DNA from: Bacteroidaceae bacterium
Lineage (GTDB): Bacteria; Bacteroidota; Bacteroidia; Bacteroidales; Bacteroidaceae
NCBI GenBank assembly: GCA_017447625.1
Contig: JAFSNB010000041.1
Coordinates: 1 to 58,591 of the forward strand
Reading direction: 5' to 3'
DNA length: 58,591 bases
The notes beneath the pieces are model-generated. The model had not been told where the DNA came from and did no database searches. It saw nothing but the letters and a program-made list of their open reading frames with translations. The translations under genes were made by a program, and so were the position numbers. This document shows positions 1 to 58,591 of the stretch, one piece after another (position 1 is the first letter of the stretch; each line of letters opens with the position of its first letter).

Positions 1-702
1 AGAGTATGTCTTTTGCCAACTGATATTTGCTACGAAACATGATTCTCCATATATTTCATTGCAAACCTTAATAAGGTTCTCTGCCTCGCGGTCATCTATG
101 GAAATGAATATCGCCCCATCCTCGCTCAGCAAATCCTTTGCCACTTTCAAGCGTGGATAAATCATATTGAGCCAATCAGTATGGAAACGGCCATTACTCT
201 CTGTATTGGCAACAAGGCGGTTACCTTCTTCATCCTCTTGTCCGCTATTGTGCATATACTCTCCAGTTGTCTGCGAGAAGTCATCGTTATACACGAAGTC
301 ATTGCCTGTGTTATATGGCGGGTCGATATAAATCATCTTCACTTTGCCCAAATAGTTCTCGCGAAGGAGTTTCAGCACTTGCAGGTTGTCGCCCTCAATA
401 TAGAGATTCTGCGTATTATCGAAGTCCACGCTCTCCTCACGGCAGGGGCGCAGGGTGTCAGTGGTTGGTGCATTAGCCAGTCGGATGGCATTGCGCTTGT
501 CGGGCCAAGTGAACTGATAGCGTTCCTCTGCACCTTCAACTATGTCTTTCGACAATTCCTGCCTGAGTTGGTCAAAGTCGATAGCCACCTCTGGCTTCCC
601 TTCCTCGTTCAGCCGTTCCGTCAAGCAATTAGGAAACAACTCCCCTATCCGCTTTATATTCTCATCCACCATATATGTGGTTTGCATATTCAGTTTCTCC
701 AT
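1..702 (-). CDS. Type III-like adenine-specific DNA methyltransferase (Mod), 3' end off the window
   Basis: Partial: 234 codons from an ATG at 702, running off the left edge in frame. The protein carries EGDNLQVLKLL (about residues 103-113) followed by DPPYNTG at 127-133, the catalytic motif of N6-adenine or N4-cytosine DNA methyltransferases. This spacing and the N-terminal context are those of type III Mod subunits, which methylate one strand of an asymmetric site. The missing part should hold the SAM-binding FxGxG motif if this is the beta class. The gene is last in this part of the operon, 54 bases after the DUF4365 gene. A type III Res subunit would be expected further left, outside the window. 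The family call is firm; the target sequence and whether a Res partner exists cannot be seen. Confidence 0.9.
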   Translation of the reverse strand, partial: MEKLNMQTTYMVDENIKRIGELFPNCLTERLNEEGKPEVAIDFDQLRQELSKDIVEGAEERYQFTWPDKRNAIRLANAPTTDTLRPCREESVDFDNTQNLYIEGDNLQVLKLLRENYLGKVKMIYIDPPYNTGNDFVYNDDFSQTTGEYMHNSGQEDEEGNRLVANTESNGRFHTDWLNMIYPRLKVAKDLLSEDGAIFISIDDREAENLIKVCNEIYGESCFVANISWQKTYS

Positions 703-756
703 AATCGATAATATTTTGGACGTAATTTGGACGTTTTCATCTTATTTAATTTCATA

Positions 757-1929
757 TTATGATGCTTGAATTAATGAACTCCAATCAATACCAGGACAAG
801 TAACAGCATAGTACTTGTCATTGATAGCACACAACAAACAAACTTTATCATTCTTATCTCTACTTATTTTCAGTTCAGACATTCTGACATCGTCAACAAG
901 TCCTTCTTTATCAAGAGTTTTTCTTAATAACTGTGCTTCAAAAAGTAATTGTAAGATGCCATTTTGTTGAGAAGTAAAATCAATGTTATATTCTATATCG
1001 TCAATTTGTATTTTTTTGCTCTTCAGAAAGGTTTTTACAAATTCACTTGCATTCATTATGTCAGAAAGAAAAGGTGTCCCATTAAATAAGCTAACTTGTA
1101 CAAGTGTTTTCTTTTTGCTTTCAACAACAATTGACAATACATTACCAATACTATAAAAGATAGCATCATTGATTTTAATAGATTTAAATGATTCATACCA
1201 CACATGACCATCGATGGACACGTTTTTATGGCATCTACAGTTCACAATCCTTCCTTCTCTTCCACTTGGCAGTTGTATTGTGTGGTTACCAATTTCTATC
1301 GTGTTGTATATAGGAATATCAGTTCCGACATTATAATCCAAAACATCAATTAATGTTGAACCTGGTCCAGATATATTGAATGAAATTTGTTTGGAAATAA
1401 TGTTAATTGGTGACAGATTCTCTGTTTGAAAAGCACTTTGCCAGTCACGATTATTTAAAAAGTTGATACAATACCAATAAAACCTTTCAATCTCAGGAAC
1501 GGCACTAAGTTTAATACTGGTTGTTTTTTGCCCAGGTGCCTCACGAAGATATGTTTTTAATTGTTCTGGAGTTAAGAGGGCACAATAGATTTTTGATTCA
1601 TTGTTTTTTTCATTAAAACATACGACAAAATATGCTATGCCGCCATTTTTTCTGTAATGATTCAAGTCAGAAACAGGAATCTTATATTTTATGACAGGAG
1701 AAAAAGATGTTTTTGTTTTATGAATACGACCCTTGACTTGAACTTTAATTAATCTGTCTACATTTCTGTTTAGATTGTTTGTGTCACAGGAATCATACAC
1801 AACAATATCTCCATCCCATAAAGGGAATGTATTAGAAGTATCTATATACGGAACCATCTTTGTAGACCTTGACAGGTATCTATTAACTTCTGAAACGGCA
1901 AGTATTTCAACATTAACGGTTGTTATCAT
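757..1929 (-). CDS. DUF4365 domain protein, candidate PD-(D/E)XK nuclease
   Basis: 390 residues. The N-terminal part matches my recollection of the DUF4365 family. E14, the DGD at 39-41 and Q64-V-K66 are spaced like the E, D and (D/E/Q)xK residues of PD-(D/E)XK nucleases, so a nuclease role is inferred and not shown. The remaining 250 residues are unrecognised and look beta-rich. The ATG overlaps the stop of the DUF4391 gene by four bases (ATGA), which suggests translational coupling and one operon. The gene is clearly more AT-rich than its neighbours, with long A and T runs, so it may be a later insertion in the operon. It could instead be a regulatory or toxin-like partner. Family confidence is good; function is open. 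Confidence 0.75.
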   Translation of the reverse strand: MITTVNVEILAVSEVNRYLSRSTKMVPYIDTSNTFPLWDGDIVVYDSCDTNNLNRNVDRLIKVQVKGRIHKTKTSFSPVIKYKIPVSDLNHYRKNGGIAYFVVCFNEKNNESKIYCALLTPEQLKTYLREAPGQKTTSIKLSAVPEIERFYWYCINFLNNRDWQSAFQTENLSPINIISKQISFNISGPGSTLIDVLDYNVGTDIPIYNTIEIGNHTIQLPSGREGRIVNCRCHKNVSIDGHVWYESFKSIKINDAIFYSIGNVLSIVVESKKKTLVQVSLFNGTPFLSDIMNASEFVKTFLKSKKIQIDDIEYNIDFTSQQNGILQLLFEAQLLRKTLDKEGLVDDVRMSELKISRDKNDKVCLLCAINDKYYAVTCPGIDWSSLIQAS

Positions 1930-2540
1930 ACACTTAGGTGATTTTTTAGTTCTACAATCTTTTGATGCAAATCATACTTCTTTCGTGTCTGCTTTTCTGT
2001 GCGACATTGCTTTTCGAGTATTTCTATCTGTCGAAGCAACTTTTCTCGCTGCTCACGATTGATAATCTGTTCCTCGATGGTTTCTTCTGCCTGGGCATCC
2101 AAGCCCCCAATGGAAAAGATAAAGTTCTGCCAGGCATCATCAAGGGTTAAGCCTTTCAAATCAAGACTGACGAATTCGGTCTTTTGCCACTCAGACTTAA
2201 GCAGACGAGTATGGAAAACTGCGAACTGGGTTTCTTCGCCATATTGCAGGGCGAATATCATTTTCTGTCCCACTAACTTATTGAGCAATAACAAGCACTG
2301 GTCACTATACTCTTTTTGCTTCAAGATGACATGCACAAAGTAAAAGCCTGGGATGTCCTTCCCTGCTGCCAAAGTTGGCACTGTTGCTTGTGAGATACGA
2401 GCCACTATCACCATGCGACTGATGTCTGCATCGAAGCGGTTACGCTCTGCCACTTTGAGATTGAATTTCTCAAAGAAAGCCTTCTTGGGAAGAGGCTGAT
2501 TGACGACAGTAGAAGCAGGCAGTCCGAACATAGGCATCAC
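1926..2540 (-). CDS. DUF4391 domain protein of a helicase-methylase operon
   Basis: 204 residues, matching the DUF4391 family as I know it: small proteins of unknown biochemistry found next to SNF2-type helicases and type III-like methyltransferases. The first 150 residues look globular. The last 50 are a charged coiled-coil stretch (EEQIINREQREKLLRQIEIL and on to about residue 200), which could mediate complex formation with helicase or methylase. It overlaps the helicase stop by four bases at its start and the DUF4365 start by four bases at its end, so all three are probably translated together. No catalytic motif is evident. The call rests on sequence resemblance and on neighbours. Confidence 0.75.
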   Translation of the reverse strand: MMPMFGLPASTVVNQPLPKKAFFEKFNLKVAERNRFDADISRMVIVARISQATVPTLAAGKDIPGFYFVHVILKQKEYSDQCLLLLNKLVGQKMIFALQYGEETQFAVFHTRLLKSEWQKTEFVSLDLKGLTLDDAWQNFIFSIGGLDAQAEETIEEQIINREQREKLLRQIEILEKQCRTEKQTRKKYDLHQKIVELKNHLSV

Positions 2541-5500
2541 TTAATCACTAAGAAACAAATCAGTTCAAAATCATCGAGACCCACATAATGTTCTTCAAAG
2601 AGTTCTCCAGCAAAACCTTCCAAGAAACTATCTACATTCGACTGCTCCTTGACGGAGATAATCGAATTGATGGCCTTACTCAGAAGGTCGGAATATTTAC
2701 CCATCCGCAAGCCATCTCTCGTTTCCTTGTTGAGCTCTCGGCACAGCGTTACGTCTGGCTTGTCTATAGGCTTGCAAATCAGACGCATCTTGTCAAGCAA
2801 GTCTTTCGGATGCAAGTGGTCAACCTGCACTTCGCCATCATCACGGATATAGACCATGTAGAAAGGATGCAACTGGTTCTTGTGGTCGATATTCACGCCT
2901 GCGGTTCTGTTCTTCAATACGAAGATGGTACCTGCAGGAGTTTGCTGGTTACCTCGTACCACAGCATGAAGTCCGAAGGGCGTATGTTCCACATCATGAT
3001 TACCTTGCATGTATTCCAACAAGTCAAGACGGAACTCGTTTAGTCCCAAGTCCATGATGCTGACACCGCTATTCATTTCTTCCAAATCGACCACATCTTC
3101 CTTCAAGCGTTCCAATTGCAGACGACGGTATTCCAGATCATCTTTTTCTTCTGGCGAAAGAATATTGTCATCACCTGTGGCAGTCATCACCGTTACTTTC
3201 ATACGTGACTCAACACGCCCCTTTAAGTTGATGTATTCGTCGAGGGTCATGTCTGGCCAGTAGTTGACCAATTGGATTTGAGCATTAAGAGAGCCTATTC
3301 TGTCTATTCTGCCAAAGCGCTGGATAATTCGAACGGGATTCCAATGGATGTCGTAATTCAAAAGGAAGTCGCAATCTTGCAAGTTTTGGCCTTCACTAAT
3401 GCAATCGGTTGCTATCAAGACATCGATATCTTCGTGTAAATGTGGATAGATAGCTGCGCGTTCTTTTGATATTGGTGAGAAGAGTGTAAGCACTTTGTTG
3501 AAGTCGAGCTTCTCCTTCAACTTCAAGGTGCTACGGGCTTCCACATCGCCAGTTACTAATGCTACGTTTAGTCCGTACTTCGACTTGATGCGTTCTGCCA
3601 GATTGTTATACAGATATTCCGCAGTATCGGAGAAGGCTGTGAAGATAATTACCTTCTTGTTGTCGCCATTGATAGGATTGGCGAATTTATTCTGCAAATC
3701 TGCGACGAGCTGTTGCAGTTTCGAGTCATGCTCAGGAGTGATACTCTCCAACATCTTCAGCAGCAAGCAGATAATCTCCAAGTCGCCCTCTATCTCTCTC
3801 TTCCAAGATATGTCGTCCATATCCTCCAAGAGGATACGGTTTTTCTTCTTACCAATGGTGAAGTCCTGTTCGTCTTCATCTACATCGGCACTCTCGTAGT
3901 CATCTACTGATATACGACGCTCGCCATTTTGGAATCGTGCAATAGCATCGAGCGTTTCTTGCATATAGTCACGAATACGACCCAATGTCAGACGGAAAGA
4001 ATTGACAGATGATTCCAGGCGTTTCAGCAACTGGATGTTCATCAGACGCTGAATGCCTCGTTCGCGTTCTTCAATGCTCAGTCGATGGCCTGTAGAACTT
4101 TCCTCCTCATTATACTTATAGCGCAGAGTGGGTTGGATGAATGCTGAGGGTGTATAAATTGCCAGTCGGAGCATCTGCAACTGCTCAAATATCTCGTTGT
4201 AGTTGATGGCTGTGCCAAGATCTGTCAGATGAGGCTGACGGGAAATGGGCTTCAGTCGCTTGGGGAAAGTGCCAATATCTGTGGTATCGTAGTATTGCTG
4301 AATATGTTTGCGACTTCGGGCAATGGTGACTGCATCAAGCAATTTGAAGAAATCAAAGTCAAGCATTCTCAAAAGACGCTCTGTGGTACGCTCTTCTGGT
4401 GCAAAGTTTGCCCACATGTTATATGCTGCTTGTGCCTGACGGAAGATATCATCTATGCCTTTATTGGTTGGCAACAGTTCGTCGAAAGCCTTGGCCTTGC
4501 CCTCGTATGCCAGCTGAAGTTGGTTCTTCAAGTCTCCGAAGCGGTTGTTGACAGGGGTTGCTGAAAGCATAAGCACCTTAGTCTTGACACCTGTCGTAAT
4601 AACTTTGTTCATCAGTCGCAAATAGCGATTCTCACGTGGATTCTCGCCATTCTCGTCTGTTGATACCTTGCCGCCATTGCGGAAGTTATGGCTCTCGTCA
4701 ATAACAACTAAGTCATAGTTACCCCAATTGACACGTTCAAGGTCGAGGTCGTTGCTCTTTCCCTGTTCGCGACTGAGATCAGTATGATAAAGAATGTCGT
4801 AGTTCAGACGGTCTTTTGCCAACGGGTTGTTTACATAGTTTTGGCGATAAGTATTCCAGTTCTCATAAAGCTTTTTGGGACAAAGAACTAAGACCGTTCT
4901 GTTACGACTCTCGAAATATTTTATAACGGCAAGGGCAGAGAATGTTTTTCCCAAACCTACGCTGTCAGCAAGAATACAACCATTGTATTTCTCCAGTTTA
5001 TTGATGACAGCCAAGGCGGCGTCACGTTGAAAATTATAGAGTTTGTTCCAAATGGCTGAGTTTTTAAAGCCTGTTGCTTCATTCGGTAGTTCGTCCTCGC
5101 TGATGTCTTCCAGAAACTCATTGAAGATATTGTAGAGTGCAACGAAATAGAGAAATTCGGGAGCATTCTCCTTATAAGCGTTGCTTATGCTGTCTATGAC
5201 TTCATCAGTTACCACTTGCAAACGACTGGTGTCGTTCCATAGCTGATTGAAGAGGTCTATAAAACCTTTCGATGTAGGAGCCTCAAACTTGTTAATCATC
5301 GTATAGGCGTTATTGCCTTTCTCGCACCCCAGTTCTACGGTAGTGAAGCCTTCTATCGGATAATAGCTTACATCATCAAGATTGATGATACCATTCATCT
5401 TCTCATTAGTCTTGTTGGATTTGAAACAGACTTTTTCGCGAATCCATTCTGCACACTCACGGGCAATAGCCTTTTGGGTCAGTTCGTTGCGTAGCTTAAC

Positions 5501-5764
5501 CTCAAACTCAGAACCATAGAGCGTTCGCTCACGATCTAAACGGGGAATATAGAATTCACGTTGCTGCTTTGGTGTCTTCTCTGTGGTAAAGGTGGGCGAA
5601 GTAAATATGAAGCGCAGTTCCTTTATGTCCTTCAAGGCCTCTTTCAGTTCTTGAAAGGCATAAATAGAGAAACAGGAGGCCGCAATGGATAGTCGGCTTC
5701 CAGATTTCATCTGCGCTGCAAGGTCCTCGCGCAGAGTCTTATTTACGTTATTTATTAGCTCCAC
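2537..5764 (-). CDS. SNF2/DEAD-like helicase with PLD-like N-terminal domain
   Basis: 1075 residues. Residues 1-190 resemble the phospholipase-D-like region of defence helicases, but I see no HxKx4D motif, so the nuclease site looks degenerate. The motor has Walker A ADSVGLGKT at 266-274, the DESH box at 356-359, LSATP and motif VI QRFGRIDRIG at 815-824, the layout of a superfamily 2, SNF2-type translocase. The C-terminal 200 residues are family-specific. The start is a GTG at 5764; an in-frame TGA at 5786-5788 rules out a longer form, and the N-terminus matches where such proteins normally begin. It is first in the operon with DUF4391, DUF4365 and the methyltransferase, so it probably translocates on DNA in a defence complex. 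Its leader holds a large stem-loop. Confidence 0.88.
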   Translation of the reverse strand: MELINNVNKTLREDLAAQMKSGSRLSIAASCFSIYAFQELKEALKDIKELRFIFTSPTFTTEKTPKQQREFYIPRLDRERTLYGSEFEVKLRNELTQKAIARECAEWIREKVCFKSNKTNEKMNGIINLDDVSYYPIEGFTTVELGCEKGNNAYTMINKFEAPTSKGFIDLFNQLWNDTSRLQVVTDEVIDSISNAYKENAPEFLYFVALYNIFNEFLEDISEDELPNEATGFKNSAIWNKLYNFQRDAALAVINKLEKYNGCILADSVGLGKTFSALAVIKYFESRNRTVLVLCPKKLYENWNTYRQNYVNNPLAKDRLNYDILYHTDLSREQGKSNDLDLERVNWGNYDLVVIDESHNFRNGGKVSTDENGENPRENRYLRLMNKVITTGVKTKVLMLSATPVNNRFGDLKNQLQLAYEGKAKAFDELLPTNKGIDDIFRQAQAAYNMWANFAPEERTTERLLRMLDFDFFKLLDAVTIARSRKHIQQYYDTTDIGTFPKRLKPISRQPHLTDLGTAINYNEIFEQLQMLRLAIYTPSAFIQPTLRYKYNEEESSTGHRLSIEERERGIQRLMNIQLLKRLESSVNSFRLTLGRIRDYMQETLDAIARFQNGERRISVDDYESADVDEDEQDFTIGKKKNRILLEDMDDISWKREIEGDLEIICLLLKMLESITPEHDSKLQQLVADLQNKFANPINGDNKKVIIFTAFSDTAEYLYNNLAERIKSKYGLNVALVTGDVEARSTLKLKEKLDFNKVLTLFSPISKERAAIYPHLHEDIDVLIATDCISEGQNLQDCDFLLNYDIHWNPVRIIQRFGRIDRIGSLNAQIQLVNYWPDMTLDEYINLKGRVESRMKVTVMTATGDDNILSPEEKDDLEYRRLQLERLKEDVVDLEEMNSGVSIMDLGLNEFRLDLLEYMQGNHDVEHTPFGLHAVVRGNQQTPAGTIFVLKNRTAGVNIDHKNQLHPFYMVYIRDDGEVQVDHLHPKDLLDKMRLICKPIDKPDVTLCRELNKETRDGLRMGKYSDLLSKAINSIISVKEQSNVDSFLEGFAGELFEEHYVGLDDFELICFLVIK

Positions 5765-5879
5765 TAGTTCCCGTGCAATAGTTTTTCATGAGCATGCAGA
5801 CTATATCTTCAGGCTTGCTTACAGGTAACACCAAGAGACCTCAGGACACAAAAGAAGCACGCAACATAGCTCTTCTCTC

Positions 5880-6002
5880 GTATCGTGAGGTCCTCGGAAT
5901 ATACCTGAAATGCTAAGATATAAGTCATGCCCGCGCTATCGCACGAGCATCCGCTGACTTATCCGAGCATTTCATCATGAAATTTCCGAGGTTTCACGAT
6001 AC
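5880..6002 (-). promoter_or_regulatory. Nested stem-loop in the leader of the defence operon
   Basis: Pairing blocks nest around one axis: 5880-5888 with 5994-6002 (9 bp), 5892-5899 with 5984-5991 (CCTCGGAA/TTCCGAGG), 5908-5914 with 5966-5972 (AAATGCT/AGCATTT), 5920-5927 with 5955-5962 (ATAAGTCA/TGACTTAT), 5928-5930 with 5947-5949, and a GCG-CTAT-CGC tip at 5933-5942. All are perfect; the small internal loops are unpaired. It lies between the promoter at 6108-6139 and the helicase start, so the transcript should fold this way. It could act in attenuation, RNA stability or as a DNA site for a recombinase. I do not recognise it as a named RNA family. Confidence 0.6.
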
Positions 6003-6107
6003 TCTGAATAAATAGCTGATGCTATTGTTTACCATAAAGATTGATCGGGCACCTCCGCTGAGGTTGTCCATGGCTGCTTTTTGAGCCGATTTGTGCCCTT
6101 TCGGGGG

Positions 6108-6139
6108 CAAAAGTACGAATAAGCGAGCGAAATGCAAAA
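6108..6139 (-). promoter_or_regulatory. Bacteroidetes-type promoter reading toward the defence operon
   Basis: Read on the minus strand, TTTTG (6135-6139) and TACTTTTG (6108-6115) are separated by exactly 19 bases, which is the consensus layout for the Bacteroidetes housekeeping sigma factor. Transcription would run left through about 340 nt of leader into the helicase gene at 5764. No other gene lies between. Confidence 0.65.
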
Positions 6140-6445
6140 GAAAAGCCCGATTTTCTTTTCATTTCCGAGCGAAAGTACTTTCGACCGAAGGTCAAAGGTA
6201 GAATTAAAAGAGAAGAAGAGACGAATTGTTGAGCGAAGGCGAAAAAAAGAGAAAAATAATTTGCAGAGCAACGGAGTGGCAGATTGATAGAAAGAGGAAA
6301 ATTTGATGTCTTCACAAAGAAAATCCGAAAATTATTTGGCGGAATCGCAGAAAATGTGTTCCTTTGCAGAGTCAAAAGGGGAATTCGCAGAAAGGATGAC
6401 AACCTTTATGGCCTTTCAAGGTCGTTTCGAGCCCCACCTATACAG

Positions 6446-6468
6446 GCCATCACTCATAGGGTGATGGC
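6446..6468 (-). terminator. Perfect 8-bp hairpin after the small minus-strand ORF
   Basis: GCCATCAC (6446-6453) and GTGATGGC (6461-6468) enclose a seven-base loop. On the minus strand the hairpin starts five bases after the TAA at 6474-6476, as a 3' end structure would. There is no T-run, so it may protect an RNA end more than terminate by itself. Confidence 0.35.
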
Positions 6469-6473
6469 TTCGT

Positions 6474-6638
6474 TTATTCTGGAATCTGGGGTACCGTGAT
6501 GCAATACTGCACTAAATCTTGATTGGAGCGTTGAAGACCTACGGTTAGTTTGATGTTCCCATATCGCATGACCAACAGTTTCTCGAACTGCTTTTGGTTA
6601 CGAGTGTTGCGCTTGGCTGGAAGCTCTTCTACAAACAT
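6474..6638 (-). CDS. Small hypothetical protein, possibly a 5'-truncated remnant
   Basis: 54 codons from ATG (6638) to TAA. The peptide has a protein-like mix (FVEELPAKRNTRNQKQFEKL, then MRYGNIKLTVGLQRSNQDLV), unlike the surrounding low-complexity DNA. The frame remains open upstream for about 18 more codons (KITKKSLSLTEILQNA) before an in-frame TGA, without a usual start codon, so the original 5' end may have been lost. It sits just downstream of the TTCACA array and is followed by a hairpin. I do not recognise the family. It could also be chance; the opposite-strand frame over the same bases looks less protein-like. Confidence 0.35.
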   Translation of the reverse strand: MFVEELPAKRNTRNQKQFEKLLVMRYGNIKLTVGLQRSNQDLVQYCITVPQIPE

Positions 6639-6687
6639 CGCATTCTGAAGAATCTCCGTCAGGCTGAGAGATTTTTTGGTTATCTTA

Positions 6688-6938
6688 AAAGGTCTTCACA
6701 AAAGAGGGTTAATGACCTGTATATCAACAGTATAAGCAAAACAAAACCTTCACAAGATGTTCACATAACCTTCACAACCCTTCACCAAACCTTCACACGA
6801 GAAGGATGTGAAGGCTTGTGAAAGTCTGGTGAACACCTTGTGAAGGCCTTGTGAATGTTTGAACGGCTCATCCAAAACTCAAAGAAGCTTATATACAGAG
6901 AGTTAGCTACTAATTTTTCTTCTTGTGTGAAGACCTTT
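6688..6938. repeat. Phased inverted array of TTCACA/TGTGAA hexamers
   Basis: Five TTCACA-type hexamers start at 6749, 6760, 6771, 6781 (TTCACC) and 6792, and five TGTGAA-type hexamers start at 6807, 6817, 6828 (GGTGAA), 6839 and 6850. The intervals are 10 or 11 bases, one helical turn. The whole is bracketed by a perfect 13-bp inverted repeat, AAAGGTCTTCACA (6688-6700) and TGTGAAGACCTTT (6926-6938). The arrangement suggests one face of the helix bound by a repeated protein, or a long imperfect hairpin. Function unknown. Confidence 0.75.
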
Positions 6939-7153
6939 ATTATTTACGATTTCTTGAGGTTATTGAAACCAGAAGCTTGAAAGCCGAAGCCTGAAACCTG
7001 AAACTTGAAACTAAGAAGTTAATCTTCACCCTACAAATAGAACAATCGGGGGGCGGATTTGGGGCGATTTGTTGAGAGAAAAAATGACGAAATAGAACGA
7101 GAAAAAGGGCAATTTACTAAAGAAAAGGGGCGATTTTCACGAGCAAGATGCCG

Positions 7154-7239
7154 AAATTGTACAGGGTGTAACAGGCATTTGCATATGGTCGAATGACCAT
7201 TTGACCAGCATCAAAACACCATTCGACCCTGTGCAATTT
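7154..7239. repeat. Compound inverted repeat
   Basis: AAATTGTACAGGGT (7154-7167) pairs with ACCCTGTGCAATTT (7226-7239) at 13 of 14 positions, and inside it GGTCGAATG (7187-7195) pairs perfectly with CATTCGACC (7220-7228). The two inner and outer right arms overlap by three bases. It could be a binding site or the end pair of a small degenerate element; no gene lies inside. Confidence 0.5.
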
Positions 7240-7382
7240 TGGGACAAGCCCTATTATATGGGATTTTGAGCCTTTTTCCATCAAAATGCCGCTCTTGAGC
7301 GATAGATTTTTCTAGATTGACAGAAAATTCGCACAAGAAAATTGAGGATAACAAGCTGAGGGTTAAAATGTTACAACGAAAA

Positions 7383-7455
7383 CAACCCTCTGAGAATCGC
7401 GTAAATTAAGATGATGGCGATTATGCGAGCATACAGACGAATCTCAGAGGGGTTG
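7383..7455. repeat. Inverted repeat with inner stem
   Basis: CAACCCTCTGAGA (7383-7395) matches TCTCAGAGGGGTTG (7442-7455) as an inverted repeat with one bulged base. ATCGC (7396-7400) and GCGAT (7417-7421) can form an inner stem. No ORF is enclosed. Confidence 0.45.
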
Positions 7456-7561
7456 ATTGTTCGATTTGTGGGCCCCCGTGTCCCCCGGTGGGGGGAGTTG
7501 GGTTGCACGCGCGCGCGAACATTATATTAATATAAAGAAGTTTAGCTGCGCTCAACTTCTT

Positions 7562-7629
7562 TGGAAGTTAAAAGGAAGTTAAAGAGAAGTTATCGCGGTC
7601 GTTGACCGCTTGGGAGTTAAAGGGACGAA
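7562..7629. repeat. Dispersed 68-bp repeat, copy 1
   Basis: About 61 of 68 bases match the segment at 37772-37839 without gaps. The unit holds three GAAGTTAAA-like words around a perfect hairpin, GCGGTC-GTT-GACCGC (7595-7609). A further hairpin (AAGAAGTT...AACTTCTT) lies just before it. Both copies lie next to the 3' end of minus-strand housekeeping genes (gapA and prs). Confidence 0.7.
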
Positions 7630-7740
7630 ACTTGAGCTAATATATAAGATTTGGAGTAGGAGAAGTTAGAGGAAGATAGAGGAAGTATAGAAAGTATAGG
7701 AAGATAGAAGGAGATAAAAGAAGAAAGAAGAATATATAAA

Positions 7741-7780
7741 ATGCAAAACCGCCCGACAATATGTCAGACGGCTTTGCATT
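7741..7780 (-). terminator. gapA terminator
   Basis: ATGCAAA at 7741-7747 pairs with TTTGCAT at 7774-7780, with further pairs CCG/CGG and GACA/TGTC around an ATA loop. On the minus strand it follows the gapA stop by about 40 bases and leads into a T-rich stretch (TTTTGCATTTTATA). Confidence 0.6.
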
Positions 7781-7821
7781 AATTGTCAATTGTCCAATTA
7801 TCAATTGACATTAGTTTTGGC

Positions 7822-8847
7822 TTACTTCAGCTCAGCGAGGTACTTGATAGTGCGAACCATCTGGCTGGTGTAGCTGTTCTCGTTGTCATACCAAGCAACA
7901 ACCTGAACGAGAGAGTTGCCGTCACCAATCTTGCTTACCATGGTCTGGTTAGCGTCGAAGAGTGAACCGAACTTCATTCCAATGATGTCGCTGGAAACGA
8001 GCTTCTCCTCGGTGTAACCGAAGCTCTCGTTCTGAGCAGCCTTCATAGCAGCGTTGATGCCCTCAACGGTAACTTCACCCTTAACAACAGCGTGCAGGAT
8101 GGTGGTTGAACCGGTGGGAGTCGGAACGCGCTGAGCGGCACCGATCAGTTTGCCGTTGAGCTCGGGGATAACGAGACCGATAGCCTTAGCAGCACCGGTG
8201 GAGTTGGGAACGATGTTCTGGGCACCTGCGCGAGCACGCTGAACATCACCCTTGCGCTGAGGACCGTCGAGGATCATCTGGTCGCCGGTGTAAGCGTGAA
8301 CGGTGGTCATGATACCGCTCTGGATGGGAGCGAAGTCGTTCAGAGCCTTGGTCATGGGAGCCAGGCAGTTGGTGGTGCAAGAAGCAGCGCTGATTACGGT
8401 GTCGGCGGGAGTCAGGGTCTTGTGGTTCACGTTGTAAACGATGGTGGGGAGGTCGTTGCCTGCGGGAGCAGAGATGACAACCTTCTTAGCACCAGCGGTC
8501 AGGTGAGCAGAAGCCTTCTCCTTGGAGGTGTAGAAACCGGTGCACTCCAGAACCACATCTACGTCCAGCTTGCCCCAAGGCAGCTCAGCTGCGTTAGGAA
8601 TAGCATAGATGGTGATCTTCTTGCCATCAACTACGATGAAGTCCTCACCAGCCTCAACGGTGTGCTTGTTCTCGCCGAACTTACCGCAGAAACCGCCCTG
8701 AGCGGTGTCATACTTCAACAGGTGAGCCAGCATTTTGGGGCTGGTCAGGTCGTTGATAGCGACAACTTCATAACCTTCAGCCTCGAACATCTGACGGAAA
8801 GCGAGGCGACCGATACGGCCAAAGCCGTTAATAGCAACTTTTGTCAT
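7822..8847 (-). CDS. gapA: Glyceraldehyde-3-phosphate dehydrogenase, type I
   Basis: 341 residues, the usual length. The Rossmann motif INGFGRIGR opens the protein and the active-site [12 protein letters not shown], with its catalytic cysteine, lies near residue 155. It carries out NAD-dependent oxidation of glyceraldehyde 3-phosphate to 1,3-bisphosphoglycerate in glycolysis, in the cytoplasm. The gene stands alone, with its own leader and a terminator. Codon use is strongly biased, as expected of a highly expressed gene. A candidate promoter lies 140 bases upstream. Nothing is unusual in the protein. Confidence 0.97.
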
Positions 8848-8987
8848 TTTCTTGTTGTTTTGTAATTTATTAAAAAAACGGGTTAATTGAATTGCATTTG
8901 ATTGCTCTTTTTTGGTCTAACTCTTACGGGCACATATTTGGCTGCATTTTATCCGCAATTACAGTACTCTGCAGACTTGCAAGCCAC

Positions 8988-8995
8988 CAAAAATA
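8988..8995 (-). promoter_or_regulatory. Candidate gapA promoter -7 box
   Basis: TATTTTTG on the minus strand fits TAnnTTTG. A TTTTTGG lies upstream, but with spacing nearer 15 than 19 bases. It would give a leader of about 135 nt for gapA. Confidence 0.4.
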
Positions 8996-9121
8996 GGGTT
9001 CCGAGCACCCCAAAAAGGAAAAATATCACCCTTTGAAACATTTTTTTCTTTTTTTTCGCCGCAAAATTACTAAATATGTTTTATATTCGCGCCGTCAAAA
9101 CCTATAAATTTTATTAATATT

Positions 9122-9574
9122 ATGGCAAAAAGCAGTTTTATCCAAGAGTTTAAGGATTTCGCCATGCGCGGAAACGTGGTTGACATGGCAGTTGGTGTAA
9201 TCATTGGCGGCGCTTTCGGCAAGATTGTGACTTCCGTGGTCAATGACATTTTGATGCCCCCAATCGCTATGGCGATGGGCAATGTGAACTTCTCAGATCT
9301 CAGTCTGACTCTGAAGGAGGCCAAGGCTGAGGTGGTGAACGAAGCCGGCGAAGTGGTTCAGGCCGCAACGGAAGCTATTACATGGAACTACGGTGCATTC
9401 ATTCAGAATGTGATCGACTTCCTCATTGTTGCCTTCTGCGTATTCCTGCTTATCAAGGGCATCAATAGTATGAAGAAGAAGGAAGAAGAGGCTCCCGCCG
9501 CTCCCGCAGAACCCGAACCCAGCAAGGAAGAGGTGCTGCTGACAGAAATCCGCGACCTTCTCGCTAAGAAGTAA
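9122..9574 (+). CDS. mscL: Large-conductance mechanosensitive channel MscL
   Basis: 150 residues. The amphipathic N-terminus ([20 protein letters not shown]) and first transmembrane helix [20 protein letters not shown] are diagnostic. The second helix lies near residues 95-118 ([18 protein letters not shown]), followed by a charged, proline/alanine-rich tail and the LLTEIRDLL terminal helix that bundles in the pentamer. The channel opens on membrane tension to release solutes during osmotic downshock. Single gene with a strong terminator directly after it. An MscS-type channel gene follows on the opposite strand, so both osmotic valves are neighbours. Confidence 0.97.
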
Positions 9575-9589
9575 TCCTATACATTAATT

Positions 9590-9634
9590 AATAATATAAG
9601 GTGTGCTACGTTTGTGGCACACCTTATATTATTT
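9590..9634 (+). terminator. mscL terminator
   Basis: AATAATATAAGGTGTGC (9590-9606) pairs perfectly with GCACACCTTATATTATT (9617-9633), followed by TAATG. The AT-rich lower stem makes it usable in both directions, so it may also serve the convergent MscS gene. Confidence 0.8.
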
Positions 9635-9678
9635 AATGTAGAATGTAAAATGTAGAATGTAAAATGTAGAATGTTATG
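9635..9678. repeat. ATGTAAAATGTAGA word array
   Basis: Five near-identical words (AATGTAGAATGTAAAATGTA and so on) in tandem between the mscL terminator and the end of the MscS gene; the last word overlaps the MscS stop codon region. Related arrays are at 11471-11500, 17847-17860 and 38851-38886. Confidence 0.6.
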
Positions 9679-11518
9679 TGGTTGCGGGGGGCATTTGGAT
9701 GTCTTCGCCGTCGCGCTTGGCGTAGAAGTGGGGAGACATAATCTCTACGCCGGAGGCGAAGAAGGTGTCGAGGATCTGCTTATGAAGCTCGGAGTAGGCG
9801 AGAGGCATGTTGTTGTATGCCAGCGAGAAAGCGTTGATTTGGTAGCGTACATAGAAGTCCTCAAGGGCTGTTATCAGCACAAACGGCTGAGGATCCTTGG
9901 ACAAGAGAGGCACTTGCTGCCCGTCGGGCAACGACACAATCTGGTCAGATACATTCAGCGCTGCCTGAGTGAGCAGATCGCAAATCTTCTGGCGCGGCTC
10001 CCCGTAACCTATGGTTACCTCTGTGTGAATGATTACGCCTCCACGGTCCTGGGTCGAGGTGGTGAAGTTGGTGACGTTGTTTGTCAGTACGCTTTGGTTC
10101 GGGATAGTCACGACATCGTTCTTTGACGTGCGGATGCGGATAATGAGAGGAGTCTTCTCAACGATTGTGCCTCGAACGCCGTTTATCTCGATTGTATCTC
10201 CCGTATGGAAAGGCCGCATATACGTCATCACCATACCGGCAACGATATTTCCCACAATAGCTGTAGAACTGATGGAAATAACAAGACCGATGAAGACGCT
10301 GACGCCTTTGAATTCCTCAGAATCGGAATTGGGCAGCAGGGGCCAAATCATCACAAATCCAAAACACCAGACGAACGCACGGATGAGCTGGTAAGTGGGG
10401 CGCGCCCATTCGGGATAGAAGCCTGTGATCTGCAGGTGCTCAGCCTCAATCTCGTCTGCAACGAAGCGTACACCGCGCAGCAAATATTTGAGAGCCAGAC
10501 AGATTATGATAATCTTTATGAGATTCGGGATGAAATCAATCAGTCCGCCTCCGATGTCACTTATAGGCGAAATGAGATAGTTGAAGAAGGTGTATGCCCA
10601 TTGCTCGGTCTCCGGGAAGATGGTGAAAATGAGTGGAATGGAGATAATGAGCTGAAAAAAGATGAGCAGCCAACGGCTCAGATTGGTCAGGATACCGAGT
10701 ATGCGAGCCTGACGTGCGGGCGGCAACAGGTCGTAGTCCTTGACTGCGATGGACTTGAACGTGTTCTGCTCGTGCCAAGCTATGCGCTTCAGCCCCCAAT
10801 GGTAAAACTTGTTGGTTAGTAAGATAAGGATATATTGTATGAAGATAATGAGGGCCGCGAGCAGAAATCCCCGCAATTTGGCCCATGCGCCGTACTCGTT
10901 GTATATCTCTTCAATCTTCTGGGTTATGACAACGGCATACTCGTTAGCAAGAGTCTTAAAATCCTTGCTCTCCCAGAGGCCGTCCTGTTCGGTGATGCTG
11001 AGAATAACGACCCCATTCATCATGATGTCGCAGGAGAACTCGCTTTCGAGAATAAATACGGAGTCGGCAGAGAAGGACATCCTGCGCCCCAACGACCTTA
11101 TCCTACGCGCTGCCTCGGCGGTGCGCACTTCGGCCGTCTCGCCCCCGTCGTTGGCATAGAGATAAAGCAGAGTGTCCTTGTCCACGACGAGAGGTACACC
11201 GGGAGTGATGGCTTTCAACGCCAGAATCTTCTCCTTGCGGCGCTCCAGGCGAAGGGAGTCTTCGCGTGCTGCCATTCCGTGTGCTTCGAGGGTTTCCGTG
11301 AGCAGCAACTCCCGCATCCCGGCTTCGCGCAGGGCTGCGTTGAGACTGTCAATGAGAGAGTCGCGCCGGTCTTTCTGGGCATCGACAATCGACGACCTTT
11401 CCATCAACTCTGCCTCTTCATCTGTAAGATAGTCTTGAGCTGAGGCGAGAGGGGAGAAGAGGGAAAGTATTATGTAAAATGTAAAATGTAAAATGTAATA
11501 TTTACAGCTCTTTGACAT
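9674..11518 (-). CDS. MscS-family mechanosensitive ion channel, long form
   Basis: 614 residues. After a signal peptide (ending near LASAQ, residue 28) comes a periplasmic region of about 170 residues with coiled-coil character. Several membrane segments follow near residues 207-235, 280-305, 325-345 and 385-440, then the MscS pore and beta domain (GNIVAGMVMTYMRPFHTGDT, then GTIVEKTPLIIRIRT with IPNQSVLTNNVTN), and a mixed C-terminal domain. It would release ions on membrane tension. Odd: the hydrophobic core of the signal peptide (YYILHFTFYII) is encoded by a tandem ATGTAAAATG word array that elsewhere is intergenic, so the N-terminus may be recent or the true start may lie lower. Confidence 0.9.
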   Translation of the reverse strand: MSKSCKYYILHFTFYIILSLFSPLASAQDYLTDEEAELMERSSIVDAQKDRRDSLIDSLNAALREAGMRELLLTETLEAHGMAAREDSLRLERRKEKILALKAITPGVPLVVDKDTLLYLYANDGGETAEVRTAEAARRIRSLGRRMSFSADSVFILESEFSCDIMMNGVVILSITEQDGLWESKDFKTLANEYAVVITQKIEEIYNEYGAWAKLRGFLLAALIIFIQYILILLTNKFYHWGLKRIAWHEQNTFKSIAVKDYDLLPPARQARILGILTNLSRWLLIFFQLIISIPLIFTIFPETEQWAYTFFNYLISPISDIGGGLIDFIPNLIKIIIICLALKYLLRGVRFVADEIEAEHLQITGFYPEWARPTYQLIRAFVWCFGFVMIWPLLPNSDSEEFKGVSVFIGLVISISSTAIVGNIVAGMVMTYMRPFHTGDTIEINGVRGTIVEKTPLIIRIRTSKNDVVTIPNQSVLTNNVTNFTTSTQDRGGVIIHTEVTIGYGEPRQKICDLLTQAALNVSDQIVSLPDGQQVPLLSKDPQPFVLITALEDFYVRYQINAFSLAYNNMPLAYSELHKQILDTFFASGVEIMSPHFYAKRDGEDIQMPPATT

Positions 11519-11624
11519 TTTGCTTAACTTCTTAATCTTACGATTTGTTTTTCGAATTGGCGGCCTGCGGTTATTCGATTATTCGTTTAAACGGTTATTC
11601 GGGAACTTTGGCCGCCTTAACCTT

Positions 11625-12323
11625 TTAACCTCTCCGTCGGGGGCGTTTGGGCGCAGCCGTAGTCTCCTCCTCGGGGGCGTCGCCAGCTTGGAGGATCAGG
11701 GTTGTGGCGCCGATGGTTATTATTGTTCCGTCTTCGATGCGGAGACGGTCTTGGTCACGGAGTATAGTGTTCCCCACGAAAGTGCCTGTTCCTGATGGGC
11801 CGTCGCGGAGAGTATATATTAGGCCCCTCTCTAACTCCCCCCGTGGTGGGGAGAACTTCTGGCGAGGGGAGGACTTCTGGTGGGGGGAGAGACTTACGTT
11901 AATCACGCAATGTGTGGTATCGACGCTGGGGTCAACGGTCTCTATCGGGGTGTTGATGTTAGTGCCGCGGACATAGCGGCCAATCACGTTGTCTCCCAAC
12001 TGCAGAGGCAGAACCTGTCGGTAGTGGAAGACATTCTCAACTACGATTATGCTGCCATAGGAGGAAAGCCCGCCCCCGTAGGCCCCCTCCTGAGGAGGGG
12101 TGATGGTTTCTTCTGGGGATTTGCTGGCTGCGGCTTTGGCTGCGGCTTTGGCTGCTTCGAGGCGCTCTTCCTTGTGAGTCTTATGTAAAGTGGAGACCCC
12201 AATGCGAATACCGAATTGGCGGTTGCATTGGGGACATTGGAACACAAGCGACTGACCCTCAGTATATTTGGTCTCGTCGAAGGTGATGTAATTATCGCAC
12301 TTTGGGCACTTTACTCTTTTCAT
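11625..12323 (-). CDS. FHA domain protein with N-terminal zinc ribbon
   Basis: 232 residues. C6-P-K-C9 and C30-P-Q-C33 form a zinc ribbon of the MJ0042 kind. A linker (about 50-95) leads to an FHA domain, a phosphothreonine-binding fold: IGR near 115, a TTHCVI strand, then DGPSGTGTFVGN and IEDGTIITIG. The usual loop after the TTHCVI strand is enlarged by about 22 residues (SPHQKSSPRQKFSPP and on) encoded by C/G-rich repeat sequence, and the linker also holds repeat-encoded residues (ITPPQEGAYGGG). The start overlaps the stop of the HU/SPOR gene by four bases, so they form one operon. Likely a signalling adaptor; its kinase partner is not in view. Confidence 0.88.
   Translation of the reverse strand: MKRVKCPKCDNYITFDETKYTEGQSLVFQCPQCNRQFGIRIGVSTLHKTHKEERLEAAKAAAKAAASKSPEETITPPQEGAYGGGLSSYGSIIVVENVFHYRQVLPLQLGDNVIGRYVRGTNINTPIETVDPSVDTTHCVINVSLSPHQKSSPRQKFSPPRGELERGLIYTLRDGPSGTGTFVGNTILRDQDRLRIEDGTIITIGATTLILQAGDAPEEETTAAPKRPRRRG
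11821..11892. repeat. C/G-rich palindromic repeat inside the FHA coding sequence
   Basis: The segment carries CCCCTCTCTAACTCCCCCCG, TGGTGGGGAGAACTTCTGGC and two further GGGGAGGACTTCTGG-like words. It keeps the reading frame and adds about 22 residues. Related palindromes are at 12071-12101, 12658-12686, 7471-7501, 17744-17779, 17881-17917, 23225-23302 and 37729-37759. Confidence 0.65.
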
Positions 12324-13402
12324 AGATGTAAAACCCAGGCGTTTTCGAACTCGTTGTTGTTATGCCGGAGTTGGCGCAAATGACTGACGGCCTCTTCCTC
12401 GCTGGCATAGCCATCAAGGACAACCCTTACCATCTTACCCTTAGCCATCACTTGCGCGTTCTGCATTCCGCGCTTCTGCAACTCACCAGTATAGCGTTCT
12501 GCGTTTGAAAGAGAAATGGCGGAGGCAAGTACGATATAGTATTTGTCGGGAGCAGATGCAGCAACCTCTGAAGTAGTAGCCTCAGGTGTGGAAGTCTCAG
12601 GTGTTATTACCTCTGGTGTGGTCTCTTGCTTTGAAACTTGAGGGGCTTCCTCTTTAGTGTTCCCCTCGGGGAACGAAGAGGGGGCCACTACCTTCTCAGC
12701 GATTTTGGGAGCCTGCACCTTCGGGGTCTCCACATTGATAGGAATCACAGATGCAACTCCACCGGGATTTGAGAGGCGGCTCACATTGTGTGTGGGCAAG
12801 AGGAAGAAGAGCATCAGGATAGCTGCCACCAGAGATGCACCGCGAATGAACGAGTGTCCGATATGGATGGTTATTCCGTTGGGGGTGTGGCGCACGGCGA
12901 AGGCGCTGTTGCGAGCGATCTCTTCGTCGGCCTCCATAGCGGCACGTGCGGAGTGGTGTGTGGCTTTGGCTCTGGATGCGGTGCTCAGACGGGGGAAAGA
13001 GAAGGAGTCGAGCCCGTACAACTGCGGCGTTATGGCTCCTGCCTGACAAGCCTCAAAGCTGATATGTCCGTCCTCGTCCTGTGCGAACTGGCCAAGAATG
13101 CCGAAATCCACCTGTCCGTCTGAGAGCAGTTGCTGGCGCAGACGCAGTACTAGAGTCTGCACGCGTTCGCGAGCCTGAGCGCGGGTGCAGCCGTAGGTGT
13201 GGCAAATCGAAGCTTCGAGCAACCCGTCGTCGGCTTTCAAGTCGGCGTTGAATCTTACGGAGCGCATGGGGGGATAATAGGCATCCTCTTCAATCGAATG
13301 CACAGCCGGTACGTACATCGTCATGAATGTGCCGAAATGTGGTATAGCGACACACTCATGCGTGAGCAGTAGCGATTCTATGTGTCTTGATAGTTCGTTC
13401 AT
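12320..13402 (-). CDS. HU-CCDC81 and SPOR domain membrane protein
   Basis: 360 residues from the ATG at 13402. The frame is open for 51 codons more, but that part covers a promoter-like TACCTTTG and would not be translated. Residues 1-130 hold two HU-like (CCDC81) repeats (HIESLLLTHECVAIPHFGTF; QQLLSDGQVDFGILGQF). A transmembrane helix (GASLVAAILMLFFLL) lies near 190. A proline/threonine/glutamate linker with repeat-encoded residues (SSFPEGN) follows, and a SPOR domain closes the protein (YYIVLASAISLSNAERYTGE). SPOR domains bind denuded peptidoglycan at division sites, so this protein likely links the cell wall to the cytoplasmic HU-like part. It is first in the operon with the FHA protein. 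Confidence 0.88.
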   Translation of the reverse strand: MNELSRHIESLLLTHECVAIPHFGTFMTMYVPAVHSIEEDAYYPPMRSVRFNADLKADDGLLEASICHTYGCTRAQARERVQTLVLRLRQQLLSDGQVDFGILGQFAQDEDGHISFEACQAGAITPQLYGLDSFSFPRLSTASRAKATHHSARAAMEADEEIARNSAFAVRHTPNGITIHIGHSFIRGASLVAAILMLFFLLPTHNVSRLSNPGGVASVIPINVETPKVQAPKIAEKVVAPSSFPEGNTKEEAPQVSKQETTPEVITPETSTPEATTSEVAASAPDKYYIVLASAISLSNAERYTGELQKRGMQNAQVMAKGKMVRVVLDGYASEEEAVSHLRQLRHNNNEFENAWVLHL

Positions 13403-13453
13403 TATACGATGTATTGCTTCTTCTTTTGGTAATGATATATAGACTTTCGTGTG

Positions 13454-13461
13454 CAAAGGTA
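13454..13461 (-). promoter_or_regulatory. -7 box for the HU/SPOR operon
   Basis: TACCTTTG on the minus strand, 52 bases upstream of the ATG at 13402. It lies inside the longer open frame, which is the reason for choosing the shorter start. Confidence 0.55.
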
Positions 13462-13532
13462 ATGATATATTCTTATATTGTGTAACCAATTGCCTCTTTT
13501 TTTTTATAAAGGGCGAAAAAAAGTGAAAAGTC

Positions 13533-13563
13533 TTGGCGGTTTCGAGCTTTTCCAATATATTTG
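13533..13563 (+). promoter_or_regulatory. Promoter of the DUF4738 lipoprotein gene
   Basis: TTG (13533-13535), 20 bases, then TATATTTG (13556-13563). The TTG at 13561 that could serve as an upstream start codon is itself part of this box, so the ATG at 13579 is preferred. Confidence 0.6.
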
Positions 13564-13578
13564 CGCAAATTTCAGATT

Positions 13579-14433
13579 ATGAACACACCTTTTCTAACCA
13601 TTATTAATACGCGTGCGAGAGCTTGTTTGTCTGTGGGGCTTGTCCTGCTGTCTCAGATGATGATTTCCTGTTTCGGCGAGAGCGCCGGACGGCATTCCGG
13701 CAGTCAGCCGATACCGCCGGATACGGCTGCGATGCTTCGCATGGAGGGCATTTGGGTTGATGCAGAGACGGGCAGCGTGATTCTGATGATCCGTGGCGAT
13801 AGCATCTTCTATCCCGACACAACCAACATTCCGGCGGCTTTCTCTATCGTTGGGGACTCGCTGATAACCAGCGTCGGCGGTAATCATACAAGCTATCTGA
13901 TTGTGGAACAGGGCGATTACAACTTCTCATACGAGGCGCTTACGGGCGAGGTTATTCACATGCAGAAGTCCGATGAAGTCGAGGATTCGCTGGAGTTCTC
14001 CCGCCGCTCTTATGCCCCGATTCTCATGGGTAGTTTTGTGCGACGTGACACCGTGGTCTATACCCCCGACAGCGAGCGTCTGCATTTGTATATCGACGTG
14101 AATCCCACCAAGAAGAAGGTGTATCGCACTACCTATACAGACGAGGGGATGTCAGTCAGCAACGTCTATTACGACAACATTATTCATATAAGTGTCTATT
14201 CAGGCAAGCGCCGTGTGTTCAGCCGCGACATATCCAAAACTGCATTTGAAGAGCTTATCCCATCGACTTTCCTCGACGAGGCAATACTCTCGAACATGTC
14301 GTTCGGACGAGTCGATAACAGCGGCTGCCACTTCAACGCCACAGTCTGCAATCCGGAGGGAGCCAGTTGCTATGTTGTAGATATATTAGTATCGAATCAG
14401 GGCGACTGCTCATTTAACGTCCTTGAATACTGA
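13579..14433 (+). CDS. Lipoprotein, probably DUF4738 family
   Basis: 284 residues from the ATG at 13579. The signal peptide ends in a lipobox (MISC, cysteine near residue 30 of this form), so the protein should be lipid-anchored in the envelope. The middle region (GIWVDAETGSVILMIRGDSI) reads as a beta-sheet lipocalin-like domain, and the C-terminal half (HISVYSGKRRVFSRDISK, then GASCYVVDILVSNQGD) resembles DUF4738 as I remember it. Function unknown. Six bases separate it from the AddA-type gene, so they are probably cotranscribed, although a functional link is not evident. The family name is from memory and less sure than the lipoprotein call. Confidence 0.75.
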   Translation: MNTPFLTIINTRARACLSVGLVLLSQMMISCFGESAGRHSGSQPIPPDTAAMLRMEGIWVDAETGSVILMIRGDSIFYPDTTNIPAAFSIVGDSLITSVGGNHTSYLIVEQGDYNFSYEALTGEVIHMQKSDEVEDSLEFSRRSYAPILMGSFVRRDTVVYTPDSERLHLYIDVNPTKKKVYRTTYTDEGMSVSNVYYDNIIHISVYSGKRRVFSRDISKTAFEELIPSTFLDEAILSNMSFGRVDNSGCHFNATVCNPEGASCYVVDILVSNQGDCSFNVLEY

Positions 14434-14438
14434 TTGTT

Positions 14439-17400
14439 ATGAATCCTCTTGTCGTATATAAGGCAAGTGCGGGGTCGGGAAAGACATTTACGCTTGCGCT
14501 CGAATACATTAAGCTGCTACTTCTCTTTCATAAACAACACGAATACAGGCACATATTGGCCGTTACCTTCACCAATAAGGCAACCACCGAGATGAAGGAA
14601 CGCATCTTGAGCCAGCTCTATTCTCTTGCTCACAGGTTGGGGGATAGCGACGATTTCATCGATGCTCTGAACCGCGCGTTTGCCAAGGATCGCAAGAACC
14701 TGACACCCATGGAGATTGAGGAGTACGGCCTTTCGTTTCCCATAGATGACGATGACATCAGGCAGCGGGCTCACGAGGCACTCAACGAGATTCTGCACGA
14801 CTACAACCACTTCCGCGTGCAGACCATAGACTCGTTCTTCCAGCTGGTGCTGCGCGGCTTGGCCCACGAACTCGGACTGGCAGCCAATCTCCAGGTGGAT
14901 ATCTCGGACAAGGAGGTTCTGGAGGATGCCGTTGACCGCGTTGTAGATGAGATGAGCCGCCGCCCGGAGATAAAGCATTGGATAGAGAGTCTGGCCAACG
15001 ACCGTCTGGAAGACATGGCCGGCTGGGACGTGACGAAGGCCGTGAAGGAGTTTGCCCGCAACATCTTCAATCAGGATTATCTGCTCTTGGGTGACGATAT
15101 GCGCCAGGCTCTGGGAAATCCCGGCGAGGCCGACCGTATCTTCAAGGCTCTGAAGGCTATGAAGTCCGAGCTGGGCAAACGATATGCCGCGTTGGCAGAC
15201 CGTATGGACGCAGTGGTGCAGTCGAGCGGTTTTCAATATGAGTGGATGACATATTCCACCATTCTACCCCGATTTATCATGGATCTGCGTATGCGCAGGG
15301 CAAAGCCGAAGGCTCTGAAAGCCACCTTGACCAAATGGCCTGACAAGCCGGAGTCGGTACTAAGTTCCAAGGAGCGTAAGGACAACTCTAAGATTGTTGC
15401 TGCGACCAGCGTGGGTTATGTGCTGGCGGAGGTGCTTAATGAGTTGACGCAGCTCAGCTTCGAGTGGAACAGCGTGACACTCGCCTTGGAGCATTTCAAC
15501 GCTCTGTTGCTGCTGAACCACATAGATCAGGAAGTCACAGCCATAAACTCCGAGAACAACCGCTTCACTCTGGCCAAAACCCCGATTCTCATCCGTGAGA
15601 TGATAGGTCAGGACGATGCCCCCTTCATCTTCGAGAAGATCGGAGCCGACCTGCATCATATAATGATAGACGAGTTCCAGGACACATCCAGCCTTCAGTG
15701 GCAGAACTTCCGTTCGCTGCTTCTGGAATGTCGCTCCCGGGGCGGACGAAACCTCGTTGTCGGTGATGTGAAGCAGAGCATATACCGCTGGCGCGGAGGC
15801 GACTGGCGAACACTCGGACACATAGACACTGACGTCGAGGAGCAGGTGCTGGCCCCGATGGTTGAGTCTCTTGACACCAATTTCCGCAGCCATCAGGTCG
15901 TGATAGACTTCAACAACGATTTCTTCCTGCATCTGGCCACTACGCTTGACGACTGTTCTGAGAAATCCGAACGGCTCTTAGGCATCAAGCCCCGCATAAT
16001 TAAGGACAAGGACGGAACTGAACGTTCATTGCGCTTCTTCGAGAACGCATACGCGGATGTCTGTCAGAAAGTGGGAAAACACAACGACGGCAGCGGATAT
16101 GTCCGCATCTGCGTGCCGGAGCCCGCCTCGAAGGACGCAGAAGAGAGCTCGAAGGATAAGGTAATCAACGACCTTATGTCTCAGGTGCGCTCGCTCTTGG
16201 ATGCCGGTTTGCCCGCCAGCAAGATGGCAATCCTGATTCGCTTCAAATACGAGGCGGAGGCGATAATCCAAGCCTTTGCCCAGAGGGAAGATATGCCGAA
16301 GGTGGTTAGCGACGAGGCGTTTATGCTCTCTTCCAGCGAAGCCGTCCAGATGATAATGATGGCATTGAGGGTTATAGACAGACCCAAAGACAGCGTCGTT
16401 CACCGCTTCTATCTGAAAGAGCGCGGCATCGAGCTCCAAGACGACGAGGTGGCCGCGTGGCGCACCGTTCCGCTCTACGATCTCGTGGAACAGCTCTATC
16501 TGCGCCTCCTGCCCTCGGGCGCTCACGACCAGGATGCCTATCTCTTCGGATTCCTGGATGCGGTGGCAGACTACCAGCGCAACCACGCCGGAGGAATCCA
16601 CGCGTTCATCTCCTATTGGGAAGAGACTCTGCAGAAGCAAAGCGTAGCTGCCGGGGAGATTGACGGCATAAGGATTCTGACCATTCACAAGTCCAAGGGA
16701 CTGGAGTTCCACACGGTCTTTGTCCCCTTCTGCGACTGGGATATAGCCAAAGGGCGCCACACGGAGATAATTTGGTGCAAGACGGACACCTGCCCGGAGC
16801 CTTTCTCCGACATGCATCTTATTCCCGTTTCATCCAAAACGGACATGGCGGACTCGGTCTTTGCTAAACCCTATCATGAGTATCTGCTCAACACCCGTTT
16901 CGACGAGCTGAATGCCGTTTATGTAGCTTTCACCCGTGCCCGCTGCAACCTCTTTGTGTGGGCTGTGACCAAAGGCTTCGACCCGGAAAAGGAGAAGATG
17001 AATGTCGGTGAATTGGTATATAATGGGGTAGGGGGAAACCGCGAATCCACCCAGGGCGTTCCCATAACCTCGGACGACAAGAAAAAGCAGGAGCAGAAAG
17101 ATAAGAAGGAAGAGGAGAACCGTATGCAGCCACGCTCCCGCACCTGTGCGGTTACGATGCAGTCGTTCGCCCCGCAGACCACCTTCTGCCAGAGCAACAG
17201 CTCCAAGGACTTCCTGGCTTCACTCAGCGAGAGCAACTACGAGGACGAAGTCATTCTGAACGAGATCTCGCGCCAGCGTATGTACATCGACATCGGCCGC
17301 CTGCTGCATCGCGTATTCCAGAACATCCGCACTTGGGACGATGTGCCATCGGCTCTCGACAGTTTTGAGCACGAGGGACTTATCGGCACAGGCTCCGACG

Positions 17401-17768
17401 CCGGCAACCTCGGGTTGGACAGACAATATATCGAGAAGATAATTGACCGCGGACGCCGCAATTCGCAGGTCAGTTCGTGGTTCGACGGCTCGTGGAAACT
17501 CTTCAACGAGTGTGCCATCGTGAGCGTTGACCCGGATACGCATATACCCACTCGCCGCCGGCCCGACCGTGTGATGATGAGTCAGGACGGCAGCCGCATT
17601 ATTGTCGTTGACTTCAAGTTCGGCAAATATATCGAGGAATACGACCAGCAGGTGCAGGACTATATGGATCTGATGAGCCAGATGTATCCCTCTGCCCACA
17701 TCGAGGGCTTCCTCTGGTTCGTGTATTCGGGAAAGATTAAAAAGACCCACCCCCAACCCCTCCCGTGA
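14439..17768 (+). CDS. addA: UvrD-type helicase with C-terminal nuclease (AddA/RecB-like)
   Basis: 1109 residues. Walker A KASAGSGKT at 8-16, motif II IDEFQDT, then VVGDVKQSIYRWRGG (motif III) and TIHKSKGLEF, VAFTRAR (motifs V and VI) mark a superfamily 1A UvrD/RecB helicase. The C-terminal nuclease has RRPDRVM and VVDFKFGKY (D1058, K1060), the PD-(D/E)XK signature of RecB/AddA. With the next gene it would form an AddAB-type complex that resects DNA double-strand ends and degrades linear foreign DNA. Odd: the last residues (THPQPLP) and the stop are encoded by a C/G-rich palindromic repeat, so the native C-terminus has probably been replaced. Confidence 0.9.
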   Translation: MNPLVVYKASAGSGKTFTLALEYIKLLLLFHKQHEYRHILAVTFTNKATTEMKERILSQLYSLAHRLGDSDDFIDALNRAFAKDRKNLTPMEIEEYGLSFPIDDDDIRQRAHEALNEILHDYNHFRVQTIDSFFQLVLRGLAHELGLAANLQVDISDKEVLEDAVDRVVDEMSRRPEIKHWIESLANDRLEDMAGWDVTKAVKEFARNIFNQDYLLLGDDMRQALGNPGEADRIFKALKAMKSELGKRYAALADRMDAVVQSSGFQYEWMTYSTILPRFIMDLRMRRAKPKALKATLTKWPDKPESVLSSKERKDNSKIVAATSVGYVLAEVLNELTQLSFEWNSVTLALEHFNALLLLNHIDQEVTAINSENNRFTLAKTPILIREMIGQDDAPFIFEKIGADLHHIMIDEFQDTSSLQWQNFRSLLLECRSRGGRNLVVGDVKQSIYRWRGGDWRTLGHIDTDVEEQVLAPMVESLDTNFRSHQVVIDFNNDFFLHLATTLDDCSEKSERLLGIKPRIIKDKDGTERSLRFFENAYADVCQKVGKHNDGSGYVRICVPEPASKDAEESSKDKVINDLMSQVRSLLDAGLPASKMAILIRFKYEAEAIIQAFAQREDMPKVVSDEAFMLSSSEAVQMIMMALRVIDRPKDSVVHRFYLKERGIELQDDEVAAWRTVPLYDLVEQLYLRLLPSGAHDQDAYLFGFLDAVADYQRNHAGGIHAFISYWEETLQKQSVAAGEIDGIRILTIHKSKGLEFHTVFVPFCDWDIAKGRHTEIIWCKTDTCPEPFSDMHLIPVSSKTDMADSVFAKPYHEYLLNTRFDELNAVYVAFTRARCNLFVWAVTKGFDPEKEKMNVGELVYNGVGGNRESTQGVPITSDDKKKQEQKDKKEEENRMQPRSRTCAVTMQSFAPQTTFCQSNSSKDFLASLSESNYEDEVILNEISRQRMYIDIGRLLHRVFQNIRTWDDVPSALDSFEHEGLIGTGSDAGNLGLDRQYIEKIIDRGRRNSQVSSWFDGSWKLFNECAIVSVDPDTHIPTRRRPDRVMMSQDGSRIIVVDFKFGKYIEEYDQQVQDYMDLMSQMYPSAHIEGFLWFVYSGKIKKTHPQPLP

Positions 17769-17917
17769 AGGGAGGGGAGCGGTTAGCGCGAAGTGATGGG
17801 TTAAAAGGTTAAAGAATTAAAACGTTAAAGGCGGCCTTTCTTTCTTATGGAAAATGTAAAATACAGAATTCACCCTGCAGGTCTCCCCTCCATTACGGGA
17901 GGGGCTGGGGGTGGGTC
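17744..17917. repeat. Inverted pair of C/G-rich repeats spanning the addA-addB junction
   Basis: One copy (17744-17779, GACCCACCCCCAACCCCTCC and on) ends the addA frame; a second copy in opposite orientation (17881-17917, ending GGGGCTGGGGGTGGGTC) lies inside the first codons of addB. The copies are nearly complementary, so the intervening RNA, including the addB start codon, could be looped out on a stem of 30 or more pairs. GTTAAAAGG words (17802-17831) lie between. Confidence 0.7.
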
Positions 17918-20741
17918 TTTCCTTCATTTGGTTGCAGATGACTTGCTCCGCAGATACGGCAATAACATGAGTCATCTTACGGTTGTCTTTCCCGGCAAGC
18001 GTGCAAGCCTCTTCTTGGATCAGGCTCTGGCTGAGGCTTCGCAGTCGCCCGTCTGGGCTCCCCACTATCAGACCATCGCCGACCTGTTCCGTGATGCATC
18101 GCCCTATCAGTTGTGCGACCGCGTCGAGGCCGTCTGCCGTCTGTATAAAGCCTATGCCAAATGTATGGATAAGCCTTGGACGCTGGATCAGTTCTACGGC
18201 TGGGGCGAGATACTCCTCTCGGATTTCGACGACATGGACAAGCATCTCGTGGATGCGCTGCGGCTGTTCCGTAACATCGAGGACATCAAGGAGATGGACA
18301 CCAACGAGCATATCACCGAGAAACAGGAGGAGGCTCTGGCTCGTTTCTTCGAGGGCTTCAGCGTGGAAGCCAACACCCAGCTAAAAGAACGTTTCTTGCA
18401 TCTGTGGCGCAAGATGGGCTCGATCTACAGTCTGTTTAACGAGCAGATGCGTGCCGACGGCATCTTATACGAGGGTGCTCTGCAGCGCGATGTCGTGGAG
18501 CGTGAACTACCCATTGGCAACGGCCAGCGGACGTATGTCTTTGTCGGCTTCAACGTGCTGAATTCCCTTGAAACAGCTGTTTTTGATGTCCTTAAGTCCG
18601 ACGGGCGCGCACTCTTCTACTGGGATTATGACTCCTTCTATGTGAATCGCAACTCGCAGTCGGAGGCCGGCTTTTTCATTGCTCAGAACATCTACCGCTA
18701 CGGGAACGCCCTGCCAAAGGATCTGTTCAACAGTTTCTGCGAACCCAAGGAGATTGTCTTCGCCAGCGCTTCTACAGAAAACGCCCAGGCGCGCTATATG
18801 CCCGACTGGCTCAAGCGCAATATCACCGAACGCGAGAACCGCACGGCCGTCTTGCTCTGCAACGAGCAGCTGCTCGCACCCGTGCTCCATTCTATACCGC
18901 CCACGGTGCGCAACCTCAACGTTACCATGGGCTATCCGTTGGGCGAGACCACGCTCTTCGGTTTCCTCAACGCTCTCGTTCATCTGCTCACCGAGGGCTA
19001 CGACGCCGGGCGCAACCGCTTCCGGCCGGACCAGTTGAAAGCCATCAAGGAACACCCTTACGGCACAATGCTCTCGGAGAACCTCTTCCCCGAAGAGTCC
19101 GAATGGCTGCGCCCGATAACCGACGGAGCCGATCTGCTCTCTTTCCTGCTGGATATCCTTGCACGCTTGGGCCGCGCCCACGACAAGATTACAGGCGAGA
19201 ATCCCGACATGTACCAGCAGCTGGCCATCGAAGCCATCTTCATCGCTTACACACGAATCCAGGTGCTGCATAATCTCTCGCAGGGCAGTCAGCCGCTGCT
19301 TACGGTCACTCTGCCAACCCTCCGCCGTCTGATTAAATCGGTGCTCCAGACCCAGAGCATCCCGTTCCACGGCGAACCGGCCATTGGCGTTCAGGTGATG
19401 GGAATGTTGGAGACACGCTGTCTGGACTTCGAGAACATACTGATGCTGAGCGTCGGTGAGGGCTATCTGCCCAAGAGCGTGAACGAGATCACCCTCATCC
19501 CGTATCAGCTGAAAGAGGCGTTCGGGATGACAACAGCACGCCATCGCAACTCCGTTTATGCCTATTATTTCTACCGCGTAATCCAGCGGGCCAGACACAT
19601 CACCTTCGTCTTCAATCAGAGCAATGCCGGAACCCGCCAGAACGAGATGTCGCGATTCCTGCGCCAGCTGCTCGCAGAGACCGATTTCCCCATAACGCAC
19701 CTGCAACTGGAAGCTGGCAGCGACCCGGCCGTTGAGACGGTGAAGACCGTGGAGAAGACGCCAGATGTCATGGCTCAGATGTTTGCGAAGTTCGACTGCA
19801 CTGGCCTCGATTTCAAGGAATTCAGACAGCACAAGCTGACGCCAACCGCCCTGAATACCTACGCCTCCTGCCCCTTGCACTTCTATTATAAATATGTCGT
19901 GGGCTTGCAGCCTGCCGAGGAAGAGGAGGAAGACATCGACAACCGCGTCCTCGGAAACATAGTACATGATGCGGCGGAAAACATCTACAAGCAGTTGAGC
20001 ACCAACGGACAGATTCAGGCCGCACACATCCAGCCTCTTCTGGACAACGACGGCGCGGCCCTCTTCCCCTTTATCGATGAGGCTATAAATCGTCAGCCCG
20101 AGGCACTGAACACAGACCACGAGGGCCGAATCCTGCTGGCACGTCAGGCAGCTCACGACTTCCTGAAACGACTGTTCACCTACGATATGCGATGCGCCCC
20201 GATAGAAATCCTCGACCTCGAAGGCTGGCATCACTCAACTGTCAGCGTTGAACTGAACGACGGCCGCAAACTTCAGATCTATACGGGAGGCAAGATAGAC
20301 CGCTTGGACAAGGTCCTTGACAAGTCGTCCGGACAGGCCATTATCCGAGTCGTCGATTACAAGACCGGCACGCCCGGACAGCCGCTGGCCTCTCTTGAGG
20401 CGGTGTTCAAAGCCACCACGTCTCCCGGCACCTACGATTTCCAGACTATGCTCTACAGCCTCGCCGTCAGTCGCGAGACGAAAGCCCGTGGCATCCGCGT
20501 GCTCCCGCATCTGCTATATGTGCGTGCTGCTGCCGAAGCGGACTACGACTCCCGCGTCACCCTCACTAAACAGCCGTTCGACGACATCCGTGAGATCGAG
20601 GAAGAATTCACCGACCGCCTTTGCCAGCGTGTGCAAGACCTCTTCGACCCGTCCGCACCCTTCACCCAATCCGCCACTGCCGACCCCTGCAAGTACTGCG
20701 AGTTCGCCACAATTTGCAACAGGGTGACTGTTGACAGTTAA
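17847..20741 (+). CDS. addB: AddB-type PD-(D/E)XK nuclease subunit
   Basis: 964 residues. The inactivated helicase-like half begins at FLHLVADDLLRRYGNNMSHL (about residue 25) with VVFPGKRASLFLDQAL. The C-terminal nuclease has SCPLHFYYKYV, VVDYKTG (D837, K839) and CKYCEFATIC (C948, C951, C957); with the earlier cysteine this is the iron-sulfur cluster of AddB nucleases. It partners AddA in end resection. Odd: the first 24 residues (MENVKYRIHPAGLPSITGG and on) come from an ATGTAAAATG-type word and a C/G-rich palindrome, while relatives as I recall them start almost directly at the FLxxVADDL segment. The repeat thus appears to have replaced the native start. Confidence 0.88.
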   Translation: MENVKYRIHPAGLPSITGGAGGGSFLHLVADDLLRRYGNNMSHLTVVFPGKRASLFLDQALAEASQSPVWAPHYQTIADLFRDASPYQLCDRVEAVCRLYKAYAKCMDKPWTLDQFYGWGEILLSDFDDMDKHLVDALRLFRNIEDIKEMDTNEHITEKQEEALARFFEGFSVEANTQLKERFLHLWRKMGSIYSLFNEQMRADGILYEGALQRDVVERELPIGNGQRTYVFVGFNVLNSLETAVFDVLKSDGRALFYWDYDSFYVNRNSQSEAGFFIAQNIYRYGNALPKDLFNSFCEPKEIVFASASTENAQARYMPDWLKRNITERENRTAVLLCNEQLLAPVLHSIPPTVRNLNVTMGYPLGETTLFGFLNALVHLLTEGYDAGRNRFRPDQLKAIKEHPYGTMLSENLFPEESEWLRPITDGADLLSFLLDILARLGRAHDKITGENPDMYQQLAIEAIFIAYTRIQVLHNLSQGSQPLLTVTLPTLRRLIKSVLQTQSIPFHGEPAIGVQVMGMLETRCLDFENILMLSVGEGYLPKSVNEITLIPYQLKEAFGMTTARHRNSVYAYYFYRVIQRARHITFVFNQSNAGTRQNEMSRFLRQLLAETDFPITHLQLEAGSDPAVETVKTVEKTPDVMAQMFAKFDCTGLDFKEFRQHKLTPTALNTYASCPLHFYYKYVVGLQPAEEEEEDIDNRVLGNIVHDAAENIYKQLSTNGQIQAAHIQPLLDNDGAALFPFIDEAINRQPEALNTDHEGRILLARQAAHDFLKRLFTYDMRCAPIEILDLEGWHHSTVSVELNDGRKLQIYTGGKIDRLDKVLDKSSGQAIIRVVDYKTGTPGQPLASLEAVFKATTSPGTYDFQTMLYSLAVSRETKARGIRVLPHLLYVRAAAEADYDSRVTLTKQPFDDIREIEEEFTDRLCQRVQDLFDPSAPFTQSATADPCKYCEFATICNRVTVDS

Positions 20742-20885
20742 GGCAATGCCTTGAATATCGGCTGCACCTCAGCAATTCAAGCAAGCTTGATTACATTCGG
20801 TTTGCACGATATATAACGAGTTGATTAAAATTCGAATAATCGTTTTCCCGATTAAACGATTAACCGATCGGGGCACGCGGGACTA

Positions 20886-21716
20886 TCACTTCAAGAGGAT
20901 GTCGCTGAGGTCGTAGTTGTCCATGAAGCGGCTGCGGTCCACGTTTCCGCGTATGCCGTTGATGCGGCCGGTGGCGGTATATTGCCACATCACAAACGGG
21001 ACGTCATCGACAAGATAGGGGATTTCAGTATCGTATTTCGCTATCATGAACTTGTACTTGGAGAAGGTGCCGCTGAGCCATTTGTTGTAGAAGTTCTGGC
21101 CCGTATAGATGATAGGGCGGGCGCGGTAATGGCGTTCCACCTGCTTCAGGAAATCCTTGAGGCGCAGATTGAACTCCTTCTGACTTAGCTTTCCACGGTG
21201 CTCGACATCGATAATCGGAATCAAGTCAATCTCTTTCTTGTTTACGTTGGAGAAGAGATTGGCCAACTGCTGGCTCACGGGAACGGTAGGACTGAAGAAA
21301 TGATAGATGCCCACCTTGAGACCGGCTCTGCGCGCGCCTGCCAGATTAGTGCGGTAACAGTCATCAACCAGCGTACCGCCTTCCGTGGCCTTGATAAAAA
21401 CGTAGCTGACTTCGCCTGTCATCGCCACTTTGTGCCAGTCTATCTTTCCCTGATAGTGGCTCACGTCGATGCCCTGACGCGTGCTTGTACCGATGAAATG
21501 CAGTGTCTGATGCACGGTCTCTTCTTCTGATGGCAGGGGTTGCTGAGGCCAGAGGCTGTTTGGCAAAGCGTCTGGCATAGCGCCACTATCTAAGAGAGCC
21601 TGCTTTTTCTGCCTGTCGTCCGGTTCTGCAGACACATCCACGGCTGTCAGCCAGCAGCTGAATGCCAACAGCCAACAGCCAAGAGCCAAATGCCTGTTAA
21701 AAGAAATACTCCTCAT
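20886..21716 (-). CDS. Secreted GH25 lysozyme-like muramidase
   Basis: 276 residues from the ATG at 21716, which overlaps the cdd stop by four bases (ATGA); a start three codons earlier is possible. After a signal peptide, the glycoside hydrolase 25 domain spans about residues 70-270: IDVSHYQGKIDWHKV with the catalytic aspartate, VFIKATEGG, GIYHFFSP and IPIIDVEH with acidic active-site residues. It should cleave the N-acetylmuramic acid to N-acetylglucosamine bond in peptidoglycan. The signal core (LALGCWLLAFSCWLTAV) is encoded by tandem TTGGCTGTTGGC words, a type of intergenic repeat. Coupling to cdd looks structural and not functional. Confidence 0.92.
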   Translation of the reverse strand: MRSISFNRHLALGCWLLAFSCWLTAVDVSAEPDDRQKKQALLDSGAMPDALPNSLWPQQPLPSEEETVHQTLHFIGTSTRQGIDVSHYQGKIDWHKVAMTGEVSYVFIKATEGGTLVDDCYRTNLAGARRAGLKVGIYHFFSPTVPVSQQLANLFSNVNKKEIDLIPIIDVEHRGKLSQKEFNLRLKDFLKQVERHYRARPIIYTGQNFYNKWLSGTFSKYKFMIAKYDTEIPYLVDDVPFVMWQYTATGRINGIRGNVDRSRFMDNYDLSDILLK

Positions 21717-22198
21717 CTCACACACAACTGTTCACCGGTGAACGTAAGTGGCAACAGGTCTCCGACCGAGCGCACAACATAGACGCCCGACTTGCCGTAG
21801 AGCAGCACGCGCAAGGGCTGGCCGAAACGGGTCTCCGCTTCTAAAAGAGCCTGACGGCACATGCCGCAGGGCGATACGGGATTCTCCGTGAACTGCCCGT
21901 CGGTCCAGGCGGCTATGGCAATGGCCGTAGGAGCCACGTCCGGGGCTGCTGCGCTGGCGGCGAAGAAAGCTGTTCGCTCGGCACATGACCCAACGGGGAA
22001 GGATGCGTTCTCCTGATTGCTGCCCAGGAACACCTGCCCGTCGGCCAATTTCAGGGCTGCTCCGACGCGGAACTTGCTGTATGGTGAATAGCTGTTGCGA
22101 GTGGCATCACATGCTTGCTCGACAAGCTTGCGGTCTGCCTCGTCCAGTTCGTCCAATTTATAGAGAACTATGGGTATTTCTACTGAGAATTGCTTCAT
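21713..22198 (-). CDS. cdd: Cytidine deaminase
   Basis: 161 residues. The zinc site is complete: CAERTAFFAA (cysteine and proton-shuttling glutamate) and PCGMCRQAL (two cysteines), as in homotetrameric cytidine deaminases. It converts cytidine and deoxycytidine to uridine and deoxyuridine in pyrimidine salvage. A TATTTTTG box lies 30 bases upstream of the start. The lysozyme gene follows with overlapping stop and start. Standard in length and motifs. Confidence 0.96.
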   Translation of the reverse strand: MKQFSVEIPIVLYKLDELDEADRKLVEQACDATRNSYSPYSKFRVGAALKLADGQVFLGSNQENASFPVGSCAERTAFFAASAAAPDVAPTAIAIAAWTDGQFTENPVSPCGMCRQALLEAETRFGQPLRVLLYGKSGVYVVRSVGDLLPLTFTGEQLCVR

Positions 22199-22227
22199 AT
22201 TTTGCAGAAGAGGTATCTATTTCGTGA

Positions 22228-22235
22228 CAAAAATA
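22228..22235 (-). promoter_or_regulatory. -7 box for cdd
   Basis: TATTTTTG on the minus strand, about 30 bases before the cdd ATG. No clear TTG lies at -33. Confidence 0.45.
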
Positions 22236-22267
22236 GAGATTTTTTTCCATGTATGCGAAAAAACACC

Positions 22268-22275
22268 TATATTTG
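22268..22275 (+). promoter_or_regulatory. -7 box for the glucosaminidase gene
   Basis: TATATTTG, 21 bases before the ATG at 22297. It lies within the longer open frame from 22249, which is why the shorter start was chosen. It is divergent from the cdd box, 32 bases away. Confidence 0.5.
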
Positions 22276-22296
22276 TGCGCGTTATTGCAATATTTT

Positions 22297-23223
22297 ATGA
22301 TGAGAAGGCTCTTTTTTACACTTTTAACCCTTGTGAGTGCCACTTTTTACGCGCTTTCACAGGGTAATTCTACGTGGTGGACATATATTGAGAACTATCA
22401 TGAGATGGCCATCGACCAGATGAACCGCTATGGTGTTCCTGCGTCAATAACTCTGGCACAGGGTTTGTGCGAGAGTGGGGCAGGGCGCAGCGTTCTCGCG
22501 ACTCAGGCTCACAACCATTTCGGAATAAAGGTGGGCAGCAATTGGACTGGCCCTTATATAATAGTAGCAGACGACCGTCCCGACGACCGCTTCCGCAAGT
22601 ACAAGAGCGATGACGAGAGTTACGAGGACCACTCCCGTTTTCTCAAGAACGGCCAGCGCTATGCTTTCCTCTTCGACCTGAAGAAGACCGACTACAAGGG
22701 GTGGGCCAAAGGGCTGAAGAAAGCGGGCTACGCCACCAACCCGCGCTATGCCGACATGCTCATAGAGATCATCGAGAACTACAACCTCTCGCAGTTCGAT
22801 TCGCAGAAGAGCAGCGGCCGCTACCGTCACGGCAAAGACCGCGATGTCTCAGAGGAGGAGCTTTCCGCCTTCTTCTCCGAGCATATCGTCTATTACAACA
22901 ACAAGACATACATGATCATTGCCAACAGCAATGACTCGTGGGAACGCATCGCTCGCGAGACGGGCGTCAGCGTGAAGAAACTGCTCAAATACAACGAGCT
23001 GCCCAAAGAAGCCATCCTCCACGTGGGCGATGTGGTCTATTTAGAGAAGAAGCGGCAGAAGGCCGACCCGTACTATTCCGGGCAGCCCCATGTGGTTCAG
23101 GCAGGCGAATCCCTCTACGACATAGCCCAGCGCTACGGCATCCGTCTCGGCAGTCTCTACAAGATGAACAAACTCCCCGACGACTACGTGCCTGAGGTTG
23201 GAGATCAGTTGAGGATAAGATAA
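22297..23223 (+). CDS. Secreted glucosaminidase with LysM repeats
   Basis: 308 residues from the ATG at 22297 (an ATG follows immediately). The signal peptide (FFTLLTLVSATFYALSQG) is typical. The N-terminal domain (PASITLAQGLCESGAGRS with catalytic glutamate; NHFGIKV) is a mannosyl-glycoprotein endo-beta-N-acetylglucosaminidase fold (GH73-like), which cuts peptidoglycan between N-acetylglucosamine and N-acetylmuramic acid. Two LysM modules follow (MIIANSNDSWERIARETGVS and HVVQAGESLYDIAQRYGIRL), which bind peptidoglycan. Together with the nearby lysozyme it suggests cell wall turnover. Divergent from cdd. Confidence 0.93.
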   Translation: MMRRLFFTLLTLVSATFYALSQGNSTWWTYIENYHEMAIDQMNRYGVPASITLAQGLCESGAGRSVLATQAHNHFGIKVGSNWTGPYIIVADDRPDDRFRKYKSDDESYEDHSRFLKNGQRYAFLFDLKKTDYKGWAKGLKKAGYATNPRYADMLIEIIENYNLSQFDSQKSSGRYRHGKDRDVSEEELSAFFSEHIVYYNNKTYMIIANSNDSWERIARETGVSVKKLLKYNELPKEAILHVGDVVYLEKKRQKADPYYSGQPHVVQAGESLYDIAQRYGIRLGSLYKMNKLPDDYVPEVGDQLRIR

Positions 23224-23224
23224 A

Positions 23225-23302
23225 AGCCCCTCTCCGGGCCCCTCTTCGACTCCCCCCGCGGAGAGAAAGCCCCTCTCCGACTCCCCCCGTGGGGGGGAGA
23301 GA
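23225..23302. repeat. Two tandem C/G-rich palindromes
   Basis: Two copies of AGCCCCTCTCCG...CTCCCCCCG..GGAGAGA in direct tandem between the LysM gene and ettA, the second ending GTGGGGGGGAGAG. Each copy can fold alone. They are followed by CTTGAAACTTGAAA words up to 23350. No gene is present; the first copy could act as a terminator-like structure. Confidence 0.65.
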
Positions 23303-23356
23303 ACCCTGAAACTTGAAACTTTTTACATTAAACTTGAAAATTGAAAATATAACAAA

Positions 23357-25045
23357 ATGGCTGACGACAAGAAGATAATATTCTCAATGGTCGGTGTAAG
23401 TAAGACCATCCAACAGACTCAGAAACAAATTCTTAAGAATATCTATCTCAGTTTCTTCTATGGAGCTAAGATTGGTATTATCGGTCTTAACGGCGCAGGT
23501 AAATCCACCCTGCTCAAGATTATCGCAGGACTTGACCAGAGCTATCAGGGCAAAGTTGTTTTCGCCCCTGGCTACTCTGTGGGTTATCTGCCGCAGGAGC
23601 CGCAGTTGGACGATGACAAGACGGTGATGGACACCGTGAAGGAGGGCGTGCAGTATATCGTGGATGCCCTGAACGAATACGAGGAGATAAACCAGAGATT
23701 CGGCCTGCCCGAGTATTACGAGGACGAGGACAAGATGAACCAGCTCTTCGCACGTCAGGGCGAGCTGCAGGATATCATCGACTCCACCGATGCGTGGAAT
23801 CTTGAGAGCCGTCTGGAGCGAGCTATGAGTGCACTGCGCTGTCCGCCCTCGGATCAGGTGTGCCGCCATCTAAGTGGCGGTGAACGCCGTCGTGTGGCAC
23901 TGTGCCGTCTGCTGTTGCAGAAGCCTGATGTGCTCCTTCTCGACGAGCCTACCAACCACCTCGATGCAGAGAGCATAGACTGGCTTGAGCAGCATCTTAA
24001 CCAATACGAGGGAACGGTGATTTCCGTGACCCACGACCGCTATTTCCTTGACGACGTGGCCGGATGGATTCTCGAACTCGACCGTGGCGAGGGCATCCCC
24101 TGGCAGGGCAATTACTCCTCGTGGCTGGAACAGAAAACCAAGCGCATGGAACAGGAGGAGCGCACGGCATCAAAGCGCCGCAAGACTCTGGAGCGCGAGC
24201 TCGAGTGGGTGCGTATGGCTCCCAAGGCTCGTCAGGCCAAGGGAAAAGCTCGTCTGAATTCATACGAGAAGATGCTCAACACAGACCAGAAAGAGCGAGA
24301 GGAAAAACTGGAGATCTTTATCCCGTCTGGCCCCCGTCTCGGCAACAAAGTGCTGGAGGCTCACGGTCTCTGCAAGGCCTTTGGCGACAAGGTGCTCATC
24401 AAAGACCTCGACTTTATGCTCCCGCCCAACGGCATCGTAGGAGTTATCGGGCCCAACGGAGCTGGTAAGACCACCCTCTTCCGTATGATTATGGGACTGG
24501 AGAAGCCCGATGCCGGAACGTTTGAGGTGGGTGAGACCGTGAAGCTCGCATACGTAGATCAGAGTCACCACGACATCCTGCCCGACAAGACTGTTTATCA
24601 GGTTATCAGTGGTGGTAACGAACTCATCCGCATGGGAGGCCGCGACATCAACGCCCGCGCATATCTGAGCCGCTTTAATTTCAGTGGTGCCGATCAGGAG
24701 AAGAAATGCGGCGTTCTCTCCGGTGGTGAGCGCAACCGTCTTCATCTCGCTTTGGCCCTGAAGGAAGAGGGTAATGTGCTGCTGCTCGACGAACCGACCA
24801 ACGACATCGACGTGAACACCCTGCGAGCTCTGGAAGAGGGTCTTGAGGGATTTGCCGGATGTGCCGTGGTGATAAGCCACGACCGTTGGTTCTTGGATCG
24901 TATCTGCACCCACATCCTCGCGTTTGAGGGTGACGGCCAAGTCTATTTCTACGAAGGCTCCTTCACCGACTACGAGATTCATAAATGCAATCGCCTCGGC
25001 ATCGAAGAACCTAAACGCATCCGCTACCGCAAAGGACTAGAATAA
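23357..25045 (+). CDS. ettA: Energy-dependent translational throttle protein EttA (ABC-F)
   Basis: 562 residues. Two ABC cassettes: Walker A GLNGAGKST (43-51) and GPNGAGKTT, signature motifs LSGGERRRVAL and LSGGERNRLHLAL, and Walker B DEPTNHLD and DEPTNDID. There are no membrane segments, and the charged linker between cassettes (KRMEQEERTASKRRKTLE) is the P-site tRNA interaction motif of ABC-F proteins. The length and the second-cassette variant DEPTNDID match EttA, which binds the ribosomal E site and gates the first peptide bond according to ADP/ATP ratio. Single gene behind repeat DNA. Confidence 0.94.
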   Translation: MADDKKIIFSMVGVSKTIQQTQKQILKNIYLSFFYGAKIGIIGLNGAGKSTLLKIIAGLDQSYQGKVVFAPGYSVGYLPQEPQLDDDKTVMDTVKEGVQYIVDALNEYEEINQRFGLPEYYEDEDKMNQLFARQGELQDIIDSTDAWNLESRLERAMSALRCPPSDQVCRHLSGGERRRVALCRLLLQKPDVLLLDEPTNHLDAESIDWLEQHLNQYEGTVISVTHDRYFLDDVAGWILELDRGEGIPWQGNYSSWLEQKTKRMEQEERTASKRRKTLERELEWVRMAPKARQAKGKARLNSYEKMLNTDQKEREEKLEIFIPSGPRLGNKVLEAHGLCKAFGDKVLIKDLDFMLPPNGIVGVIGPNGAGKTTLFRMIMGLEKPDAGTFEVGETVKLAYVDQSHHDILPDKTVYQVISGGNELIRMGGRDINARAYLSRFNFSGADQEKKCGVLSGGERNRLHLALALKEEGNVLLLDEPTNDIDVNTLRALEEGLEGFAGCAVVISHDRWFLDRICTHILAFEGDGQVYFYEGSFTDYEIHKCNRLGIEEPKRIRYRKGLE

Positions 25046-25050
25046 CTTTG
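25043..25050 (+). promoter_or_regulatory. -7 box for the TonB receptor gene
   Basis: TAACTTTG overlaps the ettA stop codon (TAA at 25043-25045), 36 bases before the GTG start. A purine-rich AGGAGG (25061-25066) lies between but 19 bases from the start, farther than a usual ribosome site. Confidence 0.4.
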
Positions 25051-25085
25051 CACAATAAAAAGGAGGTTGTTGCGTTTAATATAGA

Positions 25086-27524
25086 GTGAAGAGATTCTTT
25101 CCTATATTAATAATAATGTGCGCGCTGGCGACGAAGGCCGGTGCGGCAGATTTTCTGATGGCTGATTCGGTTGCCGCTCCGGGCGACACGGCCCAGGCGG
25201 CTAAACTGAGCTGCCATCTGTCCGGTCGCGTGGTAGATGAGGACCAGAAGCCTCTGCCGTTCGTTATGGTGAAGGTGGAGGGACAGATGGCCGGAGGCAC
25301 AACGAATCTGGAAGGCCGATATTCATTTGATTTTGCTCCCGCCGATTCCGTTACCGTAACCTTCTCTATGATTGGTTACGAGAAGAAACAGAAGATTATT
25401 CCTCACCCCAAAGGGCGGATGACGTGGCAGGTGGTGATGCGCCCCACGGGACGCGAGATGAACGAGGTGGTAGTGAAGGAGGTGCGCCGACAGATGGGAT
25501 CCAGTCAGGAAATTTCTACGAAGGACCTGCAGCGTTTGCCCTCAACGAGCGGCAATGCGGTGGAGGAACTGGTGGCCACACAAGCCGGTGTCTCTACCCA
25601 CAACGAGCTCTCGAGTCAGTATAACGTACGTGGCGGTTCGTTTGATGAGAACTGCGTGTATATTAACGGTATAGAGGTATATCGGCCGCTCCTCATCACC
25701 AGCGGACAGCAGGAGGGCCTCTCAGTCATCAACTCCAACATGGTGGATAAGATTTCTTTCTCGGCTGGCGGATTCGAGGCGCGATACGGTGACAAGATGA
25801 GCAGCGTGCTCGACATCACATACAAGAAACCCACACGCCACGAAGGTAGTTTCGGAGCTTCGCTGCTCGGTGCCTCGCTCTATGACGGATTCAAGGCCGG
25901 ACGCATGACGCTATCGCAGGGCCTGCGCTATAAGACGAACTCCTATCTGCTCGGTTCGCTGCAGACGAAGGGCGATTATGACCCGAATTTCATCGACTAT
26001 CAGGCTTATCTCTCTTGGGCCCCGACGGACAAGTGGGACATAGGCCTTATCGCCTACATCAGCCGGAACAACTACCGGTTCAAGCCCCACGACCGAGAGA
26101 CGAATTTCGGAACTATGGAGGATGTGAAGAGTTTCAAAGTCTATTTCGACGGTGAGGAGGAAGATCTGTTCCGCACGTTGTATGGAGCGCTCACCGTGAG
26201 CCGCAAGCTGGGCAAGAACTCATCGCTGGCCCTCTCTGCCTCGGCCTTCTCCACGAAAGAGCGTGTTACATACGATATTCAGGGCCAGTACTGGCTGAAC
26301 GAGACGAAGACATCCGAGCAGCTCGGCGTTGGCACATACGCGGAGCACGCACGCAACCTGCTCACTTCGACCACACATAGCCTGCGTCTGCAATATGAAT
26401 ATAAGCCTGCACGCCACCACCTGATGGCCGGTTTGCAATGGAAACACGAGGTTATCCACGAGAATACGCGCGAGTGGGAGTTCCGCGATTCCGCCGGATA
26501 TTCGATGCCTCATTACGGCGACCGACTGGAACTGATTTATAATCTGAAATCCAAGCAGGAGGTGAACAGTCACCGTCTGGAGCTGTTTGTGCAGGACACC
26601 TGGCGCAGCGAGACCGCCGCCGGCATATTCTCATTCAATTACGGCGCCCGTCTAAGCCATTGGTCGTGGAACCGCGAGACTCTGTTCTCGCCCCGTGTAT
26701 CGCTGGGTTTCGTCCCGAAGAAGAACGACAACTGGACTTTCCGTCTCGCCGGCGGTCTATACTATCAGGCACCGTTTTACAAGGAGCTGCGCGACACCAC
26801 ATTCAAGGACGGAGCCACCGTGGTGACTCTGAACAGAGACCTGCGCTCGCAGCGTTCGTGGCAGATCGTTGCGGCGGGCGAGTATAAGTTCCGCGTGGCC
26901 AACCGCCCGTTTAAGGTGACTGCCGAGATGTACTACAAGGGGCAGTCGAACATGAACCCGTATAATGTCGATAACCTGAAGATAGTCTATTACGGCCGCA
27001 ACGAAGCCACCGGCTCTGTGGCCGGTCTGGACCTGAAGATCTATGGCGAGTTTGTGCCCGGCACCGACTCCTGGCTTAGTTTCTCTCTGATGAAGGCCTC
27101 GATGAAGTTGCACGGAAAACGCATACCTCAGCCAAACGACCAGCGATGGAACATAAACTTCTTCTTCAGCGACTATTTCCCCAACACCACCCGATGGAAG
27201 ATGACCCTGAAGGCGGCATTCGCAGGCGGACTGCCTTTCGGAACCCCGCACTCCGGTCTTGAGGCTAATGTGTTCCGTGCGCCGGCTTACAAGCGTGTGG
27301 ATATCGGGATGAATTACCGATTGCTGAACAACGAAGACCACCACCGCAAGGGCTTCTGCCGCAACCTCCGAAACATCTGGCTCGGTCTGGACTGCTTCAA
27401 TATCTTCGGTCTCGCTAACGTCAGTTCCTATCTGTGGATCACAGACATCTCGCGCAACCAGTATGCAGTGCCCAATTATCTGACAGGCCGTCAGATCAAT
27501 GGCCGTTTCCTGATAGAGTTTTGA
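25086..27524 (+). CDS. TonB-dependent outer-membrane receptor with carboxypeptidase-like domain
   Basis: 812 residues from a GTG at 25086; an in-frame TAA at 25077-25079 excludes a longer form. A signal peptide (ending near GAA, residue 21) is followed by a carboxypeptidase-like regulatory domain (LSGRVVDEDQKPLPFVMVKV, about 37-120), a plug domain (EELVATQAGVSTHNELSSQY, YINGIEVYRP, near 155-270) and a 22-strand type barrel ending in an aromatic residue (FLIEF). It should import a substrate across the outer membrane using TonB energy. No SusD-like partner is adjacent and it is shorter than SusC proteins, so the cargo is more likely a cofactor, peptide or metal chelate; this is inference. Confidence 0.9.
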   Translation: MKRFFPILIIMCALATKAGAADFLMADSVAAPGDTAQAAKLSCHLSGRVVDEDQKPLPFVMVKVEGQMAGGTTNLEGRYSFDFAPADSVTVTFSMIGYEKKQKIIPHPKGRMTWQVVMRPTGREMNEVVVKEVRRQMGSSQEISTKDLQRLPSTSGNAVEELVATQAGVSTHNELSSQYNVRGGSFDENCVYINGIEVYRPLLITSGQQEGLSVINSNMVDKISFSAGGFEARYGDKMSSVLDITYKKPTRHEGSFGASLLGASLYDGFKAGRMTLSQGLRYKTNSYLLGSLQTKGDYDPNFIDYQAYLSWAPTDKWDIGLIAYISRNNYRFKPHDRETNFGTMEDVKSFKVYFDGEEEDLFRTLYGALTVSRKLGKNSSLALSASAFSTKERVTYDIQGQYWLNETKTSEQLGVGTYAEHARNLLTSTTHSLRLQYEYKPARHHLMAGLQWKHEVIHENTREWEFRDSAGYSMPHYGDRLELIYNLKSKQEVNSHRLELFVQDTWRSETAAGIFSFNYGARLSHWSWNRETLFSPRVSLGFVPKKNDNWTFRLAGGLYYQAPFYKELRDTTFKDGATVVTLNRDLRSQRSWQIVAAGEYKFRVANRPFKVTAEMYYKGQSNMNPYNVDNLKIVYYGRNEATGSVAGLDLKIYGEFVPGTDSWLSFSLMKASMKLHGKRIPQPNDQRWNINFFFSDYFPNTTRWKMTLKAAFAGGLPFGTPHSGLEANVFRAPAYKRVDIGMNYRLLNNEDHHRKGFCRNLRNIWLGLDCFNIFGLANVSSYLWITDISRNQYAVPNYLTGRQINGRFLIEF

Positions 27525-28976
27525 TTACTTGTGTTCTTTCTTCCACATTCGCCAAGCTTGCCACAGAGAAAGTGGAAGAAGAACCGCTCCGACTGAGTAT
27601 TTGCCTATTGGCGGCAACATGAGGCAAGCGGCCAGAGCTATTCCTATTACAATGATTTGTACAGCAATGACGGCCCAGGTGGCACTCTCCATACGTGCGT
27701 GATAATGTATTCCGTAGCAGATACCTATCAGAAGCAGGTCGAAGAGTGAGGAGGCGGAGAGTCCGATGCCTGCTCCGGTGAGTCCCCAGAGATAATAACC
27801 GCCAACGATGAGTCCTACGGAAAATAAATTGCAAATCAGTTCCATGAAGAGGAACAGCAGACTGTCACCGCGTGCCAAAGCGATATAGGCAATAGGCGTG
27901 GCAATGGCCTTGAAGAAGATGAAGCCTGCGGCACAGACGGCCATCTCGTTTATGATGAGGAATTCCTCTTTCAGAAGGATCCGGATAATCCATGGCATCA
28001 TAACCATCATCGCTATGAGCATGGGAGCCACGAACATCAGACAAGCACGTATCTGGATGTTCATCGCCGTGTTGCGGCGTTCGATATCGTTGTTCACGGC
28101 AGAGAGGCGCGGGAAATAGTCTGCCTCCATGGATGTGAGAACGAGCCCGGCGTAAGAAACCATGATGGCATAGCCCATCTTGTAGTAGCCCACATCTGCC
28201 TGAGAGCCGAGTCGCAGAATGAGGGCCAGCAACACCATTGTGCTGCCTGCTGTGGTCATCGCTGCTATTGCAAAAGGGATTCCGATACGCACCAGAGGCC
28301 ATCCTTCACGCATTATCTTAAGCGAGAAGGGACTGACGCGCCAGGGATAGAGTGGGAGAGTGAAGCAGAAGTGGATAGCCAGAGCTGCGATGACAGAGAC
28401 ATTCAGGGCGATAATGATGCCTCGCGTGTGCATCAGGCTGTAAAACGGAAGGGTGGTTATCAGCAAAGAAGCAGCCACGACAGCAGAAATGGTGGCCACA
28501 CGTTTCAGTCTTCTCAAACCTTTAAGGATGGATATCTCGCCGCCAATCAAAGCCATGGAGAAGACCATGGGAGCGAGCAGGGCAACGCTCCAGTCGTCTT
28601 GCAGTTTTTCATCGGAAGCGAACAGACTCCCTAAGAGGGGCGCACAGCAGATGCAGAACACATCTGCCAAGATTGCCGTCCAGAAGCACCAAGTGCGAAT
28701 CACACGCACGGCGTGGCTGACCTCTTCCTCGGTGCCGGTCTCGAACAGCTCGCTCAGGCTGCGGACAGAAGCAAAGGATACACCGAGATTGGTGGAGTTG
28801 CTGACAAATTCAGCCACGCTGTTATAAATCACCAGCAATCCCAGTCCGGAGCCTCCGAGAAATATGGAGGTGAACTTGTTGCGGATAATTCCCATCAGGA
28901 GATTCAGCCCTTGGATGCCGCCGAATACTCCGATGTATTTAAGCGCGTGGCTTGCTGATGTGTCTTCTTTGCTCAA
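27525..28976 (-). CDS. Polysaccharide flippase (Wzx/O-antigen translocase type)
   Basis: 483 residues with about 12 to 14 predicted membrane helices over the whole length (for example SLLFLFMELICNLFSVGLIV). The N-terminus (YIGVFGGIQGLNLLMGIIRN) and length match the oligosaccharide flippase branch of the MOP superfamily, which moves lipid-linked glycan units across the inner membrane. No glycosyltransferases lie nearby, so it is an orphan locus. Its stop codon directly abuts the stop of the convergent receptor gene, with no base between. The HAD phosphatase gene lies 17 bases upstream across a CAATGTTCAATG word array. Confidence 0.88.
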   Translation of the reverse strand: MSKEDTSASHALKYIGVFGGIQGLNLLMGIIRNKFTSIFLGGSGLGLLVIYNSVAEFVSNSTNLGVSFASVRSLSELFETGTEEEVSHAVRVIRTWCFWTAILADVFCICCAPLLGSLFASDEKLQDDWSVALLAPMVFSMALIGGEISILKGLRRLKRVATISAVVAASLLITTLPFYSLMHTRGIIIALNVSVIAALAIHFCFTLPLYPWRVSPFSLKIMREGWPLVRIGIPFAIAAMTTAGSTMVLLALILRLGSQADVGYYKMGYAIMVSYAGLVLTSMEADYFPRLSAVNNDIERRNTAMNIQIRACLMFVAPMLIAMMVMMPWIIRILLKEEFLIINEMAVCAAGFIFFKAIATPIAYIALARGDSLLFLFMELICNLFSVGLIVGGYYLWGLTGAGIGLSASSLFDLLLIGICYGIHYHARMESATWAVIAVQIIVIGIALAACLMLPPIGKYSVGAVLLPLSLWQAWRMWKKEHK

Positions 28977-29005
28977 TGGTCAATGTTCAATGGTCAAAGT
29001 TCAAT
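28976..29005. repeat. CAATGTTCAATGG word array
   Basis: Four words in tandem (CAATGGTCAATGTTCAATGG and on). The array supplies the last codons and stop of the HAD gene (IEL and TGA). Related arrays are at 32966-32996 and 38909-38930. Confidence 0.6.
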
Positions 29006-29635
29006 GGCTTCCAGCCTCTCGTCTGTGAAATCGGTGATTACGAGGTCGGCAAGGGTGGTGACCACATCCTCTGGAAGGGTGGTGGCGAGTCCTACCACAT
29101 AGGCTCCGCTGGCACGTGCGGCGCGAAGCCCGTTGCGGCTGTCCTCGAACACAATGCACTCCTCAGGCTTTGCACCGAAAATGGCAGCTCCGCGCAGATA
29201 GCAGTCGGGGTCGGGCTTGCTTGCCTTAAAATCCTCGCTCGTGAGTATGCGGTCGAACATCTGTAGCAGTTCGGGGTGCTCACGATAAGCGTTGGCCATC
29301 TTCTCCTTGTTGCTGCTTGTCACCACAGCCGTCTTCACGCCGGCTTGCCGCAGGGAGGCGATGTATATGGTGAAGCCAGGGATATAGGGGAAGACCATCT
29401 GCTGTTCGAATTTGTTCAGGCGTATGGTGATCTTTTCCTGCAAAGCAGTCTCGCCCGCAAACCATCCGTCGTAGATCTGCGTGAGCGTCTGTCCCTTGAT
29501 ATCTTTGGCGAAAGTGGGGATGTGTGGCAGGAACTCCTTGCCTACAGATCCCCAGAAATTAGAGTATTGACTTTCCGTGTCCAGCACCACTCCGTCGAGG
29601 TCGAAGAGGGCTGCTTTCCAAAATTTCTGTGCCAT
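28994..29635 (-). CDS. HAD-superfamily phosphatase, beta-phosphoglucomutase-like
   Basis: 213 residues from the ATG at 29635; an earlier in-frame ATG lies upstream of, or inside, the TACCTTTG promoter box and is not used. HAD motifs: FDLDGVVLDT (motif I with nucleophile aspartate), VVTSSN (II), KASKPDPDCY (III) and VFEDSRNGLRAA (IV). The helical cap is of the class that includes phosphoglycolate phosphatase and beta-phosphoglucomutase. The substrate is a small phosphorylated metabolite that cannot be specified. The gene is likely cotranscribed with the flippase downstream. Confidence 0.9.
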   Translation of the reverse strand: MAQKFWKAALFDLDGVVLDTESQYSNFWGSVGKEFLPHIPTFAKDIKGQTLTQIYDGWFAGETALQEKITIRLNKFEQQMVFPYIPGFTIYIASLRQAGVKTAVVTSSNKEKMANAYREHPELLQMFDRILTSEDFKASKPDPDCYLRGAAIFGAKPEECIVFEDSRNGLRAARASGAYVVGLATTLPEDVVTTLADLVITDFTDERLEAIEL

Positions 29636-29653
29636 AAATGTAATTTTCGGTGA

Positions 29654-29661
29654 CAAAGGTA
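29654..29661 (-). promoter_or_regulatory. -7 box for the HAD gene
   Basis: TACCTTTG on the minus strand, 18 bases before the ATG at 29635. Confidence 0.5.
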
Positions 29662-29683
29662 GGACTTTTCCAATAAAAAGCAG

Positions 29684-29691
29684 TAATTTTG
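29684..29691 (+). promoter_or_regulatory. -7 box for panB
   Basis: TAATTTTG, 28 bases before the panB ATG, divergent from the HAD box 22 bases away. Confidence 0.5.
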
Positions 29692-29719
29692 CGGCGTTTT
29701 TTTACAAGACAATGTAATT

Positions 29720-30541
29720 ATGGCAGGTTATTTAGTAGAAGATACCAGAAAAGTGACCACTCACAGAGTGATGGAAATGAAACAGGCAGGCAAGAAAATT
29801 GCCATGCTGACGGCCTACGATTATTCGATGGCAAAGATTGTTGATGACTCCGGAGTTGATATGATTCTTATCGGCGACAGCGCCTCGAACACGATGGCCG
29901 GTAACCTCACCACACTCCCCATCACAATAGACCAGATGATCTATCACGCCCGTTCTGTAGTGCGCGGCGTGAAACGTGCGCTGGTGGTCTGCGATATGCC
30001 CTTCGGCACATATCAGGTGGATCCCGAAGATGCAGTGCGCAACGCTATCCGCATTATGCAGGAGAGCGGCTGTGATGCCGTGAAGATGGAGGGCGGAGTA
30101 GAGATTCTTCCCGCCATTAAGCGCATCCTTGATGCCGGAATACCCGTTTGCGGTCATCTGGGTCTCACCCCTCAGAGCATAAATAAATTCGGTACGTACG
30201 CTGTGCGCGCACGCCAAGAGGCTGAGGCCAACAAACTACGTTCGGATGCCAAGGCTCTGGCTGAGGCCGGTTGTTTCGCTATCGTTTTGGAGAAGATTCC
30301 CGCTGCGTTGGCCACCGAGGTGACTCAGTCCATTGATGTCCCTGTTATCGGCATCGGAGCAGGTGGCGGCTGCGACGGGCAGGTGCTCGTGGTTCACGAT
30401 ATGCTTGGGATGAATCAGGATTTCTCACCTAAGTTCCTCCGCCGTTATGCCAATCTCTACGAGATTATGACTGACGCTATCGGCCGTTATGTCGCAGACG
30501 TAAAGAGCTGCGACTTCCCCAACAAGGACGAGCAGTATTAA
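29720..30541 (+). CDS. panB: 3-methyl-2-oxobutanoate hydroxymethyltransferase
   Basis: 273 residues. Metal-binding and active-site segments are present: [31 protein letters not shown] and the catalytic glutamate in IVLEKIPAA. PanB transfers a hydroxymethyl group from 5,10-methylenetetrahydrofolate to alpha-ketoisovalerate to form ketopantoate, the first committed step of pantothenate and CoA synthesis. panC and panD are not in the window; coaBC of the same route lies 25 kb away. The 3' end overlaps the convergent membrane protein gene by four bases. Confidence 0.96.
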
Positions 30542-30888
30542 TAGGTTTCTAAGCTGTCGCAGACTTCCAAGCTGTCGCAGAAGGACTCGATATCCGTCTC
30601 ATCGTCTTGATGAGGCGGATTACGTTCTCCGAGTTTGCACAGGAGGGCGCAGAATAAGGCGATGGCAAAGGCCACAATCTGTGCGGCTAAGAGGCCAAAG
30701 AGCCACTTCCATTTGCGTTGGAACAGCGCGGCGAAGAATCCTACGACTGTTACAAATGCGGATGTGAACAGGAAGAAGAGGCCGATATCCTCAATCCAGT
30801 CAATCTCTCCGATGACAGAGACGACAAGAGCTATGCCGCTGAGGATTAATACAACGCAAGCAACAAAACCGGCATAAATTAGTTTCAT
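30538..30888 (-). CDS. Small membrane protein of unknown function
   Basis: 116 residues with three predicted membrane helices ([55 protein letters not shown]) and an acidic, hydrophilic tail that contains a duplicated [13 protein letters not shown] motif. I do not recognise the family. It lies just upstream of fbp (28 bases after the fbp start, reading the same way is not the case: fbp is also minus and lies upstream), so it may be the last gene of an fbp transcript. Real because the helix pattern is clean and the frame fills the gap. Confidence 0.65.
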
Positions 30889-30915
30889 AAGGCAAGATCC
30901 TTTCTTTTTTCTCTT

Positions 30916-32922
30916 TTACTTTTTCTCTTTAATTATTCCGTGGCGGTAGGCGTAGAGCAGTTCCTTGAGTTCCTCAATCTGGGACAGGAGTTCGCGCCCC
31001 TTGTCTGTGTCGCGTACGAGGATTCTGCGACCGGAAAGCTCCACAATCTGCTTGGATGACACGATGTCTGTGCCTCGGCGTATTGCTTCCTGTGCGCTGT
31101 CAAAGGGCTCGTGTTGGATGAGCTCGAAGCCGCGGCTGTGGAATACCAGCGTGTAACCGGCAATACCTGTCTCTCCGTGGTAAGCCTTAGACAGTCCGCC
31201 GTCTATCACCATCAGTTTGCCGTCGGCCTTGATGGGACTCTCGCCTCGCGAAGCGTGTACGGGCACGTGTCCGTTGATGATGTGGCGGTGTTTTCCCTGA
31301 ACTCCGAAGGCATCCAATATGCGTTCGCAGACCACGGCATTGTCGCGCAGCAGATAGTAATAGCCCTTGTCCTCCTGATGAGTCTCTTTATCCTTAAGGA
31401 AATAGCGTTCGAAGGTGGCCATCCGAGCCTTGTCAAAGAGCGGCGAATCCTGTCCACACCACAGATACCAGAAATAGTCCTTGGCAAACTGACGTTCTTC
31501 ACGAGGCGTGTCCTGGTTGAAGGCAGACCGCAGCGTAATGCCGATGTTATGTAGCAGTTCGCGTCCGCTCAGCCGTTTGCCGTTCAGCTCCACTTCCTTC
31601 AGGGTGCCGTCGGCATTCAGGGGTACGCTTGCGTGGAAGAGCAGGTTCCCATTGCAGATGGTGTACATGCAACCGTGAGCAAGAATGCATTTGATGTGCT
31701 TCTGCAGTTTGTCGCTGACGCGGAACGAGTGGTGCAGCTGGCGAACCAGTTCTGCCTCTTCAGCTGTCAGAGCATTGGGATTTGCGGGGTCTATGGTAGG
31801 CAGGAAGGTGTCTGTCATCTCGTAGGTCTTGCCGTCGCGCTCATATACGCCTCGTTCCTTATTAATATAATTGAGAACAAGGCGGTCCTGCATATTCCAT
31901 TCGGGTCGGCGGGCAACCATCTGTGCTTCGAGCTTGAACTGAATGATACTTATGGCTTTGTGCATCTGGGCTATGAGGCGGCGTGTCTTCTCGTTGTGAG
32001 TAGTATCGTCCTTGTCCAGACGTGGGCCGAACAGGTCGCACGGGTCGTCGGCATAGGTCTCCATGGCGAAAGTGGCCAGCGGAACGAGGTTTATGCCGTA
32101 GCCGTCCTCCAATGTGGCGAGGTTCCCATAGCGCAGCGAGAGGCGCAGTACGTTGGCTATGCAGCAGTCGTTGCCAGCGGCGGCTCCCATCCAAAGCGCA
32201 TCGTGGTTGCCCCACTGGATGTCGAAGTTAGGATGCTGGCACAGACGGTCCATGATGATGTGAGCGCCGGGTCCGCGGTCGAAGATGTCTCCGAGTATGT
32301 GCAACTTATCTACTGCCAGCCGCTGAATCACATCGCAGATGGCTATGATGAAGGCGTCGGCACGTCCCGTCTGTACAATGCTATTCACGATGCAGTTGAA
32401 ATAGGCCGTCTTGTTGTCGTCCGACGGGGATTCGTGAAGCAGTTCCTCAATGATATAAGCGAATTCCGACGGCAGTGCCTTGCGCACCTTGGAACGGGTG
32501 TATTTGCTTGACACAGAACGGCACACGCGGGTTAGCTGGCCCAGTGTTAGGGTGTAGAAACGGCTGAGAGTCTCTTCCAGTTCCGAGGCATTTGATGTCT
32601 CAGCCTCTGCCTCGTTCTTTATGAGCTCCAGCTTCTGTTCGGGATAATAGATCAGAGTGCAGAGCTCTCGAATCTCGTCCTTGCTCAGTGTGTCGGCATA
32701 CAGTTCCTTAACCTTCCTCTTTATGCTTCCGGAGGCGTTCTTCAGTATGTGAATGAAAGCCTCGTATTCGCCGTGGATGTCAGCCATAAAGTGTTCCGTA
32801 CCTTTGGGCAGGTTCAGTATAGCCTCCAGGTTGATTATCTCCGTGGATGCCGATGCCACGTCGGGAAAGGTCTGTGACAGCAGTTGCAGGATGCGGAAGT
32901 CCTGTTCTATTTTCTTTATCAT
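30916..32922 (-). CDS. fbp: Fructose-1,6-bisphosphatase, class III
   Basis: 668 residues, the length of the Firmicutes/Bacteroidetes class III enzyme and unlike classes I or II. It has a calcineurin-like metallophosphatase core: MADIHGEYEAF, DIFDRGPGAH, WGNHDALWMGAAAGND and INGHVPVHA, with the metal ligands of this fold. It dephosphorylates fructose 1,6-bisphosphate in gluconeogenesis; the manganese-dependent family is known for regulation by phosphoenolpyruvate and AMP. With gapA also in the window it reflects ordinary central carbon metabolism. Possibly cotranscribed with the small membrane protein gene 27 bases downstream. Confidence 0.95.
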   Translation of the reverse strand: MIKKIEQDFRILQLLSQTFPDVASASTEIINLEAILNLPKGTEHFMADIHGEYEAFIHILKNASGSIKRKVKELYADTLSKDEIRELCTLIYYPEQKLELIKNEAEAETSNASELEETLSRFYTLTLGQLTRVCRSVSSKYTRSKVRKALPSEFAYIIEELLHESPSDDNKTAYFNCIVNSIVQTGRADAFIIAICDVIQRLAVDKLHILGDIFDRGPGAHIIMDRLCQHPNFDIQWGNHDALWMGAAAGNDCCIANVLRLSLRYGNLATLEDGYGINLVPLATFAMETYADDPCDLFGPRLDKDDTTHNEKTRRLIAQMHKAISIIQFKLEAQMVARRPEWNMQDRLVLNYINKERGVYERDGKTYEMTDTFLPTIDPANPNALTAEEAELVRQLHHSFRVSDKLQKHIKCILAHGCMYTICNGNLLFHASVPLNADGTLKEVELNGKRLSGRELLHNIGITLRSAFNQDTPREERQFAKDYFWYLWCGQDSPLFDKARMATFERYFLKDKETHQEDKGYYYLLRDNAVVCERILDAFGVQGKHRHIINGHVPVHASRGESPIKADGKLMVIDGGLSKAYHGETGIAGYTLVFHSRGFELIQHEPFDSAQEAIRRGTDIVSSKQIVELSGRRILVRDTDKGRELLSQIEELKELLYAYRHGIIKEKK

Positions 32923-32965
32923 GATTCAAAGATGTTTCAAGACCGGGATTCAAGTTTCAGGTTTC

Positions 32966-32996
32966 AATCAATGTTCAATGTTCAATGTTCAATGAC
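32966..32996. repeat. CAATGTTCAATG word array
   Basis: Three tandem CAATGTT words that also encode the last two residues and stop of prmA. Just upstream on the plus strand, 32940-32965 holds words of the TTCAAGTTTCAGGTTTCAA type, the complement of the CTTGAAA family. Confidence 0.55.
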
Positions 32997-33806
32997 ATCC
33001 AGCAGCTGCCATTCGTTACGGTTCAGATGGTGGCATACCTTTAATCCGTAGGTGTTGGCTGCCTCTGTGAGTGTGGGGATATCCTCCTCTAAGAAGCCGC
33101 TCAGCAGCAGATGGCCACCCGGAGCGAGATGCGCGGCGAACTGGGCCATGGAGTCCAAAAGCACGTTACGGTTGATGTTGGCCAGTATAATGTCTGCCTT
33201 GTCGCTGTCAGTCAGTACCTCACAGCCTCCGAGACGTATGTCAGCCTGAACGCCATTGTCCGCGCAGTTGTCTTGGGTGTTCCTCACGCTCCATTCGTCT
33301 ATGTCGTAGGCTGTCAGAGAGGCGGCTCCCATTTTCAGCGCGGCAATGCCGAGAATGCCTGTGCCGCAACCAGCGTCTATTACCGAAGCTCCGTTCAAAG
33401 GCAGTTCGCAGAGGCGCGTGAGCATAAGCTGGGTTGTGGCGTGTGTGCCGCTTCCGAACGCCTGGCGCGGATGGATTCTGATGGCCTCGGTAGTCCGGTC
33501 GTCGTAGATCACGAGCCGTTTGCCGATGCAGATGGGCTCGAAGCCCTCGGCTTCCCACTGCGCATTCCAATCCTCGTCGGGCAACTCCTGTGCTACAAAG
33601 GTGATTTCTGTCGATGGCATCGGGAAATCGCTTACAGCCTGATCTATAGTCTCCTTGCTGTAGGCTGCCGACTGTACGTAGGCAGTAACTCCCAGGTCTG
33701 ACGGAACGAATGTCTCGAAGCCAATATCAGACAATACGGCTGCCAACACGTCGGCAGCCGTATCGTTATTTGGTCTGATTGTAAAATCCACCTGATAATA
33801 GCGCAT
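32982..33806 (-). CDS. prmA: Ribosomal protein L11 methyltransferase
   Basis: 274 residues. The SAM-binding core is clear: HATTQLML, VIDAGCGTGILGIAALKMGA (motif I), TAYDIDEWSV and ILANINRNVL (the N-I-N motif of PrmA). The N-terminal substrate-recognition domain (DFTIRPNNDTAADVLAAVLS) is shorter than in gamma-proteobacteria, as usual in Bacteroidetes. It methylates lysines and the N-terminus of ribosomal protein L11. The last residues IEH and the stop come from the adjoining word array. The OmpH-like gene lies 25 bases upstream. Confidence 0.94.
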   Translation of the reverse strand: MRYYQVDFTIRPNNDTAADVLAAVLSDIGFETFVPSDLGVTAYVQSAAYSKETIDQAVSDFPMPSTEITFVAQELPDEDWNAQWEAEGFEPICIGKRLVIYDDRTTEAIRIHPRQAFGSGTHATTQLMLTRLCELPLNGASVIDAGCGTGILGIAALKMGAASLTAYDIDEWSVRNTQDNCADNGVQADIRLGGCEVLTDSDKADIILANINRNVLLDSMAQFAAHLAPGGHLLLSGFLEEDIPTLTEAANTYGLKVCHHLNRNEWQLLDVIEH

Positions 33807-33831
33807 ATCGGATGAATATAGTGGGTTTGAC

Positions 33832-34434
33832 TTATTTCTCTTTATTCGTCTCAGGCTTTGTCTTGTAGCGCTTGTTCAGACCGGCAACAACCTGATTAGT
33901 GATGTCAAACTTAGGGTTTGCCATAAGGATGTTGTCGCCCTGCTTGGTCAGGATGTAGTCGAATTTCTTCGTCTTGTTGAAAGTCTTCAGGAATGTCTGG
34001 ATGCTGTCACGCAGTTCCTCGTTCAGCTTGGCGTTCTCGCTGGCCAGTTCGTTGCCCAGACGCTGCTCCAGCTCGGCGTAGTCCTGCTGCTCCTTCTGGA
34101 TGGAAGCCTGTGCGCGTTCCAGTTCATCACGAGTGGTGAAGCCGTTGCTCTCATATTTCTTCTGCAAGGCAGCTGCGTGCTGCTGCAGAGCGCGCTGCTT
34201 ACTTATAAGTGTATTCTGGATGTTCTCTGCCTTCTTGGTCAGTACAAGGTTGTAGTCCTTGCAGAACTGGTACTGGCTCATGAGCGAATCCACCTCCACG
34301 TATGCGATACGCAGACCTGCGGGCTCTTCTGTCTCAGTAGCCTTAGCGTCATTAACTGGTTTCTCTGCCTTCTCGTTCTGGCAGGCGGTGAGTGCCAACA
34401 TCAGGCTCACCGTGAGGAATAGCATTTTCTTCAT
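33832..34434 (-). CDS. OmpH/Skp-family periplasmic chaperone-like lipoprotein
   Basis: 200 residues. The signal peptide ends with LTACQ, a lipobox, so it is probably lipid-anchored, unlike soluble Skp. The rest follows the OmpH pattern: a short beta strand (LRIAYVEVDSLMSQY), a long coiled-coil tentacle (residues 70-140, ISKQRALQQHAAALQKKYES and on) and a closing strand (DYILTKQGDNILMANP). Family members hold unfolded outer-membrane proteins in the periplasm. It lies upstream of prmA in the same direction. An ATTATGAATT word array (34470-34502) separates it from the small gene upstream. Confidence 0.9.
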   Translation of the reverse strand: MKKMLFLTVSLMLALTACQNEKAEKPVNDAKATETEEPAGLRIAYVEVDSLMSQYQFCKDYNLVLTKKAENIQNTLISKQRALQQHAAALQKKYESNGFTTRDELERAQASIQKEQQDYAELEQRLGNELASENAKLNEELRDSIQTFLKTFNKTKKFDYILTKQGDNILMANPKFDITNQVVAGLNKRYKTKPETNKEK

Positions 34435-34469
34435 TATCTTTTTTATTATAGTTTTTCTATTTATTTATG

Positions 34470-34502
34470 AATTATGCATTATGAATTATGAATTATAAAT
34501 TA
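34470..34502. repeat. ATTATGAATTATGC word array
   Basis: Tandem AATTATG words (GAATTATGCATTATGAATTA and on), reaching the end of the small membrane protein gene. The same family occurs at 49431-49462 and 52537-52566. Confidence 0.55.
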
Positions 34503-34706
34503 TAATATCTTTTTTCTGTTCTGCAGTTGGTGTCTTTCTATTGCATCCATGCTTTCCACGCAGTGGATACCGCGTTCGCGCATCGCTTTCGAGGCTCCTA
34601 TATGAGTCATCGGGCCACGTGCGTCTCCTTTTACCAGCAATTTCAACGCGAGCAAAAACACGGCGATTGCAAGAAAAGCGGCTGTTATGAGCAATAATTT
34701 TATCAC
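34500..34706 (-). CDS. Small single-pass membrane protein, conserved-looking
   Basis: 68 residues. One N-terminal membrane helix (LLLITAAFLAIAVFLLALKL) is followed by a short soluble tail with THIGASKAMRERGIHCVESM, which I recall as a recurring pattern in small Bacteroidales proteins. It has its own TATCTTTG promoter box 31 bases upstream, which supports expression. Function unknown. A longer alternative frame on the same strand overlaps it but covers the promoter and looks non-protein-like. Confidence 0.7.
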   Translation of the reverse strand: MIKLLLITAAFLAIAVFLLALKLLVKGDARGPMTHIGASKAMRERGIHCVESMDAIERHQLQNRKKIL

Positions 34707-34736
34707 TTTTTGCGTTCTTATATAGTGTTACGGGTG

Positions 34737-34744
34737 CAAAGATA
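34737..34744 (-). promoter_or_regulatory. -7 box for the small membrane protein gene
   Basis: TATCTTTG on the minus strand, about 31 bases before the ATG at 34706. Confidence 0.5.
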
Positions 34745-34803
34745 GCCCAAAGACACGAGGTAATCGTATTTTCACTCATTGATTTAACCTAAATTAGCAA
34801 TAT

Positions 34804-36252
34804 ATGGCCAATTCTAACCAACTTCAGCCGGCATCTGTGTTCGAGATGTTCGCATTGATAAACAAAGTGCCTCGCCCCTCGAAACATGAGGAGCAGATGA
34901 TTGAATTCCTCGTGGATTTCGCGAAAAAGAACAATCTCCAGTATAAGGTGGACGATACTGGCAATGTCCTCATCAGCAAGCCTGCCACACTTGGCATGGA
35001 GGACCGCCCGACGGTTATCCTACAGAGCCACATGGATATGGTGTGCGAGAAGAACAACGATGTCCAGATGGATTTCCTCAAAGACCCAATCCAGACATGG
35101 ATTGACGGCGAATGGATGAAAGCCAAAGGCACAACCCTCGGTGCTGACGACGGTATTGGGTGCGCCATGGAGTTGGCCCTCTTGGTTGACGAATCTGTGA
35201 AACACGGTCCCATTCAGTGCGTATTCACACGCGACGAGGAGACTGGTCTCACTGGTGCCGAGGGAATGCAGCCCGGATTTATGGATGGCGATATGCTCAT
35301 CAACCTCGACTCCGAGGACGAGGGACAGATTTTTGTCAGCTGCGCCGGCGGTTGCCGCACGGAGGCTGTCTTCACCTTCACCCCCGAACCAACGCCCGAG
35401 GGACTCTTTTTCCTGCGGCTGCAAGTCAAGGGACTTATGGGAGGACACAGCGGCGACGATATCGACAAGAAACGTGCCAACGCAAACAAGATTCTGGCCC
35501 GTTTCCTCTACACCAGCCTGAAGCGCTACGGTCTGCGACTATCTGACATTCAGGCCGGTGGATTGCATAATGCTATTCCGCGCGAGGCCGAGGCTCTGGT
35601 GGCTGTTCCCGTGAAGTACAAGGAACAGATACGCATAGACTGGAATCTTTTTGCCGCCGATGTAGAAGAAGAATTCCGCGTGACGGAGCCTTCGATGCAA
35701 TTCCTACTTGAGAGCGCCGATGCTGCAGATACGGTGCTGCCGGCTGATGTCAACTATCGTCTGATATCTGCTTTGCAGGCTGTTCACAACGGCATCCTCG
35801 CCATGAGCCAGGACATGGAGCTCGTAGAGACTTCCTCCAATCTGGCCAGCATACGTCAGGAAGCGCCCGGTCGCATCCGCATAAACTCTTCACAGCGCAG
35901 CAGCTTCATGAGTAATCGGCATAACATGGCAAACACCATCGCCGCCACATTCGAACTGGCCGGCGCAGAGGTGAATATCGGTGAGGGCTATCCCGGTTGG
36001 AAGCCAAACCCGGACAGTCGTCTGCTGAAAGTCACTGTTGAGCAATACGAACGTCTGTTTGGCCGTAAGCCCATCGTTCGCGGCATACACGCAGGACTGG
36101 AGTGCGGCCTCTTCTCCGAGAAATATCCGAATCTGGACATGGTGAGCTTTGGACCTACTCTGCGCGGTGTCCATTCGCCAGACGAGCGTCTGGAAATAAA
36201 GACCGTAGATCTCGTCTGGAAGCACCTGCTCGCCGTCCTTGAGAACATTTAA
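34804..36252 (+). CDS. pepD: Aminoacyl-histidine dipeptidase (PepD, M20C)
   Basis: 482 residues, usual length. Zinc-binding and catalytic segments of M20 peptidases are present: VILQSHMDMVCEK, TLGADDGIGCAMEL, TRDEETGLTGAEG and the bridging region INLDSEDEG; the dimerisation domain occupies about residues 200-370 (GLMGGHSGDDIDKKRANANK). It cleaves Xaa-His and other dipeptides in the cytoplasm. The next gene begins two bases after the stop, so the pair is an operon. No clear promoter box was seen in the 50 bases upstream. Confidence 0.95.
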   Translation: MANSNQLQPASVFEMFALINKVPRPSKHEEQMIEFLVDFAKKNNLQYKVDDTGNVLISKPATLGMEDRPTVILQSHMDMVCEKNNDVQMDFLKDPIQTWIDGEWMKAKGTTLGADDGIGCAMELALLVDESVKHGPIQCVFTRDEETGLTGAEGMQPGFMDGDMLINLDSEDEGQIFVSCAGGCRTEAVFTFTPEPTPEGLFFLRLQVKGLMGGHSGDDIDKKRANANKILARFLYTSLKRYGLRLSDIQAGGLHNAIPREAEALVAVPVKYKEQIRIDWNLFAADVEEEFRVTEPSMQFLLESADAADTVLPADVNYRLISALQAVHNGILAMSQDMELVETSSNLASIRQEAPGRIRINSSQRSSFMSNRHNMANTIAATFELAGAEVNIGEGYPGWKPNPDSRLLKVTVEQYERLFGRKPIVRGIHAGLECGLFSEKYPNLDMVSFGPTLRGVHSPDERLEIKTVDLVWKHLLAVLENI

Positions 36253-36254
36253 AG

Positions 36255-37745
36255 ATGAATATTAGACTCATCCTTCCTTTGCTGTTCGCTGCGGTATTTG
36301 CTGCCTGCGATCGCTACGACGACTTCACTGCAGACCGCGCTGCTACGCTTGCGTTCAGCGCGGACTCAGTGCGTTTTGACACCCTCATCACTACAGTCCC
36401 CTCGGCCACAAAGACCCTCATCGTCTATAACCATGGAGACAAGGGTGTCCGGATCAGCGAGGTCGCTCTGGAGAAAGGAGCCGCCAGCAACTTCCGTGTC
36501 AATGTAGATGGACAGGATATGAGCCGCTCTGAGGCAAACCGCATATATGATTTTGAGGTGCGCCGTCGCGACAGTATATTTGTGCGCATAGAGGTAACGG
36601 TCCCGCAGTTGGAAGCCGACACCATTATGCAATTGGAGGATGCGTTAATCTTCACCCTTGAGAGCGGCATACGTCATCGTGTGGTTATCACTGCTGGCGG
36701 ACAGAACGCCTATTTCCTGCGTGGCTTTGTTGTTCAGACGGACACCGCGTTCGCCACAAACCGTCCGATTGTGGTATATGACAGCTTGGTGGTGGGGCAG
36801 GGCAGTGTCCTAACCCTTCAGGCAGGCACGCAGCTGCTCTTCCACGAGGGAGCTTATATGCGCGTCCGAGGGCGCCTCGTGGCCTCAGGTACACTTGATG
36901 CTCCCGTCGTTTTCCGTGGCGACCGCACTGACCATATGTTTGACTATCTACCTTACGATCGCCTACCGGCAAGATGGGAGGGAATAACAATAGACGAAGG
37001 CAGCAAGGATAACGTCTTGGAGTATGTAGATATACACAGCGCGAAGTATGGAATAGCCTGCCGAGGCCTTGCTGAGGAAATCTCTACATTCACTTCAACA
37101 GACACAATCAAATCACCTCATTTTAGTCTCATTAATTCTCGAGTACATAATATTGGTGGTGCTGGTATAGACGGCTTCGATGCTGTGATGATTGTGCAGA
37201 ACTCAGAAGTCTCCAATACTCTTGGGAACTGCGTCAATCTGATAGGCGGAGTGGCTCAGTTCACCCATTGCACATTGGCTCAGTTCTATGCTTTAGATGC
37301 TCAGAGAGGTAATGCACTTTTCTTTACAGACAGCATAGCTTCGAGTCCCATCCGCCTTTGTGATTTCAACAATTGTGTTATAGTCGGTTACGCAGACGAC
37401 GAGCTTATGGGAGATGTGAATATCGATGGTCCCACGCCAGCAAACTTCCATTTCCGCAACTGTTATATTGCGACCGTTGAGACCGATATACCGGAGCGTT
37501 TTATCGGCATCGTATATGACAAATACGACAAGAACACCCATCCATTAACTGGCAGCAACAATTTCACCCTAATTGACACCCATAATTTCCTTTATGACTT
37601 CACGCCTAAGGACAGTTCTCTGATACGTGGAGTTGCCGACCCACTACTAGCCCGTCCACTTCCTACAGACCGTCTTGGCCGTAACCGCTTTGCCGATGGA
37701 GCTCCCGATGCAGGCTGTTACGAATATCTCCCCCCACAAAATTAA
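36255..37745 (+). CDS. Lipoprotein with right-handed beta-helix-like repeats
   Basis: 496 residues. The signal peptide ends in FAACD, a lipobox. An Ig-like N-terminal domain (TKTLIVYNHGDKGVRISEVA) is followed from about residue 170 by short beta repeats (VLTLQAGTQLLFHEGAYMRV, GTLDAPVVFRG, NVLEYVDIHSAKYGI), the pattern of a parallel beta-helix. Such proteins are common, uncharacterised surface lipoproteins in Bacteroidales. The last codons and stop lie in a short C/G-rich repeat (CTCCCCCCACAAAATTAATT). It is coupled to pepD, but no functional link is evident. Confidence 0.8.
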   Translation: MNIRLILPLLFAAVFAACDRYDDFTADRAATLAFSADSVRFDTLITTVPSATKTLIVYNHGDKGVRISEVALEKGAASNFRVNVDGQDMSRSEANRIYDFEVRRRDSIFVRIEVTVPQLEADTIMQLEDALIFTLESGIRHRVVITAGGQNAYFLRGFVVQTDTAFATNRPIVVYDSLVVGQGSVLTLQAGTQLLFHEGAYMRVRGRLVASGTLDAPVVFRGDRTDHMFDYLPYDRLPARWEGITIDEGSKDNVLEYVDIHSAKYGIACRGLAEEISTFTSTDTIKSPHFSLINSRVHNIGGAGIDGFDAVMIVQNSEVSNTLGNCVNLIGGVAQFTHCTLAQFYALDAQRGNALFFTDSIASSPIRLCDFNNCVIVGYADDELMGDVNIDGPTPANFHFRNCYIATVETDIPERFIGIVYDKYDKNTHPLTGSNNFTLIDTHNFLYDFTPKDSSLIRGVADPLLARPLPTDRLGRNRFADGAPDAGCYEYLPPQN

Positions 37746-37771
37746 TTGCGGAGGGGAGATACATGTATTTC

Positions 37772-37839
37772 TGGAAGTTAAAGGGAAGTTGAAGAGAATT
37801 TATCGCGGTCTTTGACCGCTTGGAAGTTAAAAGGACAAA
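37772..37839. repeat. Dispersed 68-bp repeat, copy 2
   Basis: Aligns ungapped to 7562-7629 with about seven mismatches. The central hairpin is GCGGTC-TTT-GACCGC (37805-37819): the loop base differs from copy 1 while the stem is kept. Confidence 0.7.
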
Positions 37840-37883
37840 TGTTATTGCTAATGAGTATTGTCCTTTCTATTCCTTTTAACTTC
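37823..37883. terminator. Two-sided stem between convergent genes
   Basis: GAAGTTAAAAGG (37823-37834) pairs with CCTTTTAACTTC (37872-37883), and AGGACAA (37832-37838) pairs alternatively with TTGTCCT (37858-37864). It lies between the convergent ends of the lipoprotein gene and prs and could end transcription in both directions. The left arm is the last word of the dispersed repeat. Confidence 0.45.
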
Positions 37884-37906
37884 ATTTCTATTCCATTCAA
37901 TTCTTT

Positions 37907-38839
37907 TCATATAAGATATTGTGATGAGATGCTCTCGTTGCTTTGAACGCGGCGGATGGTCTCAGCAATGAGGTCAGCGATGCTAATCTGATGCACTTTC
38001 GAACTCTTGGAGAAGTCGTAGGGGATTGAGTCCGTGAATACCACTTCTTCAAGGGCGGAGGCGTTGATACGTTCGGATGCGGGACCGCTCATCACACAGT
38101 GGGAGGCGATGGCTCGAACGCTCTTGGCACCGTTCTCCATCATGATGTTTGCGGCCATAGTTATTGTGCCTGCGGTATCTACCATATCATCAACGATTAC
38201 CACGTTTGCACCAGATACGTCACCGATAATCTGCATGGAGGCTACCTGATTTGCGCGAGCACGGGTCTTGTTGCACAGCACAAGCGGACATTGTAAATAC
38301 TTGGAGTAGGTGCTGGCTCGTTTGCTGGAACCCATGTCTGGAGCAGCGATGACGATATTCTCCAGATTCAGGCTTTGGACATAGGGCAGGAGGACGCTGG
38401 ATGCGTACAGATGATCCACGGGGCAGTCGAAGAAGCCCTGCTCCTGATCTGCATGGAGATCCATAGTGATTATGCGGTCAATGCCGGCCACGGTGAGCAT
38501 ATCTGCCACAAGCTTTGCGCCGATAGCCACGCGCGGGCGGTCCTTGCGGTCCTGGCGAGCCCAGCCGAAATAAGGGATCACTGCGTTGATAGTGCGTGCT
38601 GAGGCTCGTTTGGCAGCATCAATCATCAGGAGCAATTCCATCAGATTGTCTGCGTTGGGGAAGGTGCTTTGCACAAGAAAGATGTCGCGCCCGCGGATGC
38701 TTTCTTCGTAACTTACACCAAATTCACCATCGCTGAATCTGGTGCAGTTGATGTTGCCCATGGGTATGCCAAGGCTTGCACAAATTTTTTCGGTCAGATA
38801 ACGGGTGGCCGTACCGGAGAAGACGAGGTAGGAGTTCAT
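37907..38839 (-). CDS. prs: Ribose-phosphate pyrophosphokinase
   Basis: 310 residues. The flexible loop region (GWARQDRKDRPRVAIGAK), the metal and ribose-5-phosphate segment (TMDLHADQEQGFFDCPVDHL) and the PRPP loop VVIVDDMVDTAGTI are complete. It makes phosphoribosyl pyrophosphate from ribose 5-phosphate and ATP for purine, pyrimidine, NAD and histidine synthesis; nadE, of NAD synthesis, lies 4 kb upstream in the same block. Class I enzyme, usual length. ATGTAAAATG words lie just upstream of the start. Confidence 0.96.
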   Translation of the reverse strand: MNSYLVFSGTATRYLTEKICASLGIPMGNINCTRFSDGEFGVSYEESIRGRDIFLVQSTFPNADNLMELLLMIDAAKRASARTINAVIPYFGWARQDRKDRPRVAIGAKLVADMLTVAGIDRIITMDLHADQEQGFFDCPVDHLYASSVLLPYVQSLNLENIVIAAPDMGSSKRASTYSKYLQCPLVLCNKTRARANQVASMQIIGDVSGANVVIVDDMVDTAGTITMAANIMMENGAKSVRAIASHCVMSGPASERINASALEEVVFTDSIPYDFSKSSKVHQISIADLIAETIRRVQSNESISSQYLI

Positions 38840-38927
38840 TATTTATATAAATGTAAAATTTATAATGTAGAATGTAAAATGTAAAAATAGGCTGCGCGCT
38901 ACTTGAAGTTCAATGTTCATTGTTCAA

Positions 38928-39536
38928 CTATTGGGCTGCTTTGCGGAGCTTGCGGAAATGGCCGATAACTTCCTTGTAGTCAAGTCCCGAGTGGATATTG
39001 AAGCGGTGCCAGAGATCACCGAGAATTACTGCGCCCCCGAAACCGTAGTCTTTGAGTTTGGGCAGAGTCTCGGCATTTATGCCTCCAGCTGCCATCACCT
39101 TGCGGTCTATCAGCCCTTGGCGTGTGGCATCGTAAAGTTGCTGATGTGTGTAGGCGGCTTTGCGATCGGGTTTGGATATGCTGTCGAAGACAGGGGAAAG
39201 AAACACATAATCCATCCCTTCACGCTGTTTTTGAAGTTTTTCGATTGAGTGAATTGAACGGCTCAGCTGTCCGCGGTAACCGGTTGGTGGAGTGGGGTGC
39301 TCCTCGCTGAGATGAATGCCGCGCAGACCGAACTCCTCTTTCAGATAAAAGTGGTCGTGTACGGTGATGCGCGAGTGCCACTCCTCTGGAATCAGAGTCA
39401 GGAGTCGCTCGGAATAGATAGGTTCTGCACCGGACTTGCGCATGTGGAATCCATCCAGACCCTCCTCGAAGAGAGCTGTGATGATCTTGTCTTCCTCAAC
39501 GAAAAAGTCTGGCGTAGAAAGAAGATATAGTTTCAT
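38928..39536 (-). CDS. ThiE/TenI-like thiamine phosphate synthase family protein
   Basis: 202 residues. TIM-barrel features of the ThiE family: GFHMRK, ITVHDHFYLKEEFGLRGIHL, DYVFLSPVFDSISKPDRKAA (phosphate region), MAAGGINAETLPKLKDYGFG and GGAVILGDLW. ThiE couples the pyrimidine and thiazole moieties of thiamine; TenI paralogues isomerise the thiazole tautomer. No other thiamine genes are adjacent, so a stand-alone paralogue is possible and I leave the symbol out. It ends in a CAATGTTCATTG word array. Confidence 0.85.
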   Translation of the reverse strand: MKLYLLSTPDFFVEEDKIITALFEEGLDGFHMRKSGAEPIYSERLLTLIPEEWHSRITVHDHFYLKEEFGLRGIHLSEEHPTPPTGYRGQLSRSIHSIEKLQKQREGMDYVFLSPVFDSISKPDRKAAYTHQQLYDATRQGLIDRKVMAAGGINAETLPKLKDYGFGGAVILGDLWHRFNIHSGLDYKEVIGHFRKLRKAAQ

Positions 39537-39544
39537 AACTGCAT

Positions 39545-42500
39545 TTATTTTGAGTTGAGCATAGTACGCACGGCCAGTTCAAGCTGTGCGTCACGTCCAC
39601 GGATTACGTCTGCAGGATCGTTGTAAATGAGGATGTCTGGTTCAAGCTGGGTGTTTTCCAGCTCGCCGCCGTTGGCATCTACGCGAACGACCATAGGAAT
39701 ACCGAACACGTAGTTATCAATGCTTTCCCACCACACTGATGTCATTGTTCCAGGCACTGGAGCGCCAATGAGCTTGCCAACCTTGTTCTCTCGATAGACC
39801 CAAGGGGTGCCGTGAGCGTTGGAGTAGTTGTCCTCGCCGATAAGCATACATGATGGTTTTGTCCAGCGGTTGTAGGGGTCGGTGCCGACATACTGTCCGC
39901 GCGGCATCTCCTTAAAGTTCTCATGTCCAGAGAGCAGCACAAGCACGTCGTTGTGCAGTGAGCCGCCGCCATTGTGTCGGGTGTCTATGATGGCAGCCTC
40001 GCGGTTGCGGTTCTTGTCATTAAGTAGGTTACGGTAGAGGTGACGGAAACTGGGCGAGTTCATGGCCTCGATGTGAACGTATGCCAGACGACCCTTGGAG
40101 AGGCTATCTACATAATTCTCCAGACTTCGCCACCAACGTTCGTACATAAGGCTGCCGGTTGATCCGTTCGGACGTATCGTGACATCGCGCTTGCCGTCCT
40201 TGCCGCCGGTTATGGTGAGGCGGGTGTAACGTCCCTGCTTGCCTTCTAGGAGCGGATAATAGTCCAATCCGGCTTTTATTGGCTCACCGTCGATATGTGT
40301 GATTACGTCTCCTGCCTTAACATTGCCTTTGATGTCAAGCGGACTGCCAGCAATGACTTCTGCTATGCGAAGTCCGTCGCCTTCGAAGTCATCATCAATG
40401 AGTATGCCAAGGTCTGCTGTGCGGAGAGACGAAATTCCCGGACGATAACGGCATCCCGTGTGGCTCACATTGACTTCGCCAAGCATCTCAGATGCCAGTT
40501 CTCCGAAGTCATATCCGTTGTTTATATGAGGCAGGAAGCGCTTGTAGCGGTCGTGGATAGCATCCCAGTTTGCTCCGTTCATGTTCGGGTCGAACACTTT
40601 CTCTTTCATCTGTCGCCACATGTGTTCGAACAGATAAGCGCGGTAGGCCACAGGACGGCGTATGGCATAAGCTTCAAAATCTATGGTGGAGAGGGTGCCG
40701 CTCTCCAGTTTCAGTTTCTTGATTTGGCCTCCCTGAATGAGGTATGCATTCTCCGCATCCTTGGTCAGGTCGAAGCCTCCGCTGATTCCTTTGGCCTTCA
40801 GGGTTGTACTCTGTTTCTCGAGATCCACTTCCCAGAGCGCAACTCCGGCCAGATATGAGGCCACGTAATAGAGTTTTGTGGCGTCCTTGTTCATCACAGC
40901 ATCTCCCATGCGGCTGCTGCCGGTTGTGAGACGAACTGTTCGCTGGTCGAGATTCGTGAGGTCGAAGTCTATCTTCATGGCCTCGATGCTGTCCTTGCGT
41001 GCCTGTTCTATACTGTCTTTCTTTAGCTGTTCAGGCTTTTTCTTCTTGTCCTTTTCTCTTTTCTCCTTTTCTTTCTTCTCTTTCTCTTTCTTCTCCTCGT
41101 CGCGGCGTTGCTTGTCCAGCTCACGTTCCTCCTTGTTCAGGCTGAAACGTTCGTATGCCTCGCGCTCGAGAAAACAGATATACTCGTCGCCTTCAGCGCC
41201 CCAGGAGCCGTGACTGCGATAACCATCGCGGTCTGAGGTGAAGATAAAGGCTTTGCCGTCGAGCACCCAACGGGCGTTGCCTTCATTGTACCCGCTGTTG
41301 GTGAGATTGACAATCGCTCCCTTGCCGTCTGCCGGAATCAGGGCGATATCGGTGTGGTTCCAGCCCCCCGTACCGATATATTCAGAAAGCAACCATTTAG
41401 AATTGGGACTCCACGAAAAGCTCTGGTCTCCGTCGCTGTAGGAATATTCCCATTTGCCGGGCATTACGGTTGTTATGCTCTTGGATTTCAAATCCATAAC
41501 ACATAACTCGGTGCGGTTGCGCAGGAAAGCTACTTTCTTCCCATCGGGGCTTACAACGGGCTGGAAGCAAGTTGTGCGTCCGTCGGTAAGGCGCTCTTCT
41601 TTCAGTTCGGTGCTATAGATGAACTGCTTCTCGTCCTTGCTTACGATTGTGGTCTGATAGATGCTCCAAGTACCGTCGCGCTCACTGTCATAAATAACTG
41701 AACGGCCGTCTTCGCCGAAACTAACCTCACGCTCGCGCTCAGGCGTTGACGTTATCTGACGTGTGGTCTTATAATCTAAAGATGTGACATATACATCGCC
41801 ATTCATGATGAAGGCAATCTCTTTGCCTTTTGGTGAGTGGCTGATGGCCGACACGCCGGAGGTGGTGAGCCATTTCTGAACCTCCCGCTCATCAATGTCT
41901 CCAACTACATTGATGTTGAGCTTCACGGGTTTTTGTCCCTGACGCATCGTATATAGCTCGCCGTTCTGCGAGAAGCAGAGGGTTCCGTTAGTTGAAGCTG
42001 TCAGGTATCGGACTGGGTCATCCTTGAAGGTCGTCAACTGCTTGGGGGAGCCGCCGTTTGCGGGTACGCTCCACACGTTGAATGTGCCGTCCTGCTGGCT
42101 CAACCAATAAATAGTCTGGCCGACACAGACGGGATTGCGGTCGTCGCAGCGGGAGTTGATCAGCTGGTGGAAAGTGCCCACGTGGTCGCCCTTCTTGCCG
42201 GGAGTCCACTGCCAGATGTCACGTGCAACGCTGGAAGTCATGTGTTTGCGCCAAGTGTCCTCATAGCCTTTGATCATATCGAAATATAGGACGCCGCCGG
42301 CTCCGACACAAACGTTTCCGGCAGCGATGTCAGCCACACGGTAAGGACGCTGGCCCTCTTTGGCAAGCACCTTGTACAGCTGAGGGAAGGTGGCATCGGG
42401 AAACTGGATGCTTTCGGGTCTCGGCCAGCCTGCAGTTGAGAACAGCACTTCATCAGCCGAGAGCCATCCCATAGGAATCTCTGTGCCGGAGTGGGTAGTC

Positions 42501-42805
42501 AGACGGGTAAGTCCTTCACCCTGGGCGCTCATCATCCAGACGTCGCGACTTCCTTCGCGATCGCTCTGGAAAGCTATTTTCTTTCCGTCGGGCGACCAGC
42601 AGGGTAGTCCGTCGAAAGCTCTGTTAGATGTCAGTTGACGGGCCTGACCGCCAGAAGCGGGCACCGTATATATATCCCCTTTGTATGCGAAGGCAATCGT
42701 GCTTCCATCGGGTGAGATTGCGGCCTGACGCAGCCAAAGTGGGGTGACTGCCTGAATGCAAAGGGTTGCGCTAAAAGTCAATAACAGTAAACCAAGTTTT
42801 CTCAT
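39545..42805 (-). CDS. Tricorn-like S41 protease with beta-propeller and PDZ domains
   Basis: 1086 residues. A signal peptide is followed by PD40-type beta-propeller repeats (for example SPDGSTIAFAYKGDIYTVPA, PCWSPDGKKIAFQSDREGSR), a highly charged lysine/glutamate stretch (about 580-630), a second set of repeats, a S41 N-terminal domain, a PDZ domain (about 795-865) and the S41 core. The tricorn tetrad looks conserved: S781-H782 (VSHTG), nucleophile S995 (NYSNAHG) and a glutamate at 1050 or 1055, so it should be active. Tricorn enzymes trim peptides; the signal peptide places this one in the periplasm. nadE starts 25 bases upstream in the same direction. Confidence 0.9.
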   Translation of the reverse strand: MRKLGLLLLTFSATLCIQAVTPLWLRQAAISPDGSTIAFAYKGDIYTVPASGGQARQLTSNRAFDGLPCWSPDGKKIAFQSDREGSRDVWMMSAQGEGLTRLTTHSGTEIPMGWLSADEVLFSTAGWPRPESIQFPDATFPQLYKVLAKEGQRPYRVADIAAGNVCVGAGGVLYFDMIKGYEDTWRKHMTSSVARDIWQWTPGKKGDHVGTFHQLINSRCDDRNPVCVGQTIYWLSQQDGTFNVWSVPANGGSPKQLTTFKDDPVRYLTASTNGTLCFSQNGELYTMRQGQKPVKLNINVVGDIDEREVQKWLTTSGVSAISHSPKGKEIAFIMNGDVYVTSLDYKTTRQITSTPEREREVSFGEDGRSVIYDSERDGTWSIYQTTIVSKDEKQFIYSTELKEERLTDGRTTCFQPVVSPDGKKVAFLRNRTELCVMDLKSKSITTVMPGKWEYSYSDGDQSFSWSPNSKWLLSEYIGTGGWNHTDIALIPADGKGAIVNLTNSGYNEGNARWVLDGKAFIFTSDRDGYRSHGSWGAEGDEYICFLEREAYERFSLNKEERELDKQRRDEEKKEKEKKEKEKREKDKKKKPEQLKKDSIEQARKDSIEAMKIDFDLTNLDQRTVRLTTGSSRMGDAVMNKDATKLYYVASYLAGVALWEVDLEKQSTTLKAKGISGGFDLTKDAENAYLIQGGQIKKLKLESGTLSTIDFEAYAIRRPVAYRAYLFEHMWRQMKEKVFDPNMNGANWDAIHDRYKRFLPHINNGYDFGELASEMLGEVNVSHTGCRYRPGISSLRTADLGILIDDDFEGDGLRIAEVIAGSPLDIKGNVKAGDVITHIDGEPIKAGLDYYPLLEGKQGRYTRLTITGGKDGKRDVTIRPNGSTGSLMYERWWRSLENYVDSLSKGRLAYVHIEAMNSPSFRHLYRNLLNDKNRNREAAIIDTRHNGGGSLHNDVLVLLSGHENFKEMPRGQYVGTDPYNRWTKPSCMLIGEDNYSNAHGTPWVYRENKVGKLIGAPVPGTMTSVWWESIDNYVFGIPMVVRVDANGGELENTQLEPDILIYNDPADVIRGRDAQLELAVRTMLNSK

Positions 42806-42830
42806 ATTTTATACTATATGTTCAATAATC

Positions 42831-44765
42831 TTACAGTTTCTCACATTCTGCAAGCCAGGTAGCGACAGAGGCATCTGAAGGCATACGCCAGTCGCCACGA
42901 GGACTCAGGGAAACGCTTCCCACTTTGGGACCATCTGGCAGACATGAGCGCTTGAATTGCTGTGAGAAGAAACGACGATAGAATACTGTAAGCCAGTGTT
43001 TTAAAGTGTCAGATGTGTAGCTATTCACAAAGGCTGTCTGTGCGAGGAAAAATATCTTGCTTGGGCGGAATCCCCAACGCATGACATAATAAAGGAAGAA
43101 GTCGTGCAACTCGTATGGGCCGACCAAATCCTCTGTCTTCTGCTGTATTTCACCTTCCGGTGTGGCGGGGATGAGTTCAGGGCTGATTGGCGTATCTACG
43201 ATGTCCATCAGTATGTCAGTTGCCATCTTCTTGCTGAGCGCGAGCCAACTGACCAGATGGCGTACCAAAGTCTTGGGAACGCCTGTATTAACTGAGTACA
43301 TACTCATGTGGTCGCCGTTGTATGTGCACCAGCCAAGAGCCAGTTCGGACAGGTCTCCTGTTCCTATGACGAGACCGCCGGTCTGGTTTGCTATGTCCAT
43401 TAGAATCTGTGTGCGCTCACGAGCCTGACTGTTTTCGTAAGTCACGTCGTGGACGGCGATATCGTGGCCGATATCCTCAAAATGCTGTTCTACGCTTTTG
43501 GCTATTGATATCTCGCGAATAGTGATTCCAAGAGTCTTCATCAGCTGCAGCGCGTTGTTGTAGGTGCGGCCTGTAGTGCCGAAGCCGGGCATCGTCACAC
43601 CGATTACGCCTGTGCGGTCAAGTCCGAGCAGGTCGAATGTGCGACATGTGACTAACAGGGCGAGGGTTGAGTCCAGACCGCCGCTCACGCCGATGACAGC
43701 CGTCTGGCAGTTGGTGTGTGTGAGACGTTTTGCCAGTCCTTCTGTCTGAATGTTCAGGATTTCTTCACATCGCTCATCAAGTTTTGCCCCTTCGGGAACA
43801 AACGGGTGTGTCTGAATCTTTCGTGTCAATGCGAATTCGTGGGGTACAAACAGTTCTGTTTCTTTGATGTCATAAGTATTGCCGTTTTCACGCTGACACT
43901 CTATGGCAGCTGTAGATGAGAATGTGGTGTTGATTCGTCGTTCTGTACGCAGGCGCTCCACATCAATCTCACTTTCTACCAACTGAGTATCAATCGTATG
44001 AGAGCCTCCTTCAGCCAAAAGTATGCCATTCTCCCAAATCATAGCTTTGCCGCCAAACACCACATCCTGACTGCTCTCGCCGAATCCGCAAGAAGAATAG
44101 ACGTAACCGCTGATGCAGCGCGAACTCTGCTGACTTAGCAGATTGTTGAGATAGTTGCGCTTGCCGACGAGGTCGTTGTCCGCACTCAGGTTGAAGATGA
44201 TGTCTGCACCGGCCAAAGCCATACGACATGAGGGTGGGATAGGAGCCCAGACATCTTCACATATCTCAATGCCGAAATTGCAGGTCGGGGTGCTGAAGAA
44301 CATCTGGGTGCTCAATTCTATCTGCTGACCACAAAGCAGAACGGTGGTCTTTGCCGGGATGTCAGCTGCGCTCGTAAACCAGCGTTTCTCCTGGAATTCC
44401 CTGTAGTTGGGAAGATATGTCTTGGGAACGAGTCCGAGAATACGTCCGCGTTGCACCACAGCTGCGCAGTTAAGCAGTGTGTTGCGGAAGGGAACGGGCA
44501 GGCCGACTATTGTGATAATGTCGAGAGAGCGGGTGAAATTCATCAGAGCCATCAGTGCCATTTCAGCCTCGTCCAACAGAATCTGCTGAGCAAAGAGATC
44601 CGCACACGTATAACCTGTGAGACACAACTCTGGGAAACAGATTACCTCCACAGCGTGCCCTTCAGCCTGAATAACCAGACTCTCTATCTGTTCAACGTTG
44701 TATTTGGGTTCAGCCACCCGCAAGGCAGGAACAGCTGCAGCCACTTTTACAAATCCGTTATTCAT
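42831..44765 (-). CDS. nadE: Glutamine-dependent NAD+ synthetase
   Basis: 644 residues, the long two-domain form. The N-terminal nitrilase-type glutaminase has the Glu-Lys-Cys triad in FPELCLTGY, PKTYLPNYREF and GIEICEDVWAP. The C-terminal synthetase has the ATP-binding PP-loop GVSGGLDSTLAL (about residue 360) and IGTGDLSELALGW. It amidates nicotinic acid adenine dinucleotide with ammonia released from glutamine and channelled between domains. It is followed closely by the tricorn-like gene and preceded by a word array (44771-44825) and a TPR gene. Confidence 0.95.
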   Translation of the reverse strand: MNNGFVKVAAAVPALRVAEPKYNVEQIESLVIQAEGHAVEVICFPELCLTGYTCADLFAQQILLDEAEMALMALMNFTRSLDIITIVGLPVPFRNTLLNCAAVVQRGRILGLVPKTYLPNYREFQEKRWFTSAADIPAKTTVLLCGQQIELSTQMFFSTPTCNFGIEICEDVWAPIPPSCRMALAGADIIFNLSADNDLVGKRNYLNNLLSQQSSRCISGYVYSSCGFGESSQDVVFGGKAMIWENGILLAEGGSHTIDTQLVESEIDVERLRTERRINTTFSSTAAIECQRENGNTYDIKETELFVPHEFALTRKIQTHPFVPEGAKLDERCEEILNIQTEGLAKRLTHTNCQTAVIGVSGGLDSTLALLVTCRTFDLLGLDRTGVIGVTMPGFGTTGRTYNNALQLMKTLGITIREISIAKSVEQHFEDIGHDIAVHDVTYENSQARERTQILMDIANQTGGLVIGTGDLSELALGWCTYNGDHMSMYSVNTGVPKTLVRHLVSWLALSKKMATDILMDIVDTPISPELIPATPEGEIQQKTEDLVGPYELHDFFLYYVMRWGFRPSKIFFLAQTAFVNSYTSDTLKHWLTVFYRRFFSQQFKRSCLPDGPKVGSVSLSPRGDWRMPSDASVATWLAECEKL

Positions 44766-44770
44766 GTTTT

Positions 44771-44825
44771 TATAAATCCTTAAATCCTTAAATCGTAAAA
44801 TCGTGAAATCTTTAAATCGTCAAAT
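44771..44825. repeat. AAATCGTAAAATCG word array
   Basis: Words of the type AATCCTTAAATCCTTAAATC and AAATCGTGAAATC fill the whole gap between the nadE start and the TPR gene stop. No promoter box can be told apart inside it. Confidence 0.55.
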
Positions 44826-44826
44826 C

Positions 44827-45903
44827 TTAGAGGTGTTGCTGATATTCAGCGATGATTGAGTCGTAATTGATTGTCTTGTCTATTGATGAAGCCATTTTGA
44901 TATACTCAATGGCCTCTACATAGCGTTCCTGTGCAGCAAGGATAAAAGCGTGCTGCTCATAGATATACAGTTGATTTGGGCTTTTCCCGTCAGCGATGCG
45001 TTCAGCTTCTATAATCGTTTGTTCGGCCTCGTCCAGTTGATCCATATCCATCAGGCAGAACGCCTTCTGTGTCAGTACGAACTCATCAGATGGATTGATT
45101 TCCAGAGCCTGATTGATTAGTCTGATGGCCTCTTCGTAATTATGCAGATTTAAGAAGGCCGTGCTTTTGAGTACGATTGAACGGAAACATTGAGGATCAA
45201 TTGCAAGGGCATACTCAGTATCGTCAATGGCTTTGTTATACTGGCGCAGCTCTACGTGTGCCTCAGCAGCCCAGTTCCAGGCTTCGGTGCTGAACGGGTC
45301 TGCATCCAGCATCTTGTTGATATACGTCAGAGCCTCCTCGTATTTCTCCATTCCCAGCAGACAGTCGGCAGTCAGTTCCCAAGTGTTATACCATTCAGGC
45401 GCGTAGTTGTGCAACTGGTGAGCCAGAACATAAGCCTCTTTAAAGCAAGAATAATCTATGAAGATATATGCAGCATCATAGAGATAATAGTCGTATTCGT
45501 CTTCATAGAGGCAGGCGCGATTCTCGATATATGAGAGAGCGCTTTCGGCCAGTTTGTCCTGGATGAGCATTTCGGCCCACAGATAAGTCACCTCTCTGTG
45601 TTCCTGCTCGGGGATTGCCATACAGAGCAGTCGTGCTTTTTTCATGTCGCCGGCCTGCATATACTGGCGTGCTTCGAATATCAGCGGGGAGGTGGCTTCC
45701 GGGTAGAGGCTCAGAGCATAGCTGATGCAGCGGTTGGCAGCTTCGCTGTCATTCTGCACCAGAATATAGTACTCGGCGATATCCGTCAGTTCATCCGCTT
45801 CCAGACATACTGAGTCGTCCCCATCAAGCAGGGCTTCATATTGCCGGAGAGTCTCCTTGAAATCCGGTTCGTCGAAATGTCTTATGTCTTCCTCGTATTT
45901 CAA
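44827..45903 (-). CDS. Tetratricopeptide repeat protein, cytoplasmic
   Basis: 358 residues, without signal peptide. Several TPR units can be read: TDIAEYYILVQNDSEAANRC, WYNTWELTADCLLGMEKYEE, TEAWNWAAEAHVELRQYNKA, CFRSIVLKSTAFLNLHNYEE and EFVLTQKAFCLMDMDQLDEA. TPRs serve protein-protein contacts; the partner is unknown. It starts 31 bases downstream of the glnS stop in the same direction, so it is probably in the glnS transcript. Confidence 0.85.
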   Translation of the reverse strand: MKYEEDIRHFDEPDFKETLRQYEALLDGDDSVCLEADELTDIAEYYILVQNDSEAANRCISYALSLYPEATSPLIFEARQYMQAGDMKKARLLCMAIPEQEHREVTYLWAEMLIQDKLAESALSYIENRACLYEDEYDYYLYDAAYIFIDYSCFKEAYVLAHQLHNYAPEWYNTWELTADCLLGMEKYEEALTYINKMLDADPFSTEAWNWAAEAHVELRQYNKAIDDTEYALAIDPQCFRSIVLKSTAFLNLHNYEEAIRLINQALEINPSDEFVLTQKAFCLMDMDQLDEAEQTIIEAERIADGKSPNQLYIYEQHAFILAAQERYVEAIEYIKMASSIDKTINYDSIIAEYQQHL

Positions 45904-45934
45904 ACTTATGCTAAATGCTAGGGTATAATCTGAC

Positions 45935-47686
45935 TTATTTCTTGAATGAGTCCTTCAGACCTACAGTCTTATTGAACACAAGATGCTCAGGTGTTGAATC
46001 GGTGTCTATATTGAAGTACCCGATGCGCTGGAACTGCAGATAGGAGAGATTAGGCAGCGTCTGCACGTACTTCTCTACATAGCAGTTGGTCAGGACGTGC
46101 AGGGAGTCGGGATTCATCATCTGCTTCATGGCTTCCACAGGCTCAAGTCCGCTGTCTTGCAGGCGTGCCAGTTCGTCGCGCGGATTCTCCACGTTCCACA
46201 GGCGTTCGTACATCCTTACCTCAGCCGGCAGACAGTGGCCGCAGCTTACCCAATGCAGAGTCTTACCTTTGATTTTTCGGTCTGCGCCTGGCAAACCGCT
46301 TCGTGTCTCAGGGTCGTAAGTGCAATAGATGGTGGTGACATTGCCCTCGGCATCCTCGTCAAACGGATGTTCCTCGTCGCACTTGATGATATAAGCGTTC
46401 TTCAGACGCACCTCCTTGCCTGGAGCCAGACGCATGAACTTCTTCTCGGCCTCCTTCTGGAAGTCGTCGCGCTCAATCCACAGTTCGCGACTGAATTCGA
46501 TGATGTGTGTTCCGTCCTCCTCGCGCTCCGGGTTATTCACAGCAACCATCTCTTCCACCTGTCCCTCGGGATAGTTTGTGATGACGAGACGCACTGGATT
46601 AACAACGGCAGAGACGCGGGTGGCGCGGCTGTTGAGGTCTTCGCGCACAGCGGATTCCATCAGGGCAAACTCGTTGAGCGCGTCGTAAGTGGTGTAGCCA
46701 ATCTTGCCCATGAAGTTGATGATGCTCTCAGGAGAATAACCGCGACGTCTGAATGCGCAAATCGTCGGCATTCGCGGATCATCCCAGCCGCTCACGAGGC
46801 CGTTCTTCACCAGAGCCAGTAGGTTACGCTTGGACATAAGCGTGTAGGAGAGGTTCAGTTTGTTGAACTCAGTCTGGCGTGGGCGGTTGTCCTCGATGTC
46901 GGCGGTCTCGCCCTTGAACTCCTTCATCCAAGTGATGAAGAGGTCGTACAAGGGTCTGTGTTCCACGAACTCCAGCGTGCAGAGCGAGTGGGTTACTCCC
47001 TCAAGATAGTCGCATTGTCCGTGAGTGAAATCGTACATCGGATAAGCGTTCCAGCGGTTGCCTGTGCGGATATGCGGAATGTTCATGATGCGATAGATCA
47101 GCGGGTCGCGGAAGAGCATATTGGGGTGGGCCATATCAATCTTGGCTCTTAGCACCATAGACCCGGGCTGTGCCTGACCGCTGTTCATGAACTCAAAGAG
47201 ACGCAGATTCTCCTCAACCGGGCGGTCGCGGAAGGGGCTGTTTGTACCGGCCTGGGTAGTTGTTCCCTTCTGCTGTGCAATAAGTTCGGAGCTCTGCTCA
47301 TCGACATAGGCACGTCCCTGCTTTATGAGCCAAACCGCGAAGTCCCAGAGTTCCTGGAAGTAATCGCTAGCATAATAGACATTGGCCCACTTGAAGCCGA
47401 GCCATTGTATGTCGTGCTCAATGCTCTGTATGTACTCAGTCTCTTCCTTTGTGGGGTTGGTGTCATCGAAGCGCAGGTTACATTCGCCTCCGTACTGTTC
47501 AGCAATTCCGAAGTCGAGGGCAATAGCTTTGGCGTGTCCGATATGCAGATATCCGTTCGGCTCGGGCGGAAAACGGGTTTGCACGCGTCCTCCATTATGG
47601 CCTTCGCGCAGGTCGTTTTCCACTTTCTGCTCAATGAAATTGAGGCTCCTTTTCTCCGTTGTTGTTATCTCGTCTCTTGTAGTCAT
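45935..47686 (-). CDS. glnS: Glutaminyl-tRNA synthetase
   Basis: 583 residues. Class I signature PPEPNGYLHIGHAKA and the KMSKS-equivalent LMSKRNL are present, with RFDDTNP and the anticodon-binding beta-barrels in the C-terminal 200 residues. It charges tRNA-Gln directly, so this organism would not need the transamidation route for glutamine. The length is near that of E. coli GlnS plus a small C-terminal extension. A TPR gene follows closely. No Bacteroidetes promoter box was found in the 90 bases upstream. Confidence 0.96.
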   Translation of the reverse strand: MTTRDEITTTEKRSLNFIEQKVENDLREGHNGGRVQTRFPPEPNGYLHIGHAKAIALDFGIAEQYGGECNLRFDDTNPTKEETEYIQSIEHDIQWLGFKWANVYYASDYFQELWDFAVWLIKQGRAYVDEQSSELIAQQKGTTTQAGTNSPFRDRPVEENLRLFEFMNSGQAQPGSMVLRAKIDMAHPNMLFRDPLIYRIMNIPHIRTGNRWNAYPMYDFTHGQCDYLEGVTHSLCTLEFVEHRPLYDLFITWMKEFKGETADIEDNRPRQTEFNKLNLSYTLMSKRNLLALVKNGLVSGWDDPRMPTICAFRRRGYSPESIINFMGKIGYTTYDALNEFALMESAVREDLNSRATRVSAVVNPVRLVITNYPEGQVEEMVAVNNPEREEDGTHIIEFSRELWIERDDFQKEAEKKFMRLAPGKEVRLKNAYIIKCDEEHPFDEDAEGNVTTIYCTYDPETRSGLPGADRKIKGKTLHWVSCGHCLPAEVRMYERLWNVENPRDELARLQDSGLEPVEAMKQMMNPDSLHVLTNCYVEKYVQTLPNLSYLQFQRIGYFNIDTDSTPEHLVFNKTVGLKDSFKK

Positions 47687-47722
47687 CTCAAAATGAGTGT
47701 TTTTTTTTATAAAAAGAAAATG

Positions 47723-47757
47723 AGGAGGCCGACGGTATAGATATACGTAGGCCTCCT
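47723..47757 (-). terminator. Terminator after the secreted protein gene
   Basis: AGGAGGCC (47723-47730) pairs with GGCCTCCT (47750-47757), with further inner pairs (ACG/CGT, TATA/TATA). On the minus strand it follows the stop at 47782 and leads into CATTTTCTTTTTATAAAA, a T-rich run. Confidence 0.75.
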
Positions 47758-47781
47758 GCTTATGCGTTGTTAGTCTGTGAC

Positions 47782-48561
47782 TTACTTGACACTAACCTTC
47801 TGGCCTTTGATTACATAGATACCCGGTTGCATCTTGCTGACCTTGTCTGCACGGACGCGCTTAGCCACGAGCATACCGGCTACGTTGTACACATCCACTT
47901 GCTCCTCCTTGCTTGTGACAGCTTCGATGCTTGTCACGTCTGAAGCAGCGATGTGGTTGGTGGTGAGCAGAGTCTGATTGCCGGAGGAGAGGCTGATGAA
48001 GCAACGTGTGGCATAGAAGCCGTTGGTTGCTACGTCAGCACTGGTGAATGCAGCTTCGGAGTTGTCACGCGCCAGGATTCCGTAGAGTCCCTTGCCTTCC
48101 TTCTGCTCTTTCACGCCGCTCATGGTCACGATTGTGCCAGTCTTCTGATCGGCGAACTGAAGAGCGGTGTAGTTAGCGTTGATGACTGCTGTCTTGGCGA
48201 TGCGCTTGCTCGTTGTCTGCCCTGTATAGTGCAGGATATAAGGTTTACCGGCCTGAATGCCGCCTTCCTTGCAATCCTGGAAGTTGAGCACGATGCTTGA
48301 GCCGTTGCTCTCAACACCAACGAGCTGCTCCAGACGGCAGTCTGCGCCGAAGGTCTCGTTGATTTCCTGTTCGCTCATATCAAACGGGAAAGCGATTGTG
48401 TTCCACCCCGTGCAAACCAGACGTGAGGTAGTGACGGCACACTCAAGTCCTGCATAGTTCTTGAGGTCTGAACCCTTGTAAGTGCTTAGTGCAAGGCGCT
48501 GCTGTGCGGATGCGCCTACGGAAGCCAATAACATGGCTGTGATAAGGTAAAAGTTCTTCAT
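47782..48561 (-). CDS. Secreted protein with T9SS-like C-terminal tail
   Basis: 259 residues. Signal peptide to about residue 20 (SVGASAQ). The body (YKGSDLKNYAGLECAVTTSR, NTIAFPFDMSEQEI) is of a kind often seen in Prevotella surface proteins but not a named family to me. The last 40 residues (VDVYNVAGMLVAKRVRADKV, then GIYVIKGQKVSV) follow the pattern of a Por-secretion C-terminal sorting domain: YNxxGxxV, PGIYxxxG, KV. It may therefore cross the outer membrane by the type IX system; a PorD-like gene lies in the same window. It has its own promoter and terminator. Confidence 0.8.
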   Translation of the reverse strand: MKNFYLITAMLLASVGASAQQRLALSTYKGSDLKNYAGLECAVTTSRLVCTGWNTIAFPFDMSEQEINETFGADCRLEQLVGVESNGSSIVLNFQDCKEGGIQAGKPYILHYTGQTTSKRIAKTAVINANYTALQFADQKTGTIVTMSGVKEQKEGKGLYGILARDNSEAAFTSADVATNGFYATRCFISLSSGNQTLLTTNHIAASDVTSIEAVTSKEEQVDVYNVAGMLVAKRVRADKVSKMQPGIYVIKGQKVSVK

Positions 48562-48623
48562 AATGTGTAACGTTTAGTGTGATTATGAATGATAGTTATT
48601 TGCATTTATCCTTTTCTTGGCGG

Positions 48624-48654
48624 CAAATATAGTGATAATTTGTGGAGCCGCCAA
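48624..48654 (-). promoter_or_regulatory. Promoter of the secreted protein gene
   Basis: On the minus strand TTG (48654-48652), 20 bases, then TATATTTG (48631-48624), giving a leader of about 55 nt to the ATG at 48561. Confidence 0.65.
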
Positions 48655-48687
48655 TGATTTATGCATTTTTTTACCTTTTTTCCGATA

Positions 48688-49389
48688 TTATTTTGCAAGT
48701 GTGAAGCCGACCTGCATTCCATCATAGTTGCCAAGAACGCTTGCAATGGTGGTCTTACCCAGCATTTTTGTAATGGCAGTTGCTCCGCTGAGAACCTTGT
48801 CGGCATCGAACATCAAGTATATATTGCTGCCGCTTTTGCCTACAGAAGCAGTGAATGTGGCAAGTCCAAGCAGGCCTGTCATCTTGATGGTCTTGTTCTG
48901 TGCGTCGAAGGTGTATTTGCCGCTGTAGAGGGTCTTGGTCTTGCTACCTACGGTGTAGGAGCCGTCCTCGTTGAAGGTGAAGGTGCTCGAACCGGCCGTT
49001 ATACCTACCTTGCCAAGATACCCGGCGAGCTTTTCTTCGACTGTGCTTGCAGCTACCGCACCACCGGCCTTGGCCAGAAGGTTTTCGCTCTCGAATGCCA
49101 CTTTCGGTGAACTGTAGAGCCATGTGCCATAGAGGTCCTTCTGTTGAAGTGTGGAGCCGAAAAGACTGCTGAGGATATTACCAACAACTCCACCTCCGGA
49201 GCCACCAAGCAAACCGCCCAGAACGCCACCTGCAGTTGAGGCAGAACTGCTTGCTGTGGTTGTGGAAGAAGAGGTTGATGCGGGTGTTGATTTAGATGTG
49301 GAAGTTGCGGTTGATGTTGTTCCCATTCCACATGCAGTCAGGCCAAGTGCTATGGCCAGAACTGCTACTTTAGTAAATGTCTTTTTCAT
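48688..49389 (-). CDS. DUF4923 family lipoprotein
   Basis: 233 residues. The signal peptide ends in LTACG, a lipobox with cysteine at 20. A serine/threonine-rich linker (STATSTSKSTPASTSSSTTT and on, to about 50) and a glycine-rich segment (GGVLGGLLGGSGGGVVGNIL) precede a lipocalin-like domain (LYGTWLYSSPKVAFESENLL, FTFNEDGSYTVGSKTKTLYS) that matches DUF4923 as I know it. Function unknown; it should be anchored in the outer membrane or inner membrane facing the periplasm. The 120 bases between it and the next gene contain only that gene's promoter. Confidence 0.85.
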   Translation of the reverse strand: MKKTFTKVAVLAIALGLTACGMGTTSTATSTSKSTPASTSSSTTTASSSASTAGGVLGGLLGGSGGGVVGNILSSLFGSTLQQKDLYGTWLYSSPKVAFESENLLAKAGGAVAASTVEEKLAGYLGKVGITAGSSTFTFNEDGSYTVGSKTKTLYSGKYTFDAQNKTIKMTGLLGLATFTASVGKSGSNIYLMFDADKVLSGATAITKMLGKTTIASVLGNYDGMQVGFTLAK

Positions 49390-49430
49390 ATTATTAAGGT
49401 TTTTGAATAATGAATTATCTAAGCGCAGCC

Positions 49431-49462
49431 TAATTATGCATTATGAATTATGCATTATGAAT
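49431..49462. repeat. ATTATGAATTATGC word array
   Basis: Tandem words reaching into the last codons (INS) and stop of the pseudouridine synthase gene. Confidence 0.5.
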
Positions 49463-50363
49463 TAATTTCAACCAGTTTCTTGAACTCTTTCGGGCAAGGA
49501 GTCTCAAACTCCATCCGTTCGCCGGTGCGAGGATGGAAGAAGTGCAGCCTGTAAGCGTGAAGACACAGACGGCCCACTGGCCCTAACCCCTTGCCGTATT
49601 TAAAGTCGCCAACGACGGGGTGGCCTATATCCTGCATGTGAACACGAATCTGGTTCTTGCGGCCTGTCTCCAATTTCAGTTCCAAAAGACTGAATCGCGG
49701 AGTTTTCTGCAGTACACGGAAGTGCGTCACGGCATATTTCCCGCCGTTGTCTTCGGGGCTTGAGTATGTGATAAACGCTTTGTTGTCTTTAAGCCATGAC
49801 TTCACGGTGCCGCCTTCCTGTTCTACCTCTCCATCGACTACAGCGAGATAGCGGCGGTCATATACTATGTTGTGCCAGTCGGCTTCAAACATCTGGGCAA
49901 CTTCTATACTCTTCGCGTAAATCATCAGGCCGGAGGTCTCGCGGTCCAGACGGTGAACAGTGTGAGCGCGGCATTTGAAGTGACGCTTCTCGAAATACTC
50001 GTCAAGAACCTTCTTAACAGAGTACTGTTTGGCTGTTGACGGCATGCTCAGGATGCCTTCGTTCTTTTCAACGACCACCAGATCTTTGTCTTCATAAACG
50101 ATGCGCACATACTGGTTCTTAAGTGTGGTGGAGCGTTTATGTCGAGACACTTGAACCACGAATCCGGGCTTCAACGGCTCGTCGAATCGGGTCGTTGCCT
50201 TACGGTTCACTTTCACACCGTTGCCTGCAAGAATATCCTTTGCTTTATTGCGCGAGATGCCGTTTAGGGCTGTCATGAGGAATTCGAGAAGAGTGGTTTC
50301 CTTCTCTACGGTAAGCTCTATATACTTGCTTGCAGCGTATTCTTCGTTGGAGAGATGTTTCAT
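49455..50363 (-). CDS. RluA-family RNA pseudouridine synthase
   Basis: 302 residues. An N-terminal S4 RNA-binding domain (TLLEFLMTALNGISRNKAKD, NGVKVNRK) is followed by the catalytic domain with HRLDRETSGLMIYAKS, in which the aspartate is the catalytic residue of RluA/RluC/RluD enzymes. C-terminal RKNQIRVHMQDIGHPVVGD is typical. The target uridine cannot be told from sequence alone. It overlaps the rlmH stop by four bases, so both rRNA-modifying enzymes are translated together. Confidence 0.93.
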   Translation of the reverse strand: MKHLSNEEYAASKYIELTVEKETTLLEFLMTALNGISRNKAKDILAGNGVKVNRKATTRFDEPLKPGFVVQVSRHKRSTTLKNQYVRIVYEDKDLVVVEKNEGILSMPSTAKQYSVKKVLDEYFEKRHFKCRAHTVHRLDRETSGLMIYAKSIEVAQMFEADWHNIVYDRRYLAVVDGEVEQEGGTVKSWLKDNKAFITYSSPEDNGGKYAVTHFRVLQKTPRFSLLELKLETGRKNQIRVHMQDIGHPVVGDFKYGKGLGPVGRLCLHAYRLHFFHPRTGERMEFETPCPKEFKKLVEINS

Positions 50364-50833
50364 TCGTGATGATATGGTTCGTTGTTTAATATTGTCATTG
50401 CCCGATAAATCTGTTCGGCGAAGAACAGACGCACCATCTGGTGAGAAAAAGTCATTTGCGAGAGAGATATCTCCTCACTGGCCAGTTCATGAATGGAAGC
50501 GTCGAACCCGTATGGACCGCCAATGATGAAGACTATCCTGCGTCCGCCGGCAACCATTCGTTTCTGAATCCATTGGGCAAATTCCACAGATCGCCGTTCA
50601 CGTCCGTGCTCATCCAAGAGGACGATATAGTCTCCTGCCTGCAGAGCTCCCTTTATCATCTCGGCTTCCATCGCCTTCTGTTGAGCGGTTGAGAGAGCTT
50701 TGGTGTTTTTTAGCTCCGGCAGCGTCTCTACGGAGAAAGGCACATAATGCGAGGTGCGACTGACATAGTCGTCGATTAGCGCAATAAGATGCTTGTCCGT
50801 AGTCTTTCCGACTGTCAAGAGTACTATCTTCAT
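50360..50833 (-). CDS. rlmH: 23S rRNA pseudouridine-1915 N3-methyltransferase
   Basis: 157 residues, full length for this SPOUT methyltransferase. The knotted SAM-binding end FIIGGPYGFDASIHELASEE and LSQMTFSHQMVRLFFAEQIY are highly conserved RlmH features. RlmH methylates a pseudouridine in helix 69 of 23S rRNA, which links it functionally with the pseudouridine synthase encoded right after it. The two are coupled by a four-base overlap. The TPR gene lies 16 bases downstream of a stop in the same direction, upstream of this gene. Confidence 0.96.
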   Translation of the reverse strand: MKIVLLTVGKTTDKHLIALIDDYVSRTSHYVPFSVETLPELKNTKALSTAQQKAMEAEMIKGALQAGDYIVLLDEHGRERRSVEFAQWIQKRMVAGGRRIVFIIGGPYGFDASIHELASEEISLSQMTFSHQMVRLFFAEQIYRAMTILNNEPYHHE

Positions 50834-50849
50834 CTTCTGTCTTCTCTTT

Positions 50850-52517
50850 TTATTTCAGTAGCGAGGGGGCAACCACATCGCCCAGTTCTACTGCTTTCTC
50901 CAAGAATTTCTTGGCATCGCCTTCTTTGTGCTTTGCCCTGAGGATAAGGCCGAGGATGCGGTGGGCGTCGGCAAAATCCGGGTCTAGTTCAATAGCTTTC
51001 CTGGCGGCAGCATTAGCCTCGTCCAACTGGTTCAGACGGTAGTTTACAGCCGCGAGCTCAGCATGATAAAGCGGTTCGGTAGGTGCCATCTGCACTGCGC
51101 GCTCGATGTCGTTCAGAGCCTGCTGGAACATACGGCATTTCATCTCGCATTGCTCACGCTGGTAATAGAAGTTTGCGTTCACGCTATTGTAGCGCAGATG
51201 CTCATATTCGTTCAGGTCGGCCACAGCTTCGCGATAGCGATTCAGGCTCATCAGCGTGTTGGCACGCATCAGCAGCGGTGTGGCAGCTCCATCCACGTAA
51301 GGCTTCGAGTACATAGCCACGGCGCTGTCCTGCATAGCGAGCACCCCGAGCGTGTCTCCCGTCATGTTGAGACATTGGGCTGCATAGAGGAACTGCTCAG
51401 ACGAGCGCAGGTTGGTGTTGCATACAGTTTTGAACTTCTCGGCGGCTTTGGCATATTCCTTCATACTGTAAAGGATATGTGCCTCAAGAGCCGTATATGT
51501 CGGTTGCGGGTTTATTTTGAATGCTTCGCCAGCTTCTTCCAAAGCGCGATTCAGTGTCCAGTTGGCAGGTAGTGAGTCTCCCCGCTGTATGCAGGCATAT
51601 AAATTGCGAGCCGTAGATGCGTGTATATCGTCGAGTCCGGTTTTTGCCTTGTCCAGACCCGCAGCCCACACAGCGTCTGCACCTGCATAGTCTCCTCTGG
51701 CAGAGAGAACTTCGGCTTTCATCGTGTATCCTTCGGTGGCTGTGGGAAAGCGCTGGATGAAGTCTTCCACGTATGCCAGATACATCGCTGTGTCACGTTT
51801 GCCTATGAGATAGATGAAGCTGTTTGCCTGCGACGCATCGTCGGGTAGAGTCTTTTGGATCAGGATGCTACGATAGTCGTTGGCTGTAGCGGAGAGGGCT
51901 GTGACAGAAAGATCAGTCACAAAAACGACATCCACGGCATAACACTTGTCGCTACCGGCCTGAGTCGCGTTTTGAAGCAGTCCGAGCACCTCGCCGTCCT
52001 CGTTTACCACAGGACAGGAGGCTGATTTTTCGGCCGTTTTTACGCCCAGCGTATAGAAGTGGTATTTCTCGTTGAAGACATCTGCGCTCAGAACAGGTGC
52101 TGCCTTTGCCACATCCGACTTGTTTCCGAGGTAAGGGATGATAAATACAGTCTGGTCCTTGGCGGCTGGGGCTTTCGCCGGAGTCAGTCCGTCGGCTTTA
52201 ATCCCGCCGACTTGCAACTTCACCACATCATAGAGCGAACTGGCACCTGCGATACGATCCACAGGATATTCCTTGCCTTTCTCATCTACAACAACAGCGC
52301 GGGCGGCGTTCTTGAAGGAATTATAATCAGAGACGACAGTTCCTTTCTTGCCCACAAGGAATCCGTTTGTGGAGTGAAGCAGTTTGCCCTGCGCATCGTA
52401 TGTCAGGACATTCACTTGCGCCTTGCGTGCCTTCTTCATCCATTTCTGTGCCAAAGTCTGGCTTGGGGTGAAGAGCATCGCTCCTATTAATATTAATAAT
52501 GTATATATGTGTCGCAT
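50850..52517 (-). CDS. Secreted TPR protein with inactive trypsin-like domain
   Basis: 555 residues with a signal peptide (to about 23). Residues 30-205 align by eye with a DegP-type serine protease domain: TNGFLVGKKGTVVSDYNSF, LYDVVKLQV and KSASCPVVNEDGEVLGLLQN. The catalytic histidine is replaced by N66 and the serine by A166, while the aspartate (D97) remains, so it should be a pseudo-protease. From about 230 on come TPR units (AEVLSARGDYAGADAVWAAG, EAHILYSMKEYAKAAEKFKT, EPLYHAELAAVNYRLNQLDE). Likely a periplasmic scaffold that senses or binds peptides. Lies between recN and rlmH in the same direction. Confidence 0.85.
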   Translation of the reverse strand: MRHIYTLLILIGAMLFTPSQTLAQKWMKKARKAQVNVLTYDAQGKLLHSTNGFLVGKKGTVVSDYNSFKNAARAVVVDEKGKEYPVDRIAGASSLYDVVKLQVGGIKADGLTPAKAPAAKDQTVFIIPYLGNKSDVAKAAPVLSADVFNEKYHFYTLGVKTAEKSASCPVVNEDGEVLGLLQNATQAGSDKCYAVDVVFVTDLSVTALSATANDYRSILIQKTLPDDASQANSFIYLIGKRDTAMYLAYVEDFIQRFPTATEGYTMKAEVLSARGDYAGADAVWAAGLDKAKTGLDDIHASTARNLYACIQRGDSLPANWTLNRALEEAGEAFKINPQPTYTALEAHILYSMKEYAKAAEKFKTVCNTNLRSSEQFLYAAQCLNMTGDTLGVLAMQDSAVAMYSKPYVDGAATPLLMRANTLMSLNRYREAVADLNEYEHLRYNSVNANFYYQREQCEMKCRMFQQALNDIERAVQMAPTEPLYHAELAAVNYRLNQLDEANAAARKAIELDPDFADAHRILGLILRAKHKEGDAKKFLEKAVELGDVVAPSLLK

Positions 52518-52536
52518 GGGCTTGGCCGGGGTCTTA

Positions 52537-52566
52537 AATTATGAATTAAGCATTATGAATTATGAA
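52537..52566. repeat. ATTATGAATT word array
   Basis: Tandem words between the TPR gene start and recN; they supply the last codons (LNS) and the stop of recN. Confidence 0.5.
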
Positions 52567-54227
52567 TTTAATAACGCTTCTGCGTTCTTAATGGCGGCGT
52601 CTGTAATTTCTGCTCCACTGAGCATGTGGGCAATCTCGGTAATGCGCTCGTTGTGCGAGAGCTCTTCTATATGGCTGTTCGTTCCCACATCGTCATCTTC
52701 TTTAAAGACGCGGAAGTGGTAGTCGCCGCGGGCTGCTATCTGGGGTAGGTGAGTGATGCTGATGACTTGTCGGCCACCGTCGCCCATCTCTTTCATCATC
52801 AGGGCCATGCGTTCTGCAATCTGACCGCTGACGCCTGTGTCTATCTCGTCGAATATGATTGTCGGCAGACTTACAACTCCGCTAATCAGAGCCTTAAGCG
52901 AGAGCATCACACGTGCAATCTCACCGCCTGACGCAATCTGGCGGATTGGTTGCAGCGTGCCGTTCTTGTTTGCACTGAAGAGGAACTCCACGTGGTCCAC
53001 TCCTTTTGCGGTCGGTTCCTCGCGACGGGTAATCTCTACATGGAACTTAACATTTGGCATTCCGAGTGGCACAAGCCGTTGCAACATCTCCTTCTCCAAC
53101 GTCTTGGCTGCTTTGCTGCGTCTCTGGCTCAAGGCCTCCGCTTCCTTCATCACTCGCTCATGTGCTTCGTCGCATCTCTTGCGGAGAGCTTCAAGCTGTT
53201 CGTCGCTGTGGTCGATAAGAGCAAGGCGCGAGCGGTAATCGTCGGCGAGCGCAATCAGTTCTTCCTCGCTGTTGACGTGATGTTTCTGATAGAGTGAATA
53301 GAGCTGGCTTAGACATTCATTTACGGTTTCGAGCCTTTCGGGGTTGAATTCGATATCTTCTGCTCCGGCTGAAATCTCCTGGGCTATGTCCTTCAGCTCA
53401 ATGAGACAACTGTCCATCCGTTCATCCAAATCCTGCGCATTAGGCCACATACGGGCAATGTCGGAAAGATGTCGTCTTGCTTCTTTCAGCAGCTGCAGTA
53501 TGCCGTTGCCTTCATCGCTACCGCTGAACACCGCATCGGCTGCATAGAGCCCCTGTTTTATCTCTTCGGCGTGTTCCAGCGTTTGGGCTTCCTGCTCCCA
53601 TTCTTCCTGTTGGCCAGTTTCCAGATTTGCCTCGTCCAGTTGGCTCAGTTGATAGCGCAGATAATCTTCGTCCTGCTTCTCGCGTTCGATATTCTCTTTC
53701 ATTTCAAGCACTTGCTTGCAGAGGTCTCGATATTCTGTATAAGCAGAAGAATAGCTCTTGAGAACTTCCTCGTTCTTGGCTACGATATCAACCACCTGCA
53801 TTTGGAAGTCCTCGGTGGAGAGCAGCAAGTTCTGATGCTGAGAGTGGATGTCAAGGAGCTGAGAACCGAGTTCGCGCAGCATAGTGAGCTGCACGGGTGT
53901 GTCATTGATGAAGGCTCTGGTCTTGCCTGCACTGGTCAGTTCGCGGCGCACGATACAGATATTCCCGTCGAAGTCCAGGTCGTTCTCCTCGAAGAAGCGG
54001 TCTATGCCATAGCCTTCGAGAGCGAATTCAGCCTCAATGACGCAGCGTGTCTCTCCGTTGCGGATAGCTTTCGCGTCGGCCCTCTGTCCGAGCAACAGTC
54101 CGATAGCTCCGAGCAGGATACTCTTTCCTGCGCCCGTCTCGCCGGTGATGACCGTGAATCCGCGGTGCAGTTCGATATGCAACTGACTAATCAGGGCATA
54201 GTTCTGTATGTCAAGGCTCTTTAGCAT
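52560..54227 (-). CDS. recN: DNA repair protein RecN
   Basis: 555 residues. SMC-like layout: N-terminal ATPase half with Walker A ITGETGAGKSILLGAIGLLL, long coiled-coil arms (about 160-360; for example SSAYTEYRDLCKQVLEMKEN), and the C-terminal half with signature IASGGEIARVMLSLKAL and Walker B TIIFDEIDTGVSGQIAERMA. RecN holds broken DNA ends during recombinational repair. Its ATG directly follows the stop of the coaBC-DUF4835 frame with no gap, so it is in the dnaN-side operon. Last residues come from a word array. Confidence 0.95.
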   Translation of the reverse strand: MLKSLDIQNYALISQLHIELHRGFTVITGETGAGKSILLGAIGLLLGQRADAKAIRNGETRCVIEAEFALEGYGIDRFFEENDLDFDGNICIVRRELTSAGKTRAFINDTPVQLTMLRELGSQLLDIHSQHQNLLLSTEDFQMQVVDIVAKNEEVLKSYSSAYTEYRDLCKQVLEMKENIEREKQDEDYLRYQLSQLDEANLETGQQEEWEQEAQTLEHAEEIKQGLYAADAVFSGSDEGNGILQLLKEARRHLSDIARMWPNAQDLDERMDSCLIELKDIAQEISAGAEDIEFNPERLETVNECLSQLYSLYQKHHVNSEEELIALADDYRSRLALIDHSDEQLEALRKRCDEAHERVMKEAEALSQRRSKAAKTLEKEMLQRLVPLGMPNVKFHVEITRREEPTAKGVDHVEFLFSANKNGTLQPIRQIASGGEIARVMLSLKALISGVVSLPTIIFDEIDTGVSGQIAERMALMMKEMGDGGRQVISITHLPQIAARGDYHFRVFKEDDDVGTNSHIEELSHNERITEIAHMLSGAEITDAAIKNAEALLNS

Positions 54228-56384
54228 TTAATTTTTTATCTTCTCCCAGGCTGTGCTTTGTGATGGATTGATTTTAAACAGGATGTCATAAATGTGTTCG
54301 CGCTCCTTGGACGTGCCTTGTCCCTGGAAGATACTGACCAGTTCGTCCTTCTTGTATTCTGTGAAGAGCTGTGGCAACAGACTGAGTGACTTGTCCTTGT
54401 GTGATTCTTCAAGCAGGTCGATACACTCCGAGATGGCAGCGCGTCCGCGCTCTGTACTCTCAGCCATTATGTCCAGTCCTTCGCGATAGTATTTGTATTG
54501 CAGCTGACGGAACTTCTCCATAGCTCCGTCCAGATAATCGTTGACTATGGCGTAGCGGTTCTTACTGTCAGAGAAAGCCTTCCAGCCGGAGAATCCCAGT
54601 CCCTCGGCATCGATGCACACCTGTTGGGCCAGACGCAGAATGTCCGTTCCCGCCATGGGTGCGAACGAGTCCATATCGAGCCCGATGATGAGATATGCCC
54701 AATAGGCTATCATCGCAGTCAGGTTGTTATCCACCTGATCGGGACGCCATTCGAGCTGATCGAATTCTGCGAACGTGAAACTGAAATCCTTGTCGTTCAT
54801 ACTGAGTACCGTTGAAGTGTATCCGGAATTATACACCGGCCTCACGGCGGAGACGATGAGCGAAGCGGTGAAGGCGTTGTCGGCCTCGTTCCATTTCGAC
54901 ACGTTTATGTTGAATGAGCACTGGATACGCTCAGCCTCGCGGTATTGCATATTGGTCCAAGCGCGCTCGTTTAGCAGCTGAGTCAGCTTATCCTTGAGTG
55001 CGTCGAAGACACCCGTCTTGGTGTTGGACACCTGAGAGTGGTTCACAATCACCTGTGCTTTCAGCTCCTGTGCCTGAGCCGTCTGAACGGCTAATAGGCT
55101 TGCCGTTATCCACAGACATAGGGTCAGCAGCCACGTGGCCAAACGCGATTTGGACATAACTCTTATGAGTTGTGCCACGATGTCGGCGGCCACCTCTTCC
55201 TTGCTTTTCAGCGGGTAGGTGATTTCTTCTTCCGGAGTTACTATTGTCACTTTGTTTGTGTCGTGACGGAAACCGGCTCCCGGGTCGTTGAGTGAGTTCA
55301 GCACTATGAAGTCCAGGTTCTTGCGGCGCATCTTCTCCCGCGCATGTTCCAATTCGTCATTGGTCTCAAGGGCGAAGCCGACAAGACATTGGTCTTCTTT
55401 TTTCATTTCTCCCAGACTGCGGGCGATGTCCTTGGTCGGGCGCAGACAAAGAGCGAGGACGTCCTCGCGTTTGATTTTCTCCTGAGCCACGGTGTCTGGT
55501 GTGAAGTCAGCTACGGCCGCGCAGAGAATACCGGCGTCGGCAGTGGGGTAGTGGCTCGTTGCGGCCTCCCACATATCCTGTGCGCTTTCTACATCAATGA
55601 TGTTGATCTTGCTGTTGCCGGCAATCTCAGAGCGTACGTGTCCATCTACAGGTCCAAGTACCATCGTCACCGATGCGCCTTGGCGCACACACTCCTTGGC
55701 CAGAGCTATGCCCATCTTGCCCGAAGAGTAATTGCCGATGAAGCGCACGGGGTCAATCTTCTCGTATGTCGGACCGGCTGTAATCAAGATGTCCTTACCG
55801 TCAAGCGGTGTCTCTTTGCCCCCTCTTTCCTCTGTGTCCTCTGCCTTCTCTGTGCTCTCTGTGCCATCGCAGATAATCTCGGCAATCCGTTCCGGTTCTT
55901 CCATTCGGCCTTTGCCTTCGAGGTGACTGGCCAGGAATCCGCTTCCCGGTTCAATGACTTTGACGCCACGCTCACGGAGCAGACGCAGGTTGTCCTGAGT
56001 CGATGGGTGTGCCCACATATCCAGATCCATTGCGGGTGCCACATATACGGGTGCTTTCATGGACAGATAGGTAGTGATGAGCATGTTGTCGGCTATGCCG
56101 TGTGCCATCTTGCCTATTGTTGAGGCGGTGGCAGGAGCAATCACCATCACGTCGGCCCACAGTCCAAGCGCCACATGGCTGTGCCAAGTGCCGTCGCGTT
56201 GGGCGAAGAAGTCGCTTATCACGGGCTTTGAGGTCAGAGCCGAGAGCGTTATGGGAGTGATGAATTCCTTTCCGGCAGGGGTTATCACTACTTGCACCTC
56301 GTGCCCCCGTTTGACGAGGGCACGAATGAGAGTGCAGGCTTTATAAGCCGCAATGCTGCCAGTAATTCCGAGAACAATATTCAT
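54228..56384 (-). CDS. coaBC: CoaBC fused in frame to a DUF4835 (PorD-type) protein
   Basis: 718 residues where about 400 are normal. Residues 1-175 are phosphopantothenoylcysteine decarboxylase (GSIAAYK, SHVALGLWADVMVIAPATAS, PAMDLDMW); 196-405 are the ligase CoaB (ITAGPTYEKIDPVRFIGNYS, AAVADF). A repeat-encoded linker (STEKAEDTEERGGKE) joins them. Without any stop, residue 410 begins MSKSRLATWLLTLCLWITAS, a complete signal peptide to AQAQE, followed by a DUF4835 domain, a family linked with type IX secretion (PorD). The second part may start on its own at ATG 55157, preceded by AAGAG. Either a real fusion with an internal signal or two overlapping products. Confidence 0.88.
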   Translation of the reverse strand: MNIVLGITGSIAAYKACTLIRALVKRGHEVQVVITPAGKEFITPITLSALTSKPVISDFFAQRDGTWHSHVALGLWADVMVIAPATASTIGKMAHGIADNMLITTYLSMKAPVYVAPAMDLDMWAHPSTQDNLRLLRERGVKVIEPGSGFLASHLEGKGRMEEPERIAEIICDGTESTEKAEDTEERGGKETPLDGKDILITAGPTYEKIDPVRFIGNYSSGKMGIALAKECVRQGASVTMVLGPVDGHVRSEIAGNSKINIIDVESAQDMWEAATSHYPTADAGILCAAVADFTPDTVAQEKIKREDVLALCLRPTKDIARSLGEMKKEDQCLVGFALETNDELEHAREKMRRKNLDFIVLNSLNDPGAGFRHDTNKVTIVTPEEEITYPLKSKEEVAADIVAQLIRVMSKSRLATWLLTLCLWITASLLAVQTAQAQELKAQVIVNHSQVSNTKTGVFDALKDKLTQLLNERAWTNMQYREAERIQCSFNINVSKWNEADNAFTASLIVSAVRPVYNSGYTSTVLSMNDKDFSFTFAEFDQLEWRPDQVDNNLTAMIAYWAYLIIGLDMDSFAPMAGTDILRLAQQVCIDAEGLGFSGWKAFSDSKNRYAIVNDYLDGAMEKFRQLQYKYYREGLDIMAESTERGRAAISECIDLLEESHKDKSLSLLPQLFTEYKKDELVSIFQGQGTSKEREHIYDILFKINPSQSTAWEKIKN

Positions 56385-56410
56385 CGGCAGACCAAAGCTT
56401 TAATTTTTAT

Positions 56411-57535
56411 TTAGTCATTCAGCATCATTGGCATAAGGAGCATGAGCACGTCCTCGTCTGCCTTCTGATCTACAGGCATAATGAGTCCGGCACGTCCGGG
56501 ATCTGCCAGTTCGAAGAGGACCTCTGAACTCTCCAGATTGTTCAGGATGTCAAGCAGCAGGGTGCCTTTGAATCCGATGCTCAGAGCCGGTCCGTCGTAT
56601 TCGCAAATCAGACGCTCCTCGGCGCTGGTGCTGTAATCCACATCCTGACCGCTCACGGTGAGCTGATTTGTGGTGAGGGCGAGCTTAACCAGGGCGCTGC
56701 TCTGGTTGCAGAACACCAGCACGCGCTTCAGCGTGGAGATTAGAGCTGCACGATCCACGGTGGTCTTGAAGGGATTGTTCTGCGGGATAACGCTGTTGTA
56801 GTTGGGATAACGGCCGTCGATGAGGCGGCAGGTCAGCGTGAAGTCTGCCGTGCTGACGATGGCGAGTTTGTCACTGAAGGAGAGGGTCACATCGCCTTCG
56901 CCCTTGCCGAGAAGAGAACGCAGAATGGTTGCGGGCTTCTTCGGGAGGATGAATCCCACCTGCTGCTCGCTCTTGATGGCGGTGTTCTTGCTGCGCACCA
57001 GCTTGCGGCCGTCGGTTCCAACGAACACGAGGTAATCGGGAGTGAAATCGAAGTAGATACCTGTCATCACGGGGCGGATCTCGTCGTCTGCGGTAGCGAA
57101 CAGAGTGTGGTTTATACCGCTAAGCAACTGAGCCTGCTCCATCTTATACTCGTGAGCGTCGCCTTCCAGCGCATGGGTAGCGGGATATTGGTCTGCACGC
57201 TCGCCGACGATGTTGAATGTACCGTTCTGATACTCACCCTGAATCTCCATCGTGTCGAGGTTCACGGTAAGTGTGATAGGCTGGTCGGATATTTCCTTCA
57301 GAGAGTCCTGGATGGTCTTTGCCTTAATGCAGAAGCGGGCATTCATTTCGCTTTCAATCAGGTCGATATGCGTAACCAGGGTGGTCTCGCTGTCGCTGGC
57401 CGTAATGGTCATGCGCTGCCCGTCGATGTCAAACAGGTAGCAATCCAGAATGGGGAAGGAGTTCTTGCTGTTAAGAACACGTTGGATGGAGGTGAGGCGG
57501 CTGAAGAGGGCCGCACTTGCAACTTTTAATTTCAT
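56411..57535 (-). CDS. dnaN: DNA polymerase III beta sliding clamp
   Basis: 374 residues with the three clamp domains of about 120 residues each (starts at MKLKVASAALFSRLTSIQRV; DEIRPVMTGIYFDFTPDYLV in the second; DGRYPNYNSVIP in the third) and the conserved C-terminal LLMPMMLND. The dimer encircles DNA and tethers polymerase III. It has a well-spaced promoter. coaBC follows 26 bases downstream in the same direction; in relatives I recall an exonuclease gene in between, which is absent here. Divergent from the DUF3127 gene. Confidence 0.96.
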   Translation of the reverse strand: MKLKVASAALFSRLTSIQRVLNSKNSFPILDCYLFDIDGQRMTITASDSETTLVTHIDLIESEMNARFCIKAKTIQDSLKEISDQPITLTVNLDTMEIQGEYQNGTFNIVGERADQYPATHALEGDAHEYKMEQAQLLSGINHTLFATADDEIRPVMTGIYFDFTPDYLVFVGTDGRKLVRSKNTAIKSEQQVGFILPKKPATILRSLLGKGEGDVTLSFSDKLAIVSTADFTLTCRLIDGRYPNYNSVIPQNNPFKTTVDRAALISTLKRVLVFCNQSSALVKLALTTNQLTVSGQDVDYSTSAEERLICEYDGPALSIGFKGTLLLDILNNLESSEVLFELADPGRAGLIMPVDQKADEDVLMLLMPMMLND

Positions 57536-57575
57536 CTATACCTTATTTATTAATTGTTTTATCTTAAAAATCGAG

Positions 57576-57607
57576 CAAAAGTAGTAACTTTCATCCAAAC
57601 CTGCAAA
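57576..57607 (-). promoter_or_regulatory. Promoter of dnaN
   Basis: On the minus strand TTTG (57607-57604), 20 bases, then TACTTTTG (57583-57576), 40 bases before the dnaN ATG. Confidence 0.7.
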
Positions 57608-57621
57608 AAATTCATGTGAAA

Positions 57622-57653
57622 TTTGGTAAAAGGGAGGGAAAATGCTACTTTTG
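57622..57653 (+). promoter_or_regulatory. Promoter of the DUF3127 gene
   Basis: TTTG (57622-57625), 20 bases, then TACTTTTG (57646-57653), 46 bases before the ATG at 57700. It lies inside a longer open frame that begins at 57616, which argues against that earlier start. Confidence 0.7.
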
Positions 57654-57699
57654 CGGTCGATTTCGAGCAATAATAACAAATTTAACCCCAAATAAGCTT

Positions 57700-58167
57700 A
57701 TGCAGATATCCGGAAAAATCACTCACGTCTTGCCTGAACGCAGCGGCGTGAGCCAGCGCAGCGGAACCGAGTGGCGTTGCGGCTCTTATGTAGTAGAAAC
57801 CCTTGAGCAGTACCCCAAGAAGTGTAACTTCGAGGTGTTCGGCACAGACAAAATTCAGCAGTTCAACATTCAGGTTGGCCAGCTCCTCACCATTGATTTT
57901 GACATCGACGCACACGAGTATAACGGTCGTTGGTTCAACAGCATACGCGCTTGGCGTGTAGCTCCTTACGATCCCGCTGCAATCCAGACTCCCAACGCAG
58001 ACGGCACCTTCGCTCCCGCCTTCCCGCCCGCTCAACCCGCAGCAGCACCTGTCGCAGGCCCCGCAGCAGCACCCGCACCTCAGCCCGCAGATGCTCCGGT
58101 TCCCCAGCAGCCCGCTGCTCCTGCCGCAGACGTGTTCAGCGAGAGTACCGATGATCTTCCCTTCTGA
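57700..58167 (+). CDS. DUF3127 protein, SSB-like
   Basis: 155 residues from the ATG at 57700. Residues 1-90 (MQISGKITHVLPERSGVSQR, VVETLEQYPKKCNFEVFGTD, NGRWFNSIRAWRV) match DUF3127, whose pattern suggests an OB fold. A long alanine/proline-rich linker (about 95-143) ends in STDDLPF, an acidic tip of the same kind as the partner-binding end of single-stranded DNA-binding protein. By this resemblance it may bind single-stranded DNA or RNA and recruit partners. It shares a divergent promoter region with dnaN. Family call good, function inferred. Confidence 0.85.
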   Translation: MQISGKITHVLPERSGVSQRSGTEWRCGSYVVETLEQYPKKCNFEVFGTDKIQQFNIQVGQLLTIDFDIDAHEYNGRWFNSIRAWRVAPYDPAAIQTPNADGTFAPAFPPAQPAAAPVAGPAAAPAPQPADAPVPQQPAAPAADVFSESTDDLPF

Positions 58168-58193
58168 TTGGTAATATCCCCATAACCGTCCGT

Positions 58194-58231
58194 GAGGGTG
58201 TGTCAAAATAGGCACATCCTCTTTTTTTTTT
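58194..58231 (+). terminator. Terminator after the DUF3127 gene
   Basis: GAGGGTGTG (58194-58202) pairs with CACATCCTC (58213-58221) with one mismatch, and ten T residues follow (58222-58231). Part of it may at the same time be the left end of the insertion sequence, since TGTGTCAAAATA-like ends occur in related elements as I recall. Confidence 0.75.
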
Positions 58232-58591
58232 CGCAAAGCCCCGACTTTCTCAAGCCAGGGCTTTGTTATGTCGCAAAAATGTTGTACCTTTACGACAGAA
58301 TCCAAAAGTTATGCAAAAGTACCACTTTCGTCCGTATTCACCCAACCAAATGGTGCTTTTTCCGCAAAGAATCGACAAAGATATTGCGGAAGAGGATCCC
58401 GTCCGCCTTGTCAGCGGCATTGTAGAGAGCCTTGATCTGAGTAGTTTCCGCAAGCTCTACAGGGAGCGTGGCCGCAGTCCGTATGATCCTAAGATGCTCC
58501 TTAAGGTCATCATCTACGCCTATATGAACAACATCTACTCCTGTCGTAAGATAGAGCGGAGCCTGAAGCGCGACGTCCATTTCATTTGGCT
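58197..58591 (+). mobile_element. Left part of an IS1182-like insertion sequence
   Basis: The transposase gene and its leader, cut by the window edge. The start given is a guess from GTGTGTCAAAATAGGCACAT; the matching right terminal repeat lies outside. Confidence 0.4.
58311..58591 (+). CDS. IS1182-family transposase, 3' part off the window
   Basis: Partial: 93 codons from the ATG at 58311 to the right edge. The N-terminus (MQKYHFRPYSPNQMVLFPQR, LVSGIVESLDL, YDPKMLLKVIIYAYMNNIYS, CRKIERSLKRDVHFIW) is diagnostic of IS1182-type DDE transposases, which move by cut and paste or copy and paste via terminal inverted repeats. A hairpin CAAAGCCC/GGGCTTTG (58235-58265) lies upstream. The left IS boundary is not certain; it should be between 58168 and 58300. 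Whether the element is intact cannot be judged. Confidence 0.9.
   Translation, partial: MQKYHFRPYSPNQMVLFPQRIDKDIAEEDPVRLVSGIVESLDLSSFRKLYRERGRSPYDPKMLLKVIIYAYMNNIYSCRKIERSLKRDVHFIW

Follow-up and report, generated by a model that had tools for sequence, protein, structure and literature searches.

Mirrored arrays of phased short words accompany VapE-like helicase genes in Bacteroidales and may mark helicase-loading sites

Results

A mirrored array of phased words in the window

The window, the whole 58.6-kb stretch of Bacteroidaceae DNA analysed here, carries on its minus strand (757-5764) a row of genes, possibly a defence cluster, that match DUF4365 (weakly) and DUF4391 and include an SNF2-type helicase. 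It also holds a non-coding block with a dense array of short words, the features of which are collected in Table 1. The left inner words are TTCACA at 6749, 6760, 6771 and 6792 and TTCACC at 6781; the right inner words, on the opposite strand, are TGTGAA at 6807, 6817, 6839 and 6850 and GGTGAA at 6828. Eight of the ten are exact TTCACA/TGTGAA and the other two carry one change each, giving the consensus TTCACM (M = A or C) five times per strand. With steps of 11, 11, 10 and 11 bp on the left and 10, 11, 11 and 11 bp on the right, these positions confirm what an earlier sequence-only reading had described, namely ten phased hexamers inverted about a centre. The perfect 13-bp inverted repeat that it placed around them (6688-6700 and 6926-6938) is present as well, as the core of 18-nt arms that are 94% complementary. 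Since each outer arm adds one word to the ten inner ones, there are 12 words in total.

Table 1. Coordinates of the array and the adjoining features in the window
Feature	Position	Strand	Remarks
Duplicated non-coding block	6667..7470	.	blastn; second copy, 92%, at own-genome C15:31676-32478
Left outer arm of enclosing inverted repeat	6688..6705	+	outer word TTCACA 6695-6700; complementary to 6921-6938
Spacer, outer to inner words	6706..6748	+	by eye; has TGTATATCAA at 6718-6727
Left inner array	6749..6797	+	five TTCACM words
Centre separating the half-arrays	6798..6806	.	9 nt
Right inner array	6807..6855	-	five words on opposite strand
Right outer arm	6921..6938	-	outer word TGTGAA 6926-6931
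Adjacent ~440-bp repeat	7033..7470	.	15-bp inverted ends ACAAATMGAACAATC; six own-genome copies

The array clearly exceeds what chance would produce. A search for three phased TTCAC words gives six matches in the window and none in 100 dinucleotide shuffles, and among 60 overlapping tiles that cover nearly the whole window, a mirrored-array score of 4 is reached only by the two that hold the array. A chance origin of such arrays is ruled out by the shuffles (0/100) and by the Markov null for the helicase loci described below (0/74). As a single strand, the array folds strongly (z -9.4 against its shuffles), as would be expected of a long structured RNA, a hairpin acting post-transcriptionally as an attenuator or processed RNA; against this, no Rfam family matches the window at gathering score.

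Copies and relatives in the own genome

A search of the genome and its relatives for the phased words, proposed together with the original description, returns a 97% copy of the array in the own genome (C15:32207-32457), which is part of the ~800-bp duplicated block, and the same layout with other words. In 60 other genomes, a search with the block finds nine with short matches only (GAAAC-type repeats and one 63-bp piece). One of the six copies of the adjacent ~440-bp repeat is partial, and four of the six adjoin an array or half-array; the repeat also contains internal palindromes. On contigs C32 and C25, a hairpin and a half-hairpin of the same layout lie beside a repeat of this type, but are composed of the words CCTACACAA / TTGTGCAGG. 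By eye, TGTATATCAA is found at the corresponding spacer position in both. The C32 relative folds better than its shuffles (z -4.9), in keeping with a structured RNA, whereas the C25 relative, represented by its left half only, folds no better than its shuffles, which argues against one.

At the GAPDH locus, homology to the 13 relatives that rank directly behind the own match ends at window position 7809-7837. As it ends despite ~1.5 kb of flank there, the hairpin side is not common to these relatives. Both this break and the near-identical dispersed copy fit an alternative in which the arrays are transposon ends, that is, transposase-binding repeats, and the window copy is a derivative resembling a MITE. 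The same holds for the loci L314 and L317, which have ~1.4 kb in common at 90% with unrelated flanks. MITEs and REP-type repeats are, as here, short, dispersed and non-coding and have inverted ends; the present arrays differ from them by their internal phased words and by being linked to a gene for a helicase, not a transposase.

Several further features of the own genome deserve mention in their own right. TGTAGTG-type ends, which we take to resemble those of the IS3 family, lie ~30-45 bp beyond the outer words of three hairpins (L005:4483, L080:2178 and L081:1620), with a second such end at L005:4693. The C32 hairpin is adjoined by a HEPN and nucleotidyltransferase pair (L081:776-1521). On contig C35, mirrored ACCGAA-type words and palindromes (L112:5861-6390) are located upstream of a PDDEXK_2 gene. 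We rejected the PDDEXK_2 (Rpn-type) gene as a general partner; the own genome has one such gene.

The layout in other Bacteroidales

The layout recurs with different words (GCTTCACA, CCCTACGCAACC, GCCTACAC) in the same-genus genomes G064, G137, G153 and G070. A pattern scan of a genome collection returned at least 118 stretches and, among the matches listed, 17 with at least four words per strand within 250 bp. Ten Bacteroidales MAGs and L180 were read closely; the remaining six of the 17 come from archaea and a Bacillus MAG. Among the matches listed, the layout is seen in Bacteroidales MAGs including RGIG2785, RGIG9747, RUG13423 and RUG12062, and the word-pattern scan also gave at least 15 viral stretches. 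By eye, the words agree within one element while the stretches between them differ, a pattern that again speaks against a structured RNA.

Other repeats appear in the same material. In G137 (contig C1, L417), a TTCACA hairpin whose centre contains palindromes is positioned just upstream of a helicase gene. Rows of palindromes (e.g. AAGACCGCGGTCTT, GTTCCATGCATGGAAC) are present beside arrays or helicase genes at L066, L068, L088, L089, L096, L312, L331 and L417, and inspection by eye shows similar rows in Bacteroides and Parabacteroides records (L431, L432, L434), where they lie upstream of helicase genes. Pedobacter contigs (L115, L137, L151, L169, L189, L195, L212, L223) display a recurrent sequence near CTTCACACCTGGTTCACACNTCCTTCACA, and in Aenigmatarchaeota contigs (L138, L172, L191, L220) the pattern match is surrounded by numerous TTCAC and GTGAA words.

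A lead to a partner gene comes from L145, a locus in a Bacteroidaceae MAG from horse faeces, in which one 397-aa protein is framed by two TTCACA arrays, mirrored and separated by 2 kb, with the same layout as the window array. Because it was found through the word-pattern scan, we treat this locus as a lead and not as an independent case. The protein matches the VapE-like family (PF05272) with 112.5 bits against a cut-off of 25 and DUF3874 with 46.5 against 28.3 (Pfam), and its closest solved structure by sequence is VapE (7pds). The accompanying protein has Pfam matches to VapE-like, DUF3874 and DUF5906, with no nuclease or transposase domain among them, which weighs against transposon ends. 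PHROGs matches are annotated as DNA helicase or primase. The predicted structures, with a mean pLDDT of 34 for the whole protein and 54 for the C-terminus, are of too low quality to argue for a DNA-binding fold. A viral origin was rejected: the helicase query has no matches in viral contigs, and an alignment query gives 24 relatives at 21-35% identity. The search for helicase relatives also returned 59 plasmid and 338 phage records, all below 60% identity.

Association of arrays with helicase genes

Queried with an aligned set of 28 short helicases, which are VapE-like and carry DUF3874 at the C-terminus, 79 of 139 genomes give matches at E <= 1e-60. From the matches listed in that search, 74 short-helicase loci were scored with a wide test (8-mers with at most one mismatch, steps of 9-12 bp, either side of the gene). 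Mirrored phased words reach a score of at least 5 near 29 of the 74 genes and at least 4 near 40, compared with 0/74 and 1/74 for the Markov null; the other 45 loci score below 5. Within the 29 there are doubtful words, namely 9-bp tandem repeats at L304, L386 and L398 and, at L285, a scored word that is not the array word. In the first set, 10/28 short helicases and 5/33 others (15/61 in total) score at least 5 in the same test, with none at this score among 183 Markov sequences (two at 4) or among 30 real stretches further out at the same loci. Under a strict test that demands one half-array on each side of the gene, both near it, the counts are 5/27 for short and 1/31 for other helicases, against 5/150 for swapped flank pairs. 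The scoring was negative for all six helicase loci taken from records of Bacteroides, Parabacteroides and faecal phages. The sequence-only reading proposed to look for a gene that constantly stands beside the words; VapE/DUF3874 helicase genes are found to accompany such arrays (29/74 against 0/74 for Markov sequences).

Words could be extracted, with steps of 10-12 bp and closer flanks, at 27 of the 74 loci. The C-rich strand lies on the left half in 25 of these, as in the window. In 19 loci the gene separates the two half-arrays, and in eight both lie on one side of it. The former arrangement has opposite bearings on two of the alternatives. Mirrored half-arrays around a single gene are what transposon ends would look like; the eight one-sided loci do not conform to this, and together with the domain content of the partner protein they lead us to regard transposon ends as unlikely. 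For a structured RNA, the strong fold notwithstanding, half-arrays split by a gene of more than 1 kb in 19/27 loci are hard to accommodate. The long RNA hairpin, one of the roles initially considered, is therefore disfavoured, and we consider it very improbable.

When the most repeated 8-mers of 66 helicase loci are picked without regard to spacing, their spacings peak at 11 bp (78, compared with 16 for 10 bp and 15 for 12 bp) and a second time at 21-22 bp (20). A further peak at 7-8 bp (44) is not accounted for by helical phasing; our guess is that it stems from palindromes and simple repeats. The array could have turned out to be a one-off duplication, or its words to be randomly spaced in homologous loci. 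Both possibilities were followed up, and what was found instead is an own-genome copy and the 11-bp spacing peak.

Gene-less copies

A profile search detects no short-helicase relative in the window, and of the 25 loci searched in this way together with the window, only L104 and L145 carry the short-helicase gene. Having no helicase gene beside its array, the window copy is a gene-less relative and not a full member of the class. Of 61 genomes in the genus, 40 contain PF05272; the own genome has three copies (133, 120 and 65 bits). This genome, which is 73% complete, contains no short-helicase relative at E <= 1e-60, and none of its three PF05272 genes (0/3) has TTCACA words, indicating that the cognate protein is missing from it. 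One own-genome helicase gene on contig C1 (L316) has mirrored words just downstream by eye, with a score of 4. In G153, the same words occur in a gene-less array (L096/L105) as in one linked to a helicase (L420); for the gene-less arrays of G070 and G064, no word common with the helicase arrays seen there was noted by eye.

Tests for covariation of word and C-terminal domain

The C-terminal part of the helicases (DUF3874) is more variable than the core, with mean pairwise identities of 0.33 and 0.65, respectively. Mantel tests were run on 23 loci, four of the 27 (L311, L286, L415, L365) being left out for doubtful words. Word similarity correlates with protein similarity for the C-terminus (r 0.21, p 0.006) and for the core (r 0.28, p 0.001), and the partial correlation with the C-terminus, with the core held, is not significant across the 23 loci (r 0.05, p 0.27). 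In a clade of 11 with core identity of at least 0.8, examined after the global test had failed, the word follows DUF3874 given the core (partial r 0.58, p 0.0002), in contrast to the counter-tests of the core given DUF3874 (r -0.41) and the N-terminus given the core (0.04). In a clade of four, a weak trend has the same direction (p 0.04). The behaviour is illustrated by L392 and L429, with cores 97% identical and C-termini 57% identical, where the words are ATATACCT and ATGAGGTTT.

This covariation also bears on a third alternative, namely an operator or partition (centromere-like) site that serves a regulator or ParB-type protein and not replication. Phased mirrored sites suit any cooperative binder, and several arrays are located just upstream of the helicase gene. 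However, arrays also occur downstream or on both sides of it, and one clade shows covariation of the word with the C-terminus of the helicase itself, so that we find such a site quite improbable.

Discussion

Arrays with private words surround helicase genes in relatives, and for this reason the window array looks like a helicase docking site. The reading that we favour as probable, judged from sequence comparison, is that such an array serves a self-loading VapE-like helicase as its iteron-type loading site (origin), and that the window holds a gene-less copy. Helicase subunits would bind the words via the C-terminal DUF3874 domain, and the helical phasing would align them on one face of the DNA. 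The mirrored half-arrays would set two oligomers in opposite orientation about the centre, which could then be opened between them. In gene-bearing elements, the helicase gene lies between or beside the half-arrays; the window copy may be an orphan origin or else a non-autonomous passenger that a helicase serves in trans. For the window array, we infer this role from class to member. An oligomeric DNA-binding protein and a replication or partition site, initially offered as separate options, are supported together by the association with helicase genes and the covariation with the C-terminus in one clade.

For SaPI Rep-type satellite helicases with iteron origins, PMC7581432 cites Ubeda 2007. 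These self-loading helicases of mobile elements offer the closest comparison: in the sections of PMC7581432 that treat them, the C-terminal domain recognises a short-repeat origin beside the helicase's own gene, and the protein appears to bind the origin as two hexamers. The present arrays fit this scheme, as phased words would align subunits and mirrored halves suit two opposed oligomers. They differ from it in the half-arrays on both sides or one side of a single gene, the mirrored 10-11 bp steps, the private word per element, the DUF3874 C-terminus, the chromosomal Bacteroidales setting and the gene-less copies. SCCmec Cch2 similarly binds direct repeats beside its gene, a putative origin, through a C-terminal domain, but it has three 5-nt iterons, and its description in the relevant part of PMC7581432 includes no mirrored phased arrays. 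The PLE satellite origin likewise has repeats read by its own initiator, RepA, which, according to the portion of PMC7145576 concerned, belongs to a different initiator family (RepA_N) and has another repeat layout. The window array may be a variant of iteron origins that is new in layout, possibly with a minimal type of mobile element behind it. In the literature searched, which comprised no preprints and few subscription papers, we found no paper on arrays of this kind and no mention of DUF3874.

The dispersed copies, together with L314 and L317, suggest that the elements are mobile. Extending this, we would venture, as a rather doubtful proposition, that Bacteroidales have minimal single-gene mobile replicons, in which a VapE/DUF3874 helicase is framed by mirrored phased iterons. 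Word and reader domain would be re-coded together in each lineage, so that cross-talk is avoided; gene-less copies such as that in the window would be parasites on these helicases, and movement would be driven by replication without a transposase.

The favoured reading proposes a role for DUF3874, for which Pfam lists no function, as a reader of private DNA words, and it offers an explanation of the intergenic hairpins that recur as a class in gut Bacteroidales. With natural pairs of reader domain and word at hand, the recognition code of self-loading helicases would become directly testable. If the elements do move, a mobile element with only a helicase would be unusual.
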